Origin: Sideroxyarcus sp.
GTDB lineage: Bacteria; Pseudomonadota; Gammaproteobacteria; Burkholderiales; Gallionellaceae
Direction of reading: 5' to 3'
Assembly (NCBI GenBank): GCA_030651895.1
Contig: JAUSBR010000010.1
Span: 310,001 to 374,000 of the forward strand
Length of the DNA: 64,000 nt
Shown: positions 1-64,000 of the stretch, piece after piece
Position numbering within the stretch: the first letter of the stretch is position 1
How the letters are laid out: the number at the start of each line of letters is the position of its first letter
Notes under the pieces: generated by a model
The model's database searches: none
Seen by the model: only the letters and a program-made list of their open reading frames with translations
What the model was told of the DNA's origin: nothing
Made by a program: the position numbers and the translations under genes

Positions 1-1177
1 CGCGCACATCGCGCATGGTCTCGGTGGCCAGCTTGCGTGCTTTCTCGCAACCGTCGGCGATGATGTTACGCACCAGGCTCGGGTCGTCGAGATAGAGTTG
101 CGCGCGTTCGCGCATCGGTTTCTGTTCTTCCAGCACCGCTGTGATCACCGGCTGTTTGCATTCGATGCAGCCGATGCCCGCACTGCGGCAGCCTTGCTGC
201 ACCCACTCCCTGGTCGCATCGTTGGAATAGACCTGATGCAACTGCCACACCGGACACTTGTCCGGATCGCCCACATCAGTGCGGCGGATACGCGCCGGGT
301 CGGTCGGCATGGTCTTGATCTTCTTGCCGACTTCGGCCTCGTCTTCGCGCAGGCTGATGGTGTTGTTGTAGGACTTGGACATCTTCTGCCCGTCCAGTCC
401 CGGCATGCGCGATGCCGCGGTCAGCATGGCCTGCGGCTCGGACAGGATCATCTTGCCACCGCCCTCGAGATAACCGAACAGGCGCTCGCGGTCGCCCAAC
501 GAGAGGCTCTGCTGTTCGTCCAGCAGCGACTTGGCTGATTCCAGCGCTTCACTGTCGCCCTGCTCCTGGAAGCGCGTGCGCAATTCGGTGTAGAGCTTGG
601 CTTTCTTGCCGCCCAGTTTCTTGATCGCGGCTTCGGCCTTCTCTTCGAAACCGACTTCTTTGCCATAGATATGGTTGAAGCGGCGTGCGATCTCACGCGT
701 GAATTCGATATGCGGCACCTGGTCTTCGCCCACCGGCACCTGCGTGGCACGGTAGATGAGGATGTCGGCACTTTGCAGCAAGGGATAACCGAGGAAGCCG
801 TAGGTTGAGAGGTCTTTGCCGGAGAGTTTTTCCTGCTGGTCCTTGTAGGTCGGCATGCGTTCCAGCCAGCCCAGCGGCGTAATCATGGACAGCAGGAGAT
901 GCAGCTCGGCATGCTCGGGCACGCGCGACTGGATGAACAGCGTAGCCTGCGACGGGTCAACGCCGGCGGCCAGCCAGTCGATGACCATGTCCCACACGTT
1001 CTGCTCGATGATCTGTGGCGTGTCGTAGTGCGTGGTCAGCGCGTGCCAGTCGGCCACGAAGAACAGGCACTCGTACTGGTGCTGCATCTCCACCCAGTTC
1101 TTCAATACACCGTGGTAATGCCCCAGGTGCAGATTGCCCGTGGGGCGCATTCCGGATAAGACTCGATCAGCGAACAT
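1..1177 (-). CDS. trpS: Tryptophanyl-tRNA synthetase (3' end outside window)
   Basis: Class I aminoacyl-tRNA synthetase that charges tRNA-Trp in the cytoplasm. The N terminus reads as a Rossmann-fold synthetase with the HIGH-type signature HLGH at residues 17-20 and the KMSKS loop (QKMSKS) near residue 264. Between them lies the insertion typical of the roughly 400-residue beta/gammaproteobacterial long form. The ATG at 1177 begins a MFADRVLSGMRPTG start typical of the family. The C-terminal end runs off the left edge of the window, so about 392 codons are visible. The gene is followed upstream, on the same strand, by the site-2 protease gene with a gap of only 14 bases, which suggests cotranscription. 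Confidence 0.96.
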   Translation of the reverse strand, partial: MFADRVLSGMRPTGNLHLGHYHGVLKNWVEMQHQYECLFFVADWHALTTHYDTPQIIEQNVWDMVIDWLAAGVDPSQATLFIQSRVPEHAELHLLLSMITPLGWLERMPTYKDQQEKLSGKDLSTYGFLGYPLLQSADILIYRATQVPVGEDQVPHIEFTREIARRFNHIYGKEVGFEEKAEAAIKKLGGKKAKLYTELRTRFQEQGDSEALESAKSLLDEQQSLSLGDRERLFGYLEGGGKMILSEPQAMLTAASRMPGLDGQKMSKSYNNTISLREDEAEVGKKIKTMPTDPARIRRTDVGDPDKCPVWQLHQVYSNDATREWVQQGCRSAGIGCIECKQPVITAVLEEQKPMRERAQLYLDDPSLVRNIIADGCEKARKLATETMRDVR

Positions 1178-1191
1178 ATTCCTACTTCGTA

Positions 1192-1848
1192 TTAAAAAAT
1201 CGTTTTAAGCGTCCGTATCAAAGTGCCAGCCACCGGAGACAACAACACACTCAGAATCGACCTGCCTGCAACAAGCGGCAAAACTGCGAGGACGACCATA
1301 ATTATCATGCCATAAGGTTCGATCTTGGCTAACTGATTGGCCTGACGATGCGGCAACATACTGATCAGGATCCTCCCGCCATCAAGCGGCGGAAGCGGCA
1401 ACAGATTGAGCACAAACAGAACGGCGTTGATTTTAACCCCGATATCCGCCATACCGAGCAGAGGTTCGGCAAAATAATTGCCAGGGGACATAAATGCCAA
1501 CTTGTACATTGCCGCCCAGAAAAGCGCCATAGCCAGATTAGCAGCAGGTCCCGCCAGCGAAACCCACAACATATCCTCCTTCGGGCGGCGCAAAGCGGCA
1601 AAATTCACCGGCGTATTCGCCCATCCGAACAGGAATCCGCCTGCAAACAGTGTCAACAAGGGAACCAGCACTGTACCAATGGGATCGATATGCTTCAATG
1701 GATTGAGGGTGACCCGTCCCTGACTATACGCAGTCATGTCGCCAAAATGGTGGGCTACATAAGCATGTGCAGCCTCATGCATAGTGATCGCAAACAGCAC
1801 CGGGATGGCGGCCAGAGCGATGGTCTGTATCAAGGCATCTATATTCAT
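1192..1848 (-). CDS. Site-2 protease family protein (M50 zinc metalloprotease)
   Basis: Small multi-pass membrane metalloprotease of 218 residues. The zinc motif HEAAH is at residues 24-28 inside the first hydrophobic segment. The second motif LPPLDGG, with its aspartate ligand near residue 156, lies in a later membrane segment. These are the two hallmarks of the S2P/M50 family. There is no PDZ domain, unlike RseP elsewhere in this window, so it belongs to the short rhomboid-sized S2P group whose substrates are unknown. Its start overlaps the stop of the upstream YrdC-type gene by four bases, indicating translational coupling. A specific substrate cannot be inferred. Confidence 0.9.
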   Translation of the reverse strand: MNIDALIQTIALAAIPVLFAITMHEAAHAYVAHHFGDMTAYSQGRVTLNPLKHIDPIGTVLVPLLTLFAGGFLFGWANTPVNFAALRRPKEDMLWVSLAGPAANLAMALFWAAMYKLAFMSPGNYFAEPLLGMADIGVKINAVLFVLNLLPLPPLDGGRILISMLPHRQANQLAKIEPYGMIIMVVLAVLPLVAGRSILSVLLSPVAGTLIRTLKTIF

Positions 1849-2477
1849 TCTTCCTCTATCCCCAAATGTGCGGTCTCGCCCTTGCCTTTGCGCACCAGCA
1901 CGGGCGCGGCTGCGGTCAGGTCGATCACTGTGGTTGGTTCCAGCCCGACCATGCCGCCCTCGATGACGACATCCACCAGTTTCTCCAGACGTTCGCGGAT
2001 CTCGTCTACATCGGTCAGCGGCAGCTCCTCGTCGGGCAGGATCAGCGTGCTGCTGAGCAAAGGTTCATTCAGTTCTTCCAGCAGCGCCAGCGCCACCGGA
2101 TGGTCCGGAATACGCAGCCCGACCGTACTGCGTTTCGGGTGCTGCAAGCGGCGCGGTACTTCCTTGGTCGCTTCCAGGATGAAGGTGTAGCTGCCCGGCG
2201 TATTGTTCTTCAGCAACCTGAATTGCGAGTTGTCCACGCGCGCATATTTTGCCAGTTCGGACAGGTCGCGGCACACCAGGGTCATCAGGTGTTTGTCGTC
2301 GACTCCGCGTATCTGGCGTATGCGTTGCACTGCATCCTTGTCATCGAGATGGCAGCCGACCGCATAGCCCGAATCGGTGGGATAGACGATCACCGCGCCG
2401 TTGCGCAGCATCTCCGCCGCCTGCTTGATCAGGCGCGGTTGCGGATTGTCGGGATGGATAGAGAAAAATTGTGCCAT
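1845..2477 (-). CDS. YrdC/Sua5/YciO-family L-threonylcarbamoyladenylate synthase-type protein
   Basis: A 210-residue protein of the YrdC fold, with the nucleotide-binding segment IVYPTDSGYAVGC near residues 31-43 and the family pattern VGLRIPDHP in the middle. Family members make threonylcarbamoyl-AMP for the t6A modification of ANN-decoding tRNAs. The sequence is closer to the YciO branch, whose activity is less certain, so the exact reaction is left open. It sits between the PHP phosphoesterase gene (3 bases upstream) and the site-2 protease gene (4-base overlap). This YciO-PHP pairing (yciO-yciV) also occurs in enterobacteria. Confidence 0.85.
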   Translation of the reverse strand: MAQFFSIHPDNPQPRLIKQAAEMLRNGAVIVYPTDSGYAVGCHLDDKDAVQRIRQIRGVDDKHLMTLVCRDLSELAKYARVDNSQFRLLKNNTPGSYTFILEATKEVPRRLQHPKRSTVGLRIPDHPVALALLEELNEPLLSSTLILPDEELPLTDVDEIRERLEKLVDVVIEGGMVGLEPTTVIDLTAAAPVLVRKGKGETAHLGIEEE

Positions 2478-2480
2478 GGC

Positions 2481-3341
2481 TCAGGCTGCCGCTTTCTCCC
2501 ATTCCGTCCACACCGGCACGCATTCCAGCGGGAAGTCCGGCAGGCGACCGATGTCGCGCCAGCTCTCATCCGGCCCGTGGAAGTCGGAACCGCAGGAACA
2601 CAGCAGGCCGAACTCTTGCGCATAACGCGCGAACTCGGCGAACTGCGGCGGCGTGTGGCTGCCGCTCACCACTTCGATGCCCTTGCCGCCCAGCGCGACA
2701 AATTCTTCGAGCAACTCGCGCAGCGTCGGCTTGCCCATCGGTTTGCGCCCGGCGGTATAGCGACCGGGATGAGCCAGCACGGCGATGCCGCCCGCTGCCT
2801 GTATCCAGGACAGCGCATCTGGCAGGCTGCCCCACTCGTGCGGGACATAACCGGGTTTGCCGTTGACAAGATAACGGCTGAACACGCTGCGCACATCCTT
2901 GCACTGCCCGGCCTCGACCAGATAACGCGCGAAATGGGTGCGGCCTATCATCTCCGGATTGGAAGCGTAGCGCAGCGCGCCTTCCAGCACGCCGCCGATG
3001 CCGCTGCGTGCCAGGGATTCAGCCATCAGCTCGGCACGGTGCATGCGTCCGCGGCGAATGCTGCGCAGACCTTCCACCAGCGCGGGACAGGTCGGGTCGA
3101 TATGCAGGCCGACGATATGCACGGTGAACCTGCGCCAGGTGACGGATATCTCGACACCGTTGATAAGTTCAATGCCGTGCTGCGCGGCAGCCTGTGCCGC
3201 CTCGGCCAGACCTGCCATGTCGTCGTGATCGGTCAGCCCGAGCACTTTCACCCCGCGCTCGGCGGCACGCGCCACCAGTTCGGTAGGCGTCAGTGTTCCG
3301 TCGGATACACGGGAATGGCAATGCAAATCGTAGTCGAGCAT
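2481..3341 (-). CDS. PHP-domain phosphoesterase (RNase AM/YciV-like)
   Basis: A 286-residue PHP-family metal-dependent phosphoesterase. The four PHP motifs are visible: DLHCHSRVSDG at the N terminus, GLTDHDDMAGL near residue 40, HPGRYT in the middle and GSDFHGPDE near the C terminus. Together they supply the histidines and aspartates of a trinuclear metal site. The E. coli relative YciV/TrpH acts as a 5'-nucleotidase/5'-3' exoribonuclease that matures rRNA 5' ends. The start is the ATG at 3341, which overlaps the stop of the RnfH gene as ATGA. A much longer in-frame reading extends upstream but is antisense-like, arginine-rich and overlaps rnfH, so it was not used. Confidence 0.9.
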   Translation of the reverse strand: MLDYDLHCHSRVSDGTLTPTELVARAAERGVKVLGLTDHDDMAGLAEAAQAAAQHGIELINGVEISVTWRRFTVHIVGLHIDPTCPALVEGLRSIRRGRMHRAELMAESLARSGIGGVLEGALRYASNPEMIGRTHFARYLVEAGQCKDVRSVFSRYLVNGKPGYVPHEWGSLPDALSWIQAAGGIAVLAHPGRYTAGRKPMGKPTLRELLEEFVALGGKGIEVVSGSHTPPQFAEFARYAQEFGLLCSCGSDFHGPDESWRDIGRLPDFPLECVPVWTEWEKAAA

Positions 3342-3652
3342 CAGAGGTCGCCGCCGCCCTTCTTCATGACCTTGCCCTCTTCGGCACGCTTGCGGCGCAC
3401 CTCTTTCGGGTCGGCGATCAGCGGGCGATATATCTCGATGCGGTCTTTTTCGCGCAGCACGGTGTCCGGCTTGATCAGCTTGCCGAAGATGCCCAGCTTG
3501 CTGGTGGCGATATCGATTTCGGGATGCTTGTTGAGGATGCCGCTGGCCTGGATGGCATCCAGCGCGGTGGTACCGGCCGCGACCTGCTGTTTGAGCAGGG
3601 TCTGCTTGTCGGGAAGTGCGTAGACAACTTCGATGGCGATCATGTCTGTCAT
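3341..3652 (-). CDS. RnfH family protein (ubiquitin-like)
   Basis: A 103-residue acidic/basic small protein of the RnfH (UPF0125) family, a ubiquitin-like beta-grasp fold often encoded beside ratA and smpB. The characteristic start IAIEVVYALPDKQ and the IGIFGKLIKPD-like segment (here LGIFGKLIKPDTVLREKDRI) are present. The C terminus is a basic tail rich in R and K. Its function is unsettled; it was proposed as an antitoxin-like partner of RatA. Its start overlaps the end of the RatA-like gene by four bases and its stop overlaps the PHP gene, so the three are translationally coupled. Confidence 0.9.
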   Translation of the reverse strand: MTDMIAIEVVYALPDKQTLLKQQVAAGTTALDAIQASGILNKHPEIDIATSKLGIFGKLIKPDTVLREKDRIEIYRPLIADPKEVRRKRAEEGKVMKKGGGDL

Positions 3653-4086
3653 GGTTTGCGGTATATCTTGTCTGCCTGATGGATGAAAGCATCCACAAAA
3701 GTATTGGTGATATGGCTGAACACCGGCCCCACCAGCTTCTCCAGCAGCTTGCTGGAGAACTCGTAATGCAAGCGGAACTCTATTTTACAGGCTTCGTCGC
3801 TCAAGGGGATGAATCGCCAGTGGCCATCCAGATGTTTGAACGGGCCGTCTTTGAGGGTCAGATCGATCTGGTGCGGCGGATTGCGGGCGTTTTCCGTGCT
3901 GAAATGCTGCTTGATATGGTGGAAATCGATATGCACCGTGGCATGCATGGTCGTGCCCTGCATGTCGTTCACCGTCGCCCCGCCACACCAGGGCAGGAAC
4001 TGCGGATACTCCTCCACCCTGTCCACCAGGTTGAACATCTGCTCCGCCGTGTGTGCTACCAGCACCGTCTTCTCTACCAAAGCCAT
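3649..4086 (-). CDS. ratA: RatA/COQ10-type START-domain protein
   Basis: A 145-residue START/SRPBCC-fold protein. The N terminus [31 protein letters not shown] is split here as the typical hydrophobic strand followed by the helix [14 protein letters not shown]. This is diagnostic of the family that contains RatA (ribosome association toxin) and mitochondrial COQ10. The length matches the family. It opens a minus-strand run with rnfH and diverges from smpB 64 bases away, the conserved ratA-rnfH/smpB arrangement of proteobacteria. Whether it binds ubiquinone or acts on 50S subunits cannot be told from sequence. Confidence 0.88.
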
Positions 4087-4150
4087 CGCAAACCAAGCCC
4101 GTCAATCAAAGGCTGGTAGAATATCGCAACCAACCGCAAAACTCACCCAA

Positions 4151-4600
4151 ATGAGCATCATCCAGAACAAAAAGGCGTATCACGAGTACTTCATTGAAGA
4201 AAAACATGAAGCCGGCATCATGCTGGAAGGCTGGGAAGTCAAAGCCATCCGCGCCGGACGCGCACAGCTCAAGGAAGCCTACGTCACCATCAAGGACGGC
4301 GCGCTATATCTGTTCGGCTCGCACATCAGCCCGCTGCTGAACGCCTCCACCCACATCGTCCCCGACCCCGTCCGCACCCGCAAACTGCTGCTGCACAAGA
4401 ATGAGATCGACAAGCTGATCGGCAAGGTCCAGCGCGCCGGCTACACTATCATGCCGCTGGACATGCACTACAAGGGCGGACGGGTGAAGCTGGAGATCGG
4501 GTTGGCGAAGGGCAAGAAGGAGCACGATAAGCGAGCTACAGAGAAGGAACGGGAATCGAAGCGTGAGGCTGCGCAAGCGATGAAGAAGGAGCGCCGCTAA
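4151..4600 (+). CDS. smpB: SsrA-binding protein SmpB
   Basis: A 149-residue RNA-binding OB-fold protein that binds the tRNA-like domain of tmRNA and delivers it to stalled ribosomes for trans-translation. The N terminus [20 protein letters not shown] and the segment [19 protein letters not shown] match the family closely. The C terminus is the lysine/arginine-rich tail that folds in the decoding centre. The ATG at 4151 gives the usual length. It diverges from the ratA-rnfH genes and is followed immediately by msrA (one base between stop and start). Confidence 0.97.
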
Positions 4601-4601
4601 T

Positions 4602-5186
4602 ATGTATCGCGTTGCGATCTTCCTGCTTTTGTCTCTTCTGGCTATGAGCAGCAACGCCCAACCGAAAGGAATTGCCATGACTGATACCAAGCAAACCGCC
4701 TACCTCTCCGGCGGCTGTTTCTGGGGGATGGAAGACCTGGTGCGCAAGATTCCGGGCGTGCTGGAGACCGAGGTGGGTTATACCGGCGGCAGTACGCCGA
4801 ACGCAACCTATGAGATCGTGAAGACCGGCGGTAGCGGCCACGCCGAGTCGCTGAAGATCGTGTTCGACCCGAAGAAACTCAGCTACCGCCATCTGTTGTT
4901 CGAGTTCTTCCGCATGCACAACCCCACCACCAGGAACCAGCAGGGCAACGATGTCGGCACGCAGTACCGCTCGGCGATCTTCTATCTGAACGAGGAACAG
5001 AAAAGTACTGCCGAGGAAGTCATCAAGACCGTGGATGCGTCAGGCGACTGGAAAGCGAAGGTGGTCACGGAGGTCGTGCCGTTCGGAAACTTCTGGCGTG
5101 CCGAGGAGTATCACCAGAAATATCTGGTCAAACATCCGCATGGTTACACCTGCCATTACGTGCGCAGGATGCAACTGGGTGAGTAA
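4602..5186 (+). CDS. msrA: Peptide methionine-S-sulfoxide reductase MsrA
   Basis: Repairs oxidised methionine (S epimer) with thioredoxin as reductant. The catalytic GCFWGMED motif is at residues 38-45 of the long form, and a resolving cysteine is near the C terminus in [10 protein letters not shown]. The reading frame opens at 4602 with a hydrophobic signal-like stretch ([14 protein letters not shown]), giving 194 residues. A second in-frame ATG at 4677 ([10 protein letters not shown]), preceded by AAAGGA, would give a 169-residue cytoplasmic enzyme. The long form predicts export to the periplasm. It starts one base after smpB ends. Confidence 0.95.
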
Positions 5187-5188
5187 GC

Positions 5189-5437
5189 TTATTTCTTCAG
5201 TTTGAAAGTCAGCAAAGCCCCGACTATCGCCCCCGCGACCCCGCTGAGCAAAATATTGTTGCGCATCTCTTCGATGCCCGAGATCGAACGGAAGGCGTTC
5301 TGGATACTGTTGCCGCCGAACGAGAACAAGGTCTTCAGGCTGACATAATCTCCGCCCCATTTGCCGAAGTAGGCATAGCCGACGATCAGTCCAAGTGCGG
5401 CGAATGCTGCGATGCTGAGTAGGTTCTTCTTGCTCAT
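5189..5437 (-). CDS. Small membrane protein of unknown function
   Basis: An 82-residue protein with two hydrophobic helices. One is near the N terminus (LLSIAAFAALGLIVGYAYFG) and one near the C terminus (GVAGAIVGALLTF); a glycine/asparagine-containing loop separates them. I do not recognise a named family. The ATG at 5437 has AAGGA eight bases upstream, so it is preferred over a TTG one codon earlier. The stop lies two bases from the convergent msrA stop. The next gene upstream on the same strand encodes a CopD-like membrane protein 36 bases away, so the two probably share a transcript. Confidence 0.72.
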   Translation of the reverse strand: MSKKNLLSIAAFAALGLIVGYAYFGKWGGDYVSLKTLFSFGGNSIQNAFRSISGIEEMRNNILLSGVAGAIVGALLTFKLKK

Positions 5438-5473
5438 CAATGAGTTCCTTTTAAATGTTCAAGTAGTTCTTCC

Positions 5474-5938
5474 CTAGCGCGCGAAGCCGCCAGCCACGCC
5501 GATGACGGCGACCGCCACGGTGATCAGTCCCAGCGAGAGATTGAGACCGACCAGTTTGCGAATCTTGCCGAGGATCTCGCCCGCGTCTTTCCACTGCTCC
5601 TTGGCGACATGCAGGTTGAACGGCACGTAGCAGGCGAAGAAGACATAGACATAGATACCCGTCATCACCAGCCCTAGCAACAACATGATGTGGACGAAGC
5701 TTGGCGTATGCGCCATGCCGCCGTACTGGTAGATCATGTAGAAGCCGGTGACGAGGATCAGTCCGACCGCACCCCATACCCAGTTGAAGAAACGATGGAA
5801 GACGTTGTCCCACAGGCGCAGGCGCTCGGGTGGTTGCAGCACGTCGACGGCGGCGGGACGCAACACCATGTAGGCGAAGAACATGCCGCCGACCCAGATG
5901 AGTGCGGATATCAGATGGATGAGTTTGAAGAGGGTCAT
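5474..5938 (-). CDS. CopD family integral membrane protein
   Basis: A 154-residue protein with four predicted membrane helices. It begins MTLFKLIHLISALIWVGGMF, a pattern typical of CopD/DUF2269-like proteins whose conserved histidines may bind copper or heme. The internal HRFFNWVWGAVGLILVTGFYMI and KIRKLVGLNLSLGLI segments support the family. The start at 5938 gives a standard length; further upstream the frame is arginine/serine-rich and overlaps rnhB antisense-like sequence. It is separated from rnhB by about 70 bases, so its own promoter is possible. Substrate is unknown. Confidence 0.82.
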   Translation of the reverse strand: MTLFKLIHLISALIWVGGMFFAYMVLRPAAVDVLQPPERLRLWDNVFHRFFNWVWGAVGLILVTGFYMIYQYGGMAHTPSFVHIMLLLGLVMTGIYVYVFFACYVPFNLHVAKEQWKDAGEILGKIRKLVGLNLSLGLITVAVAVIGVAGGFAR

Positions 5939-6011
5939 GGTCGGAGCTCTCGGAGAATGTCGGCGAGACAGGAGGATAACCGAAAAGTCCCCGGATTTAA
6001 CATTCACGCCG

Positions 6012-6584
6012 TCAGGGTAAAAGTTCGCGTACCGGCCTGAAACTGCGTCTATGCACGGCGGAGACGCCGTGCTCGCGCAACGCGGCGATATGCGCGGCAG
6101 TGGGATAGCCCTTGTGACCGTCGAAGCCGTATTGCGGATATTGCGCGTGCAGCTTGAGCATGAGTTCGTCGCGCGCGGTCTTGGCGAGGATGGAAGCGGC
6201 AGAGATGGCGGCGACCTTGCTGTCGCCCTTGACGATGGCCTGGCTGGGGATGCCGATCTGCGGACAGTACAGGCCATCCACCAGCACCTGCTGCGGTAGC
6301 AAGCTCAATCCCTCAACAGCGCGCTTCATCGCCAGCAACGTCGCTTGCAGGATGTTGAGACGGTCGATCTCTTCCACGTCGGCAAAGGCCACGGCCCAAG
6401 CCAGCGCGCGTTCGCGGATGACAGGCGCGAGCAGGTCGCGCTGCTTCTCGGAGAGTTTCTTGGAATCGGCCAGACCCGCGATGGGGTTGGCGTCGTCGAG
6501 GATGACGGCGGCGGCGCTGACCGGCCCGGCCAGCGGGCCGCGCCCTGCTTCATCGACGCCGCAGATGAGCAGGATGGAACTCAT
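6012..6584 (-). CDS. rnhB: Ribonuclease HII
   Basis: A 190-residue endonuclease that cuts the RNA strand of RNA-DNA hybrids and removes misincorporated ribonucleotides. The catalytic [12 protein letters not shown] motif begins at residue 11, supplying the Asp-Glu pair. Further carboxylates lie in LVDGLYCP and KTARDELM. The start ATG overlaps the lpxB stop (ATGA), a coupling seen in many proteobacteria. It is the last gene of the rpsB-to-rnhB block. Confidence 0.97.
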
Positions 6585-7732
6585 GCCAGGTAAGGCAGGA
6601 TGGCCGCAGCCGCTTTCTGCGCGGTATCCTGGCGCAAGGTCTGATGCATCGTGGTGAAGGTCTCTTCCAATGCGGCCACTGCGTGCTTGTTGTTGACCAG
6701 ATTGAGCAGCGCCTGCGCAAGGTTCTCCGGCGTGGCGTCGTCCTGCAAGATCTCCGGCACCACGAACTTGCCGGCGAGGATGTTGGGCAGACCGACATAC
6801 GGCAGGTATTGCTTGCGCTTGGCGATCCAGTAGGTCAGCGGCGAGAGTTTGTAGGTGATGACCATGGGACGCTTGAGCAGTGCAGCTTCCAGGGTGGCCG
6901 TGCCGGAGGCGACCAGCACACCGTCAGCCGCGATCATGGCGTCGTGCGCATGGCCGAACAGCAGCGTGATGGGCAGTTGCTGCGCTTCCTGGCGCCATAT
7001 CTCGTTCTCGAAGATGGTGCGCGTCTCGCGGCTGGCGAGCGGTACGAGGAACTGCGCCTCGGGCAGTTTCTGCAGGATGAGTTTTACGGTCTCGACGTAG
7101 GTTCTGGCGAGGCGGCGCACTTCGCCCTGACGACTACCGGGCAGCAAGGCGAATATCTTGGCGTTCCTCGGCAGGATGCGCATCTGCTCGCGCATCTCTT
7201 CGCGATTTGGTTGCTCCGGCAGCATATCGGCGAGCGGATGGCCCACATAAGTCACGGGCACATCGGCCTGCTGGTAAAGCGGCGCTTCGAACGGGAACAG
7301 CGCGAGGATATGCGACACCGCCTGTTTGATCTTGTGGATGCGCTCGCCGCGCCAGGCCCAGATGGACGGGCTGACGTAGTGCACAGCCGGAATGCCGCGC
7401 TGTTTGAGCGCCATCTCCAGATCGAGGTTGAAATCGGGCGCGTCGATGCCGATGAACATGTCCGGCGGCTCGGCGATGAAACGGTTGCGCAGGTTGCGGC
7501 GGATGCCGACCAGTTCGCGGTAATGGCGCAGCACCTCGATGTAGCCGTTGACGGCCAATTTCTCCATCGGGAACAGTACTTCCATGCCGACGGCCTGCAT
7601 CTTGGGTCCGCCGATGCCGATGAAGCGCACGTTCGGTACGGCTTGTTTGATGGCTTCCATCAACAGACTGCCGAGCAGGTCGCCGGAGGCTTCACCGGCG
7701 ACAAGGGCGATGGTTTTGACGTTCTGGTTCAT
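6581..7732 (-). CDS. lpxB: Lipid-A-disaccharide synthase
   Basis: A 383-residue GT-B type glycosyltransferase (family GT19). It joins UDP-2,3-diacylglucosamine and lipid X to form the lipid A disaccharide at the inner membrane. The N-terminal motif [19 protein letters not shown] and the central [11 protein letters not shown] and [11 protein letters not shown]-like (here [15 protein letters not shown]) segments are diagnostic. The later [16 protein letters not shown] binds the nucleotide. It lies six bases downstream of lpxA and overlaps rnhB by four bases. Confidence 0.97.
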
Positions 7733-7738
7733 GGTTTG

Positions 7739-8530
7739 TCAGCGCACGATGCCGCGGGTGGCGTGGTTCAGGAAGTTCAGCATGTTATCGATGTCGGCAT
7801 CGGCATCGGCTGCCTGGCCGCGCATCGCCGCAATCTCCAGCTTCGCCGCTTCGAAACTGCTGCCGGCACGATACAGGGTGCGGTACATCTTTTTGATCAT
7901 GTCCAGCCGCGCATCCGAGTAGCCGGCGCGGCGCGGACCTTCCTGGTGCGCTCCCTTGACCTCGGCGGGATTGCCGACCGCTGTCACGAACGGCGGCAGG
8001 TCTTGCGACAGCCGCGTCTGGAAACCGATCATGGCGAAATCGCCGATGCGCACAAACTGGTGGATACCGCTCATGCCGCCGATCAGGGTGCGGTCGCCGA
8101 CGGTCACGTGACCTGCGAACTGCACCGAGTTGGCGATGACGTTGTGGTCGCCGATGTGGCAGTCGTGCGCGACATGCACATAGGCCATGATCCAGTTGTC
8201 ACTGCCGATGGAAGTGATGCCGCCGTCCTGCACCGTGCCGAGATTGAGGGTGCAGCTCTCGCGGATGGTGTTGTTGTCGCCGATGATGAGTTTGGTCGGC
8301 TCTCCCTTGTACTTCTTGTCCTGCGGAACCTCACCGATGGAACTGAACTGGAAGAAGCGGTTGTTCTTGCCGATACTGGTGTGACCGTCGATGACGACAT
8401 GCGGACCAACGACCGAACCGGCGCCGATCTCCACATTCTCTCCGATGATGGAATACGGGCCGACCGATACGTCGTCGGCCAGTTTGGCGTTCGGGTGGAT
8501 GAGCGCGGTCGGGTGACGCAGTGTGTCCAT
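7739..8530 (-). CDS. lpxA: Acyl-[ACP]-UDP-N-acetylglucosamine O-acyltransferase
   Basis: First enzyme of lipid A synthesis: it transfers a 3-hydroxyacyl chain from ACP to UDP-GlcNAc. The 263-residue protein is built of hexapeptide repeats ([LIV]-G-x4) that form a left-handed beta helix. The catalytic histidine lies in the segment [17 protein letters not shown], followed by the helical C-terminal domain. The ATG at 8530 overlaps the fabZ stop by one base (TAATG), so translation is coupled. A frame extension upstream of this start overlaps fabZ and has no family similarity. Confidence 0.97.
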
Positions 8531-8976
8531 TATTTCGTCTTCAGGGTACAGATCAGTTCGGCTTCGGCGGCGACCTGCCCGTCCACTTCGGCGACGCCTT
8601 TGAACTTCCACATGCCGCGTTTGTTCATGGCGATGGACACTTTGAATATCAGTTGATCGCCGGGGCCGACCGGGCGCTTGAAGCGTGCGTTGTCGATGCC
8701 GACGAAGTAATACACCGAGTCGTCGCTGGGCAAAGTGCCCATGGTCTTGAACGACAGGATGGCGGCTGCCTGTGCCATCGCCTCGATGACCAGTACGCCG
8801 GGCATCACCGGATGGTGCGGATAGTGGCCGGGGAAGAACGGCTCGTTCATGGACACGTTCTTCAGTGCCACGATGCGTTCGTTCGGCACCACTTCGAGTA
8901 CGCGGTCTATCAACAGGAATGGATAACGGTGCGGCAGATGCTCCAACACCTCATGGATGTCCATTGCGGTACTCAT
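8530..8976 (-). CDS. fabZ: 3-hydroxyacyl-[ACP] dehydratase FabZ
   Basis: Hot-dog-fold dehydratase of fatty acid elongation, 148 residues. The active-site histidine lies in the motif [16 protein letters not shown] and the catalytic glutamate follows in VIEAMAQ. The N-terminal [11 protein letters not shown] is also typical. The ATG at 8976 ([11 protein letters not shown]) overlaps the lpxD stop as ATGA. Its position between lpxD and lpxA balances the 3-hydroxyacyl-ACP pool between phospholipid and lipid A synthesis, a conserved arrangement. Confidence 0.97.
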
Positions 8977-10016
8977 ACTTTTTCTCCCTTTAATGATTCG
9001 ATCTCTTTTTCCAATTGTCTGATGCGCGCGAACATGTCGTCCAGATGACGCAGGTGCGAGGCGCTCTTCAGCCATGTTTCCTTGTCGCTGAACGGATAGA
9101 TGCCGCTGTAAACGCCTTTTTCGCGGATCGATTTGCTGACCAGCGTGAAGGAAGATATCTCCACCCCGTCAGCGATGTTCAGATGTCCCAGAATGCCCGC
9201 GCTGCCGCCGATACGGCAGTACTTGCCGATGGTGGTGCTGCCCGCGATGCCCACGCATCCGGCGATTGCGGTGTGCGCGCCGATATGCACGTTGTGCGCG
9301 ACTTGGATCTGATTGTCCAGCTTGACGTCTTCCTCGATCACGGTATCGTCCAGCGCACCGCGGTCGATAGTGGTATTGGCGCCGATCTCGACATGATCTC
9401 CAATCAACACGCGGCCGATCTGCGGAATCTTCAGCCAGCGACCGTCCTCCCAGGCCATGCCGAAACCGTCGGAACCGATCACCGCCCCCGAATGCACGAT
9501 GACATGGTTGCCGATGACGCAGTCGTGATAGACGGTAACGCGCGGATACAGGCGTGTACTTTCGCCGAGCGTGGTGTTGTCGCCGATGACGCACCCTGCC
9601 ATCACCACAGTTCCCGAGCCGATGATAACGCCCTCACCGATCGTCACCTGCGGACCGATATGAGCCTGCGGCGAAATCTGCGCGCCCTTGCCGATGACGG
9701 CGGAGGGATGGATACCGGGCGCGTAATCGCGCAAGGGATTGAGGAAAGCAGAGAGCTTGGCGAAGTACGAATAGGGATTGTCGCAGACGATGCGCGGGAG
9801 AACGGTGGCATCTGCATCCGCTTTGGACAGGATCACGGCTGATGCCCGGCTGCCGTCGAGTTGCTTGCGGTATTTGGCGTTGGCAAGAAAGGCGATCTGC
9901 CCTGCTCCGGCTTTTTCCAGCGTGCCGATCTGCCGGATCAGGGTTTCGGCGTCTCCCATCACCTGCCCGCCGAAACGCGCCACGATGTCTGCCAGTCGGT
10001 AGGCTGTACGATCCAT
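8973..10016 (-). CDS. lpxD: UDP-3-O-acylglucosamine N-acyltransferase
   Basis: Third enzyme of lipid A synthesis; it adds the N-linked hydroxyacyl chain. The 347-residue protein has an N-terminal uridine-binding domain ([15 protein letters not shown] onward), then a long hexapeptide-repeat beta helix. The catalytic histidine is in [19 protein letters not shown]-terminal helix follows ([15 protein letters not shown]). The gene follows the skp gene by 18 bases and overlaps fabZ by four. Confidence 0.97.
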
Positions 10017-10034
10017 CAGAATGTTTCTCTCAAA

Positions 10035-10550
10035 TCACTTCTCGGATTTTTCCGAAGGCTCGTTGGAGAGATACTTCAGCACCTTGTCGGTGATATCGAC
10101 CTTGGGATTGCGGTACACCGCTTCCTGCAGGATAACATCGTATTCCTCACTCTCGGCGATGGCGCGGATCGCCTTGTCGGCATGGGCCAGCACCACGGCA
10201 AGCTCCTCGTTCTTGCGCAGGTTCAGGTCTTCGCGGAACTCGCGTTGCATGGTCTGCAGATTGAGGTTGAGGTTGGCCAGCTCGCGCTCCTTGAAGCGGC
10301 GCACCGAGTCGGACATGTTGGAGCCCTCTTTTTCCAGCGCTGCCTGCAGGTCCTTGCCCTGCTTGATCTGCTTCTTGATCTCCTGGTCGCGCGCGGCGAA
10401 TTCCTTCTCGATCTTCTTCTCGGCACGGACCGCCTGCTCGGATTCACGCAGGATACGTTCTGTATCCACGATCCCGATGCGGAAACTATCCGCGCCCGCC
10501 TGAGCGATACAGGCGGCGAACATCAGACACGCATAAATTAACGTCTTCAT
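10035..10550 (-). CDS. skp: OmpH/Skp family periplasmic chaperone
   Basis: A 171-residue secreted protein. It has a signal peptide (LIYACLMFAACIAQAGA), then the strand FRIGIVDTERIL typical of Skp/OmpH, then a long charged coiled coil from about residue 35 to 120. Skp trimers hold unfolded outer-membrane proteins in the periplasm with these helical arms. Its place directly between bamA (18 bases upstream) and lpxD is the canonical order and fits a role in supplying clients to the BAM complex. Confidence 0.94.
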   Translation of the reverse strand: MKTLIYACLMFAACIAQAGADSFRIGIVDTERILRESEQAVRAEKKIEKEFAARDQEIKKQIKQGKDLQAALEKEGSNMSDSVRRFKERELANLNLNLQTMQREFREDLNLRKNEELAVVLAHADKAIRAIAESEEYDVILQEAVYRNPKVDITDKVLKYLSNEPSEKSEK

Positions 10551-10568
10551 CCAGAGCTCCTTAACAGA

Positions 10569-12848
10569 TCAGAACATCGTACCCAGGGTGAACTGCATGT
10601 TCTGCGTCTTGTCCTGCGATTGCTGGTTCAGCGGCTTTGCCCAACTCAGGCGGATCGGTCCGGCAGGCGAGAACCAGGTCAGCCCGAAGCCGGTAGAATA
10701 GCGCATTCCGGTCGAACCCGGAACATCACCGGCTGCGCCGAATACCGTACCGCCGTCAAGGAATACGCTCAAACGCACCGATTTCTCCTTATCCATGCCC
10801 GGCATGGGGAACAGCAATTCGGCGTTGCCAACCACCTTCTGGCTACCCCCCAGCGCGTTGTTGCTGGCATCCCGGGGACCGAGCGAGTAGCTGTCGTAAC
10901 CGCGAACCGATCCGACACCGCCCGCATAGAAGTTCTTGAAGATCGGCAACGGCCTGCCACCGTAACCGTGTGCCACGCCCAGATCGCCGTTCAGCATCAG
11001 AGTCGTATTGCGGCTGAGCGGGTAGAACCACTCGTGCTGGTACGTCCATTTATAGTAACGCTGCGAGGACACGGGCAAACCGACCTCAAGATAGGAACGC
11101 TGCACCGTACCGTCGGTGGTGAAGATGGCGCTGTCGCGCGTATCGCGCGTCCAGCCTATGGTGCCCAGCACGTTGCTCGTCGTGCCCCCCCAAGTGTTCA
11201 CATAATCGATATAGCGCTGCGAACTGGCAGTGGTCAAAGTCAGTGTCGTTTTTTCGGTAGACAGGCCGTACTGGAAAGTCTCGTCGTCGGTGATCGGCAC
11301 ACCAAACCTTACGCCGAATCCAAGGGTGTCGGAATAGTACTGGCTGGTATAGGTGCTGGTCGTATTGGTCTTGCGCTTGTAAAAATCGAAACCGCGGCTG
11401 ATGCCGTCATCGGTGAAATAGGGGTTGGTGTACGACACCGAATAGACCTCGTTCACCTTGCTGGTGTTGATCTGGGTGGACAGGTAATTGCCCGTGCCGA
11501 ACAGATTGGACTGGGTCACGCCGCCACTGAAGGTCACGCCTTCGCTGCCGTAGCCAGCGCCGATCTGGAAGTTGCCGGTAGATTTCTCGGTCACATTCAG
11601 ATTGACGTCCAGCTGATCGTTGGTTCCCGGCACTTGCGAGGTGTCCAGATTCACCTGCTCGAAGAACCCAAGCCTGTCGATGCGCTGCTTGGATTTCTTG
11701 ATCTTGGAGGTGGCGAACCAGCCGCTTTCCATCTGGCGGAATTCGCGGCGGATGACTTCGTCGCGCGATTTGTCGTTGCCGGAGATATTGATGCGCCTGA
11801 TATAAGCCCGTTGCATCGGATCGACCATGAAGGTGAATGCGACCTGGTGCTTGACCTTGTCGACTTCGGGGATCGCGTTCACGTTGGCAAAGGCATATCC
11901 GTCTTCACCCAGACGCTCGCCGATCTTGCGCGTGGATTCGGTAAGCGCATCGCGCGAGAACACGTCGCCCTCCTTGATGTCGATCAGCTTGCGCGTCTCG
12001 GCATGCGAAAGCACCGCCTGCGGTCCGGCCACCTTGACGCCGGAGACGGTGTACTTCTCGCCTTCGGAGATGTTCAGGGTGATGAAGATGTCTTTCTTGT
12101 CCGGCGAGATCGATACTTGAGTCGATTCGATATTGAAATCCATGTAGCCGGAATTCATGTAGAAGGTGCGCAGGCTCTCCATGTCGGCGGAGAGCTTGGT
12201 CTTCGAATACTGGTCGTTCTTGCTGAACCAGGTGAACCAGCCCGGCGTGGTGAGCTTCATATTGTCGAACAGCTCATCCTCATCGTAGGCGTGGTTCCCG
12301 ACGATATTGATGCGCTGGATCTTGGACGGACCGCCCTCTTCCACATTGAAGCTGACTGCCACGCGGTTGCGTTCGAGTTCCTTGACCGTGGCCTTGACCA
12401 CGACGGAGTATTTGCCGCGCGCGATGTACTGGCGCTTGAGCTCGTTCTCGGATTTCTCCAGCGCGGACTTGTCGAAGATGCGGCCTTCGGCCAAACCGAC
12501 ATACTTGAGATTGTCGAGCAACTGCTGCTTGGGAAAGTCTTTCACGCCGTCGATCTCGACGCTGGCCACCGTCGGGCGTTCCTTGACGATCACGATCAGC
12601 ACGCCTTGGTCTGTCTTCAGTTCCACATCCTTGAAGAATCCGGTGGCAAACAGGGCATGCAGCGATGCAGTGGCACGCTCGTCGTCCAGCGTGTCGCCGA
12701 CCTTCACCGGCAGATAGCTGAACACCGTACCGGGCTCGGTACGCTGGATGCCTTCGACGCGGATGTCCTTGATGACGAAGGGCTCGACGGCCCAGACTGA
12801 GGTGGAGAACAACAACGGGATCAAACCCGCCAGTTTTTTCAATTTCAT
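10569..12848 (-). CDS. bamA: Outer membrane protein assembly factor BamA
   Basis: Central component of the BAM complex, which folds and inserts beta-barrel proteins into the outer membrane. The 759-residue protein has a signal peptide, five POTRA domains up to about residue 420 (the first begins FVIKDIRVEGIQRTEPGTVF) and a 16-stranded barrel. The barrel includes the conserved VRGYDSYSLGPRD loop that carries the VRGF/Y lid motif, and it ends in an aromatic-terminated strand (LGTMF). It follows rseP by 7 bases. Overexpression stress in this pathway is normally sensed through sigma E, matching the adjacent rseP. Confidence 0.98.
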   Translation of the reverse strand: MKLKKLAGLIPLLFSTSVWAVEPFVIKDIRVEGIQRTEPGTVFSYLPVKVGDTLDDERATASLHALFATGFFKDVELKTDQGVLIVIVKERPTVASVEIDGVKDFPKQQLLDNLKYVGLAEGRIFDKSALEKSENELKRQYIARGKYSVVVKATVKELERNRVAVSFNVEEGGPSKIQRINIVGNHAYDEDELFDNMKLTTPGWFTWFSKNDQYSKTKLSADMESLRTFYMNSGYMDFNIESTQVSISPDKKDIFITLNISEGEKYTVSGVKVAGPQAVLSHAETRKLIDIKEGDVFSRDALTESTRKIGERLGEDGYAFANVNAIPEVDKVKHQVAFTFMVDPMQRAYIRRINISGNDKSRDEVIRREFRQMESGWFATSKIKKSKQRIDRLGFFEQVNLDTSQVPGTNDQLDVNLNVTEKSTGNFQIGAGYGSEGVTFSGGVTQSNLFGTGNYLSTQINTSKVNEVYSVSYTNPYFTDDGISRGFDFYKRKTNTTSTYTSQYYSDTLGFGVRFGVPITDDETFQYGLSTEKTTLTLTTASSQRYIDYVNTWGGTTSNVLGTIGWTRDTRDSAIFTTDGTVQRSYLEVGLPVSSQRYYKWTYQHEWFYPLSRNTTLMLNGDLGVAHGYGGRPLPIFKNFYAGGVGSVRGYDSYSLGPRDASNNALGGSQKVVGNAELLFPMPGMDKEKSVRLSVFLDGGTVFGAAGDVPGSTGMRYSTGFGLTWFSPAGPIRLSWAKPLNQQSQDKTQNMQFTLGTMF

Positions 12849-12855
12849 TATTGTG

Positions 12856-14211
12856 TCAACCCGAGATCAGGCGATTTATATCGTTGTACAGCGCAAAAAA
12901 CATCATGGTGACCAGCAGGGCGATGCCGACTTTCTGTCCCGCTTCCCACCAGCTGTCCGAAACAGGACTTCCCTTCACCAACTCGACCGAATAATACAGC
13001 AAATGACCGCCATCCAATAAAGGGATGGGCAACAGGTTCAATACGCCCAGACTGATGCTGATCAGCGCGACGAAACCAATATAGGCCCCCAGCCCGATAT
13101 GCGCGGACTGCCCCGCATAGTCGGCGATGGTGATCGGGCCGGAGAGGTTCTTCAGCGACACCTCGCCCACCACCATCTTGCCCATCATCTTCAGACTGAA
13201 GACCGAGGTCTCCCATGTCTTGCGTACCGCTTCCGGCAAGGCATCGACCGGCGAGTAGCTCACCTCGGTCAGCATCGCTTCATAAGCCGCCTTGTCAAAA
13301 TAGGCCCCGGCGCCGATGCGCCCCACGGTCTTGCCGCCCTCGTCGAAGACCTCGGGGGTCAGACTTAGTTTCATCCGCGCGCCGGCGCGCTCGACCTCGA
13401 TATCCAGCTTCTTGCCGGGATGGCTGCGCACCACATTCACCCAGTCGTCCCACAGCGCCACTTCCCGGCCGTCGGCTAGCAGCACGCGGTCATTGACCTG
13501 CAGACCCGCGCGTTCAGCCGCACCGCCTTCCAGCAGCTTGCCGATGATGGGGTAGACCGGCGGCTGGTAAGGTTGCATACCGAGCTTCTTCAGGAAATCG
13601 CCATCCAGGTCGGCAGCCGTCAGACTACCCATCTCAAGCATCTTGGACTCCACTTCGCCTTCCGGCGTGCGCAGCTCGATCCGGGCGGACTTTTGCTGCA
13701 GCACCAGATCGATCAACACCCAGCGTATCTCCTGCCAGCTCGGCGTCGCCTGCCCGTCGATGCTGACGATGGTCTGATTGCTCTTCAGCCCCGCGCTGGC
13801 CGCCGGCGTATCCGGCATGATCTCGCCCAACACCGGCTTGAGGCCGGGCACGCCGTGGATGAACAGGACAAAATACAACGCGATCGCCAGCAACAGGTTG
13901 GCGATAGGCCCGGCGACCACGATGGCCATGCGCTGCAACACCGGCTTGCGCGTGAAAGCGCGCGGCAGATCCTGCTCCGGCACCGTATCCTCGTGTTCGT
14001 CCAGCATCTTGACGTAGCCGCCCAGCGGGATCGCCGAAAGCACCCATTCAGTTTCGCCGTTGCCGAAGCGTCTGCTGTAGAGCACCCGGCCGAAACCGAT
14101 GGAGAAACGCAGCACCTTCACATCGAAGTAGCGCGCCACGGCATAGTGTCCCAGCTCGTGGAACAGCACGAGCACGACGATGGCGACGATGAAAGCGAGC
14201 AAGGTGGTCAT
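12856..14211 (-). CDS. rseP: RIP metalloprotease RseP
   Basis: Inner-membrane site-2 protease of about 451 residues. It makes the second cut of the anti-sigma factor RseA and thereby activates sigma E; it also clears signal peptides. The HELGH zinc motif is at residues 18-22 in the first membrane helix. The second motif ([13 protein letters not shown]) is in the C-terminal part, with two PDZ domains between. The ATG at 14211 overlaps the dxr stop (ATGA) and is preferred over a GTG four codons upstream. It is followed seven bases later by bamA. Confidence 0.96.
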
Positions 14212-15389
14212 CGCGCGATCCACTCCTGCGCGGCGATGCGTGCCGCCGCATCCGCATCCAGCACGTCATGCAACTCGTCAACTTCCTTGCGCGCCACTTT
14301 GCCCAGCACCACTTCGATCAGACGCGGGATGTCGAGGAAGGCGATGCGCCTGTCGAGGAAAGCGGCCACGGCGACCTCGTTAGCGGCGTTCAGCAACGCC
14401 GGTGTCGTGCCGCCCGCTCGCAGGGCCTGATAGGCCAGCGACAGACAGGGGAAACGCACGAAGTCTGGAGCGACGAAATCGAGCTTGGCGATGGCGAACA
14501 GGTCGAGCGGCGCGACGCCGGCGTCGATACGGTCCGGATAGGCCAGCGCGTAGGCGATGGGTGTGCGCATATCGGGATTACCCAGCTGCGCCAGCACCGA
14601 ACCGTCCACATACTGCACCATGGAATGGATTACGCTCTGCGGATGCACCACCACCTGGATATCGTCGGCGGCGGCATTGAACAGCCAGTGCGCCTCGATC
14701 ACTTCCAGGCCCTTGTTCATCATGCTGGCGGAATCGACCGAGATCTTGCGGCCCATGCTCCAGTTCGGATGCGCGCAGGCCTGCTCCGGTGTCACGTTGT
14801 GCAGCTGTTCCAGCGGCGTGTTGCGGAACGGGCCGCCGGATGCGGTGAGCAGGATCTTGCTCACGCCGCTTTGCTTCATGTCGCCTGCATAGTTGCGCGG
14901 CAATGCCTGGAAGATGGCGTTGTGTTCGCTGTCGATGGGCAGCAGGGCCGATCCGCTGCGGTGCACCGCCTCCATGAACAGGTGTCCGGCCAGCACCAGC
15001 GTCTCCTTGTTGGCCAGCAAAATCTTCTTGCCCGCATGCGCTGCCGCCAGGGTAGGCGGCATGCCCGCCGCGCCGACGATGGCGGCCATCACGGCATCCA
15101 CCTCAGGCAGCGTCGATACGCGCTCCAGGGCCGCAGCACCGCACAAAACTTCGACTTCCAGCCCGGCAGCGGCTAAGCGCTTGCGCAAACGTTCGCTGGC
15201 TGCTTCATCGAGCAGGACTGCGAAGCGCGGCTGGAAACGCTGGCATTGTTCGAACAGCAGCTCGTCCTGCTGCTGCGCGGTGAGCGCGATGATTCGGTAT
15301 CTGTCGGGATGACGTGCGACCACGTCCAGCGTGCTCTTGCCGATGCTGCCGGTGGAACCGAGTACGGTGAGACGGGTGAGTTTGCTCAT
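14208..15389 (-). CDS. dxr: 1-deoxy-D-xylulose 5-phosphate reductoisomerase
   Basis: Converts DXP to 2-C-methylerythritol 4-phosphate with NADPH, the committed step of the MEP isoprenoid pathway. The 393-residue enzyme shows the NADPH-binding motif [15 protein letters not shown] at the N terminus, [12 protein letters not shown] near residue 125 and the substrate/metal region [32 protein letters not shown] follows. Start and stop overlap cdsA and rseP by four bases each, so translation is coupled across the three genes. Confidence 0.98.
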
Positions 15390-16210
15390 TCCAGCCTTTG
15401 CAGAATGAGGGCGAGGGCCGCGAAGGGCAAGGTGGAAGTCAGCGCGTCGATGCGGTCGAGCAGGCCGCCGTGGCCGGGGAGCAGCGCCCCGCTATCCTTG
15501 ACGCCGGCCTGGCGTTTGATCAGTGACTCGAACAGATCGCCGATCACGGCCAGTCCGACCCACCACCAGCCGGCGACTATGGCCGCCGGGAACACCGGGT
15601 ATTGCTTGTAGAGTCCACTCGCCCAGCCGACGACAACGACGAATACCGACACGCCGACCAATGCGCCGATCACGCCCTCCCAGGTCTTGCCGGGACTGAT
15701 TGCCGGTGCCAGCTTGTTCTTGCCGAAGCGTTTGCCTGCAAAGTAAGCCGAGATGTCGGCCATCATCACCAGCGTCATCACGAACAGCAGCAGCCAGGGA
15801 CTGAAAGCGCGCAGATCGAGCATCGCCAATCCGGTCGGCAGCAACACCAGCCAGCCGACCACGCCCATCAGCCACGGATTCTGCGGACGCCAGCCGGAGA
15901 TCATCCAGGCCGGCACCACGAACACCCAGAACAGGGCCGCCAGCATGTACCACGCCAGATGCAGAATGGTCTGCGATTCAAATCCCAAGATGCTGTCAAA
16001 CCAGACCATCGCGGCCATCAGCGCCAGCGTCAGCATCCAGTAGCCCGTGCCCGCACGCCCGTTCAGGCCGGACAAGCGCGCCCACTCCACGCCTCCCTGC
16101 CACACCACGACCAGAACCACCGCCTGCCAGCCCAGCGTCGGCAGGCCGAACAGGGCCGCCAGAAAGAGTACGAACAGGATGCTCGCGGTGATGATTCGTT
16201 GCTTAAGCAT
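15386..16210 (-). CDS. cdsA: Phosphatidate cytidylyltransferase
   Basis: Multi-pass inner-membrane enzyme of 274 residues that makes CDP-diacylglycerol from phosphatidic acid and CTP, the entry to all phospholipids. Several hydrophobic helices span the N-terminal two thirds. The CTP-transferase signature appears at the C terminus as [18 protein letters not shown] followed by [14 protein letters not shown], with the metal-binding aspartates. It overlaps uppS by eight bases and dxr by four. Confidence 0.96.
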
Positions 16211-16970
16211 TGTTCTTGTCCCCGGTCAATTGTTCGCTGGTCCTGCCGAAACGGCGTTCGCGTTTCTGGTAGGACTGGATGGCCGCCTCCAGCGCCGCTC
16301 GGTCGAACGCGGGCCACAGGGTGTCGGTGAAATACAGTTCAGTGTAGGCCAGTTGCCACAGCAGAAAGTTGCTGATGCGCTGCTCGCCGCCGGTGCGGAT
16401 GAACAGGTCGGGTTCCGGCGCGTAGTGCATGGAAAGATAAGGTGAGAGCTCTTCTTCGCCGAACGCGGTGGCGCGCTCGGGATGCGCTTGGCTCAGCGCA
16501 TGCATGGCCTGCATGATGTCCCAGCGTCCGCCGTAATTGGCGGCGATGGTCAGCGTCAGGCTGGTGTTGTTGGCAGTGAGTCTCTCCGCCTCGTCGATGT
16601 ACTGCACTAACTGCGCATCGAAGCGGCTGCGGTCGCCGATGATCTTGAGACGGATGTTGTTCTCGTGCAGCTTGCCGACCTCGCGTTCCAGCATCTTCAT
16701 GAACAGCTGCATCAGGAAGGAGACCTCATCGGCCGGACGGCGCCAGTTCTCGCTGCTGAAGGCGAACAGCGTCAGATATTCCACGCCCATCTGGCGGCAG
16801 GCTTTGACCATCTCGCGCACCGTTTCTACACCGCGCTGGTGTCCCATCACGCGCGGCATGAAACGCTGCTTGGCCCAGCGCCCATTGCCATCCATGATGA
16901 TGGCGATGTGACGCGGGACAGCAGTGATGTCAGGGATGGAGCGGGTGGAACTGAAGAAAGGCAGCGCCAT
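16203..16970 (-). CDS. uppS: Undecaprenyl (polyprenyl) diphosphate synthase
   Basis: cis-Prenyltransferase of 255 residues that builds the C55 lipid carrier for peptidoglycan and O-antigen. The catalytic motif [16 protein letters not shown] is near residue 22 with the essential aspartate. [12 protein letters not shown] and the C-terminal [18 protein letters not shown] motif bind the substrates. It sits 14 bases after frr and overlaps cdsA. Dxr, UppS and CdsA together link isoprenoid supply to envelope lipid synthesis in this block. Confidence 0.97.
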
Positions 16971-16984
16971 TTTGGATGGCTCGC

Positions 16985-17542
16985 TTATACAGCCATCAGG
17001 TCGGTTTCTTTGGACTGCAGGGCTTTATCGATCTCGGCGACGAAGCGATCGGTGAGTTTCTGCACTTCGTCCTGCGCGCGGCGCTCATCGTCCTCGCCGA
17101 CTTCCTTGTCCTTGAGCAACTTCTTCAGTTGCTCGTTGGCATCGCGGCGGATGTTGCGCACGGCGATCTTGGCATCTTCGCCTTCGCCCTTGACCACCTT
17201 GATCAGGTCGCGGCGGCGTTCTTCGGTCAGCATGGGCATCGGCACGCGGATCAGATCGCCGTTGGTGGCCGGATTCAGGCCAAGGTCGGAATCGCGGATC
17301 GCTTTTTCGATCGGACCGATCATGTTCTTTTCATACGGCTGCACACCGATGGTGCGCGCATCCGTCAGCGTGACGTTCGCCACCTGGTTGATGGCGGTCG
17401 GGCTACCGTAGTAGTCAACCATCACGTGATCCAGAATGCCGGTGTGGGCACGTCCGGTACGGATCTTTCCCAAGTCTGCTTTAAGCGCATCCAGCGACTT
17501 GAGCATCTTTTGTTCTACGTTCTTTTTGATGTCAGCGATCAT
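16985..17542 (-). CDS. frr: Ribosome recycling factor
   Basis: A 185-residue two-domain tRNA-mimic that splits post-termination ribosomes together with EF-G. The internal [22 protein letters not shown] segment (seen here around residues 91-112) and the C-terminal helical region [20 protein letters not shown] are family hallmarks. The usual length is preserved. It lies 15 bases downstream of pyrH, the common frr-pyrH neighbourhood. Confidence 0.98.
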
Positions 17543-17557
17543 TATCGTTCTCCGAAA

Positions 17558-18277
17558 TCAGTCACAATGAACCAACGTTCCTTCATCCTGCCCCATCACC
17601 ACCCGCTTCAATGCACCTTCCTTGAAGATGCTGAACACGATGATGGGCAACTTCTGGTCGCGGCACAGCGTCAACGCCGTGGCGTCCATCACTTTCAGAT
17701 CCTTGTTGATAGCCTCATCGAAGCTCACCTTCTGGTAACGCGTGGCTTTCGGGTCCTTCTTAGGATCGGCGGTATACACGCCGTCCACCTTGGTCGCCTT
17801 GATGACGACTTCGGCATCCATCTCTACGCCGCGCAGTGCAGCGGCAGTGTCGGTAGTGAAGAACGGGCTGCCGATGCCGGCCGCGAAGACCACCACTTTG
17901 CCGTCTTCCAGATAACGCAAAGCCTTGCCGCGGATGAACGGCTCGGCGACCTGCTCCAGACTCAGGGCGGACTGCACACGGCAATCCAGCCCGGCACGGA
18001 TCATCGCGTCCTGCAGCGCCATCGAATTCATCACCGTGGCCAGCATGCCCATGTAGTCGGCGGTGGCACGGTCCATCCCCGCCGCCGCCGGAGCGACGCC
18101 GCGGAAGATGTTGCCGCCGCCGATCACGATCGCCACTTCCACACCCAGCTCGACCACTTCCTTGATCTCGCCCACGATGCGTTCGATGACGCCACGGTTG
18201 ATGCCGTAGCTGTCATCGCCCATCAGGGCTTCGCCGGAGAGTTTGAGCAGGATGCGTTTGTAGGCGGGAGCGGTCAT
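17558..18277 (-). CDS. pyrH: Uridylate kinase
   Basis: Hexameric UMP kinase of 239 residues from the amino-acid-kinase fold; it makes UDP and is allosterically controlled by GTP and UTP. The N-terminal [20 protein letters not shown] and the glycine-rich [13 protein letters not shown] are clear, as is [18 protein letters not shown]. The C terminus ends TLVHCD. It follows tsf by 13 bases and precedes frr by 15. Confidence 0.98.
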
Positions 18278-18290
18278 GGATGGTTTCCTC

Positions 18291-19193
18291 TTAGCCTTTC
18301 TTGGCGGCAGCGACGGTAGCCGCGACTTCAGCAGCGTAGTCTTCCACTTTCTTCTCGATGCCTTCGCCGACGATGAACATCTGGAAAGCGGTCACCGAAG
18401 CGCCCTTGCTCTTCAGCAATTGCTCGATGGTCTGCTTGCCGTCTTCGGCCTTGACGAACACCTGGCCCAGCAGCGTGACTTCCTTGAGGAACTTCTGCAC
18501 GGTACCTTCGGCGATCTTTTCCAGCATCGCTTCCGGCTTGCCGGATTCCTTGGCTTTCTCGATGGCGATACGGCGCTCGGTTGCGATGTCTTCCGGATTC
18601 ACGCCGGAGGCATCGACCGACTTCGGCTTGGAAGCCGCGATGTGCATCGCGATGTCTTTACCCATGGCTTCGTCGCCGCCGGTGAAGTTCACCATCACGC
18701 CGATCTTGTTGCCGTGCAGATAGGTGGACAGCTTGCCGGTGGTGGTCGTGTAGCGCTCGAAACGGCGCACCGTCAGGTTCTCGCCCAGCTTCATCACCAG
18801 TGCCTTGCGGGTCTCCTCGACCGTGCCGGAACCGTTGGCGATAGGCAAAGCCATCAATGCATCGACATCGGCCGGATTGTTCTTCGCTACCGTCTCGGCC
18901 ACGTTCTTGGCGAACGCCATGAAGTCGTCGTTCTTGGCCACAAAGTCAGTCTCGCAGTTCACTTCCGCCACGGCGCCGATCTTGCCATCCGCCGCGAGGT
19001 AGGAACCGATCACGCCTTCAGCCGTCACGCGCGATGCTGCCTTGCTGGCCTTGGCACCGCTCTTGATACGCATCAGTTCTTCGGCTGCCTTGAAGTCGCC
19101 GTTGGTCTCTACCAGCGCCTTTTTGCATTCCATCATGCCGAGGCCGGTGGCCTCGCGCAGTTCTTTCACCATACTTGCGGTGATCTCTGCCAT
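18291..19193 (-). CDS. tsf: Elongation factor Ts
   Basis: Guanine nucleotide exchange factor for EF-Tu, 300 residues. The N-terminal UBA-like domain carries [18 protein letters not shown], and the core shows the [13 protein letters not shown] signature that contacts EF-Tu. Length fits the proteobacterial form. A strong hairpin plus U-tract in the 66-base gap after rpsB may reduce read-through into tsf, although the two are normally cotranscribed. Confidence 0.98.
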
Positions 19194-19218
19194 GTCACAC
19201 TCCTATTTATTTCAGCTA

Positions 19219-19241
19219 TAAAAAAGGGGGCTTGCGCCCCC
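19219..19241 (-). terminator. Intrinsic terminator/attenuator between rpsB and tsf
   Basis: On the minus strand the gap after rpsB holds GGGGGC-GCAA-GCCCCC followed by six Ts: a six-base-pair GC stem, a tetraloop and a U-tract. It is a textbook Rho-independent terminator. Its place inside the rpsB-tsf unit suggests partial termination, which would set the S2 to EF-Ts and downstream ratio. Confidence 0.85.
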
Positions 19242-19259
19242 TCGTTGCGGGAAGGCTGC

Positions 19260-19982
19260 TTACGCTGCCTTTTCCGCGACTTGTTCAGTCAAGTCGTTCA
19301 GTGCCTGCTCGCGACCTTCGAGGATCGCATCGGCCACGCCGCGTGCATACAGGCGAATCGCCTGGCTGGAGTCGTCGTTACCGGGGATCACGAAGTCCAC
19401 GCCCAGCGGGCTGTGGTTGGTATCGACCACGCCGATGACCGGAATGCCCAGCTTCTGCGCTTCGGTGACGGTGCCCTTCTGGTAGCCGACGTCGATCACG
19501 AAGATGGCGGAAGGCAGGCCCTGCATGTCCTTGATGCCGCCCAGGCTGCGTTCCAGCTTCTCCAGCTCGCGACGCAGTACCAGACCTTCTTTCTTGGAGA
19601 CCTTTTCGATGCTGCCGTCTTCGATCATCGCTTCCAGTTCTTTCAGGCGCTTGATGGACAGTTGCACGGTCTTGAAATTGGTCAGCATGCCGCCCAACCA
19701 GCGATGGTCAACGAAAGGAGAACCGGCGCGGATCGCTTCTTCGCGGATGATCTCGCGCGCTTGACGCTTGGTTGCCACGAACAGGACATTGCCCTTCTTC
19801 GCCGCGATCTTGCGTACTTCCTTCAGCGCGTCGTTGAACATCACGACGGTCTTTTCCAGGTTGACGATATGAATCTTGTTGCGATGACCGAAGATATACG
19901 GGGCCATCTTGGGATTCCAGAAACGGGTCTGGTGACCGAAATGGACACCCGCCTCCAGCATTTGACGCATGGTTACTTGCAT
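19260..19982 (-). CDS. rpsB: 30S ribosomal protein S2
   Basis: Small-subunit ribosomal protein of 240 residues. It begins [20 protein letters not shown], the conserved S2 start, and continues with [18 protein letters not shown]. The segments [12 protein letters not shown] and the two signature regions of S2 are intact. It heads the long minus-strand block. A sigma70 promoter lies about 130 bases upstream of the start codon, leaving a leader of about 120 bases that could hold an autoregulatory site. Confidence 0.98.
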
Positions 19983-20110
19983 TTATTGCTCCAATCGTTA
20001 AGGGTTAAGTTCTTCCACCCGTCAGCCTGATCCCCTTTTAAGGGACACCCCAACATGAACGAGTGTGTGAATTACTGATTATTCGGCGGTTGCCGGATAA
20101 ACAGGGCGCG

Positions 20111-20139
20111 CATTGTAACCGAAGCGGCGCGCCAACTCA
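20111..20139 (-). promoter_or_regulatory. sigma70 promoter of rpsB
   Basis: Reading the minus strand, TTGAGT (20134-20139) and TACAAT (20111-20116) are separated by exactly 17 bases. That is one or two mismatches from each consensus hexamer. Transcription would begin near 20104 and give a leader of about 120 bases before rpsB. The leader contains a small hairpin around 20035-20052. A leader-located S2 autoregulatory element is known in enterobacteria; its presence here is only inferred. Confidence 0.72.
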
Positions 20140-20243
20140 ACGGCAGGATTGGGAAAAAGCGCTCAAACCGTCCAAATACCCGGAAACGGCCGGCATCTGC
20201 CGTCCCGCTTGCCGCCGCCCCTTCCTGCCTGCACAATCGGCCC

Positions 20244-20861
20244 ATGAATAGACGACTAAAAGCATTCTGCTGGCTGCTTGCGGCGCTTGCCCTCTCCTTT
20301 CCCGCCCAGGCTGCCAGGAACATCCTGGTGTTCGGCGACAGCCTTTCCGCCGGTTACGGCATCGCGCGCGATGCGTCCTGGGTGAACCTGATGCAACAGG
20401 AGTTCCGCAAGACTCACCCTCAATTCGAAGTAATCAATGCCAGCATCAGTGGGGAAACTGCATCAGGTGGCGTGCGGCGCATCGGCAAGGCTTTGCAGAA
20501 GCACCAGCCCGAGGTGGTCATCGTCGAACTGGGGGCCAATGACGGCCTGCGTGGGGCTGCCGTCGCGGGGATAGAAAAGAACCTGGACCAGATCATCCGA
20601 CAGTCGCTCAAATCCGGCGCCCGCGTGCTGCTGCTGGGCATCCAGCTACCGCCCAACTATGGATTGGAATACCCCAGGCAGTTCCGCGCCATCTACCCCG
20701 CACTGGCGAAACGGCACAAGGTCGCGCTGGTACCGTTCATTCTCGAAGGTATTCCGCCGGAACAGTTCCAGCCAGACAACCTGCATCCGATCGCGGCAGC
20801 ACAGCCGCAGATACTGCGCAACGTGCTGCCCGCGCTCTCCCCTCTGCTTAACGCAAAGTAA
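20244..20861 (+). CDS. tesA: TesA-like GDSL arylesterase / lysophospholipase
   Basis: A 205-residue SGNH/GDSL hydrolase with a signal peptide (LLAALALSFPAQA), so it acts in the periplasm. The four SGNH blocks are present: FGDSLSAGYG near residue 30, ISGETASGG, LGANDGLRG and the C-terminal PDNLHP with the catalytic Asp and His. E. coli TesA has thioesterase, esterase and lysophospholipase activity; the true substrate here is not known. The gene diverges from rpsB and converges with sppA, the two coding ends overlapping by 14 bases. Confidence 0.93.
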   Translation: MNRRLKAFCWLLAALALSFPAQAARNILVFGDSLSAGYGIARDASWVNLMQQEFRKTHPQFEVINASISGETASGGVRRIGKALQKHQPEVVIVELGANDGLRGAAVAGIEKNLDQIIRQSLKSGARVLLLGIQLPPNYGLEYPRQFRAIYPALAKRHKVALVPFILEGIPPEQFQPDNLHPIAAAQPQILRNVLPALSPLLNAK

Positions 20862-21807
20862 CGCCGGTCGCCTCTGCCCCGAATCCCGGGAATGCACTCG
20901 CCACGCCCGCACCGAGCTTCTTCGCCAGACGGTCGGCGATGTTCTCGTGGGCGGTGAAGTCGACGATCTTCTCGGCCTTGAAGACGTCGCGCGCGACCGA
21001 GTCGACGCTACCGAGTTCGTCGGCCAGCCCCATCTTGATGGCCTTGTCGCCGGTCCAGAACAGACCGCTGAACATCTCCGGCGTCTCCTTCAGGCGCTTG
21101 CCGCGTCCCGCGCGCACCACGTCGATGAACTGCTGGTGCACATCACCGAGCAACTCCTTGGTGAATGCCTCATGCTTGGGATTGCGCGGCGAGAACGGGT
21201 CCATGAAGCCCTTGTTCTCCCCCGCCGTCATCAGACGGCGCTCGACGCCCAGCTTCTGCATCGTGCCGGTGAAGCCGAAGCCGTCCATCAGCACGCCGAT
21301 GGAACCGACGATGCTGGAACGGTTGACGTAGATCTTGTCGGCCGCCGCGGCGATGAAATAGCCGCCTGAGGCGCACATATCTTCCACCACCACATGCAAA
21401 GGTATCTCGGGATGCAGACCACGCAGCCTGCGGATCTCGTCGTTCACCAGTGCCGACTGCACCGGACTGCCGCCGGGGCTGTTGATGCGCAGGACAACGC
21501 CCGCGGTGTTCTTGTCATCGAAGGCATCCTGCAGACTGGCGATGAGATTGTCGGCATTGGCATTGCTTCCCGCCGCGATGACCCCGTTCAGGTCGATCAG
21601 CGCGGTGTGCTTGTTGCCGGACAAACCGCCGTCCTTGTCGCCGTCAAAGACGCCGAGGAACAGGAACAGCAGAATGAACAGGTAGCCGAAGGTTAGCACC
21701 TTGAAGAAGATGCTCCAGTGCCGCGCGCGGCGCTGCTCCTGGATGGCGGACATCGCCAGTTTCTCCAGTACGCTGCGTTCCCAATTGCTATTGTTCTCTT
21801 CCAACAT
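20848..21807 (-). CDS. sppA: Signal peptide peptidase SppA (S49 family, short form)
   Basis: Membrane-anchored serine protease of 319 residues that degrades cleaved signal peptides. A single hydrophobic anchor lies at about residues 31-52 (IFFKVLTFGYLFILLFLFLG). The nucleophile serine is in VEDMCASGGYFIA and the likely general-base lysine in TAGENKGFMDPF, as in the 36-kDa Ser-Lys dyad group. The ATG at 21807 has AAAGGA upstream. An earlier in-frame start would overlap the neighbouring phosphatase gene. It lies 20 bases downstream of that phosphatase. Confidence 0.93.
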   Translation of the reverse strand: MLEENNSNWERSVLEKLAMSAIQEQRRARHWSIFFKVLTFGYLFILLFLFLGVFDGDKDGGLSGNKHTALIDLNGVIAAGSNANADNLIASLQDAFDDKNTAGVVLRINSPGGSPVQSALVNDEIRRLRGLHPEIPLHVVVEDMCASGGYFIAAAADKIYVNRSSIVGSIGVLMDGFGFTGTMQKLGVERRLMTAGENKGFMDPFSPRNPKHEAFTKELLGDVHQQFIDVVRAGRGKRLKETPEMFSGLFWTGDKAIKMGLADELGSVDSVARDVFKAEKIVDFTAHENIADRLAKKLGAGVASAFPGFGAEATGVTLR

Positions 21808-21827
21808 GTCCGTTCCTTTCGATAAGC

Positions 21828-22484
21828 TTATGCGTGCGCTTTGAACCATGAGCGCAATTCATGAAAATCATCCAGCAGCGCAAGCGGCTTCAATTCGCGC
21901 AACTGGTCTTCCGGATGGGCACCGTAGGTCATGCCCACCGCATCGACCCCGGCGTTGATCGCCATCTGCAGGTCATGTGTGGTATCGCCCACCATCAGCA
22001 CCTTCTCCGGTGGCACCCCCAGTTCGTCCATCAGTTCCAGCAACATGGCCGGATGCGGCTTGGAGAAGGTCTCGTCGGCGGTGCGCGAAGCGTGAAAGTA
22101 CCCGCGCAGGCCGCTGCTGTCCATCACCCGGTCGAGTCCCTTGCGGCTCTTGCCCGTCGCCACGGCCAGCGTGTATCCGGCCTTATGCAGCTCGGCGATG
22201 GTGTCTGCGGCACCTGCAAACAGCGGAATCGATTGGTCCTGTGCCAGGAAATAATGGCGATAACGGTCAGCCAGCGGCTCGTACATATGTTGCGGCGCCG
22301 CTGGCACCGCGTGCTGCAAAGCTTGCACCAGCCCCATGCCGATCACATGGCGGGCATCTTCGTCGCTTGGTATGGGCAGGCCGAGGTCGCGGCAAGCCGA
22401 CTGGATCGAGGTGGCGATCACCGCCGTGGAGTCCATCACCGTGCCGTCCCAGTCGAACACGATCAGGTCATATCGTTTTGTCAT
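21828..22484 (-). CDS. HAD-IA hydrolase, phosphoglycolate-phosphatase-like
   Basis: A 218-residue haloacid dehalogenase-type phosphatase. Motif I is LIVFDWDGTVMDS at the N terminus, with the nucleophile Asp and general acid Asp. The later VATGKSRKGLD, KPHPAMLLELM and VGDTTHDLQMA segments supply motifs II to IV. The helical cap lies between motifs I and II, which is subfamily IA and resembles Gph. The start at 22484 (MTKRYDL) is chosen because the protein begins just before motif I. The actual substrate cannot be deduced; in this betaproteobacterial position the gene often pairs with rluC, but here it precedes sppA. Confidence 0.88.
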   Translation of the reverse strand: MTKRYDLIVFDWDGTVMDSTAVIATSIQSACRDLGLPIPSDEDARHVIGMGLVQALQHAVPAAPQHMYEPLADRYRHYFLAQDQSIPLFAGAADTIAELHKAGYTLAVATGKSRKGLDRVMDSSGLRGYFHASRTADETFSKPHPAMLLELMDELGVPPEKVLMVGDTTHDLQMAINAGVDAVGMTYGAHPEDQLRELKPLALLDDFHELRSWFKAHA

Positions 22485-22564
22485 TGCTGCCGCCGAAATA
22501 AAACAGGCGCGGATTCTACCATTTCGCTTGCCTGCCTTTGTGACAACACCTACCATCCCCCGCC

Positions 22565-23632
22565 ATGACGAACCCGATGAACACATTACATAGCTGGCTG
22601 ATCTACTGCCGCCCCGGCTTCGAACGCGATTGCGTCGAAGAGACCCAAGCCAAACCCGTCGAAACCGCCGAGAACAGCGGCTTCGTCGTGCTGCAAGGCA
22701 AGCCCAAGCTGGCTTACAAGCAACTCACCTTCGCGCGCCAGTTGCTCACCCTGCACGGCGAAGTGAACGACCTGCCGGAACGCGACCGCCTGAGCCCCTT
22801 GCTGGCCGCACTGCCCGCGGCTCCCGAAAAGTTCGGCGCACTGTATCTGGAAGTGCCTGACACCAACGAAGGCAAGACGCTTTCCGGCTTCACCAAGCGC
22901 TTCCAGCCCCTGCTGGAAGAGGCGTTGCGAACACAGGGACGTTTAGAAGTTGAGTCGGACATTCACCCTTCGACAGGCTCAGGACGGACGGATATGTTGC
23001 CGCGCCTGCACATCTTCTTCCCCGACGATCATCGTGCACTGATCGCCACCAGCGACCCGCACAACAGCGCCTCCGCCCTCAACGGCATCCAGCGCGTCAG
23101 CATGGCGAGCGATGCGCCCAGCCGCTCCTATCTCAAACTCGCGGAAGCGTTCGAAGTGTTCCTCGACAAGAAAGAACAGGCGCTATGGCTGAAACCGGGC
23201 ATGACCGCCATCGACCTCGGCGCAGCGCCCGGCGGCTGGACCTGGCAACTGGTGCAGCGCGGATTGAAAGTCATCGCAGTGGACAACGGCCCGCTCAAGG
23301 GTGCGGCAGCAGGTCATCCCAATATCAAACATCTGCGCGAAGACGGTTTCCGCTTCCGCCCGCAGCGTCCGGTGGACTGGCTGGTATGCGACATGGTGGA
23401 ACAACCGCAACGCGTCGCCGCGTTGATGACGGAATGGTTCGTCGGCGGCATGACGCAACGCGCCATCTTCAACCTCAAACTGCCGATGAAGAAACGCGTC
23501 GCGGCATTGAAAGAAGCGCTAGACAACCTGCGCACGGCGCTCAACAACAAGGGCATCCGTTACCAGTTGGAAGCGAGACAGCTGTACCACGACCGCGAGG
23601 AAGTGACGATCTATCTGGCACGCAAACGCTAG
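22565..23632 (+). CDS. rlmM: 23S rRNA C2498 2'-O-ribose methyltransferase RlmM
   Basis: A 355-residue SAM-dependent methyltransferase acting on the peptidyl-transferase region of 23S rRNA before subunit assembly. The N-terminal THUMP-like region starts LHSWLIYCRPGFERDC. The Rossmann domain carries DLGAAPGGWTWQL and WLVCDMVEQP, and the C terminus has the family's conserved ARQLYHDREEVT. Around residues 131-142 a short stretch (SDIHPSTGSGRTDM) is absent from E. coli RlmM as I remember it. That stretch is encoded by a copy of a palindromic repeat also seen at 39235, an apparent in-frame insertion. The 3' end is duplicated downstream at 24191. Confidence 0.93.
   Translation: MTNPMNTLHSWLIYCRPGFERDCVEETQAKPVETAENSGFVVLQGKPKLAYKQLTFARQLLTLHGEVNDLPERDRLSPLLAALPAAPEKFGALYLEVPDTNEGKTLSGFTKRFQPLLEEALRTQGRLEVESDIHPSTGSGRTDMLPRLHIFFPDDHRALIATSDPHNSASALNGIQRVSMASDAPSRSYLKLAEAFEVFLDKKEQALWLKPGMTAIDLGAAPGGWTWQLVQRGLKVIAVDNGPLKGAAAGHPNIKHLREDGFRFRPQRPVDWLVCDMVEQPQRVAALMTEWFVGGMTQRAIFNLKLPMKKRVAALKEALDNLRTALNNKGIRYQLEARQLYHDREEVTIYLARKR
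22961..22993. repeat. Short repeat inserted in-frame in rlmM
   Basis: The sequence CCCTTCGACAGGCTCAGGAC beginning at 22966 matches a widespread small bacterial intergenic repeat whose core is CTTCGACA-N-GCTCAG. A second, inverted copy is in the gap at 39235-39260. Here it lies within codons of rlmM and keeps the frame open. Confidence 0.7.
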
Positions 23633-23716
23633 GTTGCTTCGGGGGCGCTGAAGATCGGCTAGATCAATGCGCTGCCGGCCAGGTACGGCTGGGTAAAATC
23701 AATTGCGATGCTGACC
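23591..23716 (+). repeat. Direct repeat, copy A: rlmM 3' end and flank
   Basis: Copy A covers the last 14 codons of rlmM and about 85 bases beyond. Copy B at 24191-24316 lies exactly 600 bases away with no gap in the alignment. The first 50 bases differ at three positions. The middle is more diverged, and the block ending AAATCAATTGCGATGC is again nearly identical. A third, partial copy of that last block is at 24151-24177. This is the signature of an old duplication of the rlmM tail. Confidence 0.85.
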
Positions 23717-23759
23717 CCTTGGATTTCTCAAGAAGCAAGCACCTTCCTCCCTGACATCA

Positions 23760-23969
23760 TTATTCCTTTACTTCCTTTGCATCCTTCTTGACTTCTGTCT
23801 TGACGTCTTTGGCATCCTTCTTGACTGTTGCCTTGATCTCTCTGGCATCCTTCTTGACTTCCGCCTTGACTTCTTTTGCATCCTTTTTAGCTTCCGTGAC
23901 CTTCTGGTCGGCAGCAAACACAGAACACGCAATCAGGACTGAAACCACTACAGCCAATATCCTATTCAT
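23760..23969 (-). CDS. Small secreted lysine-rich repeat protein
   Basis: A 69-residue protein. It has a signal peptide (ILAVVVSVLIACSVFAA) and then a mature part made almost wholly of an 11-residue-type repeat based on KKDAKEVK and its variants (EVKAEVKKDAREI, TVKKDAKDV, EVKKDAKEV). Lys, Asp/Glu, Ala and Val alternate in a way that would form a single amphipathic helix. The DNA repeats likewise. I do not know a named family; late-embryogenesis-like or histone-H1-like low-complexity proteins are the nearest resemblance. It lies between the two copies of the rlmM-tail repeat. Confidence 0.68.
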   Translation of the reverse strand: MNRILAVVVSVLIACSVFAADQKVTEAKKDAKEVKAEVKKDAREIKATVKKDAKDVKTEVKKDAKEVKE

Positions 23970-24190
23970 TTCGATTCCTTTCGAAGTGTTTTTGTTTCAA
24001 CTTTGACGAGGTTTCATCTTAATTTCCGTCATTGCCGAAACTCTGTGCGACAAGCCACATAAGCAAGATTGTTTAGCGGTCGAGGCAGCACAGTTTTTTC
24101 AACTCTTCAAAAACAAAACGTCCGGTATCTTTAACACGAGCGAGGCGCGGCTGGGCGAAATCAATTGCGATGCTGACACTGTTGATTCCC

Positions 24191-24316
24191 GACCGCGAGG
24201 AAGTGACGATCTATCTGGCGCGGAAACGCTAGGTTGTTTCAAGCTCGCGGGGTATCGGCTAGATCAATGCACAGCTGACGCGGCATTGCCGGGCGAAATC
24301 AATTGCGATGCCGCCC
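24191..24316 (+). repeat. Direct repeat, copy B: displaced rlmM 3' end
   Basis: This copy repeats 23591-23716 at an exact 600-base offset. It carries an intact copy of the final rlmM codons (DREEVTIYLARKR stop) but no upstream methyltransferase sequence, so it is a non-functional fragment. Its distal part is read on the other strand as the C-terminal tail and stop codon of the hypothetical secreted protein at 24264-25175. A truncated third unit begins at 24151. Confidence 0.82.
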
Positions 24317-25175
24317 CTGTTGATTGCTGTTGATTGGTTGCGGCCTCTACTTCATAAAGATCAGGCTCATTACTTCCTGCCGGCCTTGTGATACGTATCG
24401 AGTTAATCACTTGCTCTCTGTACTTGTGCGTCTTCTTCATCCAGCCGGGCATTTGATCTTCGGTAGGATAGGTCGGGTAGCCTGTGGCTGGATAAGGATA
24501 GCCAATAGCTCTCAGAGGTACGGGATACTGCCTGATGTAAATCTCCATATAACGATCAGGCGCAAGACCTGTGACATAGTACTCACCCAAATCTTCAGGA
24601 TACATATCCGCATTTATATAATAGTGAAACCACCTACGACTATTGATAACAACCTCTTCGACTGGCGAGTAGTAATGTAATAAATGCGTCCTTCTATCAT
24701 GCTTGCTCTTATCGACATAATAATTCGTTCGCCTACGGAAATACTCGAACATATCTTCCGGCTTGCTGAAGTCAGCGCAATCAAAACGTGATCCACGAAA
24801 GAATTCGCAATCATCAGGAGAGGCTTTAACGTATATCTTCGCCAGAATAGAAAACTTCGCAGAACTGCCAAAGAAGGGAATGCCAAGGGGATAGAAGTTC
24901 CAAGACTCACCAAAGCAATCTTTCTCATACACCCCTCTGCTTTTCAACCAATCATCAAACTTGCCACCACGAGTTATTACTTCGGCGGCCCTGAAGGATT
25001 TCGTGGGTAAATCAATCGGCACATCAAAAGATAATACTCGGTCATCTATTTTCATCACGTGCGAGCCGGGGATTGCAATAGATACATGCTCAATTTCCCA
25101 AGGCAACAATTCTTTAGCACACAAATTACTGATTATGGCCAAGCAAGCCAGCACAAGGATCATCGTCCGATTCAT
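24264..25175 (-). CDS. Secreted protein of unknown function
   Basis: A 303-residue protein with a clear signal peptide (MILVLACLAIISNLCA). The body is rich in Tyr, Arg and Phe, with patterns such as YFRRRTNYYVDK and RWFHYYINADMYPEDLGEYY. It then has a proline/tyrosine-rich segment (GYPYPATGYPTYPTEDQ). I recognise no catalytic motif or family. Similar proteins could be immunity or T6SS-amidase-associated periplasmic proteins (Tai/Tli-like), but this is only a guess. Codon use is more AT-rich than in neighbouring genes, suggesting transfer. The last 17 or so codons lie inside the rlmM-tail repeat, so its native C terminus may have been replaced. Confidence 0.75.
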   Translation of the reverse strand: MNRTMILVLACLAIISNLCAKELLPWEIEHVSIAIPGSHVMKIDDRVLSFDVPIDLPTKSFRAAEVITRGGKFDDWLKSRGVYEKDCFGESWNFYPLGIPFFGSSAKFSILAKIYVKASPDDCEFFRGSRFDCADFSKPEDMFEYFRRRTNYYVDKSKHDRRTHLLHYYSPVEEVVINSRRWFHYYINADMYPEDLGEYYVTGLAPDRYMEIYIRQYPVPLRAIGYPYPATGYPTYPTEDQMPGWMKKTHKYREQVINSIRITRPAGSNEPDLYEVEAATNQQQSTGAASQLISPGNAASAVH

Positions 25176-25357
25176 TGCGACTCTCTCTGTGAAAATTCAG
25201 AATCAAAGGAGGGAATATCGGCATCTGGATTCATTTCCAGCAAGTGAAGAATAGACATAGGTGAATAGGCATTTAATGAAAACGAATGCCCGCAACCTAC
25301 CCCGCCCCAACCACAGGGTCAATATGCCATTCGGCCTATATCTTTTCGGGAGATCGT

Positions 25358-25681
25358 TCAGGCTTCTATATCGACATGCTCATCCGCCCCACTCTCGAAA
25401 AAATTGTGGCGGCGGCGATCTCCACCTGAACGCAATTCGACCAGCACCGGCAAGTGCTGTGTACGGCGGCAAGTCTTGCGGCGATCTTCGGCGGGCAGTT
25501 CGTGATGTAGCTGCGGCTCGACGGGTCGCAAAGCCTCTTGATGTGCCGCGTGGGGTGCTACGTACTGGACTGGCTGTTCGCGCGGATACACTGGCCTGAC
25601 AGCCTGTGTTGCGGTCAAGCCTCTTACCTGGCGGCTATCCGGGCTCGTAGGCACTGGTGGGATACTGGGTACGAAGCGCAT
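25358..25681 (-). CDS. Hypothetical small arginine-rich protein
   Basis: A 107-residue protein opening MRFVPSIPPVPTSPDSRQVRGL, a proline-rich start, followed by PVYPREQPVQYV. It ends with two short basic motifs, AEDRRKTCRRTQHLPVLVEL and RSGGDRRRHN. This layout of a proline-rich head with duplicated DRRK/DRRR motifs around a hydrophobic strand recurs in small uncharacterised proteobacterial proteins. I cannot name a family. The ATG at 25681 is preferred over a GTG one codon earlier. It lies downstream of rluC on the same strand, separated by 63 bases. Confidence 0.6.
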   Translation of the reverse strand: MRFVPSIPPVPTSPDSRQVRGLTATQAVRPVYPREQPVQYVAPHAAHQEALRPVEPQLHHELPAEDRRKTCRRTQHLPVLVELRSGGDRRRHNFFESGADEHVDIEA

Positions 25682-25744
25682 CACAACTCCCCTGCGGCAA
25701 ACTGGCCGCCTGTAAACCTGTTATCGGCCTTTATCGCCAGATAC

Positions 25745-26680
25745 TTAGGCGGCAGCGTCCAGCTTGTCGATGAACTTCTGCAATTCCGGCGGCAGCGGCG
25801 CGGTGATGCTGAGCGGCTCGCCGGTCAGCGGGTGGTTGAAAGCGATGGAATGGGCGTGCAGGAACATGCGTTTCAGGCCGCGCTTCATCAGTTCCTTGTT
25901 GCGCGCGAAGTCGCCGTATTTGTCGTCGCCCGCGATGGGGAAGCCCAGATGCGAGGTGTGCACGCGGATCTGGTGGGTGCGTCCGGTCTTGAGTTGCGCT
26001 TCCAGCAGGCTGAATTCCGGCCAGCTCTTCAGCAACGTAAATATAGTATGCGAGGCCTGCCCGTCCTCGCGCACCATCACGCGCTTCTCGCCCTGCGGGG
26101 TGTCGAACTTGTGCAACGGTAGCTTCACATGCTGTTTGGCGTTCTTCCATTGCCCCAGCACCAGGGTGAAATAACGCTTGTCGCTGTTGCCCTCGCGCAT
26201 GATCTCGTGCATGGCGGTCAGCGCCGAACGCTTCTTCGCCACCAGCAGCACCCCTGATGTCTCGCGGTCGAGCCGGTGCACCAGTTCGAGGAATTTGGCC
26301 TGCGGCCGGGCACTGCGCAGCTGTTCGATGACCCCGAAACTCACTCCGCTGCCGCCATGCACCGCCGTTCCGGACGGTTTGTTGATGGCGATCAGGGCTT
26401 CGTCTTCGAACAGGATGGGGAATTCGGTGGCCGGAACGTACTCGGCTTCCGGTTTTTCAGCCACGCGAATGGGCGGAATGCGCAAAATATCGCCCATTTG
26501 CAGACGGTAAGTCTGGTCGATGCGCTTTTTGTTGACCCGCACTTCTCCGCGCAAAATACGGTAAACGTGGCTCTTGGGCACGCCTTTCAGGTGTTTGAAC
26601 AGGAAATTGTCGATGCGCTGACCTTCGCTTCCCTCGTCGATTTCGACCCAACTCACGGATTCTTTGCTCAAACCACTCAT
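25745..26680 (-). CDS. rluC: 23S rRNA pseudouridine synthase RluC
   Basis: RluA-family pseudouridine synthase of 311 residues. An N-terminal S4 RNA-binding domain begins IDNFLFKHLKGVPKSHVYRI. The catalytic domain has the signature LVHRLDRETSGVLLVAK, with the active-site aspartate near residue 149, and later RTHQIRVHTSHLGFPI. RluC modifies U955, U2504 and U2580 of 23S rRNA. It diverges from rne across a 354-base gap; this rluC-rne head-to-head arrangement is conserved from beta- to gammaproteobacteria and supports the call. Confidence 0.93.
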   Translation of the reverse strand: MSGLSKESVSWVEIDEGSEGQRIDNFLFKHLKGVPKSHVYRILRGEVRVNKKRIDQTYRLQMGDILRIPPIRVAEKPEAEYVPATEFPILFEDEALIAINKPSGTAVHGGSGVSFGVIEQLRSARPQAKFLELVHRLDRETSGVLLVAKKRSALTAMHEIMREGNSDKRYFTLVLGQWKNAKQHVKLPLHKFDTPQGEKRVMVREDGQASHTIFTLLKSWPEFSLLEAQLKTGRTHQIRVHTSHLGFPIAGDDKYGDFARNKELMKRGLKRMFLHAHSIAFNHPLTGEPLSITAPLPPELQKFIDKLDAAA

Positions 26681-27034
26681 TTTGAATATACTCCGCCCTC
26701 GCGTGTGCGCCTTCGTGAAACGGAATACAGTTTTCCGTCCAACCTAAGGCAGGCAATCAAGCCGCCTACGAAGCAGCCCCGCCCGGTTATCTCACTCACC
26801 GGAGACAAGCAGTGATGGTAATTGATTTGCGCGCTCTAAGCACCAAGCAGATAGATTTTAGCGTGTTGCCCCTATTAGATTCGGCAACATGCAGACACAG
26901 ACAAACTAAAACGAGAAGAAGAACTTGAACCACCGTCGTCATCACAACTCACTTACAGTTTGCACGACCGAAATTCTCGCGCGCTAACCAGCGCGTAGCT
27001 TTGTTCTGCCCGTGTAAGAGCGCGGGAGAAAAAT
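26681..27034 (+). promoter_or_regulatory. rluC-rne intergenic region with rne leader
   Basis: A 354-base gap between divergent rluC and rne. The proximal part is GC-rich and contains the inverted repeat CGCGCGCTAACCAGCGCG at about 26978-26996, followed by a sequence able to pair around GCCCGTGTAAGAGCGCGGG. An AGGAG-like GGGAGAAAA precedes the rne ATG. In enterobacteria the rne leader is a structured element that lets RNase E limit its own mRNA; an equivalent role is inferred. I could not find a convincing -35/-10 pair and see no ORF with coding character. Confidence 0.4.
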
Positions 27035-29602
27035 ATGAAACGCATGCTATTCAATGCGACGCAGCCGGAAGAACTCCGCGTCGCCATTGTTGATGGTCAG
27101 AAACTCGTCGACCTCGACATTGAAACCGCCGGTAAAGAGCAACGCAAGAGCAACATCTACAAAGCGATCATCACCCGCATCGAGCCCAGCCTCGAAGCCT
27201 GCTTTGTCGAATACGGCGGTACCCGCCACGGATTCCTCCCCTTTAAAGAAGTCTCCCCGCAGTATTACCAATCCGGAGCCAACAGCCGTTCTTCCATCAA
27301 GGAAGCATTGCGCGAAGGCCAGGAACTGCTGGTGCAGGTGGAAAAGGACGAGCGCGGCAACAAGGGCGCCGCACTGACCACATACATAAGTCTGGCCGGC
27401 CGTTACATCGTGCTGATGCCGAACAACCCCAACGGCGGCGGTGTATCGCGCCGCATCGAGGGCGAAGACCGCAACGAACTGCGCGACGTGCTGGCCCAGA
27501 TAGAAGTGCCGCAGGGCATGAGCATCATCGCCCGCACCGCCGGTATCGGCCGCAACCTCGAAGAACTGCAGTGGGACCTGAACTACCTCAAGCAACTGTG
27601 GGACGCCATCGAAGGCGCCGCCGAAACCGAAAAAGCCCCTTCCCTGATCTATCTGGAAAGCAGCCTGGTGGTTCGCGCCATCCGCGACTACTTCAACCCC
27701 GAGATCGGCGAGATCCTGATCGACACCGACGACATCTTCCAGCAGGCACAGGCCTTCATGGGCACCGTGATGCCGGACAACGTGAACCGCATCAAGCGTT
27801 ATCACGATGACGTGCCGCTGTTCTCGCGCTTCCAGATCGAACACCAGATCGAATCCGCGCACGCCCGTCAGGTGAACCTGCCTTCCGGCGGCGCGATCGT
27901 GATTGACCACACCGAAGCGCTGACCGCCATCGACATCAACTCCGCACGCTCCACCCGCGGCGGCGACATCGAGACCACGGCCTACAACACCAACCTCGAA
28001 GCGGCTGACGAGATCGCACGCCAATTGAAGCTGCGCGACTTGGGCGGCCTGATCGTCATCGACTTCATCGACATGGAATCGAGCAAGAACCAGCGCGACG
28101 TGGAAAACCGTCTGCGCGATGCCCTGCGCTTCGACCGCGCCCGCATCCAGACCGCGAAGATTTCGCGCTTCGGCTTGCTGGAACTGTCGCGCCAGCGTCT
28201 GGCACCGAGCCTGGAAGAAGGCAACCACACCACCTGCCCGCGCTGTAACGGCATCGGCCATATCCGCGGCACCGAGTCTTCCGCACTGAACATCCTGCGC
28301 ATCATCCAGGAAGAAGCGATGAAGGACAGCAGCGCCGCCATCCACGCGCAAGTGCCGGTCGACGTCGCCACTTTCCTGCTCAACGAAAAGCGTTCCGACA
28401 TCTTCCGCATCGAATCGCGCTTCAAGATCAACGTGATGCTGATCCCCAACCCGCACATGGAAACGCCGCATTACACCGTGACCCGCCTGCGCCTTGACGA
28501 CATCACTTCCGATCATCTGCAGGCCAGCTACAAACTGGTTGAAAAACCCGAAGAGTCGAAAGCAGACGCCAAGGCCGCGCAGGAAGCCAAAGCAGCCGCG
28601 GCACAACGTCCGCAGGCAGCGGTAAAAGGCATCACTCCGGCCCAGCCCGCACCCAAGCACGAAGCCAAGGAAGAGAAGAAGACCTCTCTGCTCGGCAGCC
28701 TGGTCGGCTGGCTGAAATCGCTGGGCGGCGAAAGCGAACCGGCTAAACCTGCCGCATCGGCCAAGGGCGGACGCAACAACCAGCGTCGCGACCGCAACGA
28801 GCGCGGTGAACGCGGCGAGCGTAGTGAAGGTGGCAACAAGCAACGCCGTGACCGCAACGAGCGCGGTGAACGTGGCGAGCGTAGCGAAGGCGGCAAGCAA
28901 CGCCGTGACCGCAACGACGCCCCGCGCGCCGAGGGCAAGGAACAAAAGGATCAACAGGAGAATCGCGGCGAGCGTCAACAGCAGCAACCGCGCCAACCGC
29001 GTCCGGCCAACACCGAAAAACCCGCACTGGAGACGCAGAAACCTGCCGTCGCCGGTGAACAGGGCGAAGAAGGCAACGGCAATCGCGAGGGCCGCAAGCG
29101 CGGTCGTCGCGGCGGTCGTCGCGAGCGTGAGCGTCGCGAACAGCAGGTGGCAGCACCGGCCGGCGAGAACGTCGAGTTGCAAGCGGGTGAACAGAACGCG
29201 ATGCCGGCAAGCAGCGAAGTCGTTGCAGCGGCACCCGCACCTGTCGCGCGCACGAAACCGAGCGAGTACATCGCCTATCCGGACGCATATCCGGAATCGA
29301 TGAAGAAGGTCGAGCCGACCGAAGTGGTGAGTCAACCGGCACAGGTGGCTACCCCGGCAGCGGTCGTTGTGGCTCCTGCAGTCGTTGCTCCTGTTGTCGT
29401 GGCTGCACCGGTTGCAGCTCCCGTCGACCTCTCCAGCAGCGGACTGACCATGATCGAGACCGACCCGAACAAGGCCGCGACCGTGGCCCCGGTAGTCGAT
29501 AGCCGCTCGCAGGCACCGCGTCGCCGTCAGCGTCAGCGCGAGGTCTACACCATCGAGAACAGCGAACCGCTGCAGCAGGTGGAAACACAGTCCCCGAACT
29601 AA
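27035..29602 (+). CDS. rne: Ribonuclease E
   Basis: Endoribonuclease of 855 residues that initiates mRNA decay and processes rRNA and tRNA precursors. The N-terminal catalytic half has the S1 domain ([20 protein letters not shown]), the 5'-sensor/RNase H-like regions and the DNase-I-like active site. In the last, [12 protein letters not shown] and [14 protein letters not shown] carry the two metal-binding aspartates. The zinc-link TCPRCNG is near residue 400. The C-terminal half is disordered: [20 protein letters not shown] resembles a membrane-targeting amphipathic helix, followed by arginine-rich tandem repeats and an Ala/Val/Pro tail that would scaffold RNA and degradosome partners. Confidence 0.97.
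28785..28915 (+). repeat. Tandem repeats in the RNase E tail
   Basis: About two and a half copies of a roughly 57-60-base unit encode [18 protein letters not shown]. The copies differ by single bases and one codon. They form the arginine-rich RNA-binding region of the RNase E C-terminal half and probably vary in number by slippage. Confidence 0.75.
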
Positions 29603-29624
29603 GCAGTTTCGGCGGATAATAAAA

Positions 29625-29650
29625 GCGCACGGGATACCGTGCGCTTTTTT
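29625..29650 (+). terminator. Intrinsic terminator after rne
   Basis: GCGCACGG-GATA-CCGTGCGC forms a perfect eight-base-pair stem followed by TTTTTT. It lies 22 bases after the rne stop and just before the metalloprotease gene. Confidence 0.92.
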
Positions 29651-29666
29651 ATTTCGGGGAAGCCAT

Positions 29667-32486
29667 ATGCGCCACGTCCTGCTTGCACTCTGCCTTTTCG
29701 CCATCGCGTCCGCCGCCCAGGCGCTCGGGCCTGATCCGCACCGCGACTGGCTCACTGCGGATAGTGAACATTTCCGCGTCAACTACGCCGATCCGCAGCG
29801 CGTGCAGGCCGAGCGCATCACCGACATCGCCGAACGCGTCTATGCCCAGCTGACCCGCGAATTGCAATGGGAGCCTCGCAGCAGGATCGAGATCATCGTG
29901 CTGGATGAGTTCGATATCGCCAACGGCTTCTCCACGCCCTACCCGTTCAACGAGACCGCCATCTTCCTGACCCCGCCCGACGAGGGCGAACTGCTGGACA
30001 ACAGCATCTGGCTGGAACTGCTCATCACCCACGAACTCACGCACACCATCCATCTGGACAAGGTGCGCGGCGTACCCGGCGTGATGCGCCAGATATTCGG
30101 CCGCCATCTGCCTTTGTTCCCCAACCTGTGGCAACCGACCTGGGCCATCGAAGGTATCGCCACCTATAACGAAAGCACTCCCGAGACAGGCCAGGGCCGT
30201 TTGCGCGGCCCCATCTTCGAGGCTTGGATGCGCATTGAGCATGAGCGCGGTTTCAAATCGCTGTCGGAGATGAACGCCGATGGTCGCGCACTGCCGACAT
30301 CCAAACAATATCTGTACGGTGTCTACTTCTACGACTTCCTCGCACGCAACTACGGACAGGAAGCGATCTACAAATACATCCACCGCTACAGCGGCAACTT
30401 CCCGCTGGTCGCGCGCGTGCATACCAATCCTGTGTTCGCGACGGGCAAGACCATGGATGTGCTGTGGGACGAATTCATCGCCGACCTGAAAGAACAGATG
30501 AACCGGCGCGAAGCGCCGCTGAAGACGATGGCACGCGCGACCGGCGATGTCATCCTGCCCGCCCAGTTCGCGATCGACTCGCTGGCACCCGCGACCGATG
30601 GCGGCGTGCTGGCGGTTGTGAACGACGGCTTGTTGCGCACCAAGCTGCTGCATGTCGATGCACAGGGGAACAAACGCCGCCTCGCCAACGTCCGGCCCGG
30701 TGCACATATCGACGTGCGCGCGGACGGCACCGTCCTGATCGCGCAACCTGAGATCTGCCGCAACTACAACTACTATTACGACCTCTACACCCTGAGTCCA
30801 TCCGGCAGCAAACAGCGCAAGACCGAATGCGGACGCTACCGGCGCGCAGTGTGGCTGGGCGAGCAGGTCGCCGCATTGCGCACCGTCGGCGGTATCACCA
30901 CGCTGAGCATCCTCGACACGCGCGAATGGAGCGAGGTAAAGAAGCTGTACCAGACACCGGACCAGGTCGAAGCGATCGACCTCGCGGGCAGCCCCGACGG
31001 AAAACATATCAGCCTGTCGATCAAACATGCCAATGCCTGGCAAGTGCTGGAATTCGACAGCACCGGCGGCACACCGCGCGTACTGTTCAACCACGATGCG
31101 CCTATCCACAGCCTGCGCTACGCGCGCGACGGCAGCGGTCTGGAATTCATCGCCGCAAAGGATGGTGTCTACAACCTCTGGCGTTACTCCCCGGGCAAGC
31201 CGGAGTTGGCGCGCCTGAGCCACACTTACACTGCAGTGATGTTGCACAGTGGCATCGCGCAGGACGGCTCGGTCGTGCTGGGCGTGCTGGCTGCAGGCGG
31301 CACCGAGTTGCGGCGCATGCCGACCACCACAGTGCTCGCCCAGGCAAAACCGGATACCCGCCTGACCACCGCGCAGCAGGGCGACACGCCGCCGGTCACT
31401 CATCCGCTGGGCGAAGCCCGCGACTACCTTGCCCTGAGATCGATATATCCGCGCGCCTGGATGCCAGCCTCGTTCGTCGACCGCGGGCTGAGCGCCTATG
31501 GCGTATCTGTCTTCGGCAACGACGCCCTGCTCTGGCACAGCTACACCGCCAACCTGCTGTGGGAGACCTCGCAACATGAAGCGATGGGCAGCTTCAACTA
31601 CGAATACCTTGGCCGGCATTTCTTCACTGTCTCGCGCGAGTTGTGGGCAAGGCAATGGACGGGCACCGGCAACAACGAGACCACCACGCAATATGACCGC
31701 ACCACCGATGTGCAATGGGCCTCGATGCTGCCGATGCTGCAGAGCGAACGCCGTCTCTATTTCGGCATAGGTGCCGCCATGCAGACCACTGACCGCGTAC
31801 TTGGTCACAACAACGCGCAGACCGCGGGTCTATCCACGCGGGCACAGGACGAGCGCATCGCCGCCGCCTTCCTGCGCTACGACACGCGCGACAGCAACTG
31901 GTATGCCGACGGCATCAACCGCGGCAATCTGACCACCCTGCTCTACGAGAGTTATCGCCCGTTCAACAGCTATTACGACGGGCATATGGTCCGCATCGAT
32001 ACGCACGGCTACCTGCCGATCGGCAGGACGGTGCTGAGTGCCAGATGGACGGAAGCCCGCGCGCAGGACATCACCGAACCGTTCTATCTCGGCGGTGCCT
32101 TCGAGCACGGCCTGACCCAGCCCCCCATGCTCAACCAGCGCGAGCTGCCGCTGCGCGGATACCGGGGCGGCGATCTGGAAATGCGCGGGCAGAATGCCCG
32201 CAGCGCGAGTGTCGAATGGCGTACACCCATCGCAGACATCGACCGCCACGCCATGACCCCGCCCATCGGCATCAACCGCCTTTCCACCGCAGTGTTCATG
32301 GATGCGGGCCGTGCCTGGGACAACGGCAGCCAGCGCCCGAAATACTATCGCGGCGTCGGCATCGAACTGCTGGGCGAGATCAGGTTGATCTACCTTGCCA
32401 CTGTCCCGGTACGGCTGGGCATCGCGCACGGCCTTGACCATCCCGGCGGTGTGCGCGGATATCTGCAACTGGGACAATCGTTCTAG
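29667..32486 (+). CDS. Secreted metalloprotease with beta-propeller and outer-membrane barrel
   Basis: A 939-residue exported protein (signal peptide ALCLFAIASAAQA). Residues 30-270 form a gluzincin-like peptidase with HELTH at 122-126 and a likely third zinc ligand, Glu162, in WAIEGIATYNES. Residues of about 300-590 resemble a TolB/PD40-type beta-propeller (repeated VDAQGNKRRLANVRPG- and SPDGKHISLSIKH-like blades). The last 330 residues look like an Omp85/BamA-type or related barrel (VRGY-like GYRGGDLEM, ending in an aromatic strand LQLGQSF). The layout predicts an outer-membrane-anchored protease facing the periplasm or surface. Homologues are usually annotated only as hypothetical or surface antigen. 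The substrate is unknown. Confidence 0.82.
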   Translation: MRHVLLALCLFAIASAAQALGPDPHRDWLTADSEHFRVNYADPQRVQAERITDIAERVYAQLTRELQWEPRSRIEIIVLDEFDIANGFSTPYPFNETAIFLTPPDEGELLDNSIWLELLITHELTHTIHLDKVRGVPGVMRQIFGRHLPLFPNLWQPTWAIEGIATYNESTPETGQGRLRGPIFEAWMRIEHERGFKSLSEMNADGRALPTSKQYLYGVYFYDFLARNYGQEAIYKYIHRYSGNFPLVARVHTNPVFATGKTMDVLWDEFIADLKEQMNRREAPLKTMARATGDVILPAQFAIDSLAPATDGGVLAVVNDGLLRTKLLHVDAQGNKRRLANVRPGAHIDVRADGTVLIAQPEICRNYNYYYDLYTLSPSGSKQRKTECGRYRRAVWLGEQVAALRTVGGITTLSILDTREWSEVKKLYQTPDQVEAIDLAGSPDGKHISLSIKHANAWQVLEFDSTGGTPRVLFNHDAPIHSLRYARDGSGLEFIAAKDGVYNLWRYSPGKPELARLSHTYTAVMLHSGIAQDGSVVLGVLAAGGTELRRMPTTTVLAQAKPDTRLTTAQQGDTPPVTHPLGEARDYLALRSIYPRAWMPASFVDRGLSAYGVSVFGNDALLWHSYTANLLWETSQHEAMGSFNYEYLGRHFFTVSRELWARQWTGTGNNETTTQYDRTTDVQWASMLPMLQSERRLYFGIGAAMQTTDRVLGHNNAQTAGLSTRAQDERIAAAFLRYDTRDSNWYADGINRGNLTTLLYESYRPFNSYYDGHMVRIDTHGYLPIGRTVLSARWTEARAQDITEPFYLGGAFEHGLTQPPMLNQRELPLRGYRGGDLEMRGQNARSASVEWRTPIADIDRHAMTPPIGINRLSTAVFMDAGRAWDNGSQRPKYYRGVGIELLGEIRLIYLATVPVRLGIAHGLDHPGGVRGYLQLGQSF

Positions 32487-32599
32487 GAAGGAAACTCTCC
32501 CTGAATTATGAATGGTGGAGCACCGGCTTATTCGTATAGTCCGTTTGGACTGGACATAAACGCTTGCAGAGTGCGCTCTGTACTGGTTAACTTTGCAAC

Positions 32600-33217
32600 A
32601 TGAAGAAGATCCGAATCATGCTTGTCGACGACCACGCCATGTTCCGTTCCGGCTTGCGTATGGTTTTGCATGAAAGTCTGCCGGACACGGAGATCATCGA
32701 AGCCGGCACGCTGAACGAGGCGATGCAATGCGCCCCTGATCAGCTCGATGTGGTATTGCTGGATATCAAGCTGCCCGGTTTGAACGGCGTGGATGGGATC
32801 GCTCTGATCAAGCGCAGGTGGCCGCAGGCCCCCGTGCTGATGCTGTCGTCGCAGGACGAGCCCGAAACAGTGCAAATGGCTCTTGCGCGCGGGGCGACAT
32901 GCTTCATCTCCAAAGCGGACACAGCGGAAAGGATCGTGACCTTGCTTGAGATGGTCTTGCGCGGCGACGTCTTTGCGACGATGGATCAGGCCAATAGCGG
33001 CGGCAATACTCCCGGGATGCCGCAGCATCTCACTCCGCGCCAATGCGAAGTGCTCGATCTGCTATGCAAGGGCATGTCGAACAAACTGATCGCCCGCGAA
33101 CTCGACCTCTCCGAAAATACCGTGCGTGGCCACGTGCAGGCAATACTTGGCTTCCTGCAGGTATCAAGTCGTTCGGAGGCGGTATTTGCCGCACGCAACC
33201 GGGGTCTGGTCGGCTGA
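32600..33217 (+). CDS. NarL/LuxR-type response regulator
   Basis: A 205-residue response regulator. The receiver domain has the acidic pocket MLVDDHAMF and phospho-acceptor DVVLLDIKLPG, and its switch lysine in CFISKAD. The C-terminal helix-turn-helix of the LuxR type begins LTPRQCEVLDLLCKGMSNK and continues IARELDLSENTVRGHVQAIL. It activates or represses transcription upon phosphorylation. Its stop codon overlaps the start of the hybrid kinase gene (TGATG), so the two form a two-component pair. Target genes are unknown; the upstream protease is only 113 bases away and could be one. Confidence 0.94.
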   Translation: MKKIRIMLVDDHAMFRSGLRMVLHESLPDTEIIEAGTLNEAMQCAPDQLDVVLLDIKLPGLNGVDGIALIKRRWPQAPVLMLSSQDEPETVQMALARGATCFISKADTAERIVTLLEMVLRGDVFATMDQANSGGNTPGMPQHLTPRQCEVLDLLCKGMSNKLIARELDLSENTVRGHVQAILGFLQVSSRSEAVFAARNRGLVG

Positions 33218-34980
33218 TGCGGCTTCGCAAACTCCTGCGACTTTCCGAAACTCACATCCTGGTAGAACAGGTCAGGCTGGTGCTCAGCCACGTATATAGC
33301 TCGGCTGTTTCTGGCACATTGCTGGCTCTGCTGATGCTCTGGGTGCTGAGCAACGAGAGCAACGCATTCAACATGAGGCTATGGTGCGCCGCCATGCTAT
33401 TGTCAAAAGCGGCCAGCCTCATCCACGGACATCGGCAGCTTTCCAGTGGCATCCAAGCCGAGCGTGCCTATCGTATCGCTCTCGAACTGATGCTCCTGAA
33501 TGCAGTGGAAGGCGCGCTGTGGGGAGCGATGGCCTGGGCTGCGCTGGATAACACCGGCGGCAATGCCGCCATCTTGGTGATCGCTGTCACCGCCGCCGCC
33601 GCAGGTGCCGCGGTACCTGAGATGTCGCCCGTATTGCCTGTGTTCTTCGCCTTTGTCATCCCGGAACTGGGCGCCGTGCTCTCGCGCATCATCCTGCTGG
33701 ACGATCCTTTCTACGATGCACTGGCACTGGGCAGCCTGCTCTACATCGGCCATCTCAGCATGCAAGCAGTGAACAGCTGGAAAGCGATACTCAGCGCGAT
33801 CGGGCTGCGCTTCGAGAACGCCGAACTGGTGGACCAGCTGCGCATAGAGACCAGCATCGCTGAAGCCGCCATGCGCGAGGCGGAACATGCCAACACCGCC
33901 AAGTCAAAGTTCCTCGCCGCTGCCAGTCACGATCTGCGCCAGCCGATCCACGCGCAGGGGCTATTCCTTGAAGCGCTTGCGCGCACCGACCTGACCCCGC
34001 ACCAGCGCGAATTGCTCTCCAGCGTGCGTTCGTCATCCGAGGCCTCGGGAGAACTGCTCAATGCGCTGCTTGATTTCTCGCGCATCGAGGCGGGCGTGGT
34101 CAAGCCGCATATTCAATCCTTCCGCCTGCAACCGCTGCTCAACAAGATCGAGAACGAACTCGCGCCACAGGCCGACGCCAAGAACATCGTTTACCGTTCA
34201 CGCGAAACTTCGCTGGTCGTGCGATCCGATCAGGTGTTGCTCGAATCCATATTGCGCAATCTGGTAACCAATGCGATCCGCTACACCCAAAGCGGCGGCG
34301 TACTCGTGGCGTGCCGACAGCGAAGCGGACAGGCTGTACTGGAGATATGGGATACGGGAATCGGTATCGCGCCCGAATTCCAGCAGGAGGTGTTTCGTGA
34401 GTTCTACCAGTTGGGTAATCCGGAAAGAGATCGTAACAAGGGGCTTGGACTGGGACTGGCGATCTCGGAAGGACTGGCACGCACTCTCGAACATCGTCTG
34501 GAACTTGTTTCGAAGCCGAATCGCGGTAGCGTGTTCCGGCTGTATCTGCCCATATCATCCGACATCGTCTTGGCCAATCATGCCGTGATGCAAAGCAGGA
34601 CCAGAGTGTTGCGTGCCAGCGTGCTGGTCATCGACGACGATGAGATCGTGCGTGATGGCATGCTGCAGCTGTTGCGCGACTGGGGATGCGAATGCGAGGC
34701 GGTTGAATCCATCGAAGAAGCGCTCGTGATCGCCCGGCTACGTCCGCCCGACGTGATCATCAGCGATTACCGTCTGCGCAAGCAGCGTACCGGCGTCGAA
34801 GCCATCGCCGCCGTGCGCGAGCTGCTGGGCACCGACCTGCCCGCCCTGTTGATCACAGGCGACACCGCGCCAGAACGCTTGCGCGAGGCACAGGCCAGCG
34901 GCATACCGCTGCTGCACAAGCCGGTCTCACCAGGCAAGCTATACAAAAAACTCGTTGAATTACAGCAGGGAATTCTCTAA
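33217..34980 (+). CDS. Hybrid sensor histidine kinase with receiver domain
   Basis: A 587-residue membrane kinase. About six hydrophobic segments fill residues 20-190, with no obvious periplasmic sensor. These are followed by a short coiled coil and the HisKA domain with phospho-acceptor ASHDLRQPIHAQGL near residue 240. The HATPase region has the boxes DTGIGIAPE and GLGLGLAIS. A C-terminal receiver carries VIDDDEIVRDGM, phospho-site DVIISDYRL and lysine LLHKPV. The start at 33217 is chosen because it overlaps the response-regulator stop. Frames starting further upstream overlap that gene out of register. Confidence 0.92.
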   Translation: MRLRKLLRLSETHILVEQVRLVLSHVYSSAVSGTLLALLMLWVLSNESNAFNMRLWCAAMLLSKAASLIHGHRQLSSGIQAERAYRIALELMLLNAVEGALWGAMAWAALDNTGGNAAILVIAVTAAAAGAAVPEMSPVLPVFFAFVIPELGAVLSRIILLDDPFYDALALGSLLYIGHLSMQAVNSWKAILSAIGLRFENAELVDQLRIETSIAEAAMREAEHANTAKSKFLAAASHDLRQPIHAQGLFLEALARTDLTPHQRELLSSVRSSSEASGELLNALLDFSRIEAGVVKPHIQSFRLQPLLNKIENELAPQADAKNIVYRSRETSLVVRSDQVLLESILRNLVTNAIRYTQSGGVLVACRQRSGQAVLEIWDTGIGIAPEFQQEVFREFYQLGNPERDRNKGLGLGLAISEGLARTLEHRLELVSKPNRGSVFRLYLPISSDIVLANHAVMQSRTRVLRASVLVIDDDEIVRDGMLQLLRDWGCECEAVESIEEALVIARLRPPDVIISDYRLRKQRTGVEAIAAVRELLGTDLPALLITGDTAPERLREAQASGIPLLHKPVSPGKLYKKLVELQQGIL

Positions 34981-34982
34981 GT

Positions 34983-35462
34983 TCAGCTCAAGTTCTGCTC
35001 GCGAATGTGGCGTAGCAGACCAGCCGCCGCATCCTCAACCATATCCAGCACGCGCTCGAAACCATCTGCACCGCCGTAATAAGGATCGGGCACTTCGCGT
35101 TCGCTGTGATGCTCGGCGAATTGCAGGAACAGGCCTAGATGACTTTCCGCATCGCGCGGGCGCAGACTCTCAAGGATGGAAAGGTTAGCCTCGTCCATCG
35201 CCAGCACGTAATCGAAGCGCCTGAAATCCTCCGCCCCAACCTGCCTGCCGCGCAGCTTGCTCATGTCATAGCCGCGCTGTTTCGCGACACGCTGTGTGCG
35301 CGCATCCGGCGCATCGCCGATGTGGTAATCATGCGTGCCGGCCGAATCGATATGGATGTGCTCGGCCAGACCTTCCTGCTCGACGTAGTGACGGAACACC
35401 GCTTCAGCAGTGGGTGAACGGCAGATGTTGCCCATGCACACGAACAGGACTTTGACTTTCAT
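34983..35462 (-). CDS. Low-molecular-weight protein tyrosine phosphatase
   Basis: A 159-residue phosphatase with the P-loop CMGNICRSPTAEAVF (C-x5-R-S) near residue 9 and the general-acid Asp in DPYYGG near residue 120. It dephosphorylates tyrosine in proteins such as bacterial BY-kinases, or may act on small substrates. The ATG at 35462 is used; a GTG at 35474 overlaps the uvrB stop (GTGA) and would add four residues. It follows uvrB directly on the same strand, so the two are probably cotranscribed, as in many betaproteobacteria. Confidence 0.92.
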   Translation of the reverse strand: MKVKVLFVCMGNICRSPTAEAVFRHYVEQEGLAEHIHIDSAGTHDYHIGDAPDARTQRVAKQRGYDMSKLRGRQVGAEDFRRFDYVLAMDEANLSILESLRPRDAESHLGLFLQFAEHHSEREVPDPYYGGADGFERVLDMVEDAAAGLLRHIREQNLS

Positions 35463-35470
35463 GCTTTCAC

Positions 35471-37495
<2,025 letters not shown>

Positions 37496-37506
37496 GGGCG
37501 GCGGGT

Positions 37507-37534
37507 ATTGTACGGGGAAAGGCACAATTGCCAA
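37507..37534 (-). promoter_or_regulatory. Putative uvrB promoter
   Basis: On the minus strand, TTGGCA (37529-37534) and TACAAT (37507-37512) are spaced by 16 bases, close to the sigma70 consensus. The -10 hexamer is 12 bases from the uvrB ATG, so the transcript would be almost leaderless. A palindrome CTGACA-N6-TGTCAG at 37555-37572 lies just upstream. Confidence 0.5.
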
Positions 37535-37642
37535 ACCACAATGCTTGAAGGTTACTGACAACGTTGTGTCAGTTGGAATTATTCAAGGTGAAGCGCAGCA
37601 ATACCCATCCTGACTAATGGCACTCTGGCAAAATTGCCCAAC

Positions 37643-39082
37643 TCAACTTCCGGAATCATGGAAGCAAATCTGGTTGCGCCCCGCCTCCTTCGCTCGATAC
37701 ATCGCCTTGTCGGCCCATTTGAGAATATTCTCCGCGCTCACATCATTGTGGAATAGCACCACGCCTATGCTGGCGCCGACGTTCTGATACGTGATCATCT
37801 TCGTTGTGCCTGTGGGATTGGGGATCAGATAATAGGGTTCTGCCAGGGCAACGCGGATCTTCTCCGCCACAATCTGTGCTTCTTTGGCGCTTGCGGCTTC
37901 TTCCCCGGCCAGCTCGCTGAGTACCACCACGAATTCATCTCCTCCGAAGCGCGCCACGGTGTCCACTTCGCGTACGCAACGGGCAAGGCGATGGGCCACC
38001 TCCACCAGAAGCAAGTCGCCTGCTTTGTGGCCGTACTTGTCGTTGAGCGGCTTGAAGTTGTCCAGATCGAGGAACATCGCTGCGCCATAGCGACCGCTGC
38101 GTTTGCAGGCTGCGATGGCTTGTTCCAGACGGTCATCCAGCAGCCGGCGATTGGGAAGTTGCGTCAGGGTGTCGTAGAAAGCGAATTCCTTGATCTTCTG
38201 CTCCGCCATTTTGCGCTCGGTAACATCGTGCGACACGACGACCACCCTCTGCGGCTTGCCCTGACTATCCTTGATCACTCCGCTACTGGATTCCATGTAG
38301 CAGATGCCACCGTGGGGCAGCAGGAAACGGTATTCCGTCCGCCGTCCCATACCGCATTGAAAAGCGTCGTTGAAGATTTTCCTGACACGTTCGCGGTCTT
38401 CCGGATGGATCTCGGCGAAGGAGTCCGTACCTTTCAGGGATGCCACATCACCAAATAGTCTGGCATAGGATGGACTGTTGTAGATTCGCCGTCCTTTCAT
38501 ATCGAGCACCGCGATGAAGTCCTCGACATTCTCCGCAATGAGGCGAAAGAACTCTTCCTGTTCTGCAAGATCCTTGTCCACCTGCTCGCGCCTGGCGATC
38601 TGCTGCTCCAGTTCCCCATTCAGCTTCATCACCTGCGCCCCGGACTTCTTGACTTCATCAAACTCCTTCTTGAGCTGCAAACGGTAGCGGTGCATCGCCT
38701 CGATTGAAAAGGACACGATGATGCCGTCCAGCAGGAACACCATGTTTGACCAGAAGCTGAGACGAAGTACTTCCATCGAAATGGAGTAATAAGGCGGCGT
38801 GAAGATGTAGGTGGCGAGCACCAATCCAATCACCGTGGCGAGCATCCCGGACTTGTATCCACCAAAGATTGCGGCAAGGGTGACAGAGGGGAAAAAGGTA
38901 ACGTACTGTACACCGGCACTGACGGGAGCGATCGCCAAACGCACGAACAACGCCACCGCCATCAGGACAAGCGTCAACAGATAGGCGTAGATACCATCGC
39001 GTTTTCCCGGAACGAGCAATGGGAACCTGAGAATAAATCCCAGTCTCAAGCGATTCGCGAGTGCTGTCAGGTTTTCATACAT
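37643..39082 (-). CDS. Membrane diguanylate cyclase with PAS domain
   Basis: A 479-residue protein. It has an N-terminal membrane domain of about four helices resembling DUF4118 (KdpD-like, TFFPSVTLAAIFGGYKSG), then a coiled coil. A PAS domain follows (FFRLIAENVEDFIAVLDMKG to HDVTERK), then a GGDEF domain. The catalytic site RFGGDEFVVVLSE is intact, with an allosteric I-site REVD five residues upstream, so it should make c-di-GMP and be feedback-inhibited. The ATG at 39082 is preferred to a TTG two codons earlier. It probably senses small molecules or redox state via PAS; the ligand is unknown. Confidence 0.92.
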   Translation of the reverse strand: MYENLTALANRLRLGFILRFPLLVPGKRDGIYAYLLTLVLMAVALFVRLAIAPVSAGVQYVTFFPSVTLAAIFGGYKSGMLATVIGLVLATYIFTPPYYSISMEVLRLSFWSNMVFLLDGIIVSFSIEAMHRYRLQLKKEFDEVKKSGAQVMKLNGELEQQIARREQVDKDLAEQEEFFRLIAENVEDFIAVLDMKGRRIYNSPSYARLFGDVASLKGTDSFAEIHPEDRERVRKIFNDAFQCGMGRRTEYRFLLPHGGICYMESSSGVIKDSQGKPQRVVVVSHDVTERKMAEQKIKEFAFYDTLTQLPNRRLLDDRLEQAIAACKRSGRYGAAMFLDLDNFKPLNDKYGHKAGDLLLVEVAHRLARCVREVDTVARFGGDEFVVVLSELAGEEAASAKEAQIVAEKIRVALAEPYYLIPNPTGTTKMITYQNVGASIGVVLFHNDVSAENILKWADKAMYRAKEAGRNQICFHDSGS

Positions 39083-39234
39083 GGGCAACCCCGGTTGGCG
39101 CTATACATAGGGAAAAAATCTTAGCGAGCGGCTGCATGGCAAGCGCGCAGTAGATTTATGGCGCTATGTATAGAAATGCATGAGATTGCCAGCCTACACC
39201 TATTCCAGAATTGGATTGTGAAAAACCGGTGAAA

Positions 39235-39260
39235 CCTGTCTGAGTTTGTCGAAGGGCCGG
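39235..39260. repeat. Short palindromic-family repeat
   Basis: Within the 204-base gap between the PAS-GGDEF gene and mtfA, CTGTCTGAGTTTGTCGAAGG is the inverted form of the repeat found inside rlmM at 22966. Two divergent copies in one 64-kb window suggest a dispersed family in this genome. Confidence 0.65.
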
Positions 39261-39292
39261 GATATCCCCTCCCGGCACCGGGGCCAATAAAA

Positions 39293-40081
39293 CTATTGGA
39301 GTCGTGCCAGCGGGTTCTGCCGGTAGAAACGCACCAGTTGTTCGTACACTGCCGGGTAAGCCTGCTGCAGCAAGTCAGGTACCTCGAAGAAGTATTCGCT
39401 GAGGACAGCAAAGAACTCGGCCGGGCTTTCCGTGGCATAAGGATCGATCACCGTGGCTTCGTTGATATCCACGCGGCGGCAGAGATCGTCGTAGGCGGCC
39501 TGGAAATCGCGTGCCCAATCTTCCGGAATCATGCCGGTGTGCAGTGGTGGCCGGCCGTTCGCGTCGCCGTTCATCATGTCCAACTTGTGGGCGAATTCGT
39601 GGATCACGACGTTGAAGCCCTCGCCCTGCCCAGAGTGTTCCACATCTTCCCACGACAGCACCATCGGGCCGCCCTGCATCGCTTCGCCGCTGCGCACATC
39701 GCGCACATGGTGGACGATGCCGTCTTCGTCCATGTGCTCGCCTTCGTAGATGAATTCGCCCGGATACACCACGATCTCACGCCAGCCTTCGTAGCCCTCG
39801 TAGCCGATGTTCAGTACCGGCAGTGCAGCGAAGACAGCAATGGCGGTGGCCATACCGTCGTCCACCTCGATACCGCCTGCACCGGAGAAGGCCTTGTCGG
39901 CCAGCAACTGCGCCGCCAGTTCGCGCAACCGCGCGCGTTCTGCGGCATCCAGCCCGTCGAACAGCGGCAGTCCCATGACTGCCTGCAAGGTTGCCTCGTC
40001 CAGCGCGTGGCTACCCATACCGCCGCCGAACAAACTTGCAAGCAACGCTAGGGGGATATGTTTCGCATCACGCCCGCGCAT
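39293..40081 (-). CDS. mtfA: MtfA-like zinc-dependent peptidase (M90)
   Basis: A 262-residue cytoplasmic peptidase of family M90. The zinc motif HEFAHKLDMMNG is near residue 154, and the downstream glutamate lies in ESPAEFFAVLSEYFF, which is typical of the family. E. coli MtfA binds the glucose repressor Mlc and modulates the ptsG system. No Mlc or ptsG is visible here, so a different partner is likely. The upstream neighbour is a ROK kinase gene, and ROK proteins and Mlc belong to one superfamily, which is suggestive but not proof. Confidence 0.9.
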   Translation of the reverse strand: MRGRDAKHIPLALLASLFGGGMGSHALDEATLQAVMGLPLFDGLDAAERARLRELAAQLLADKAFSGAGGIEVDDGMATAIAVFAALPVLNIGYEGYEGWREIVVYPGEFIYEGEHMDEDGIVHHVRDVRSGEAMQGGPMVLSWEDVEHSGQGEGFNVVIHEFAHKLDMMNGDANGRPPLHTGMIPEDWARDFQAAYDDLCRRVDINEATVIDPYATESPAEFFAVLSEYFFEVPDLLQQAYPAVYEQLVRFYRQNPLARLQ

Positions 40082-40123
40082 TGTTCGTTTCCTTTTCCAA
40101 ATCGGGAGCCAAAGTCTGCAACA

Positions 40124-41011
40124 CTACAACCATGCTGCACCGCGTACACCGCTGGAATCGCCATAGCGGTGCTGCGCCAGTTTGGTATCCACCCTGTCCG
40201 AAAACACCCATTGGCCCCACAACGGAGGTACGTTCGCATACAGCCGCTCGATATTGGACATGCCCCCGCCCAGCACGATGACGTCCGGGTCGAGGATGTT
40301 GATGACGTGCGCAAGGGAACGTGCAAGGCGGTGCTCGTAGCGTTGCAGACTGCGCTCGCAGACCGCATCACCCTGCTCTGCGCGCGCCACGATCTCCTCT
40401 GCGCTCAGTGCGATGCCTGCCTCGATCTGGTGCAGCTTCGCCATACCCGGCCCGGAGAGAAAGGTCTCGATGCACCCGTACTTGCCGCAATAGCATGACG
40501 GGCCGGGGAGTTCTTCTGCCTGTGGCCAAGGCAGCGGGTTGTGGCCCCACTCGCCCGCGATGCCGTTGGGGCCGGTAAGCACATGCCCGTTGACGACGAT
40601 GCCCGCGCCTACGCCGGTGCCAAGGATGACGCCGAACACGACCGAGGCACCTGCCGCCGCGCCGTCCGTAGCTTCGGAGAGCGCGAAGCAGTTGGCGTCG
40701 TTGCTGATCTGTACTTTGCGTTGCAGCAGAGATTCGAGGTCTTGCAGGATGGGCTGGCCGTTGAGCGCGATTGAGTTGGAGTTCTTGAGGCGTCCGGAGG
40801 CGCGCGAGAGCGCGCCGGGGGTACCGATACCGAGCGAGCCTTGCTGCCCCAGTTCCACTTCGGCGTCACGCACGAGTTGGGCGATGGTTTGCAGGATCTC
40901 GCCGTAGTTGTCTTTTGGGGTGGGTACTCGGCGGCGCAGGAGTTCTTTGCCGCTGTCGTCTAGCGCGATGATCTCTATCTTGGTGCCGCCGAGGTCGATG
41001 CCGAGTCTCAT
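40124..41011 (-). CDS. ROK-family sugar kinase
   Basis: A 295-residue cytoplasmic kinase of the ROK family, probably fructokinase or N-acetylglucosamine kinase. The ATP-binding phosphate-1 motif is IDLGGTKIEIIAL. Further motifs are GTGVGAGIVVNG and GIAGEWGHNPLPW. The zinc-binding ROK signature CYCGKYGCIETFLSG carries three cysteines, with a histidine in the preceding loop. There is no helix-turn-helix, so it is an enzyme and not a repressor. It ends 42 bases before mtfA on the same strand. Sugar specificity cannot be fixed from sequence. Confidence 0.9.
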   Translation of the reverse strand: MRLGIDLGGTKIEIIALDDSGKELLRRRVPTPKDNYGEILQTIAQLVRDAEVELGQQGSLGIGTPGALSRASGRLKNSNSIALNGQPILQDLESLLQRKVQISNDANCFALSEATDGAAAGASVVFGVILGTGVGAGIVVNGHVLTGPNGIAGEWGHNPLPWPQAEELPGPSCYCGKYGCIETFLSGPGMAKLHQIEAGIALSAEEIVARAEQGDAVCERSLQRYEHRLARSLAHVINILDPDVIVLGGGMSNIERLYANVPPLWGQWVFSDRVDTKLAQHRYGDSSGVRGAAWL

Positions 41012-41052
41012 GATTTCTGTCTTTCTGTGCCGAACTTCTGCGGCGAATCATC

Positions 41053-42327
41053 TCAGCCGGGATTGTCTACCGAGAACATGCTCCATGGATAGGTGATGAA
41101 CAACTGGCTTTGCACGCCTTCCCTGCCGTTCGCCAGATCGAAGCGGATGATGACACCGGACAGTATCATGCGCGCGCCGATGCCGTAGCTCTCACGTCCG
41201 TTCTTGAACAGTTGGCCGAATTCATCCGCCACCATGCCGCGCTCCCAGAATGCGGCAAGCTGAATGCCTGTACGTACGCCCCTGGCCAGATAGATGTCAA
41301 ACGGGGTGCGTTCGTCGGTGAGGTTCCAGCGGTATTCGACACCATAGAACAGCGACTGTCCCGCGTAGTAACGCCAGTTGTCGTAAGAACGCAGACGCTG
41401 GGTGCCGCCCAGCGGCGAGGCAGTGCCGTAGATGTTGTTGGCGAGTTTGCCTGCCAGCAGTTTGTCTTCGGTGGCGAGACAGGCATCGCGGTTCGGGCCA
41501 ACGGGGTATTGGGTGCAGTTCAGGCCGTAGCGCTGCTGCAACAGGGTCGTGTCGGTGAGCCCCTGACGGGTGACATGGGCGCGCGAGTAGAACAGGTTGA
41601 AGGCCAGCGTGTCCCACTGACGCATCGGCGCATAGCCGGAGAAATTGTAGTCGTTGACGTAATACTCGCTCTCGTCGGCACTGCGGCTGTCGGGCAGGCG
41701 GCTGGAGAATTCGAAACGCGCGCCGCTGCGCGGATCGAGACGGTCGTCGGTCAGATCGATCGAACCGCCCAATGAGTAATAGTTGCCCTTCTTCCAACTG
41801 GTATCCACGCCGGCGAACGCCTGGTCGTTGATATCAAGCACTTCGATCAGCCGGTTCCTTCCCCTCAGAGCACGCACAAACAGCTCATAGCGGCGCTCGT
41901 CGAAAGTGAGGGTCATCTGCCCGATGAAGTAGTTCCCTTCCACCTTGGGACGAATCAGATCGTCTGGGGATGAATCGATGCCGCGATTGTAGGAGGTGGA
42001 GGCGACCTTGTAGTCGTTGTAGCCGACATCGATGATCAGGCGTTGCGGCACGACGTGGTAATCCAGCAAGGCGGCACCGGTGGCCTTGATGTCACCGCGC
42101 ACGTAGTAGCCGGTGAAGTCGGTGTCGCTGCCGCCCATATTGGAAACGCTGGCGCCGACCCCGGCGGCCGTGCCCATGCCGGGTATCTCGCCCGCTATGG
42201 GATAGAGGTAATAGGCAAAGTCCTTGCCGAACTGGTCCTTGCGGCGTTCGACCGGGTCGGCATAGCTTACGTTGCCAAACAGTGTCAGCAGCATACAACC
42301 CAGGAACAACCTGACTTTGAGGTCCAT
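41053..42327 (-). CDS. Outer-membrane beta-barrel surface-antigen-like protein
   Basis: A 424-residue exported protein with a signal peptide (LFLGCMLLTLFGNVSYA). A barrel made of alternating strands follows, with the pattern of the Omp85/BamA surface antigen domain but no POTRA domains. Diagnostic segments are IDLTDDRLDPRSGARFEFSS and FDLANGREGVQSQLFITYPW near the C terminus. Such POTRA-less barrels accompany lipid or protein export systems or phospholipase domains, but no catalytic motif is seen. Its function is unknown. It diverges from the SBP-GGDEF gene across 187 bases. Confidence 0.8.
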   Translation of the reverse strand: MDLKVRLFLGCMLLTLFGNVSYADPVERRKDQFGKDFAYYLYPIAGEIPGMGTAAGVGASVSNMGGSDTDFTGYYVRGDIKATGAALLDYHVVPQRLIIDVGYNDYKVASTSYNRGIDSSPDDLIRPKVEGNYFIGQMTLTFDERRYELFVRALRGRNRLIEVLDINDQAFAGVDTSWKKGNYYSLGGSIDLTDDRLDPRSGARFEFSSRLPDSRSADESEYYVNDYNFSGYAPMRQWDTLAFNLFYSRAHVTRQGLTDTTLLQQRYGLNCTQYPVGPNRDACLATEDKLLAGKLANNIYGTASPLGGTQRLRSYDNWRYYAGQSLFYGVEYRWNLTDERTPFDIYLARGVRTGIQLAAFWERGMVADEFGQLFKNGRESYGIGARMILSGVIIRFDLANGREGVQSQLFITYPWSMFSVDNPG

Positions 42328-42514
42328 GATGAATCCTGCCTTTCCGCTAAGCCGTCACGCTTCCCTGAGGATTCTAGTCTGCTGTGGGGCCCATGACAAT
42401 TTGCTGCAGCTCGCGATCGCCGGAATATGATCGTTGCGCGATTGCAAATCCATGACACAAGGTCGATACTGGCAATTGATGCAACTGTTCTTATCCTTCG
42501 TTGAAAATAACTGC

Positions 42515-44470
42515 ATGATTTCCTTTGCCCGCAAGCTACTGACACTACTCTGCACAACAGGGTTGCTGTGGATTTCTTCTGCCAGTGCGCAGACGGTGGA
42601 GATCGGCGTACTTGCCTTCCGCCCCAAGCCGGAGATGCTCAAGCAATGGCAGCCGCTGGGCAAAGCACTGAAACGTGCCATCCCGCAGCATGAGTTCAAT
42701 ATCAAGGTCTACCACTATCCCGAACTGGAACAGGCGGTCATCGACAAACGGGTGGATTTCGTCCTCACCAATCCGGCGCACTTTGTCCTGTTGAGCAGGC
42801 GCCTCGGGGTGTCTGCGCCATTGGCGACGTTGATCGTCGATGATAACGGTGTGCCTTTATCGTCCTTCGGTGGTGTGATCTTCGCGCTTGCCGAGCGCGC
42901 CGACCTGCAAAAACTCACCGATCTCAAAGGGAAACGCCTAGTGACACCAGACCTGGGTTCTTTCGGCGGCTATCAGGCACAAGCCTACGAATTGGCCTTG
43001 GCTGGCGTGCGATTACCGGGCGATGCCGCAGTTCAGGTTGTCGGCATGCCGCACGACAATGTGGTCAATGCCGTGCTGCATGGAGGCGTCGATGCCGGAT
43101 TCGTACGCACCGGCATGCTGGAGGCGTTGGCACATGAGGGCAAGCTGAGACTGTCGCAGGTTCGGATATTGAATCAACAACATGTCGCCGGTTTCCCGCT
43201 CCTCCTTTCCACGCGCCTCTACCCCGAATGGACTTTTGCCGCCTTGCCGCATGTGGACGAAAATATCTCGCGCCGCGTCGCTGCCGCCCTGTTCCAGCTG
43301 GAAGACGATGCGGCGACCACCCGCGCCATCGGCATTCACGGCTTTACGACTCCCAGCGATTATTCCCATGTCGAAGAGCTCCAGCGCGAATTGCGCTTGC
43401 CACCGTTCGACAGCACGCCAAAATTTACCCTGCATGACGTGTGGACGCGTTACTACTGGCAATCTGTTTCGGCTGCCTCTGCCAGCCTGGTGATTCTGCT
43501 GCTGGCGATTAGTTTGTTCATGACCAATCGCCGCTTGCACACCCAAAGTAACAAACTCAAAAATGAAGTTCGCTTTCGCCACGGCCTTCTTGATGCACTG
43601 GGCGAAGGTGTATATGGCGTGAATCACCGCGGGCACTGCGTCTTCATCAATCCTGCTGCCTTGAGGATGTTGGGATTCGATGAGACCGACATCATCGGAA
43701 AAGATCAGCACGCACTGTTCCATCATCACCGCCAGGATGGCTCGACCTATCAGAGATTCGATTGCCCGATCCAGCTGTCGATGCTCGATGGCAAGACGCG
43801 TAGCGGCGAAGATTGGTTCTGGCGCAAGGATGGCAGCGGATTTCCGGTTGCTTTCACTGTCGCCCCCAACCTGATAGAAGCCGGGAGCGAGGGTGCTGTG
43901 GTGGTATTCCATGACATCACAGAGCGAAAACACAACGACGAACGCATCCGTCATCTGGCACAGCACGACACGCTGACCGACCTCCCCAACAGGGCGTTAT
44001 TAAAAGACCGTTTACAGCAGGCGATGTCCTACGCCAAACGCGACAAGCAACATGTCGCATTGATGTTCGTCGATCTCGACCGTTTCAAGCCGATCAACGA
44101 CACCATGGGGCACATCGTCGGGGATTGGTTGCTGAAGGAAACCGCGAACCGCATGCGCAGTTGTGTGCGCGAATCGGATACCGTGGCGCGCGTCGGCGGC
44201 GACGAATTCGTGGTGTTGTTGCGCACTGTGGAAAACGAAGAAGATGCCTTGATGGTGGCCGAGAAGATCCGCAATGTATTGAACAAGCCTTTCGAGCTCG
44301 CCCAGCAAAGCCTGCAGATATCCTGCAGTATCGGATTGGCTTTATACCCGGAACACGCGAATAACGAGACTGAACTGCTGGACTACGCGGACATCGCCAT
44401 GTATCAGGCCAAACAACTCGGACGCGACAAGGTGCAGGTGTTTTTACCAGAGTGCAACAAACAGCGTTGA
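42515..44470 (+). CDS. PhnD-like sensor diguanylate cyclase (SBP-PAS-GGDEF)
   Basis: A 651-residue membrane sensor. After a signal peptide (LLTLLCTTGLLWISSASA) come about 290 residues of periplasmic binding protein of the PhnD/phosphonate-phosphite type (EIGVLAFRPKPEMLKQWQPL and FVLTNPAHFVLLSRR). A transmembrane helix lies near residues 319-342 (ASASLVILLLAISLFM). A PAS domain and a GGDEF domain complete the protein. The catalytic VGGDEFVVL and I-site RESD are intact. This couples ligand binding outside to c-di-GMP synthesis inside. The ATG at 42515 begins the signal peptide; earlier ATGs add a non-signal extension. Confidence 0.92.
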   Translation: MISFARKLLTLLCTTGLLWISSASAQTVEIGVLAFRPKPEMLKQWQPLGKALKRAIPQHEFNIKVYHYPELEQAVIDKRVDFVLTNPAHFVLLSRRLGVSAPLATLIVDDNGVPLSSFGGVIFALAERADLQKLTDLKGKRLVTPDLGSFGGYQAQAYELALAGVRLPGDAAVQVVGMPHDNVVNAVLHGGVDAGFVRTGMLEALAHEGKLRLSQVRILNQQHVAGFPLLLSTRLYPEWTFAALPHVDENISRRVAAALFQLEDDAATTRAIGIHGFTTPSDYSHVEELQRELRLPPFDSTPKFTLHDVWTRYYWQSVSAASASLVILLLAISLFMTNRRLHTQSNKLKNEVRFRHGLLDALGEGVYGVNHRGHCVFINPAALRMLGFDETDIIGKDQHALFHHHRQDGSTYQRFDCPIQLSMLDGKTRSGEDWFWRKDGSGFPVAFTVAPNLIEAGSEGAVVVFHDITERKHNDERIRHLAQHDTLTDLPNRALLKDRLQQAMSYAKRDKQHVALMFVDLDRFKPINDTMGHIVGDWLLKETANRMRSCVRESDTVARVGGDEFVVLLRTVENEEDALMVAEKIRNVLNKPFELAQQSLQISCSIGLALYPEHANNETELLDYADIAMYQAKQLGRDKVQVFLPECNKQR

Positions 44471-44474
44471 TCGA

Positions 44475-44984
44475 TCAGGCGCCGCCTGCCTTGATGGTGC
44501 CGGTTCCGGCGGATAACTGTTCCAGGACGGTATTCCAGAATGCATCCCCTCTCTTTTTGCCGGCAGCGCTCTCGATCACGTTGCGGCACTGTTCCACCTG
44601 TTTTGCGAATTCTTCGATGGATAGGGATTTTTCCAGACGCATGGAAAGCGGGTCGCCCGCCGGGCCCAGGATCTCGATGACAAGATGGGAAACGGTACGC
44701 ACGAGTTCCTTGGGAGGGGCTTTCACGTTCTGAGCGGGAGCTGACGCTGCGGCTGCACTCGCTACGGAAGAGGCGACTGCCTCGATGAAGCCGCCTTCGA
44801 CAAGCATGGTAAAGAACGTGGCGGAATCACCCAGAGCTGCGGTGTTAGCCAGCAGCTGCTCGGTGCCGGTCTTTCCATCCACCATCACTAGCAGGCTGCG
44901 CACCCGCGACGGCAACTGAAAAGCCCGGGTCGCCACTTCCTGTTGACCTTTGGCAGTCTTGATGTAAATAGCCTGCAGATCCAT
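44475..44984 (-). CDS. Protein with shared IKTAKG N-terminal module
   Basis: A 169-residue cytoplasmic protein of unknown function. The first 40 residues (IYIKTAKGQQEVATRAFQL, then VRSLLVMVDGKTGTEQLL) match the start of the 1033-residue protein at 46532-49633 (VFIKTAKGEQELSN, LRRAMSLIDNKSTVDEM). The middle is Ala/Ser-rich and the C terminus helical (VEQCRNVIESAAGKKRGD). Small proteins with the same module occur in other betaproteobacteria, but I know no assigned role. The ATG at 44984 has GGAG six bases upstream and aligns with the start of its relative; an earlier ATG at 45008 with AGGTGA is possible. Confidence 0.75.
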   Translation of the reverse strand: MDLQAIYIKTAKGQQEVATRAFQLPSRVRSLLVMVDGKTGTEQLLANTAALGDSATFFTMLVEGGFIEAVASSVASAAAASAPAQNVKAPPKELVRTVSHLVIEILGPAGDPLSMRLEKSLSIEEFAKQVEQCRNVIESAAGKKRGDAFWNTVLEQLSAGTGTIKAGGA

Positions 44985-45257
44985 CTCTCTCTCCATCCTG
45001 TCCATCATCGCTCGTCACCTGAACCTGCTTCACTTGGCTGGGGACTATATACCAGGTTTATTTCAATTTGTTCGGCCGTTGTTTTTCTGCGACGTATCGG
45101 CCATTTCGGCGAAACCGGCTCTGCCGACGACAGACGCGCAACCCCTTTGTGCCGGCTCGATACGCTAGCCTCCTTATCAATCATGCAGGGCTTCTGCATT
45201 CAATCTTTCCCGGCAACGGGTATAATTCGCCCCAACGTTCAACCCCAAGGAAATATC

Positions 45258-46451
45258 GTGTCTCTCTCCACCCGCGTACAAGCCATCAAACCCTCTCCCA
45301 CCCTTGCCGTAACTGCCCGCGCTGCCAAACTGAAAGCCGAAGGCAAGGACATCATCGGACTGGGGGCCGGAGAACCGGACTTTGATACGCCGCAACATAT
45401 CAAGGATGCCGCGATCGCGGCGATCAACAAGGGTTTCACCAAATACACTGCGGTCGGCGGCACGCCCTCCCTCAAGCAGGCCATCATCGCCAAGTTCAAG
45501 CGCGACAACGGCCTCGACTACACGGCCAAGCAGATCCTAGTGTCCTGCGGCGGCAAACAGAGCTTCTTCAACCTGGCACTGGCGACGATCAATCCGGGCG
45601 ATGAGGTCATCATTCCCGCACCGTACTGGGTATCGTACCCGGACATCGTGATCATCGCGGAAGGCAAGCCGGTGATCGTGCAGGCCGGCATCGAACAGGG
45701 TTTCAAGATGACGCCCGCGCAACTGGCGGCGGCAATCACAGCCAAGACCAGAATGGTCGTGATCAACAGCCCGAGCAACCCGTCCGGTGCGGTATACACG
45801 CTGGAAGATCTGAAGGCGCTGGGCGAAGTGCTGCGCAAACACCCGGATATCATCATCGCCACCGACGACATGTACGAACACATCGCGCTGACCGACGCCA
45901 AGTTCGTCAACATCCTGGATGCCTGCCCCGACCTGTATCCGCGCACCATGGTGCTGAACGGCGTTTCCAAAGCCTACGCGATGACCGGCTGGCGCATCGG
46001 CTATGCAGCGGGTCCCGAGAACATCATCACCGCGATGGAAAACGTGCAGTCGCAAAGCACGTCCAACCCGACCTCGATCTCCCAAGTGGCTGCAGAAGCC
46101 GCTTTGAACGGCGATCAGGGCTGTATCACTCCGATGCTTAAGGCATTCCGCGAGCGTCACCTGTTCGTGGTGGACGGCCTGAACAAGATCCCGGGACTGA
46201 GCTGCCTCATGGCGGGCGGCGCGTTCTATGCCTTCCCCGATGCGCGCAAGGCCATCGCGACATTGCACAAGAAAGGCACCCTCAAAGAAGCGACAGATAT
46301 CGCACTGTCCGAATATCTGCTGGTGGAAGCCGGCGTGGCCGTGGTGCCGGGTTCGGCGTTCGGTAGCGAAGGCTATATCCGCCTGTCCTTCGCCACCTCG
46401 ATGAGCAACCTTGAGGCAGCGCTTGCGCGCATGGCAAAGGCGCTGAGCTAA
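45258..46451 (+). CDS. aspC: Aspartate aminotransferase (class I/II PLP)
   Basis: Pyridoxal-phosphate enzyme of 397 residues, from the bacterial aspartate/prephenate aminotransferase group. The N terminus VQAIKPSPTLAVTARAAKL, IIGLGAGEPDFDTP and the PLP-lysine site NGVSKAYAMTGWRIGYAAG are typical. Substrate arginines lie in the last and in the C-terminal EGYIRLSFATS. Translation starts at a GTG (45258) preceded by AAGGA. It interconverts aspartate and oxaloacetate and may also aminate prephenate. It ends at a strong hairpin shared with the convergent 1033-residue gene. Confidence 0.94.
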   Translation: MSLSTRVQAIKPSPTLAVTARAAKLKAEGKDIIGLGAGEPDFDTPQHIKDAAIAAINKGFTKYTAVGGTPSLKQAIIAKFKRDNGLDYTAKQILVSCGGKQSFFNLALATINPGDEVIIPAPYWVSYPDIVIIAEGKPVIVQAGIEQGFKMTPAQLAAAITAKTRMVVINSPSNPSGAVYTLEDLKALGEVLRKHPDIIIATDDMYEHIALTDAKFVNILDACPDLYPRTMVLNGVSKAYAMTGWRIGYAAGPENIITAMENVQSQSTSNPTSISQVAAEAALNGDQGCITPMLKAFRERHLFVVDGLNKIPGLSCLMAGGAFYAFPDARKAIATLHKKGTLKEATDIALSEYLLVEAGVAVVPGSAFGSEGYIRLSFATSMSNLEAALARMAKALS

Positions 46452-46480
46452 AACGAATCGGCAACCGACTCCCAAAAACA

Positions 46481-46517
46481 AAACCGGCCAGATCAGAAAT
46501 GATCTGGCCGGTTTTTA
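46481..46517. terminator. Bidirectional intrinsic terminator
   Basis: AACCGGCCAGATCA-GAAA-TGATCTGGCCGGTT is a perfect 14-base-pair stem with a GNRA-like loop, with As before and five Ts after it. It can end transcription of aspC (plus) and of the 1033-residue gene (minus), which converge here. Confidence 0.92.
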
Positions 46518-46531
46518 TTCAGAGAGTACTC

Positions 46532-49500
46532 TCAGCGTCCCGCGCGCAGCTTGGGTTCAGCCAGGGTACCAAACAAGGTCATCTGGTTGTTTCCTGAACG
46601 CATCTTGATCTCCGCATTCAAGTTACCCGAAAGCTGACCAGTCGGCGATACATCGAACGAACCTCCCGCACTCAGCATAGGTGAAACGATCTTCAGTTGA
46701 CGGAAATCGCTTGCACCATTCTCGACGCGCACTGTGCCTATCAGATCGTCAAAACGGGTACGCCCTCCGACCAGATTCTCGCGGCTCAACAGGCGCGCTG
46801 TCTCTACCATATCGATAGCCCCGATCTCGCCATTCTTTACTGTGAAAGAAGCCTCCAGACGCCGTGCCCCGCCGAGCTGCGACAGCTTGTCTCCGTTCAG
46901 TGTGAAAGTGCCCTCCCCGTACATCTCGCCCTTGATGCCGTATCGAGGAAACATCTTGTCCAGTTCGAATGTCTTCGCTTCGAGGCGTCCCTGCAACTGC
47001 CAGCCCTTGCGCCAGCTCAACTTGGCACTGCCCAGCAGGATGCCCTTGAAGATATGGGCGTCCATCTCGGTAAAGTTCACCTCGCCATCGCTCAGGATGC
47101 CCTTGGCGCTGAGGTCACTGAACACGATATCGGATAACAGCGGCAGACTGGTCTCTTTCAGACTCACCCCCAATTGCCAGCGTCCCTGATCGGGTTGCAG
47201 GTCGACGCTGTATTTTTCATCCGCACTGTGCAAAGCAATACGGGTAAACGCCCCTTGCCCATCCAGTTCGGCAAAGCCACTCAGGCTTGGCAGCGCGACT
47301 TCGTCGGTGACGACCTTCACATTCTGCAAAGTAAAGTGGCGAACGGGGAATTGTTTGTCCCCACCCAACGACGTCAAGCTCGGTGCCAGCCTTTCAAGCT
47401 GGCTGCCCTTGATACTGACATCTTCCAACTGCACATCACTGAGCACCTTGGTCTCCGAGAACAGAGACAAGATATCAGCACTCAACACCACGTTGGCTAT
47501 CTGTAAATCCTGTTCGGTGCCGACCGTGACGTTCTGCAATTGTAACTTGGGCGGAATGGATGCGGCGCTCATACTGCCGATACGTACCGGCTGCTTCAAT
47601 TGTGCCGAAAGGCGTTGTTCCAGCGGTGCTATGTAGTCCTGCAATGGATAGACATAGGGCAGCACCACCACTGCACTCAGCGCAAGCACAGCCAGTCCGA
47701 AACCAATCTTCCCCAGCGCCAATGGCTCACGCCGTTTTCTCTGAACCGACTTGTTGGCTGCCTTGGCCTGCGATAAAGCTGCCTGTTGCACAGCTTGCTC
47801 GGCCTCGATCTTGGCCTGAGCCTGAGCGCGCTGCTCTGCTTCGGCCCATGCCTTGGCTTGTTCTGCGGCCAGAGCGCGCTCTTCATCTCTCCTGCGTTCT
47901 TCTTCTTCGGCTTTTTGCCGCGCCACATCAGCTTCGGCCTTGAGCCGAGCCATCTCGGCCGCCATATCCGGCTTGGAAATCTTTTCCGCCTCAGCCTTGG
48001 CCTCGGCAACCGCGCGCTGCGCCGCTTCCCGGCGCGCGTTCGCTTCTGCCTCTGCTGTCTGGTCTACAGGACGGGGGGACAGTTGATCCTCGGGGGTCTG
48101 TTCTTCACTCAGGAAATTATCCAGATCGATCTTGAAAGATGAAGTAGCTTCACTCTTGGCAGTTTGCTTCTGGCTATTGGCTCTTGCCAACACTTCCTGC
48201 GCAGCAGCTGCAGCGACCACTTCCTTCCTGATACGCTCCTCCGCTTCTCGCGATGCCGCTGCATCTGCTCTGGCTTTAGCTTCAGCCTCCTGTTCGGTTT
48301 TGATACGTGCAGCTTGAGCTTCCTGCTCCGCCCTCAAGCGGGTCGCTTCCGCTTCGCGACGTGCCAACTCCTCTGTTGCGAGGCGTACCTGTTCTTCCGC
48401 TTCGCGACGTGCCTTCTCTTCCGCTTCGCGACGTGCCTTCTCTTCCGCCTCGCGACGTGCCTTCTCTTCCGCCTCTTGCTTTGCGAGTGCAGCTGCCAGC
48501 GCTTTTGCTTCCGCTTCTGCGCGAGCCTTGGCTGCCTCCAGTTCGGCTTTGACGCGAGCAGCTTCCTGCTCCGCCTTAATGCGAGCCGCATCGGCTTCCG
48601 CCTTGGCTTTTGCGGCAGCTTCCAGTTCTGCCTTGACACGGGCTGCTTCCTGCTCCACCCGGATGCGAGCCGCATCGGCTTCCGCTTTGGCTTTTGCGGC
48701 CGCTTCCAGTTCTGCCTTAACGCGGGCTGCTTCCTGCTCAGCTTTCAATCTGGCTGCTTCTGCATCCTGTTTGGCTTTGGCCTCGGCTACTTGTCTGGCA
48801 CGCGCAGCCGTTTCGATCTCGGCACGAACGCGCGCATCAGCCTCTGCTTTGGATTTTGCCACGGCTTCCAACGCTGCTTGGGCTTTGGCTGTTTCGCGGG
48901 CGGCTTCCTGTTCTGCCCGCATCCTTGCGGCAGCTTCCAGTTTCGCCTTGGCTTCAGCCTGCTCCCGATTTGCAGCTTCCTGCATGGCTTTCGATTCAGC
49001 CGCCGCGCGCGCACGTGCGGCAACATCTGCCTCGTGTCTGGCTTTGGCTTCTGCCTTGGCGGCCGCATCGGCACTCGCCCTGGCTTTGGCTGCATCTATG
49101 CCCGCTTCCAGTTCGGAACGGGCACGCTCTGCCGCAGCCACCTTGGCTCTTAATTTCGCTTCTTTGCTTGCTTCGTCTTCCACAACCGGCTTCATGCCGG
49201 ACTGGGCCATGGCGATCTCCAGTTCGGCTCGGGCGAGTTCCGCTTCATCGTCCTTGCCCATGGTCCTGGCAGCTGTTGCAGGATTAAAGGATGGCTTCGA
49301 AGCCAAAGAGGTGAAATCAAGCTCTTCCGATTTTGAGGGGGTGGATTGCTTGGGCACGAACATCTTCGGCGCCATGATCTTGGGAGGGGTGATCTTGGGT
49401 GAGACGATCTTGGCTTCGGCAGGTCTGTTCTTATCGCGGATGTATTCTCCCGCAACCAGTTCGCCTAGCACTTCATACAGATCATCACGCAAGCTGGGAG

Positions 49501-49633
49501 GTGCACGTCTGGACATCTCATCCACAGTGGACTTGTTGTCGATCAGGGACATGGCTCGCCGCAGGTCACCAGACAAGTTGGAAAGTTCCTGTTCGCCTTT
49601 TGCTGTTTTGATAAATACTGTTTTCTTGTCCAT
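46532..49633 (-). CDS. TolA-like coiled-coil, AsmA-like membrane protein
   Basis: A 1033-residue protein in three parts. Residues 1-80 carry the IKTAKG module shared with 44475-44984 (FIKTAKGEQELSN). Residues 100-630 are an Ala/Glu/Lys/Arg coiled coil with tandem repeats (KAEADAARIKAEQEAARVKA and EEKARREA types) that resembles TolA or IgA-binding-type rods. A transmembrane helix is at about 634-660 (ALGKIGFGLAVLALSAVVVL). The last 370 residues are an AsmA-like domain (DISLFSE-like ADILSLF, FDVSPTGQLSGNLNAEIKM). The helix orientation implies a cytoplasmic coiled coil and a periplasmic AsmA-like tail. AsmA relatives move lipids between membranes; a role here is inference. Confidence 0.85.
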   Translation of the reverse strand: MDKKTVFIKTAKGEQELSNLSGDLRRAMSLIDNKSTVDEMSRRAPPSLRDDLYEVLGELVAGEYIRDKNRPAEAKIVSPKITPPKIMAPKMFVPKQSTPSKSEELDFTSLASKPSFNPATAARTMGKDDEAELARAELEIAMAQSGMKPVVEDEASKEAKLRAKVAAAERARSELEAGIDAAKARASADAAAKAEAKARHEADVAARARAAAESKAMQEAANREQAEAKAKLEAAARMRAEQEAARETAKAQAALEAVAKSKAEADARVRAEIETAARARQVAEAKAKQDAEAARLKAEQEAARVKAELEAAAKAKAEADAARIRVEQEAARVKAELEAAAKAKAEADAARIKAEQEAARVKAELEAAKARAEAEAKALAAALAKQEAEEKARREAEEKARREAEEKARREAEEQVRLATEELARREAEATRLRAEQEAQAARIKTEQEAEAKARADAAASREAEERIRKEVVAAAAAQEVLARANSQKQTAKSEATSSFKIDLDNFLSEEQTPEDQLSPRPVDQTAEAEANARREAAQRAVAEAKAEAEKISKPDMAAEMARLKAEADVARQKAEEEERRRDEERALAAEQAKAWAEAEQRAQAQAKIEAEQAVQQAALSQAKAANKSVQRKRREPLALGKIGFGLAVLALSAVVVLPYVYPLQDYIAPLEQRLSAQLKQPVRIGSMSAASIPPKLQLQNVTVGTEQDLQIANVVLSADILSLFSETKVLSDVQLEDVSIKGSQLERLAPSLTSLGGDKQFPVRHFTLQNVKVVTDEVALPSLSGFAELDGQGAFTRIALHSADEKYSVDLQPDQGRWQLGVSLKETSLPLLSDIVFSDLSAKGILSDGEVNFTEMDAHIFKGILLGSAKLSWRKGWQLQGRLEAKTFELDKMFPRYGIKGEMYGEGTFTLNGDKLSQLGGARRLEASFTVKNGEIGAIDMVETARLLSRENLVGGRTRFDDLIGTVRVENGASDFRQLKIVSPMLSAGGSFDVSPTGQLSGNLNAEIKMRSGNNQMTLFGTLAEPKLRAGR
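48391..48480 (-). repeat. 24-base tandem repeat in the coiled coil
   Basis: Three and a half near-identical copies of a 24-base unit (minus strand) encode EEKARREA. The repeats are nearly perfect at nucleotide level, so recent slippage expansion is likely. Confidence 0.8.
48537..48788 (-). repeat. 84-base tandem repeat in the coiled coil
   Basis: Three copies of an 84-base unit, beginning at 48537, 48621 and 48705, encode a 28-residue block with the core AARIKAEQEAARVKAELEAA. Each copy differs by a few bases. Twenty-eight residues equal four heptads, so gain or loss of a unit lengthens the rod without breaking the coiled-coil register. Confidence 0.8.
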
Positions 49634-49771
49634 GATCCCAGTTTGATTTATTTACCTGCCAAGCATCCGTGAATGCGTAATGTTCCGCAAAAAAATCGGA
49701 ATTCTGCACTACACCGCGTTTCTCTTATTGACCAAGACGCTCACAATCATTAGTATAGCGCCCTCATCAAT

Positions 49772-49847
49772 TCCCTGATAGCTCAGTCGGTAGAGCGACG
49801 GACTGTTAATCCGCAGGTCCCTGGTTCGAGTCCAGGTCGGGGAGCCA
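49772..49847 (+). tRNA. tRNA-Asn (GUU)
   Basis: A 76-base tRNA with encoded CCA. The acceptor stem TCCCTGA pairs with TCGGGGA, the D loop contains GCTCAGTCGGTAGAGC, and the anticodon loop is CTGTTAA, giving anticodon GUU. The T loop GGTTCGAGTCC is standard. Its 3' part is repeated at 50525-50564, marking it as an integration target. Confidence 0.96.
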
Positions 49848-49854
49848 GAATATT

Positions 49855-49886
49855 AAAGGCCATCTTTCGAGGTGGCCTTTTTATTT
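49855..49886 (+). terminator. Terminator after tRNA-Asn
   Basis: AAAGGCCA and TGGCCTTT form an eight-base stem around a ten-base loop, followed by TTATTTT. It lies seven bases after the tRNA CCA. Confidence 0.85.
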
Positions 49887-49965
49887 TATGGCCGAAATTG
49901 GGGAAAGCCAGCAGCTCGTAATAAAAGCTGCCGAGTCGCAAAAAGATACAAATGGAGCAATACCA

Positions 49966-50502
49966 GTGACAAACGCACAACGCAAAGCACTCAGCCGCAT
50001 GGCTGAAATGAATTCAGCAAGTAACGACAGAAAGCCTGAACCAACGCACAGTAGCGCGTTCTGCCCGCATGAGGCAGGCGCGTATTACCTTGCGACGGTG
50101 GGGACTGTCGGCAAGATCATCAACCTATTCGCCAAGGAAATCGAGCCGCCCGTTTACACCTACACGATCACCAACATTCGTTTTGAACAGGATCCCGATA
50201 CTGGGAAATGGGTCTGGTTTGACGGGAAAGAAAAGCTATCCCCACGCAAAAACCAGGATGATTGGCGTCTTGGCAGCAAAAAGTTATATGCCTCACGCGA
50301 AGGTGCGGAGGCTGAGCTTCAGCGCGCGATGGCCAAGAACGGTGACCGGGTGACCAAGGTACATGACTTGCCAGACTGTATGACTAAACTAAGAAAAATC
50401 CGTAGCGCACATCATCCAGACCGCAATAACCCCGATTCCGACCATGATCTCTATCAGGCTGCTATCGAGAAAATTGACAGGATGCGTGCGATGAGTGCAT
50501 GA
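49966..50502 (+). CDS. J-domain-like protein on tRNA-Asn mini-island
   Basis: A protein of 178 residues from the GTG at 49966, which has GGAG eight bases upstream. An ATG at 49888 would give 204 residues but lies in the terminator without a ribosome binding site. The C-terminal 45 residues contain IRSAHHPDRNNPDSDHDLY, an HPD tripeptide in a J-domain-like context. The middle has a beta-rich segment (YTYTITNIRFEQDPDTGKWVWF). J-domain proteins stimulate Hsp70 ATPase. Many small phage or island proteins carry this degenerate form, and the partner is unknown. Codon use is less GC-rich than the flanks, consistent with transfer. Confidence 0.68.
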   Translation: MTNAQRKALSRMAEMNSASNDRKPEPTHSSAFCPHEAGAYYLATVGTVGKIINLFAKEIEPPVYTYTITNIRFEQDPDTGKWVWFDGKEKLSPRKNQDDWRLGSKKLYASREGAEAELQRAMAKNGDRVTKVHDLPDCMTKLRKIRSAHHPDRNNPDSDHDLYQAAIEKIDRMRAMSA

Positions 50503-50854
50503 ACCACACCGTAGCCTGACCGAGTAATCCGCAGGTCCCTGGTTCGAGTCTAGGTCGGAGCCAGACAAAAAAGGGCTAGCGCTATGCATTAGCCCTTTTG
50601 TTTTTCGGACGACATTTGAAGAAACGGAGAAAACAGAACGAGCGCCTGAGGTAATCAAGAGCCTCGACGAGTCCGCAAGCTTTAGCTTGAATTCGCCCTC
50701 GCGCCCTACCCGACAATTCCAGGCGAAAATAATATTATCTCCAAATAATCATATACATTCAAAGCATTTCCGCCTTGAAATACCTTTGGCATCTTGCATG
50801 CCACCAAGCTATCCCACCAGCGTTACAGTCAAGCCGATTGCTGCAACGAACAAT
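50503..50854. other. Intergenic tail of the mini-island
   Basis: The 352-base gap holds the attR-like tRNA fragment (50525-50564), then a hairpin AAGGGCTA/TAGCCCTT with a T-tract at about 50570-50606. It then contains AT-rich DNA without any ORF of coding character and ends just after the SPFH gene stop on the other strand. A short palindrome AAGCTTTAGCTT lies near 50679. No promoter or RNA gene was recognised. Confidence 0.55.
50525..50564 (+). repeat. attR-like fragment of tRNA-Asn
   Basis: Repeats the tRNA-Asn 3' end from the anticodon stem to the CCA with one substitution and a two-base deletion that breaks the acceptor stem, so it is not a functional tRNA. A terminator-like hairpin follows, as after the real tRNA. 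Confidence 0.75.
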
Positions 50855-51760
50855 TTACTTCTGCGTCTTCACGATACTCATCGCTGCTGCCACCATCGAG
50901 CCCATCTCGGCCAGGTTGCCCGGCAGGATGAGGGTGTTACCTTCCTTGGCGACATTGCCGAAGGCTTCGACGTATTTCTCCGCGACTTTGAGGTTGACGG
51001 CGTCCATGCCGCCGGGCGACTGGATGGCCAGAGCGACTTGCTGGATAGCCTGCGCGGTGGCGGATGCGACTGCGATGATCGCCGCGGCTTCACCTTGTGC
51101 GGTGTTGATGGCGGCCTGCTTCTCGCCTTCCGAACGCTGGATGAAGGCTTCGCGTTCACCGGTGGCGATGTTGATCTGTTCCTGCTTGCGGCCTTCGGAT
51201 GCGGCAATGAGGGCGCGCTTTTCGCGTTCGGCGGTGATCTGTGCCTGCATGGCGTGCAGGATTTCTTTTGGCGGGGTCAGGTCCTTGATCTCGTAGCGCA
51301 GCACCTTGACGCCCCAGCTGGTCGCGGCTTCGTCCAGCGCGGCCACCACGGCGCGGTTGATGTCGTCGCGCTCTTCGAAGGTCTTGTCCAGCTCCATCTT
51401 GCCGATGACGGAACGCAAGGTGGTCTGGGCGAGTTGGGTGATCGCCATGATGTAGTTGCTGGTGCCGTAGGAAGCGAGCTTGGGATCGGTCACCTGGAAA
51501 TACAGGATGCCGTCGACCTGCAGCTGGGTGTTGTCCTTGGTGATACAGACCTGGCTGGGCACGTCGAGCGGAATCTCCTTGAGCAGGTGCTTGTAGGCGA
51601 CGCGGTCGATGAACGGGATCACGATGTTCAAGCCGGGCAACAGGGCAGCATGGAATTTGCCGAGACGCTCGACCACCCAGGAATTCTGCTGCGGCACGAC
51701 CTTGAGTGCCTTGATGACGAAGATGACGGCTGCGACCAGTATGAACAGAGCGATTTCCAT
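50855..51760 (-). CDS. qmcA: SPFH/Band-7 (stomatin, QmcA-like) protein
   Basis: A 301-residue membrane-anchored SPFH protein. The N-terminal helix MEIALFILVAAVIFVIKALK anchors it. The Band-7 domain has VVPQQNSWVVERLGKFHAAL and ALDEAATSWGVKVLRYEIKD, followed by a long Ala/Glu-rich coiled coil with GEREAFIQRSEGEKQAA. Such proteins oligomerise into membrane scaffolds and often associate with the FtsH protease. It lies 9 bases downstream of the NfeD gene on the same strand, the usual SPFH-NfeD operon. Confidence 0.92.
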   Translation of the reverse strand: MEIALFILVAAVIFVIKALKVVPQQNSWVVERLGKFHAALLPGLNIVIPFIDRVAYKHLLKEIPLDVPSQVCITKDNTQLQVDGILYFQVTDPKLASYGTSNYIMAITQLAQTTLRSVIGKMELDKTFEERDDINRAVVAALDEAATSWGVKVLRYEIKDLTPPKEILHAMQAQITAEREKRALIAASEGRKQEQINIATGEREAFIQRSEGEKQAAINTAQGEAAAIIAVASATAQAIQQVALAIQSPGGMDAVNLKVAEKYVEAFGNVAKEGNTLILPGNLAEMGSMVAAAMSIVKTQK

Positions 51761-51769
51761 ATTGCCTCC

Positions 51770-52189
51770 TTATTGTTGTTTGCGATGCGTGAGCACCAGC
51801 GCAGATCCGCGCACTTCTGCGATGTAGAGCGTCCCTTCGCGCGGGATATCGGCAGATTCGAGCTCCGCATTCCATTCCGCACCACGGTAGAACACCCGTG
51901 CCGTACCGTCTTCGTTCCACTTGACGACTTTTACCGGCAGGCCGATGTCGAGGCTGGCATTTGAGGTATCACTGGATTGGGTGCTTTTCCAGCGCCTCAG
52001 CATGATCGTGCCGGCGATACCGGTGACAGCACTGAGCACCAGTTGCCATACCATGCCCATTCCCAGCAGTGCCGCCACGCCGCCCACCGCCATCGCGATG
52101 GCGACCACCAGCAGGTAGAAGGTGCCGGTGACCATTTCCAGGCCGACCAATATCAGGGCCAGCAAGAACCAGTAGATGTAGATTTCCAT
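51770..52189 (-). CDS. NfeD family protein
   Basis: A 139-residue membrane protein with two or three N-terminal helices (IYWFLLALILVGLEMVTGTF and the next AMAVGGVAALLGMGM). A C-terminal OB-fold-like domain follows (GLPVKVVKWNEDGTARVFYRG). The short NfeD forms lack the ClpP-like protease domain and pair with an SPFH protein, exactly as here. They are thought to regulate membrane microdomains. The start at 52189 is 420 bases from the stop and fits the family length. Confidence 0.9.
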   Translation of the reverse strand: MEIYIYWFLLALILVGLEMVTGTFYLLVVAIAMAVGGVAALLGMGMVWQLVLSAVTGIAGTIMLRRWKSTQSSDTSNASLDIGLPVKVVKWNEDGTARVFYRGAEWNAELESADIPREGTLYIAEVRGSALVLTHRKQQ

Positions 52190-52385
52190 GACTCCCTTTC
52201 TTTCCGTTGCGCGCCCGTGCGGAAGCAGGATGCAATCTAGCAGCAAAGCCGCTCTTCGCAAATATCTAAAAAGATATAGACCTCCGACTAGGCCAAATTA
52301 GCCCTAATGTTTTTCAGCCTTCTGCCGAAGGATATCAGCAACCCTGTGTTTTGATGTGATCAAACTGTTCCAGTAAGGAGAAAGC

Positions 52386-54446
52386 ATGTTCCGGTTTCTC
52401 GATGGCCTAAGCATACGCAACAAGATATGGTTGATGGTGGCGCTGTTCCTCGGCGCGATCATCGCAGGTAGTGTCGTGGATGTGATTTCCATGCGCGATA
52501 CGTTGTGGGCGGAGAAACAGTTGAAGACACGACATCTGGTCGAGACTGCCTACAGTGTACTGGCGCGTACCTATGAGTTGCAGAAGTCGGGGGTTGTGTC
52601 CGAGGCGGCGGCCCGCGCCGAGGCGATCGCGACCATCAAGGCTTTGCGCTACGAGGATAAGGAATATTTCTGGATCAACGATCTTGGCAAACCCTACCCC
52701 ACCATGATCATGCACCCGACGGTGCCCGCACTGGACGGCAAGGTATTGGATGCGGAGAAGTTCAATTGTGCGACAAGCCAGAGCTTTGGCGATGCGGGAG
52801 CGCCGGTCGCGACCAACGGCAAGAAGAACCTGTTCGTGGCCTTTGTCGAGGTGGTGGACAAAAACGGCAAGGGCTTCGTCACTTATAACTGGCCCAAGCC
52901 CAAGGCGGGCGGCGGTACCTCGGATGAGTTGTATCCCAAGTTGTCCTATGTAAAGAAGTTCGAGCCGTGGGGTTTGCTCATCGGCTCGGGCATCTATGTG
53001 GATGATGTGGATGCTGCGGTGAGTCACCGTGCCTGGCATACCGCCGGGATCGTACTGGCCTCCAGCATCGTGCTGTTGTTGCTGGCGGGTATGTTGCGGC
53101 GAAGCATCACCCGTCCGCTGGATGAAGTGGCGCATGCGATGCACGAGATCGTCGAGGGCGATGGCGACCTGACGCAGCGCCTGCCCGAACACGGCGGCCG
53201 GGAGGTGCGGCGTCTGGCCTCCGGTTTCAATCTGTTCGCGGCCAAGATCCAGCAGGCGATGCTGCGCGTGGTGGAAGCGACGCATCTCATCAACGCAGAC
53301 TCGGCGCGCCTATCGTCGGTAGCGCAGCAGACTGGAGCCAGCATCGCGCTACAGGACCAGGAAACGGCTGCAGTAGCGCAGGCGGTGCAAGGCATGCTGG
53401 AAAAGGTGCGCCATGTGGCGGAACACGCCGGCAACGCGGTGACCGCGGCACAGCAGGCGGATAGCGAGGCGAACACCGGCATGAAAGTGGTCGGTGAGAC
53501 CATCTCTTCGATACGGTCGGTGGCGGATGAGGTCGGTCGTGCCGCGCAGGTGATCGCCGAGCTGGCAGATGACAGCCGCAACATCGGCACGATACTGGAT
53601 ACGATCAAGGGCATCGCCGACCAGACCAATCTGCTGGCACTCAATGCGGCGATCGAGGCGGCGCGCGCGGGCGAACAGGGGCGCGGATTCGCGGTGGTGG
53701 CGGACGAGGTGCGCAAGCTGGCACAGAGCACGCAGGAGGCGACATCGCAGATACAGAAGCTGATCGAGCGTTTGCAGGAGAAATCGCTGGCGGCGGTAAA
53801 GGTGATGGAAGAAGGTCGTCAGCGCGTTGATGCCAGCGTCGGTCAGGCGGGGACGGCCGGAGAATCCCTGGACAAGATCACCAAGTCAGTGGTGAGCATA
53901 CGCGATATGAACGATGAGATCGCCATCTCGGCCAAGGAACAATTGAGCGTCGCCGAGGGTATCAACAACAGTCTGGCGACCATCAACCAGATGGCGAGCG
54001 AGACATCCGCCGGGGTGCGCAGCAACGAAGAAGCAGTAGCCGATCTGGCCAAATTGCTGGATCAACTGAAGGTGCTGATCGGCCAGTTCAAGGTAGGCAG
54101 CAGCAAGCTGGATCTGTCGGACGCCCAGTCTGCCCACTTGAACTGGAAAGTGCGACTGCGTTCGTTCCTCGATGGCCGCGCGACACTGACCGAAGGAGAA
54201 GCCGTCTCGCACCAGCAATGCACTTTCGGGAAATGGTATTACGACGAGGGTGTGAAACAGTTCGGCCATATCCGGGAATTGCGCGATCTAGAAGAACCGC
54301 ATGCCGAGCTGCACCGCACGATCAAAGATATCGTCAAAGCGATGAAATCCGGCGACAAAGCCACTGCCGAACGGCTGTATGCCGGTGTGGACAGCCTTTC
54401 CAGACGCATCGTGGCCCTGCTGGAGGCGGCAGAAGACAAGGCCTGA
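52386..54446 (+). CDS. Methyl-accepting chemotaxis protein with Cache and CZB domains
   Basis: A 686-residue chemoreceptor. After a first transmembrane helix ([19 protein letters not shown]) comes an sCache_2-like periplasmic sensor ([19 protein letters not shown]). A second helix ([16 protein letters not shown]) and HAMP domain follow, then the cytoplasmic signalling hairpin with the core [20 protein letters not shown]. The C terminus is a CZB zinc-binding domain beginning [14 protein letters not shown] and containing [13 protein letters not shown] and LHRTIKDIV, with the His/Cys ligands. CZB domains respond to zinc or oxidative stress; Cache ligands are usually organic acids. No other chemotaxis gene is nearby. 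Confidence 0.95.
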
Positions 54447-54455
54447 GCATTTCCG

Positions 54456-54502
54456 TTGACAGCAGAACGAACGTTCTCTACCATGCAAGAACGTTCGTTC
54501 TG
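54456..54502 (+). promoter_or_regulatory. umuDC promoter with paired GAAC-N4-GTTC operators
   Basis: TTGACA (54456-54461) and TACCAT (54479-54484) spaced by 17 bases form the promoter. Over it lie two GAAC-N4-GTTC sites, 54465-54476 and 54489-54500. They are the inner parts of a perfect 15-base inverted repeat (54463-54477 and 54488-54502) with a 10-base spacer. GAAC-N4-GTTC is the Gram-positive (Cheo-box) LexA target, not the CTGT-N8-ACAG usual for betaproteobacteria, so the repressor may be an unusual LexA. No lexA gene is in the window. Confidence 0.72.
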
Positions 54503-54514
54503 TTGGATATCGCC

Positions 54515-54994
54515 ATGACCAGTCTCAACCACCACCCTACCAGCCCCGCGCGCCGCGCCGCTTCTTCCACCCTGCTGTCACTCACACACCCGAACAAATC
54601 GATGTTCGAGCGCCAGCGTGCCCTGTTGCGCAAGGCCGTACCGGCAGGCTTCCCCTCGCCCGCCGACGACTACGTCGAGCGCCGCCTGAGCCTTGACGAG
54701 CACCTGATCCAGCACCGCGAATCGACCTTCTTCATGCGCGTGGCCGGACATTCGATGCGCGAGTTGGGTATTTTCGACGGCGATCTGCTGGTGGTGGACC
54801 GTTCGGTGCCCGCCGCCCACGGCAGCGTGGTGGTAGCGGTGCTGGACGGCGAGTTCACCGTAAAGCAGTTGCTGTACACGCCGCAAGGCAAGGTGCTGCG
54901 CGCCGCGCATCCGGATTATCCGGAGGTGGTGGTCAAGCCGGAGCAGGATTTTTCCATCTGGGGTGTGGTGCAGTGGAACGTGCACAGGGTGTGA
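54515..54994 (+). CDS. umuD: Translesion polymerase accessory protein UmuD
   Basis: S24 LexA-like autoprotease of 159 residues without a DNA-binding domain. RecA-stimulated self-cleavage at an Ala-Gly bond (VPAG-FPSP near residue 45) activates it. The catalytic serine is in VAGHSMREL and the lysine in EFTVKQLL. Its N terminus before the cleavage site is about 20 residues longer than in E. coli UmuD and Ser/Pro/His-rich. The start follows a paired operator. The umuC start overlaps its stop. UmuD'2C is DNA polymerase V. Confidence 0.93.
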   Translation: MTSLNHHPTSPARRAASSTLLSLTHPNKSMFERQRALLRKAVPAGFPSPADDYVERRLSLDEHLIQHRESTFFMRVAGHSMRELGIFDGDLLVVDRSVPAAHGSVVVAVLDGEFTVKQLLYTPQGKVLRAAHPDYPEVVVKPEQDFSIWGVVQWNVHRV

Positions 54995-56271
54995 AAACCC
55001 GTGCCATCGCACTGATCGACTGCAACAACTTCTTCGTTTCCTGCGAGCGTCTGTTCCGCCCCGATCTGGAAGGCAAACCCGTGGTGGTGCTATCCAACAA
55101 CGACGGTTGCGTGGTGTCGCGTTCGCAGGAGGTCAAAGACCTGGGGATGAAGATGGCCGTGCCCTGGTATCAGATGAAGGACATGGCCAAACGCCACGGC
55201 ATCGTCGCCTTCTCGTCCAATTACGAGCTGTATGCCGATCTTTCCAACCGCGTGATGTCGCTGCTGGCGCAGTTCAGCCCCGAGCAGGAGGTGTATTCCA
55301 TCGACGAGTCTTTCCTCGATATCACCGGCATCGCGCTCGATCACACGGAGTATGCGCAGCAGATACGCGAGACCGTTCGCCGCTGCATCGGCATCCCGGT
55401 GTGCGTGGGCGTCGCGGCGAGCAAGACGCTGGCCAAGCTGGCCAATCATGTGGCGAAGAAGAATGCGCGCTTCGGCGGGGTGTGCGACCTCAATGCACTG
55501 ACGGAACGGGAACTCGACGAGCTGTTCGCCGCTATCGACGTGCGCGAGATATGGGGGGTGGGCAGACGCAGTGCCGACAGGCTGAACGAGATGGGCATCC
55601 GTTCCGTGCTCGACCTGAAACGCACGCCGGCCAAACGCCTGCGTGACGAATTCAGCGTGGTGCAGGAACGCATCGTGGAAGAACTGAACGGCACGGCCTG
55701 CCTGGAGCTGGATGATGTGGTGCCCGACAAGCAGCAGATCATCTGCTCGCGTTCGTTCGGTACGCCGACTTCTTTATTGTCCGATCTGGAGCAGGCGGTG
55801 GTCGCCTATACCACGCGCGCGGCGGAGAAGTTGCGCCTGCAGCATTCACTGGCCGGCGGCATCCAGGTGTATATCCGTACCAGCCCGCACCGGGAACGCG
55901 ATCCGCAGTACCAGCAGGCGATGCTGGTGCCCTTGCAAGAACCGACCGACGACACGCGCCTGCTCTGCCATGCGGCATTGCGCGGCTTGCGCCGGATCTA
56001 CCGCGCGGGCTATGCCTATCAGAAGGCCGGGGTGATGCTGAGCGGGATCATCCCCGCCTCGGTCCGGCCGCGGACATTTTTCGACGATGCTGAGGCGCAG
56101 CAGAAGTCGCATGCGCTGATGCGCACGCTGGACCGCATCAATCGCAGCATGGGCAGCGGCACGGTGAAACTTCTGGGTGAAGGCTACGATACTTCCTGGG
56201 CGATGCGCAGGGACCACCGGTCCAAGCGTTGCACCACCGAGTGGAGCGAGTTGTGCCGGGCGCGCGCCTGA
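54991..56271 (+). CDS. umuC: Y-family DNA polymerase UmuC
   Basis: Catalytic subunit of polymerase V, 426 residues, for damage tolerance. The palm motifs LIDCNNFFVSCE (first Asp) and VYSIDESFLDITG (Asp-Glu pair) are intact. KLANHVAKKNARFGG and VGRRSADRLNEMG (helix-hairpin-helix in the thumb) follow, and the little-finger domain is complete. The GTG at 54991 overlaps the umuD stop (GTGA) and gives a start equivalent to E. coli UmuC; a GTG at 54973 is an alternative. It converges with the bacteriohemerythrin gene with no gap. Confidence 0.95.
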   Translation: MKTRAIALIDCNNFFVSCERLFRPDLEGKPVVVLSNNDGCVVSRSQEVKDLGMKMAVPWYQMKDMAKRHGIVAFSSNYELYADLSNRVMSLLAQFSPEQEVYSIDESFLDITGIALDHTEYAQQIRETVRRCIGIPVCVGVAASKTLAKLANHVAKKNARFGGVCDLNALTERELDELFAAIDVREIWGVGRRSADRLNEMGIRSVLDLKRTPAKRLRDEFSVVQERIVEELNGTACLELDDVVPDKQQIICSRSFGTPTSLLSDLEQAVVAYTTRAAEKLRLQHSLAGGIQVYIRTSPHRERDPQYQQAMLVPLQEPTDDTRLLCHAALRGLRRIYRAGYAYQKAGVMLSGIIPASVRPRTFFDDAEAQQKSHALMRTLDRINRSMGSGTVKLLGEGYDTSWAMRRDHRSKRCTTEWSELCRARA

Positions 56272-56775
56272 TCAGGCGGCTTTCCAGAGTTCCCACCACT
56301 TCTTGGAATTGGACATGGCCGCGAATTCGGCGGTGGCTTCGCGCTCCCACACATCAACCGAGAACCCGACCTCCTGCAAAGCGGCGCTGTATTTCGTATC
56401 CACCCCCTGGATATGCTCCTTGAGCCAGGTCTTGAGGAAAGTCAGCATCTCGAAATAGATCGGCTTGTCTTCAAGCATGTGTTTCTTTGCCAGCTGGTCC
56501 AGTTCCGCCAGCAGCTTCCTGTGCTCGGCAATATGCGGTTCGAGGTCTTTGTATTTCGCCTGCCGCATCAGCCGTTCTTCCAGCGCAAAATGCGTCTGCG
56601 TGTAACTGACCAGCGCATCCAGTATCCCGGCGATGGCACGGTCACCCTCGCGCTTGGATACCGCGACAAAGAGCCGGTTGAGGATGTTGACCAGCTCCTG
56701 ATGCTGGTTGTCGATGGTCTTGATGTTGACACTGTAGTCCGGAGACCATTTGAAGAAGACTTCGTCGTTAGCCAT
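56272..56775 (-). CDS. Bacteriohemerythrin
   Basis: A 167-residue oxygen-binding di-iron protein. All seven metal ligands are visible: His in TIDNQHQELVNIL, His and Glu in THFALEERLM, the HIAEHRKLL pair and HIQGVD with the last His and Asp. Domain length exceeds the usual 135 by a helical C-terminal tail of about 30 residues (EVGFSVDVWEREATAEF). Such proteins store or sense oxygen and deliver it to methane- or iron-oxidising enzymes, or signal. The ATG at 56775 has GGGAG five bases upstream. A c-di-GMP-I riboswitch lies about 110 bases upstream in the leader. Confidence 0.94.
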   Translation of the reverse strand: MANDEVFFKWSPDYSVNIKTIDNQHQELVNILNRLFVAVSKREGDRAIAGILDALVSYTQTHFALEERLMRQAKYKDLEPHIAEHRKLLAELDQLAKKHMLEDKPIYFEMLTFLKTWLKEHIQGVDTKYSAALQEVGFSVDVWEREATAEFAAMSNSKKWWELWKAA

Positions 56776-56877
56776 GTGCGCTCCCAATGAACATTCAGTC
56801 ACGATTCGATACATGAGAAAAGCCCTACAGCGGCCAAACGGGGAGGTGCCAAGACGGGCTCAGGGAAGAACACCCTG

Positions 56878-56960
56878 TGTCGCGGTCCCGCTACCGTAGT
56901 TTCCCTTAGGCCGGAGACTTTGCGTCCGTACCTTTCGGTACGTTTGCCAAGTGGGTGAAT
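56878..56960 (-). ncRNA. Cyclic di-GMP-I (GEMM) riboswitch
   Basis: The minus strand reads CACCCACTTGGCAAACG, then GTACC-GAAA-GGTAC (a GNRA-capped stem). Next come GGACGCAAAGTCTCCGGCCT and CTACGGTAGCGGGACCGC. These match the conserved parts of the GEMM aptamer: GGCAAAC, the GNRA stem, GGACGCAAAG, CCGGCCTAA and GGTAGCGGG. It lies in the leader of the bacteriohemerythrin gene. Downstream, CAGGG/CCCTG and AGCCC/GGGCT-TTTTC segments could serve as the expression platform. The effect of c-di-GMP, on or off, cannot be read with certainty. Confidence 0.92.
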
Positions 56961-57020
56961 CCTAATGTTTTATTTCAGGTCAGTCAATCCCGATAATTTC
57001 ATTGGGTTTAGATCGCCGAA

Positions 57021-57053
57021 AATGAAAAAGGCTTCCATTTCTGGAAGCCTTTT
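57021..57053 (-). terminator. Terminator of the tRNA pair
   Basis: On the minus strand AAAGGCTTCCA and TGGAAGCCTTT form an 11-base-pair stem with a four-base loop followed by a T-rich tract. It ends transcription of tRNA-Ser and tRNA-Arg and lies close to the riboswitch promoter region. Confidence 0.88.
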
Positions 57054-57057
57054 GAAT

Positions 57058-57134
57058 TGGTGCGCCGGAAGAGATTCGAACTCCTGACCCCTTGGTTCGT
57101 AGCCAAGTACTCTATCCAGCTGAGCTACCGGCGC
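57058..57134 (-). tRNA. tRNA-Arg (ACG)
   Basis: A 77-base tRNA with encoded CCA. The acceptor stem GCGCCGG pairs with CCGGCGC, the D loop is AGCTCAGCTGGATAGAGT, the anticodon loop is CTACGAA (ACG, normally read as ICG after deamination), and the T loop is AGTTCGAATCT. Confidence 0.96.
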
Positions 57135-57175
57135 ATGTTTGTTGCTTTTTACTGCTGTGCTACTTTGTTACTTCG

Positions 57176-57269
57176 TGGCGGAGAGGGAGGGATTCGAACC
57201 CTCGATACAAGTTTAAGCTCGTATGCGTCCTTAGCAGGGACGTGCCTTCGACCACTCGGCCACCTCTCC
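57176..57269 (-). tRNA. tRNA-Ser (GCU)
   Basis: A 94-base class II tRNA with encoded CCA. The acceptor stem GGAGAGG pairs with CCTCTCC. The anticodon loop is CTGCTAA (GCU), and there is a long variable arm of about 20 bases. It lies 41 bases before tRNA-Arg and is transcribed in the same direction. Confidence 0.96.
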
Positions 57270-57314
57270 GAAGGCCGCGAATGATACTGATTAGAGGGTA
57301 GACGGTCAAACGAT

Positions 57315-58547
57315 TTATGCGTCTTCCTGGTCCAGATTGAAGGCTTTGTGCAGCACCCTCACCGCCAGTTCCAGATACTTCTCGTCGATGACCACGGAAA
57401 TCTTGATCTCGGAGGTGGAGATCATCTGGATGTTGATGCCCTCTTCCGCCAGCGTGCGGAACATCTTGCTGGCGATGCCCACATGCGAACGCATGCCGAC
57501 GCCGACCACGGAGACCTTGGCGGTCTTGTTGTCGCCGATGACGTCGCGCGCGCCGATATGCGGCTGGACCTTGTCCTTCAGGATGTCCATCGCCTTGTTG
57601 AACTCGTTGCGATGCACGGTGAAGGAGAAGTCGGTGGAACCGTCCACGCCGACGTTCTGGATGATCATGTCCACGTCAATGTTGGCGTCGCTGACCGGAC
57701 CCAGGATCTGATAGGCGATGCCGGGCTTGTCCGGTACGCCGCGCACGGTGATCTTCGCCTCGTCGCGGTTGAACGCGATGCCTGAAATGATTGCCTGTTC
57801 CATTTTATTGCCTTCCTCGAAAGTGATCAGCGTACCCTCGCCCTCGTCGGTGAAGCTGGAGAGCACACGCAGTTTGACTTTATATTTTCCGGCGAACTCG
57901 ACCGAGCGGATCTGTAGCACCTTGGAACCCAGACTCGCCATTTCCAGCATCTCTTCGAAAGTGATGCTCTTGAGGCGGCGCGCTTCGGGCACCATGCGCG
58001 GGTCGGTAGTGTAGACGCCGTCGACATCGGTGTAGATCTGGCACTCGTCGGCACGCAGCGCGGCGGCGATCGCCACGCCAGTGGTGTCCGAACCGCCGCG
58101 TCCCAGCGTGGTGATGTTGCCTGCCTCATCCATGCCCTGGAAGCCGGCCACCACGACCACCTTGCCGGCGGTCAGGTCGGCGTGGATGTTCTGCTCGTCG
58201 ATGCTGAGGATGCGCGCCTTGGTGAAGGAACTGTCGGTCAGGATCTTGACCTGCGCGCCGGTGTAGCTCTTTGCATCCAGGCCGATGTCCTTAAGCGCCA
58301 TGGACAGCAGGCCGATGGTCACCTGCTCGCCGGTGGAGATGATCACGTCCAGCTCGCGCGGATCGGGATGTTTTTGGATCTCGTGGGCAAGATGGATAAG
58401 GCGATTGGTCTCGCCGCTCATGGCGGAAACCACCACCACGACCTGATGCCCCTGAGCTGTGTATTTTGCTACGCGCTGCGCAACATTCCTGATGCGCTCC
58501 GGACTGCCCATTGAGGTGCCGCCGTATTTCTGAACAATCAATGCCAC
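57315..58547 (-). CDS. lysC: Aspartate kinase
   Basis: First enzyme of the aspartate pathway to Lys, Thr, Met and diaminopimelate, 410 residues. The N-terminal VQKYGGTSMGSPERI and VVVVSAMSGETNRLI bind ATP and substrate. The C-terminal third has two ACT domains (ISGIAFNRDEAKITVRGVPD and KVSVVGVGMRSHVGIASKMF) that mediate feedback control, as in the monofunctional beta/gammaproteobacterial enzymes. Translation begins at a GTG (58547), as the family start ALIVQKYGG demands. It diverges from recJ across 90 bases. Confidence 0.97.
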   Translation of the reverse strand: MALIVQKYGGTSMGSPERIRNVAQRVAKYTAQGHQVVVVVSAMSGETNRLIHLAHEIQKHPDPRELDVIISTGEQVTIGLLSMALKDIGLDAKSYTGAQVKILTDSSFTKARILSIDEQNIHADLTAGKVVVVAGFQGMDEAGNITTLGRGGSDTTGVAIAAALRADECQIYTDVDGVYTTDPRMVPEARRLKSITFEEMLEMASLGSKVLQIRSVEFAGKYKVKLRVLSSFTDEGEGTLITFEEGNKMEQAIISGIAFNRDEAKITVRGVPDKPGIAYQILGPVSDANIDVDMIIQNVGVDGSTDFSFTVHRNEFNKAMDILKDKVQPHIGARDVIGDNKTAKVSVVGVGMRSHVGIASKMFRTLAEEGINIQMISTSEIKISVVIDEKYLELAVRVLHKAFNLDQEDA

Positions 58548-58637
58548 GATATGCCTGTGCCGTTTTTTGTGAGGGCGGCATTCTAACCGAACTGCCGCCA
58601 AAAGACGATTCCCCCTCTGCTACACTGCGGGCACATC

Positions 58638-60320
58638 ATGAGCAAGATAAGCCGCCGCCCCTTCCCTGCCGATATCGCCGAAAAACTGGCCGCATCCGGC
58701 ATCCCGCCCCTGCTGGCGCGCATCTACGCCGCGCGCGGCATCGCCGAGGCCGCGCAACTGGATACCGACATCAAGCGCCTGCTGCCTTTTGCACTGCTCA
58801 GGAATGCCGAAACGATGGGCAAGCTGCTGGCCGACGCCATCGCCGCACAAAAGAAGATCCTGATCGTGGCCGACTACGACGCCGACGGTGCCACCGCCTG
58901 TGCCGTGGGTATGCGCGGTCTGGCTGCCCTTGGTGCAAAAGTGGATTTCATCGTCCCCAACCGTTTCGAATACGGTTACGGGCTCACTCCGGAGATCGTG
59001 CGGCTCGCCGCTGAAAGCAAACCCGACATCCTGCTCACCGTGGACAACGGCATCGCCAGCGTGGAGGGCGTGGCCGAAGCCCAGCGGCTGGGCATGCAGG
59101 TACTGGTGACCGACCATCACCTGCCCGGCGATACGCTACCGGAAGCAGAGTGCATCGTGAATCCGAACCAGCCAGGTTGTTCCTTCCCCAGCAAAAACCT
59201 GGCCGGCGTGGGGGTGATGTTCTATGTGTTGATGGCCTTGCGCGCGGAGATGCGCGAGCGCGGTGCTTTTGCGGGCAAGACCGAACCCAACCTCGGCACC
59301 CTGCTTGATCTTGTCGCCCTCGGCACGGTGGCTGACGTGGTAAAGCTGGACGATAACAACCGTATCCTGGTGCAACAGGGTTTGCAGCGCATCCGCGCCG
59401 GTCGCTCTTGTGCCGGGATTCAGGCCTTGCTGCACATCGCGCGCCGACAAGCGGCGCAGGCAACATCCTACGAACTCGGTTTCATCGTCGGCCCGCGCCT
59501 GAATGCAGCCGGACGGTTGGAGAACATGGGCTTGGGCATCCTATGCCTGCTGACCGATGATGCCGCCGAGGCCAATGATATCGCCGCCAAACTGGATGCG
59601 CTCAACCAAGAACGTCGCAGTATCGAGGCCGACATGCAGGACAGCGCGCTGGCGACGCTGCACGCCTTCGACCCAGCCGACAGCTTCTCGCTTTCGCTGT
59701 TCAACGAAGATTGGCATCAGGGCGTGATCGGTATCCTCGCCTCGCGCCTCAAGGACAAGTTCCACCGCCCGGTGATCGCCTTTGCCCGTTCGCAGACGGG
59801 CGAGCTGAAAGGCTCCGGCCGCAGCATCGCTGGATTGCATCTGCGCGATGCGCTCGATCTGGTGTCGAAACGACAGCCCCATTTGATCCTGAAGTTTGGT
59901 GGTCACGCCATGGCGGCGGGCCTGAGCATCCGCGAGGAACATCTCAATGAGTTCCGCCAAGCATTTGAATCCATTGCGCAGGAATTGCTCGATGCCGAAG
60001 CGCTGGTTAAGACCATTTCTACGGACGGCTCGCTTGACGAGCAAGAATTCACATTAAGTATCGCGCGCGACCTGCAACGCCAAGTGTGGGGACAGGGCTT
60101 TGCGGAGCCGCTGTTCGAGGGCGATTTCCGCGTGCAATCCCAGCGTATCGTCGGCGAGAAACATCTCAAGCTCAAACTGTCTTCTCCCGCCGGCAGTTAC
60201 GAGGCCATCCGCTTTTTCCATGCCGACCCGGCGCCGGAGACGGTTCGTGCGGTATACAGCCTGAGTGTCAATGAATACAATGGAAACGAGACATTGCAGC
60301 TTATCGTGCGCCACTGGTAA
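58638..60320 (+). CDS. recJ: Single-stranded-DNA-specific exonuclease RecJ
   Basis: 5'-3' exonuclease of 560 residues for RecF recombination and mismatch repair. DHH-family motifs: ADYDADGATACAV near residue 80, LTVDNGIASVEG, TDHHLPGD and GPRLNAAGRLENM. The DHHA1 motif is KGSGRSIAGLHLRDAL, followed by an OB fold at the C terminus. Residue count matches the family. It precedes the MgtC-like gene by 11 bases and may be cotranscribed with it. Confidence 0.96.
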   Translation: MSKISRRPFPADIAEKLAASGIPPLLARIYAARGIAEAAQLDTDIKRLLPFALLRNAETMGKLLADAIAAQKKILIVADYDADGATACAVGMRGLAALGAKVDFIVPNRFEYGYGLTPEIVRLAAESKPDILLTVDNGIASVEGVAEAQRLGMQVLVTDHHLPGDTLPEAECIVNPNQPGCSFPSKNLAGVGVMFYVLMALRAEMRERGAFAGKTEPNLGTLLDLVALGTVADVVKLDDNNRILVQQGLQRIRAGRSCAGIQALLHIARRQAAQATSYELGFIVGPRLNAAGRLENMGLGILCLLTDDAAEANDIAAKLDALNQERRSIEADMQDSALATLHAFDPADSFSLSLFNEDWHQGVIGILASRLKDKFHRPVIAFARSQTGELKGSGRSIAGLHLRDALDLVSKRQPHLILKFGGHAMAAGLSIREEHLNEFRQAFESIAQELLDAEALVKTISTDGSLDEQEFTLSIARDLQRQVWGQGFAEPLFEGDFRVQSQRIVGEKHLKLKLSSPAGSYEAIRFFHADPAPETVRAVYSLSVNEYNGNETLQLIVRHW

Positions 60321-60331
60321 GGAGAAAGCTA

Positions 60332-61600
60332 ATGGACATCAACTTCCTGCAAGGCAACGGCATCGAAGCCTTGCCGCAATTCCTGACCAGCCTGGCCATC
60401 GGCCTGCTCATCGGGCTGGAGCGCGAACGCAACCCCTCCGCCAAAGCCGGACTGCGTACCTTTGCGCTGGTCGCGGTGTTCGGTACTTTGATGGCGCTGC
60501 TCGCGGACAAGATCGGCTCGCCCTGGATGGTCGTCGCGGGTATAGCCGCCGTGGCCGGCACTATCATCGCTGCATATCTCAATAGTCCTCCCGACGAGGA
60601 CGATGCCGACCCTGGCACCACCACGGTAGTCGCCCTGCTGCTCAGTTACGGGTTGGGCGTGATGATTTGGGTCGGGCTTTCCAAACTTGCCGTGATGCTG
60701 GCGATCGGTATCACCACTCTGCTCTACTTCAAGCCCGAACTGCGCGGTTTCACCCAAAGTCTGGCGCGCCGCGATCTGGTCGCCGTGCTGCAATTCTCGG
60801 TGCTGACCTTTATCGTGCTGCCCATACTCCCGGACCAGAGCTACGGCCCCTATGATGCGTTCAACCCCTACCAGGCCTGGTTGATGGTGGTGCTCATATC
60901 CGGCATCAGTCTTGCCGGTTATGCCGCGCTGCATGTGGTGGGAGCGCGCTACGGCGCTCCTTTGCTGGGCTTCTTCGGCGGATTGGTTTCGAGTACCGCC
61001 ACCACCATGATCTACGCGAAACACGGCAAAGCCAATCAGGCGATGATTAACCTGGCCGCTTCGGTGATTGTGATCGCCAGTATGGTGGTGCTGCTGCGCC
61101 TTCTGGTGGTGAGCTCCATCGTCGCTTACGGCGCCATCCCGACCTTGTTGCCGGTGTTCGCGGGCGGCTTGCTCGCCGGTCTGGTGGCCGCGGTCTTTGC
61201 CTGGCGCAAGACCATCAAGGGCACCGAACTCTTTGTCCCGGAGACAACCAACCCCGCCGAACTGCATACCGCCATCGGCTTCGGTCTGCTGTATGTCATC
61301 GTGCTGCTGGGCTCTGCCTGGATGGCCGATCTGGCCGGCAGCCAGGGTCTGTATGCGGTGGCGCTGGTCTCCGGTCTGACTGATGTGGATGCCATCACCC
61401 TGTCCAGCCTGCGCCTGTTCAATCTCGGACAATTGAGCGAGCAGCAGACCGTCACCGCGATCACCATCGCATTCCTTTCCAACGTCGCCTTCAAGTTCGG
61501 CATGGTCGTCTTCATCGGCGGCTGGGCACTGGCCAGACAGGTCGCCATCGGCTTCGGCGCGATCGCCTGCGGCGTACTGTTCGGCCTGCTGATTCTTTGA
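60332..61600 (+). CDS. MgtC/SapB-DUF4010 membrane protein
   Basis: A 422-residue protein with about 11-12 membrane helices. The N-terminal 150 residues form the MgtC/SapB-like domain (LTSLAIGLLIGLERERNPSA, RTFALVAVFGTLMALL). The rest is DUF4010 (GAIPTLLPVFAGGLLAG, SGLTDVDAITLSSLRLF). MgtC proteins are linked to magnesium, phosphate and acid stress; for this fused form no activity is known. A TAAGGAG ribosome binding site precedes the ATG. It is just downstream of recJ. Confidence 0.87.
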   Translation: MDINFLQGNGIEALPQFLTSLAIGLLIGLERERNPSAKAGLRTFALVAVFGTLMALLADKIGSPWMVVAGIAAVAGTIIAAYLNSPPDEDDADPGTTTVVALLLSYGLGVMIWVGLSKLAVMLAIGITTLLYFKPELRGFTQSLARRDLVAVLQFSVLTFIVLPILPDQSYGPYDAFNPYQAWLMVVLISGISLAGYAALHVVGARYGAPLLGFFGGLVSSTATTMIYAKHGKANQAMINLAASVIVIASMVVLLRLLVVSSIVAYGAIPTLLPVFAGGLLAGLVAAVFAWRKTIKGTELFVPETTNPAELHTAIGFGLLYVIVLLGSAWMADLAGSQGLYAVALVSGLTDVDAITLSSLRLFNLGQLSEQQTVTAITIAFLSNVAFKFGMVVFIGGWALARQVAIGFGAIACGVLFGLLIL

Positions 61601-61643
61601 CCCGCCGGAGATTTTCGGATCCCTTCGGCCGGCTCTGGCCGTG

Positions 61644-61649
61644 TATAAT
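61644..61649 (+). promoter_or_regulatory. Candidate -10 element upstream of prfB
   Basis: A perfect TATAAT lies 37 bases before the prfB ATG in the 85-base gap after the MgtC-like gene. No good -35 hexamer was found at 16-18 bases, so the assignment is weak. Confidence 0.4.
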
Positions 61650-61685
61650 CGCGGCCTTTCCAAGCAGCGACTAAAAGACATAATC

Positions 61686-62790
61686 ATGGAAGCCGAACAA
61701 CTCAACGCCCTCTCGAATTCCCTGCAAGACTTGCGCACCCGAAGCAACGAATTACGGAGGTTTCTTTGACTTCGACAGCAAGCAGGAACGCTTAGCCGAA
61801 GTCAATCAACTCGCCGAAGACCCGACCATCTGGAACGATGCGAAGCGCGCCCAGGAATTGGGCCGCGAACGCAAGTCGCTGGAAGACGTGGTGCTCGGCC
61901 TCACCCAGATCACCCAGGATCTCGAAGATGCCGCCGAGTTGTTCGAGATGGCGCAGGCCGAGAACGATGACGACAGTCTGCTGAGCATCGCCGACGATGT
62001 GCAGGACATCGAGAAGCGCGTTGCCGCGCTCGAATTCCGCCGCATGTTCTCCAACCCGGCAGATCCGAACAACTGCTTCATCGACATCCAGGCCGGCGCC
62101 GGCGGCACCGAAGCCTGCGACTGGGCCTCGATGCTGTTGCGCCAATATCTCCGCTATTGCGAACGCAAGGGCTTCAAGGTCGAGGTGCTGGAACAGACCG
62201 ACGGCGACGTGGCAGGTCTGCGCAGCGCCTCGATCAAGGTCGAGGGCGAATACGCCTACGGTCTCCTGCGCACCGAGACCGGCGTGCACCGTCTGGTACG
62301 CAAGTCGCCGTTCGATTCCTCGGGCGGCCGCCATACCTCGTTCGCGAGCCTGTTCGTCTCCCCTGAAGTGGACGACTCGATCGAGGTGGACATCAACCCG
62401 GCCGACCTGCGCGTCGACACCTTCCGCGCGTCCGGCGCGGGCGGCCAGCACATCAACAAGACCGACTCGGCGATCCGCATCACCCACATCCCGACCGGTA
62501 TCGTGGTGCAGTGCCAGAACGACCGCTCGCAGCACAAGAACCGCGCCGAAGCCATGTCCATGCTGAAATCGCGCATGTATGAAGAAGAGATGCGCAAACG
62601 CCGGGCCGAGGCCGACAAGCTGGAAGCCACCAAGTCCGACGTCGGCTGGGGCCACCAGATCCGCTCCTACGTGCTCGACCAGTCGCGCATCAAGGATCTG
62701 CGCACCAACGTCGAGATCTCCAATACGCAAAAGGTGCTCGACGGCGATCTCGATCCCTTCATCGAGGCCAGCCTGAAGCAAGGCGTTTAA
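61686..62790 (+). CDS. prfB: Peptide chain release factor 2 with programmed +1 frameshift
   Basis: RF2 (about 367 residues) releases peptides at UGA and UAA. The first frame runs from ATG 61686 through 27 codons to an in-frame TGA at 61767-61769. The slippery site CTT-TGA-C is preceded by the Shine-Dalgarno-like GGAGG, so the ribosome slips +1 and continues from GAC at 61768 to the TAA at 62788. The catalytic [15 protein letters not shown] motif and the anticodon-like SPF (here KSPFDSSG) are present. This autoregulatory arrangement is the standard one: low RF2 raises frameshifting. Confidence 0.96.
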
Positions 62791-62793
62791 TCC

Positions 62794-64000
62794 ATGTCCG
62801 TGGAGGAAAACAAAGGACTCTCCGAGTTCTTCGTTGACGGCGTCGAGCCTGCCGATGTACCGCAGTTCTTTCCGCTGGTCGAAGCCAAGCCGCTGATCGG
62901 TGCGATGATCGCGCTGTTCCGCGGTGGCGACGACGAGGTGATGGTGCGCCTGATGGTACTGCGCGAGATCGGTTTGCGCGCAGAGGCGCCGGAGTGGACT
63001 CCGCGCGACCTGCAAAGCCACTTCGCTTTCGTCAACCCCTCCAAACTCAACACCGTGCTCGGCCGCCTGCGCGAACACGAGCTGCTGCTGTGGGACAGCG
63101 AGCGCCACGTTTATCAAATCTCCTCCGCCGGACGCATGGTGCTGTCCGCGCTCTCCAGCCTGCTGTCGTTCAGCCCCGAACAGGACGGCGAATTCTTCGC
63201 CGCGCAGATCGCCGCCGGCGCTGCCGTCGGCAAACTGTCACCGGAAGCGCTGTCGCACCTGCTGGCGCGTCTTGCGGAACTGGAAGAAGAATTCTCCCAG
63301 GCCGTCGCCTCCGGTTCCGAGTTCCGCCTGCGCGCCGCACAGAGCAAGCTAACCTCGGTGTGGCAGTGGATGGAAAAAGCCAACGAAGTCTTGCGCAACC
63401 TCTCCGCCGAAGGCTTTGCCGACGATGCGAGCTGGCGGCTGGCGCAAGAGATCGGTTCGCGCCAATCTCGCATCATGCGCATGTCGTCGGTGTTCCAGCG
63501 CGAGCTGGCCGAGATCTCGCGCCAGCAGGTGCACCTGTCACATGGCGGCCTCAGTTCTTCCGAACTCGCCGCCTGGCTCAAGCAGCGCAGCGTGGACGAA
63601 TTGGTCGGACTCGCCGCAGAGCAGCTTTCGATCACGCCGGAATGCACTTTCATCCTGCCCGACGTGATGCTGGACAACACCGAAGAATTCGTCGCGCGCG
63701 AGCAGCCGAACCGCCATGTCTCCGCCATGCCCGCGCCTGCCGAGGTCGAATATGTGGACGACATCGAGCACGAACCACCATATCAACTTGCCGCGCTGAC
63801 ACGCCTGCTGTCCGGTCTGGAAGAACCGATGAGCTTGGCCGACGGCATCGTCGGCGGCAACTTCAGCGATGCCTCGTACCGCCTGTCGCTGCTGTCTTTC
63901 CTCGGCGAGCAGAACGTCGATCCCGAACTTGCGCCATTGGCGCACCTGCCGCTGCAATTGCGCTGGAATGAAAGTCTGGAACTGAAAACCATAGGACGCG
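62794..64000 (+). CDS. Winged-helix/helical protein of unknown function (3' end outside window)
   Basis: At least 402 residues; the frame is open to the window edge. The first 125 residues look like a winged-helix domain (TPRDLQSHFAFVNPSKLNTVLGRLREHELL, a recognition-helix-like run, ending with QISSAGRMVLSALSSLL). A long helical part follows (EFRLRAAQSKLTSVWQWMEKA, QEIGSRQSRIMRMSSVFQRELAEI). The layout of a winged helix followed by a helical arm resembles MukF/MksF-type kleisins, but no clear motif proves it. It starts three bases after prfB. I cannot name a family. Confidence 0.78.
   Translation, partial: MSVEENKGLSEFFVDGVEPADVPQFFPLVEAKPLIGAMIALFRGGDDEVMVRLMVLREIGLRAEAPEWTPRDLQSHFAFVNPSKLNTVLGRLREHELLLWDSERHVYQISSAGRMVLSALSSLLSFSPEQDGEFFAAQIAAGAAVGKLSPEALSHLLARLAELEEEFSQAVASGSEFRLRAAQSKLTSVWQWMEKANEVLRNLSAEGFADDASWRLAQEIGSRQSRIMRMSSVFQRELAEISRQQVHLSHGGLSSSELAAWLKQRSVDELVGLAAEQLSITPECTFILPDVMLDNTEEFVAREQPNRHVSAMPAPAEVEYVDDIEHEPPYQLAALTRLLSGLEEPMSLADGIVGGNFSDASYRLSLLSFLGEQNVDPELAPLAHLPLQLRWNESLELKTIGR

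Follow-up and report, generated by a model that had tools for sequence, protein, structure and literature searches.

Riboswitches of the c-di-GMP-I class (GEMM-I, Rfam RF01051) are usually named as regulators of motility, pilus, biofilm or cytochrome genes. Regulation of a bacterial hemerythrin is familiar from Pseudomonas aeruginosa, whose oxygen-binding protein is reportedly controlled by Anr and used in microoxia. In Bhr-DGC of Vibrio cholerae and Bhr-HD-GYP of Ferrovum, a hemerythrin domain senses O2 or redox state and alters c-di-GMP turnover (PMC8846402). Sideroxydans lithotrophicus ES-1 has 11 single-domain hemerythrins, and the reason for this number is stated as unknown in a paper whose main text, as far as it was available, contains no mention of a riboswitch (PMC3770913). 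The locus analysed here shares with the ES-1 hemerythrins both the genus group and the type of protein. It lies in a stretch of 64,000 nucleotides from a Sideroxyarcus assembly (2.13 Mb, 73% complete, 17 contigs), and we refer to the whole stretch as the window. Its aptamer agrees with the RF01051 class in matching the covariance model over its entire length, at a score higher than the gathering threshold, and in its GAAA tetraloop and conserved core, but differs in its short P3 arm (81 nt) and in having a bacteriohemerythrin as its target. As in Bhr-DGC and Bhr-HD-GYP, a hemerythrin is connected with c-di-GMP; here, however, c-di-GMP is proposed to act upstream, with a free hemerythrin as the target. 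The protein would also resemble that of P. aeruginosa in being a regulated oxygen-binding hemerythrin, although control would be exerted by RNA and not by Anr.

When the whole window was searched with cmscan, a c-di-GMP-I aptamer (RF01051) was detected on the minus strand at 56958-56878, scoring 63.4 bits where the gathering score is 35 (E = 4.5e-10). The match spans the complete model (positions 1-87) in a short-P3 form of 81 nt and includes GGCAAAC, a GAAA tetraloop on its stem and a CCTAAG...TACGG receptor. The receptor reads CCTAAG...TATGG in most of the 11 aligned aptamers, a motif that we take to be the 11-nt tetraloop receptor facing the GAAA loop; one of the 11 (G008) carries a TAAA loop in place of GAAA. 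Fold energy by itself does not set the aptamer apart (z = -0.78), so the covariance model and conservation are the grounds for identifying it. Across the 13 aptamer-bearing loci described below the core is almost invariant, while the leader 3' of the core diverges.

The order on the minus strand is promoter, aptamer and coding sequence, which places the aptamer in a same-strand 5' leader. The coding sequence at 56272..56775 (minus strand; ATG 56775-56773, TGA 56274-56272) starts 102 nt downstream of the aptamer and encodes a single-domain protein of 167 aa with matches to PF01814 Hemerythrin (58.2 bits, cut-off 25.3) and to NCBIfam bact_hemeryth NF033749 (134.7 bits, cut-off 84). An alternative earlier ATG in the ORF listing gives 180 aa, but the start at 56775 is favoured because of conservation and a GGGAG Shine-Dalgarno (SD) sequence. 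The closest solved sequences are the DcrH hemerythrin-like domain and Bacteriohemerythrin 4xpx. Based on alignment to DcrH, six iron ligands (H24, H61, E65, H80, H120 and D125, numbered without the initial Met) are invariant in 23 aligned sequences and a seventh, H84, is nearly so; all seven (five His, one Glu, one Asp) are kept in the window protein. We conclude that this protein is a bacteriohemerythrin, predicted to bind O2 reversibly. The sequence-only reading had placed a GEMM aptamer in the leader of a bacteriohemerythrin, pointing to GGCAAAC, a GAAA-capped stem, GGACGCAAAG and GGTAGCGGG. All of these motifs are present in the aptamer, the covariance-model check that it proposed returned a score above the cut-off, and the naming of the protein is borne out by both family models.

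A sigma-70-like promoter, TTGACT-17-TAGGAT, is located at 56959..56987 (minus strand) with 9 of 12 consensus bases. The same geometry recurs elsewhere: a promoter with a spacing of 17, placed 10-11 nt before GGCAAAC, is the best-scoring site in 12 of the 13 leaders, and each of these sites has 8-9 of 12 consensus bases. For the 13th leader (L143) the script returned a different site of equal score, and TTGACC-17-TAGCAT is visible by eye in the usual place. Judging from the promoter position, the transcript would start within a few nucleotides of the aptamer. A search for FNR/Anr boxes upstream of the 13 aptamer-bearing and 15 aptamer-free copies yielded none that was convincing, with the exception of one in ES1a. 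The FNR/Anr-like sites upstream of aptamer-bearing copies have 2-4 mismatches in 12 of 13 cases and a single mismatch in ES1a.

The survey of relatives for which the sequence-only reading had called covered 61 genomes, that of the window plus 60 relatives, together with 14 control genomes. RF01051 was detected in 39 of the 61 genomes and in none of the controls. A hemerythrin protein search of the 61 genomes retrieved 25 copies at no less than 51% identity from 18 genomes, the next match being at 36%. RF01051 occurs directly upstream, on the same strand, of 11 of these 25 orthologous copies (in genomes G000, G027, G007, G010, G028, G030, G017, G008, G006, G021 and G023). The other 14 copies have no RF01051 match, either by strict genome search or by a permissive Rfam scan to E = 1, and thus the aptamer is dispensable for the hemerythrin gene in general. 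In G028 (presumed S. lithotrophicus ES-1) and in G021, one of three close hemerythrin copies carries the riboswitch and the remaining two lack it.

From a collection of named genomes we examined the best 80 of 102 stretches encoding hemerythrin relatives. Within these 80, assemblies named Gallionellaceae, Sideroxydans or Gallionella account for most of the closest named relatives of the gene. Aptamers were found in 10 of the best 80 of 102 loci, all of them within the 23 loci at 62% identity or above and none among the 57 below. Eight of the 10 are genomes already counted, and two new ones (L143 and L153) bring the total to 13 loci. L143, which is the same locus as G082:C31, matches RF01051 with 66.2 bits. 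The L153 aptamer, which precedes a protein almost identical to its G023 counterpart, was matched by our home-made model R1 alone; some of the same aptamers went into the building of R1, which hence is not independent for those species, whereas RF01051 is.

On a protein tree of 31 hemerythrins the aptamer label is clustered, with 5 changes compared with 10.1 in shuffles. About 5 gains or losses are needed, and the least number forced is 2. We regard the survey as strong comparative evidence for a functional cis-regulatory link between aptamer and hemerythrin. Apart from this, extra hemerythrin copies with one in-frame stop each lie near an intact copy in two genomes (G020:C17:31807-32298 and G016:C59:18032-18523), which suggests gene turnover in the hemerythrin family. 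Viral contigs scanned with the hemerythrin alignment yielded no relative.

Based on the computed identity, adjacency and conservation of the aptamer, the promoter geometry and the near-absence of terminators, we propose with considerable confidence that in Gallionellaceae, chiefly in microaerophilic iron oxidisers of the Sideroxydans group, a single-domain bacteriohemerythrin is under the control of a c-di-GMP-I riboswitch, which would act at the level of translation and probably as an OFF switch. A housekeeping-type promoter would start the transcript almost at the aptamer, and binding of c-di-GMP would refold the leader that follows (about 100-150 nt) and so set hemerythrin translation, which high c-di-GMP would probably lower. 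One hemerythrin among the several in the genome would thereby be matched to the motile or sessile state, with a presumed role in oxygen delivery or buffering.

The leader in the window, which we infer to be the expression platform, occupies 56776..56877 (minus strand, 102 nt). It contains a hairpin CAGGG...CCCTG just 3' of the aptamer, the CU-rich element CACCTCCCC, a CCGCTG motif and the SD sequence GGGAG; across loci the leader is roughly 100-150 nt long. When the aptamer is locked, the predicted accessibility of the SD falls in 9 of the 13 leaders, is unchanged in 1 and rises in 3, though most shifts are tiny, and a fall of at least 0.08 is seen in just 4 of the 9. Since locking lowers accessibility in 9 of 13 leaders there is slight support for OFF, and by our own estimate, made on weak evidence, OFF is somewhat the likelier direction. 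The aptamer may instead bind c-di-GMP but turn the gene ON at high c-di-GMP, so that the protein serves as an oxygen buffer for surface-attached cells, an option that we consider possible if rather doubtful. Homologous GEMM-I-type aptamers serve switches of both signs: Cd1, with c-di-GMP as ligand, acts as an OFF switch, and pilM, with c-GAMP, acts as an ON switch (PMC9262584). The three leaders in which locking raises accessibility also point to ON, among them L132 with a predicted change from 0.06 to 0.34, but nine leaders shift in the opposite way and the predictions are weak in either direction.

Several pairings that could connect the aptamer to the SD were evaluated across the loci. Sequestration of the SD by a conserved anti-SD (CACCTCC, CCGYTGAA, which looked attractive by eye) is not supported, as cognate SD/leader duplexes are no better than swapped ones in a co-variation test (-11.20 versus -11.60 kcal/mol, permutation p = 0.75, 13 loci; p = 0.76 for the 11 loci without L132 and L153). 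Shuffle tests of SD sequestration by the leader were mostly non-significant. Anti-aptamer pairing of the leader with the 3' strand of the aptamer (CCGCT/AGCGG) is likewise unsupported, its mean z of -0.60 being non-significant. The leader region +22..+64 complements the middle of the aptamer somewhat better than shuffles do (mean z = -1.29), this being one of six comparisons on related sequences. For the post-aptamer hairpin, z drops below -2 in no more than 4 of the 13 leaders and is -0.5 in the window. RNAalifold applied to the 13 leaders recovers the aptamer arms and the post-aptamer stem; it also pairs the 5' end with the SD, a result that we distrust because the leader alignment is gappy.

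Control by transcription termination, whether Rho-dependent or through an overlooked terminator, appears unlikely. A simple scan of the 240 nt before the gene found no intrinsic terminator in 12 of the 13 leaders, that of the window included, and one weak match in ES1a; translational control is therefore the likelier mode. Termination would be compatible with a leader of about 100-150 nt, and a long-looped GCCC...GGGCTTTTCTC element, noticed by eye, could terminate in the window and in L132, but this element is not seen in the remaining 11 leaders.

The aptamer could also be a relic, a conserved sequence whose switch function has been lost in the window species. The 14 of 25 orthologues that have no aptamer are in keeping with such a loss, as are the post-aptamer hairpin and the receptor of the window, each slightly off the commonest form. 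Against this, the near-invariance of the aptamer core over 13 loci alongside divergence of the leader that follows makes loss of function very improbable.

The specificity of the pairing was assessed in 129 loci, all chosen for c-di-GMP-I matches, which were scanned with a profile of the window-type hemerythrin (some of these loci hold the same match twice, and they include 20 of the further matches listed, picked because a length of 76-81 nt resembles that of the window's aptamer class). A hemerythrin lies directly downstream of the aptamer in 12 of the 129 loci, namely the 11 described above and L221, which is the L143 locus. No hemerythrin of another clade occupies this position in the 129 loci. 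Two further hemerythrins were found, one on the strand opposite to the aptamer (L082) and one upstream of it at a distance of more than 1 kb (L090). In a phylum-wide draw RF01051 was detected in 23 of 299 genomes. Among the Pseudomonadota loci surveyed, the link between aptamer and hemerythrin looks specific to Gallionellaceae.

In Sideroxydans, c-di-GMP-I-type aptamers also stand before motB and before the genes for a small protein rich in cysteine and for a membrane-ankyrin nucleotide cyclase. The 61 genomes contain 84 RF01051 matches (82 above the gathering score), of which 49 were sorted by reading the downstream ORFs. The targets are a membrane-ankyrin protein (17), a cysteine-rich protein of about 62 aa (12), hemerythrin (11) and MotB (9). 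In the membrane-ankyrin representative that was scanned, a domain of the class III nucleotide cyclases was recognised (PF00211, 66.7 bits), and one of the two such targets in G028 is merely 232 aa long. The one MotB representative scanned matches PF13677, and the motB-like genes are preceded by a 103-nt class of c-di-GMP-I aptamer (9 matches, for example L091:2542-2644). The representatives scanned of the ~62-aa protein have no Pfam or NCBIfam match; this protein has the pattern PTCENCxHT...VVCVPHL...VCELH. It stands behind a short-P3 aptamer of 81 nt in 12 of 18 copies in 120 genomes (L092, L103, L094, L097, L113 and others). At G028:C1:862382-864366 (L122) it is encoded some 1.4 kb away from a hemerythrin paralogue that has no aptamer, a neighbourhood hinting that the cysteine protein and hemerythrin may work together.

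The first G of GGCAAAC is, on our assignment, the position equivalent to G20 of Vc2, and it is G in all 11 hemerythrin-linked aptamers. For this reason c-di-GMP rather than cGAMP is the predicted ligand; G20 reportedly gives c-di-GMP preference over cyclic AMP-GMP (PMC10333796). Sensing of a different cyclic dinucleotide, for instance 3',3'-cGAMP, is the least probable reading of all: A stands at this position in 10 of 17 membrane-ankyrin/cyclase copies in the same genus, but G is found there in 11 of 11 hemerythrin-linked aptamers, and the genome has 42 GGDEF matches. As for the membrane-ankyrin/cyclase aptamers themselves, one of the copies with A is from the presumed S. lithotrophicus ES-1, and examples of this type are L020:1501-1590, L011:1501-1589 and L024:1501-1588. 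The G20A change fits GEMM-I to 3',3'-cGAMP (PMC6274999). The window genome's own membrane-ankyrin/cyclase aptamer (L001) has G at the position.

The sequence-only reading had further drawn on two intact diguanylate cyclases within 20 kb of the aptamer. Both are present, a PAS-GGDEF protein at 37643-39088 (minus strand) and a phosphonate-binding-PAS-GGDEF protein at 42434-44470 (plus strand), with GGDEF scores of 152.3 and 171.7 bits, respectively. Their nearness does not hold as an argument, because the genome contains 42 such matches. Also nearby is an MCP with a zinc-binding CZB domain (52386-54446, plus strand). Genes at 54218-56271 (plus strand) presumably encode a UmuD/UmuC-like error-prone polymerase, and the second of these ends at 56271, abutting the convergent hemerythrin gene, which ends at 56272. 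Elsewhere in the same genome, a hemerythrin domain match is fused to a further domain in one ORF (L035:1453-2949), and we read the fusion partner as a histidine kinase.

Searches of the main texts of open-licence PMC papers returned no description of a hemerythrin gene under a c-di-GMP riboswitch. A paper on Geobacter bemidjiensis names GEMM, riboswitch and hemerythrin in passages that do not connect them. The riboswitch class at this locus is known and its target appears to be unreported, ligand binding and control being predictions from sequence.

A tentative wider reading, which we hold to be possible though less likely than not, is that in a microaerophilic iron oxidiser c-di-GMP decides, by riboswitch, which of several close hemerythrins is produced, so that oxygen buffering and motility change over together. 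If true, this would close a feedback loop between oxygen and c-di-GMP, because other hemerythrins are O2 or redox sensors on c-di-GMP enzymes. The pairing would reverse the usual direction, in which O2 or redox state is sensed by hemerythrin domains and c-di-GMP changes as a result. The presence of the riboswitch on one of three close copies in G028 and G021 offers a handle, as that copy should follow c-di-GMP and the others should not. The pairing suggests that microaerophiles, here freshwater iron oxidisers, tie oxygen handling to lifestyle signalling, and that the reach of the c-di-GMP-I class can include genes for oxygen handling in bacteria inhabiting steep Fe(II)/O2 gradients.
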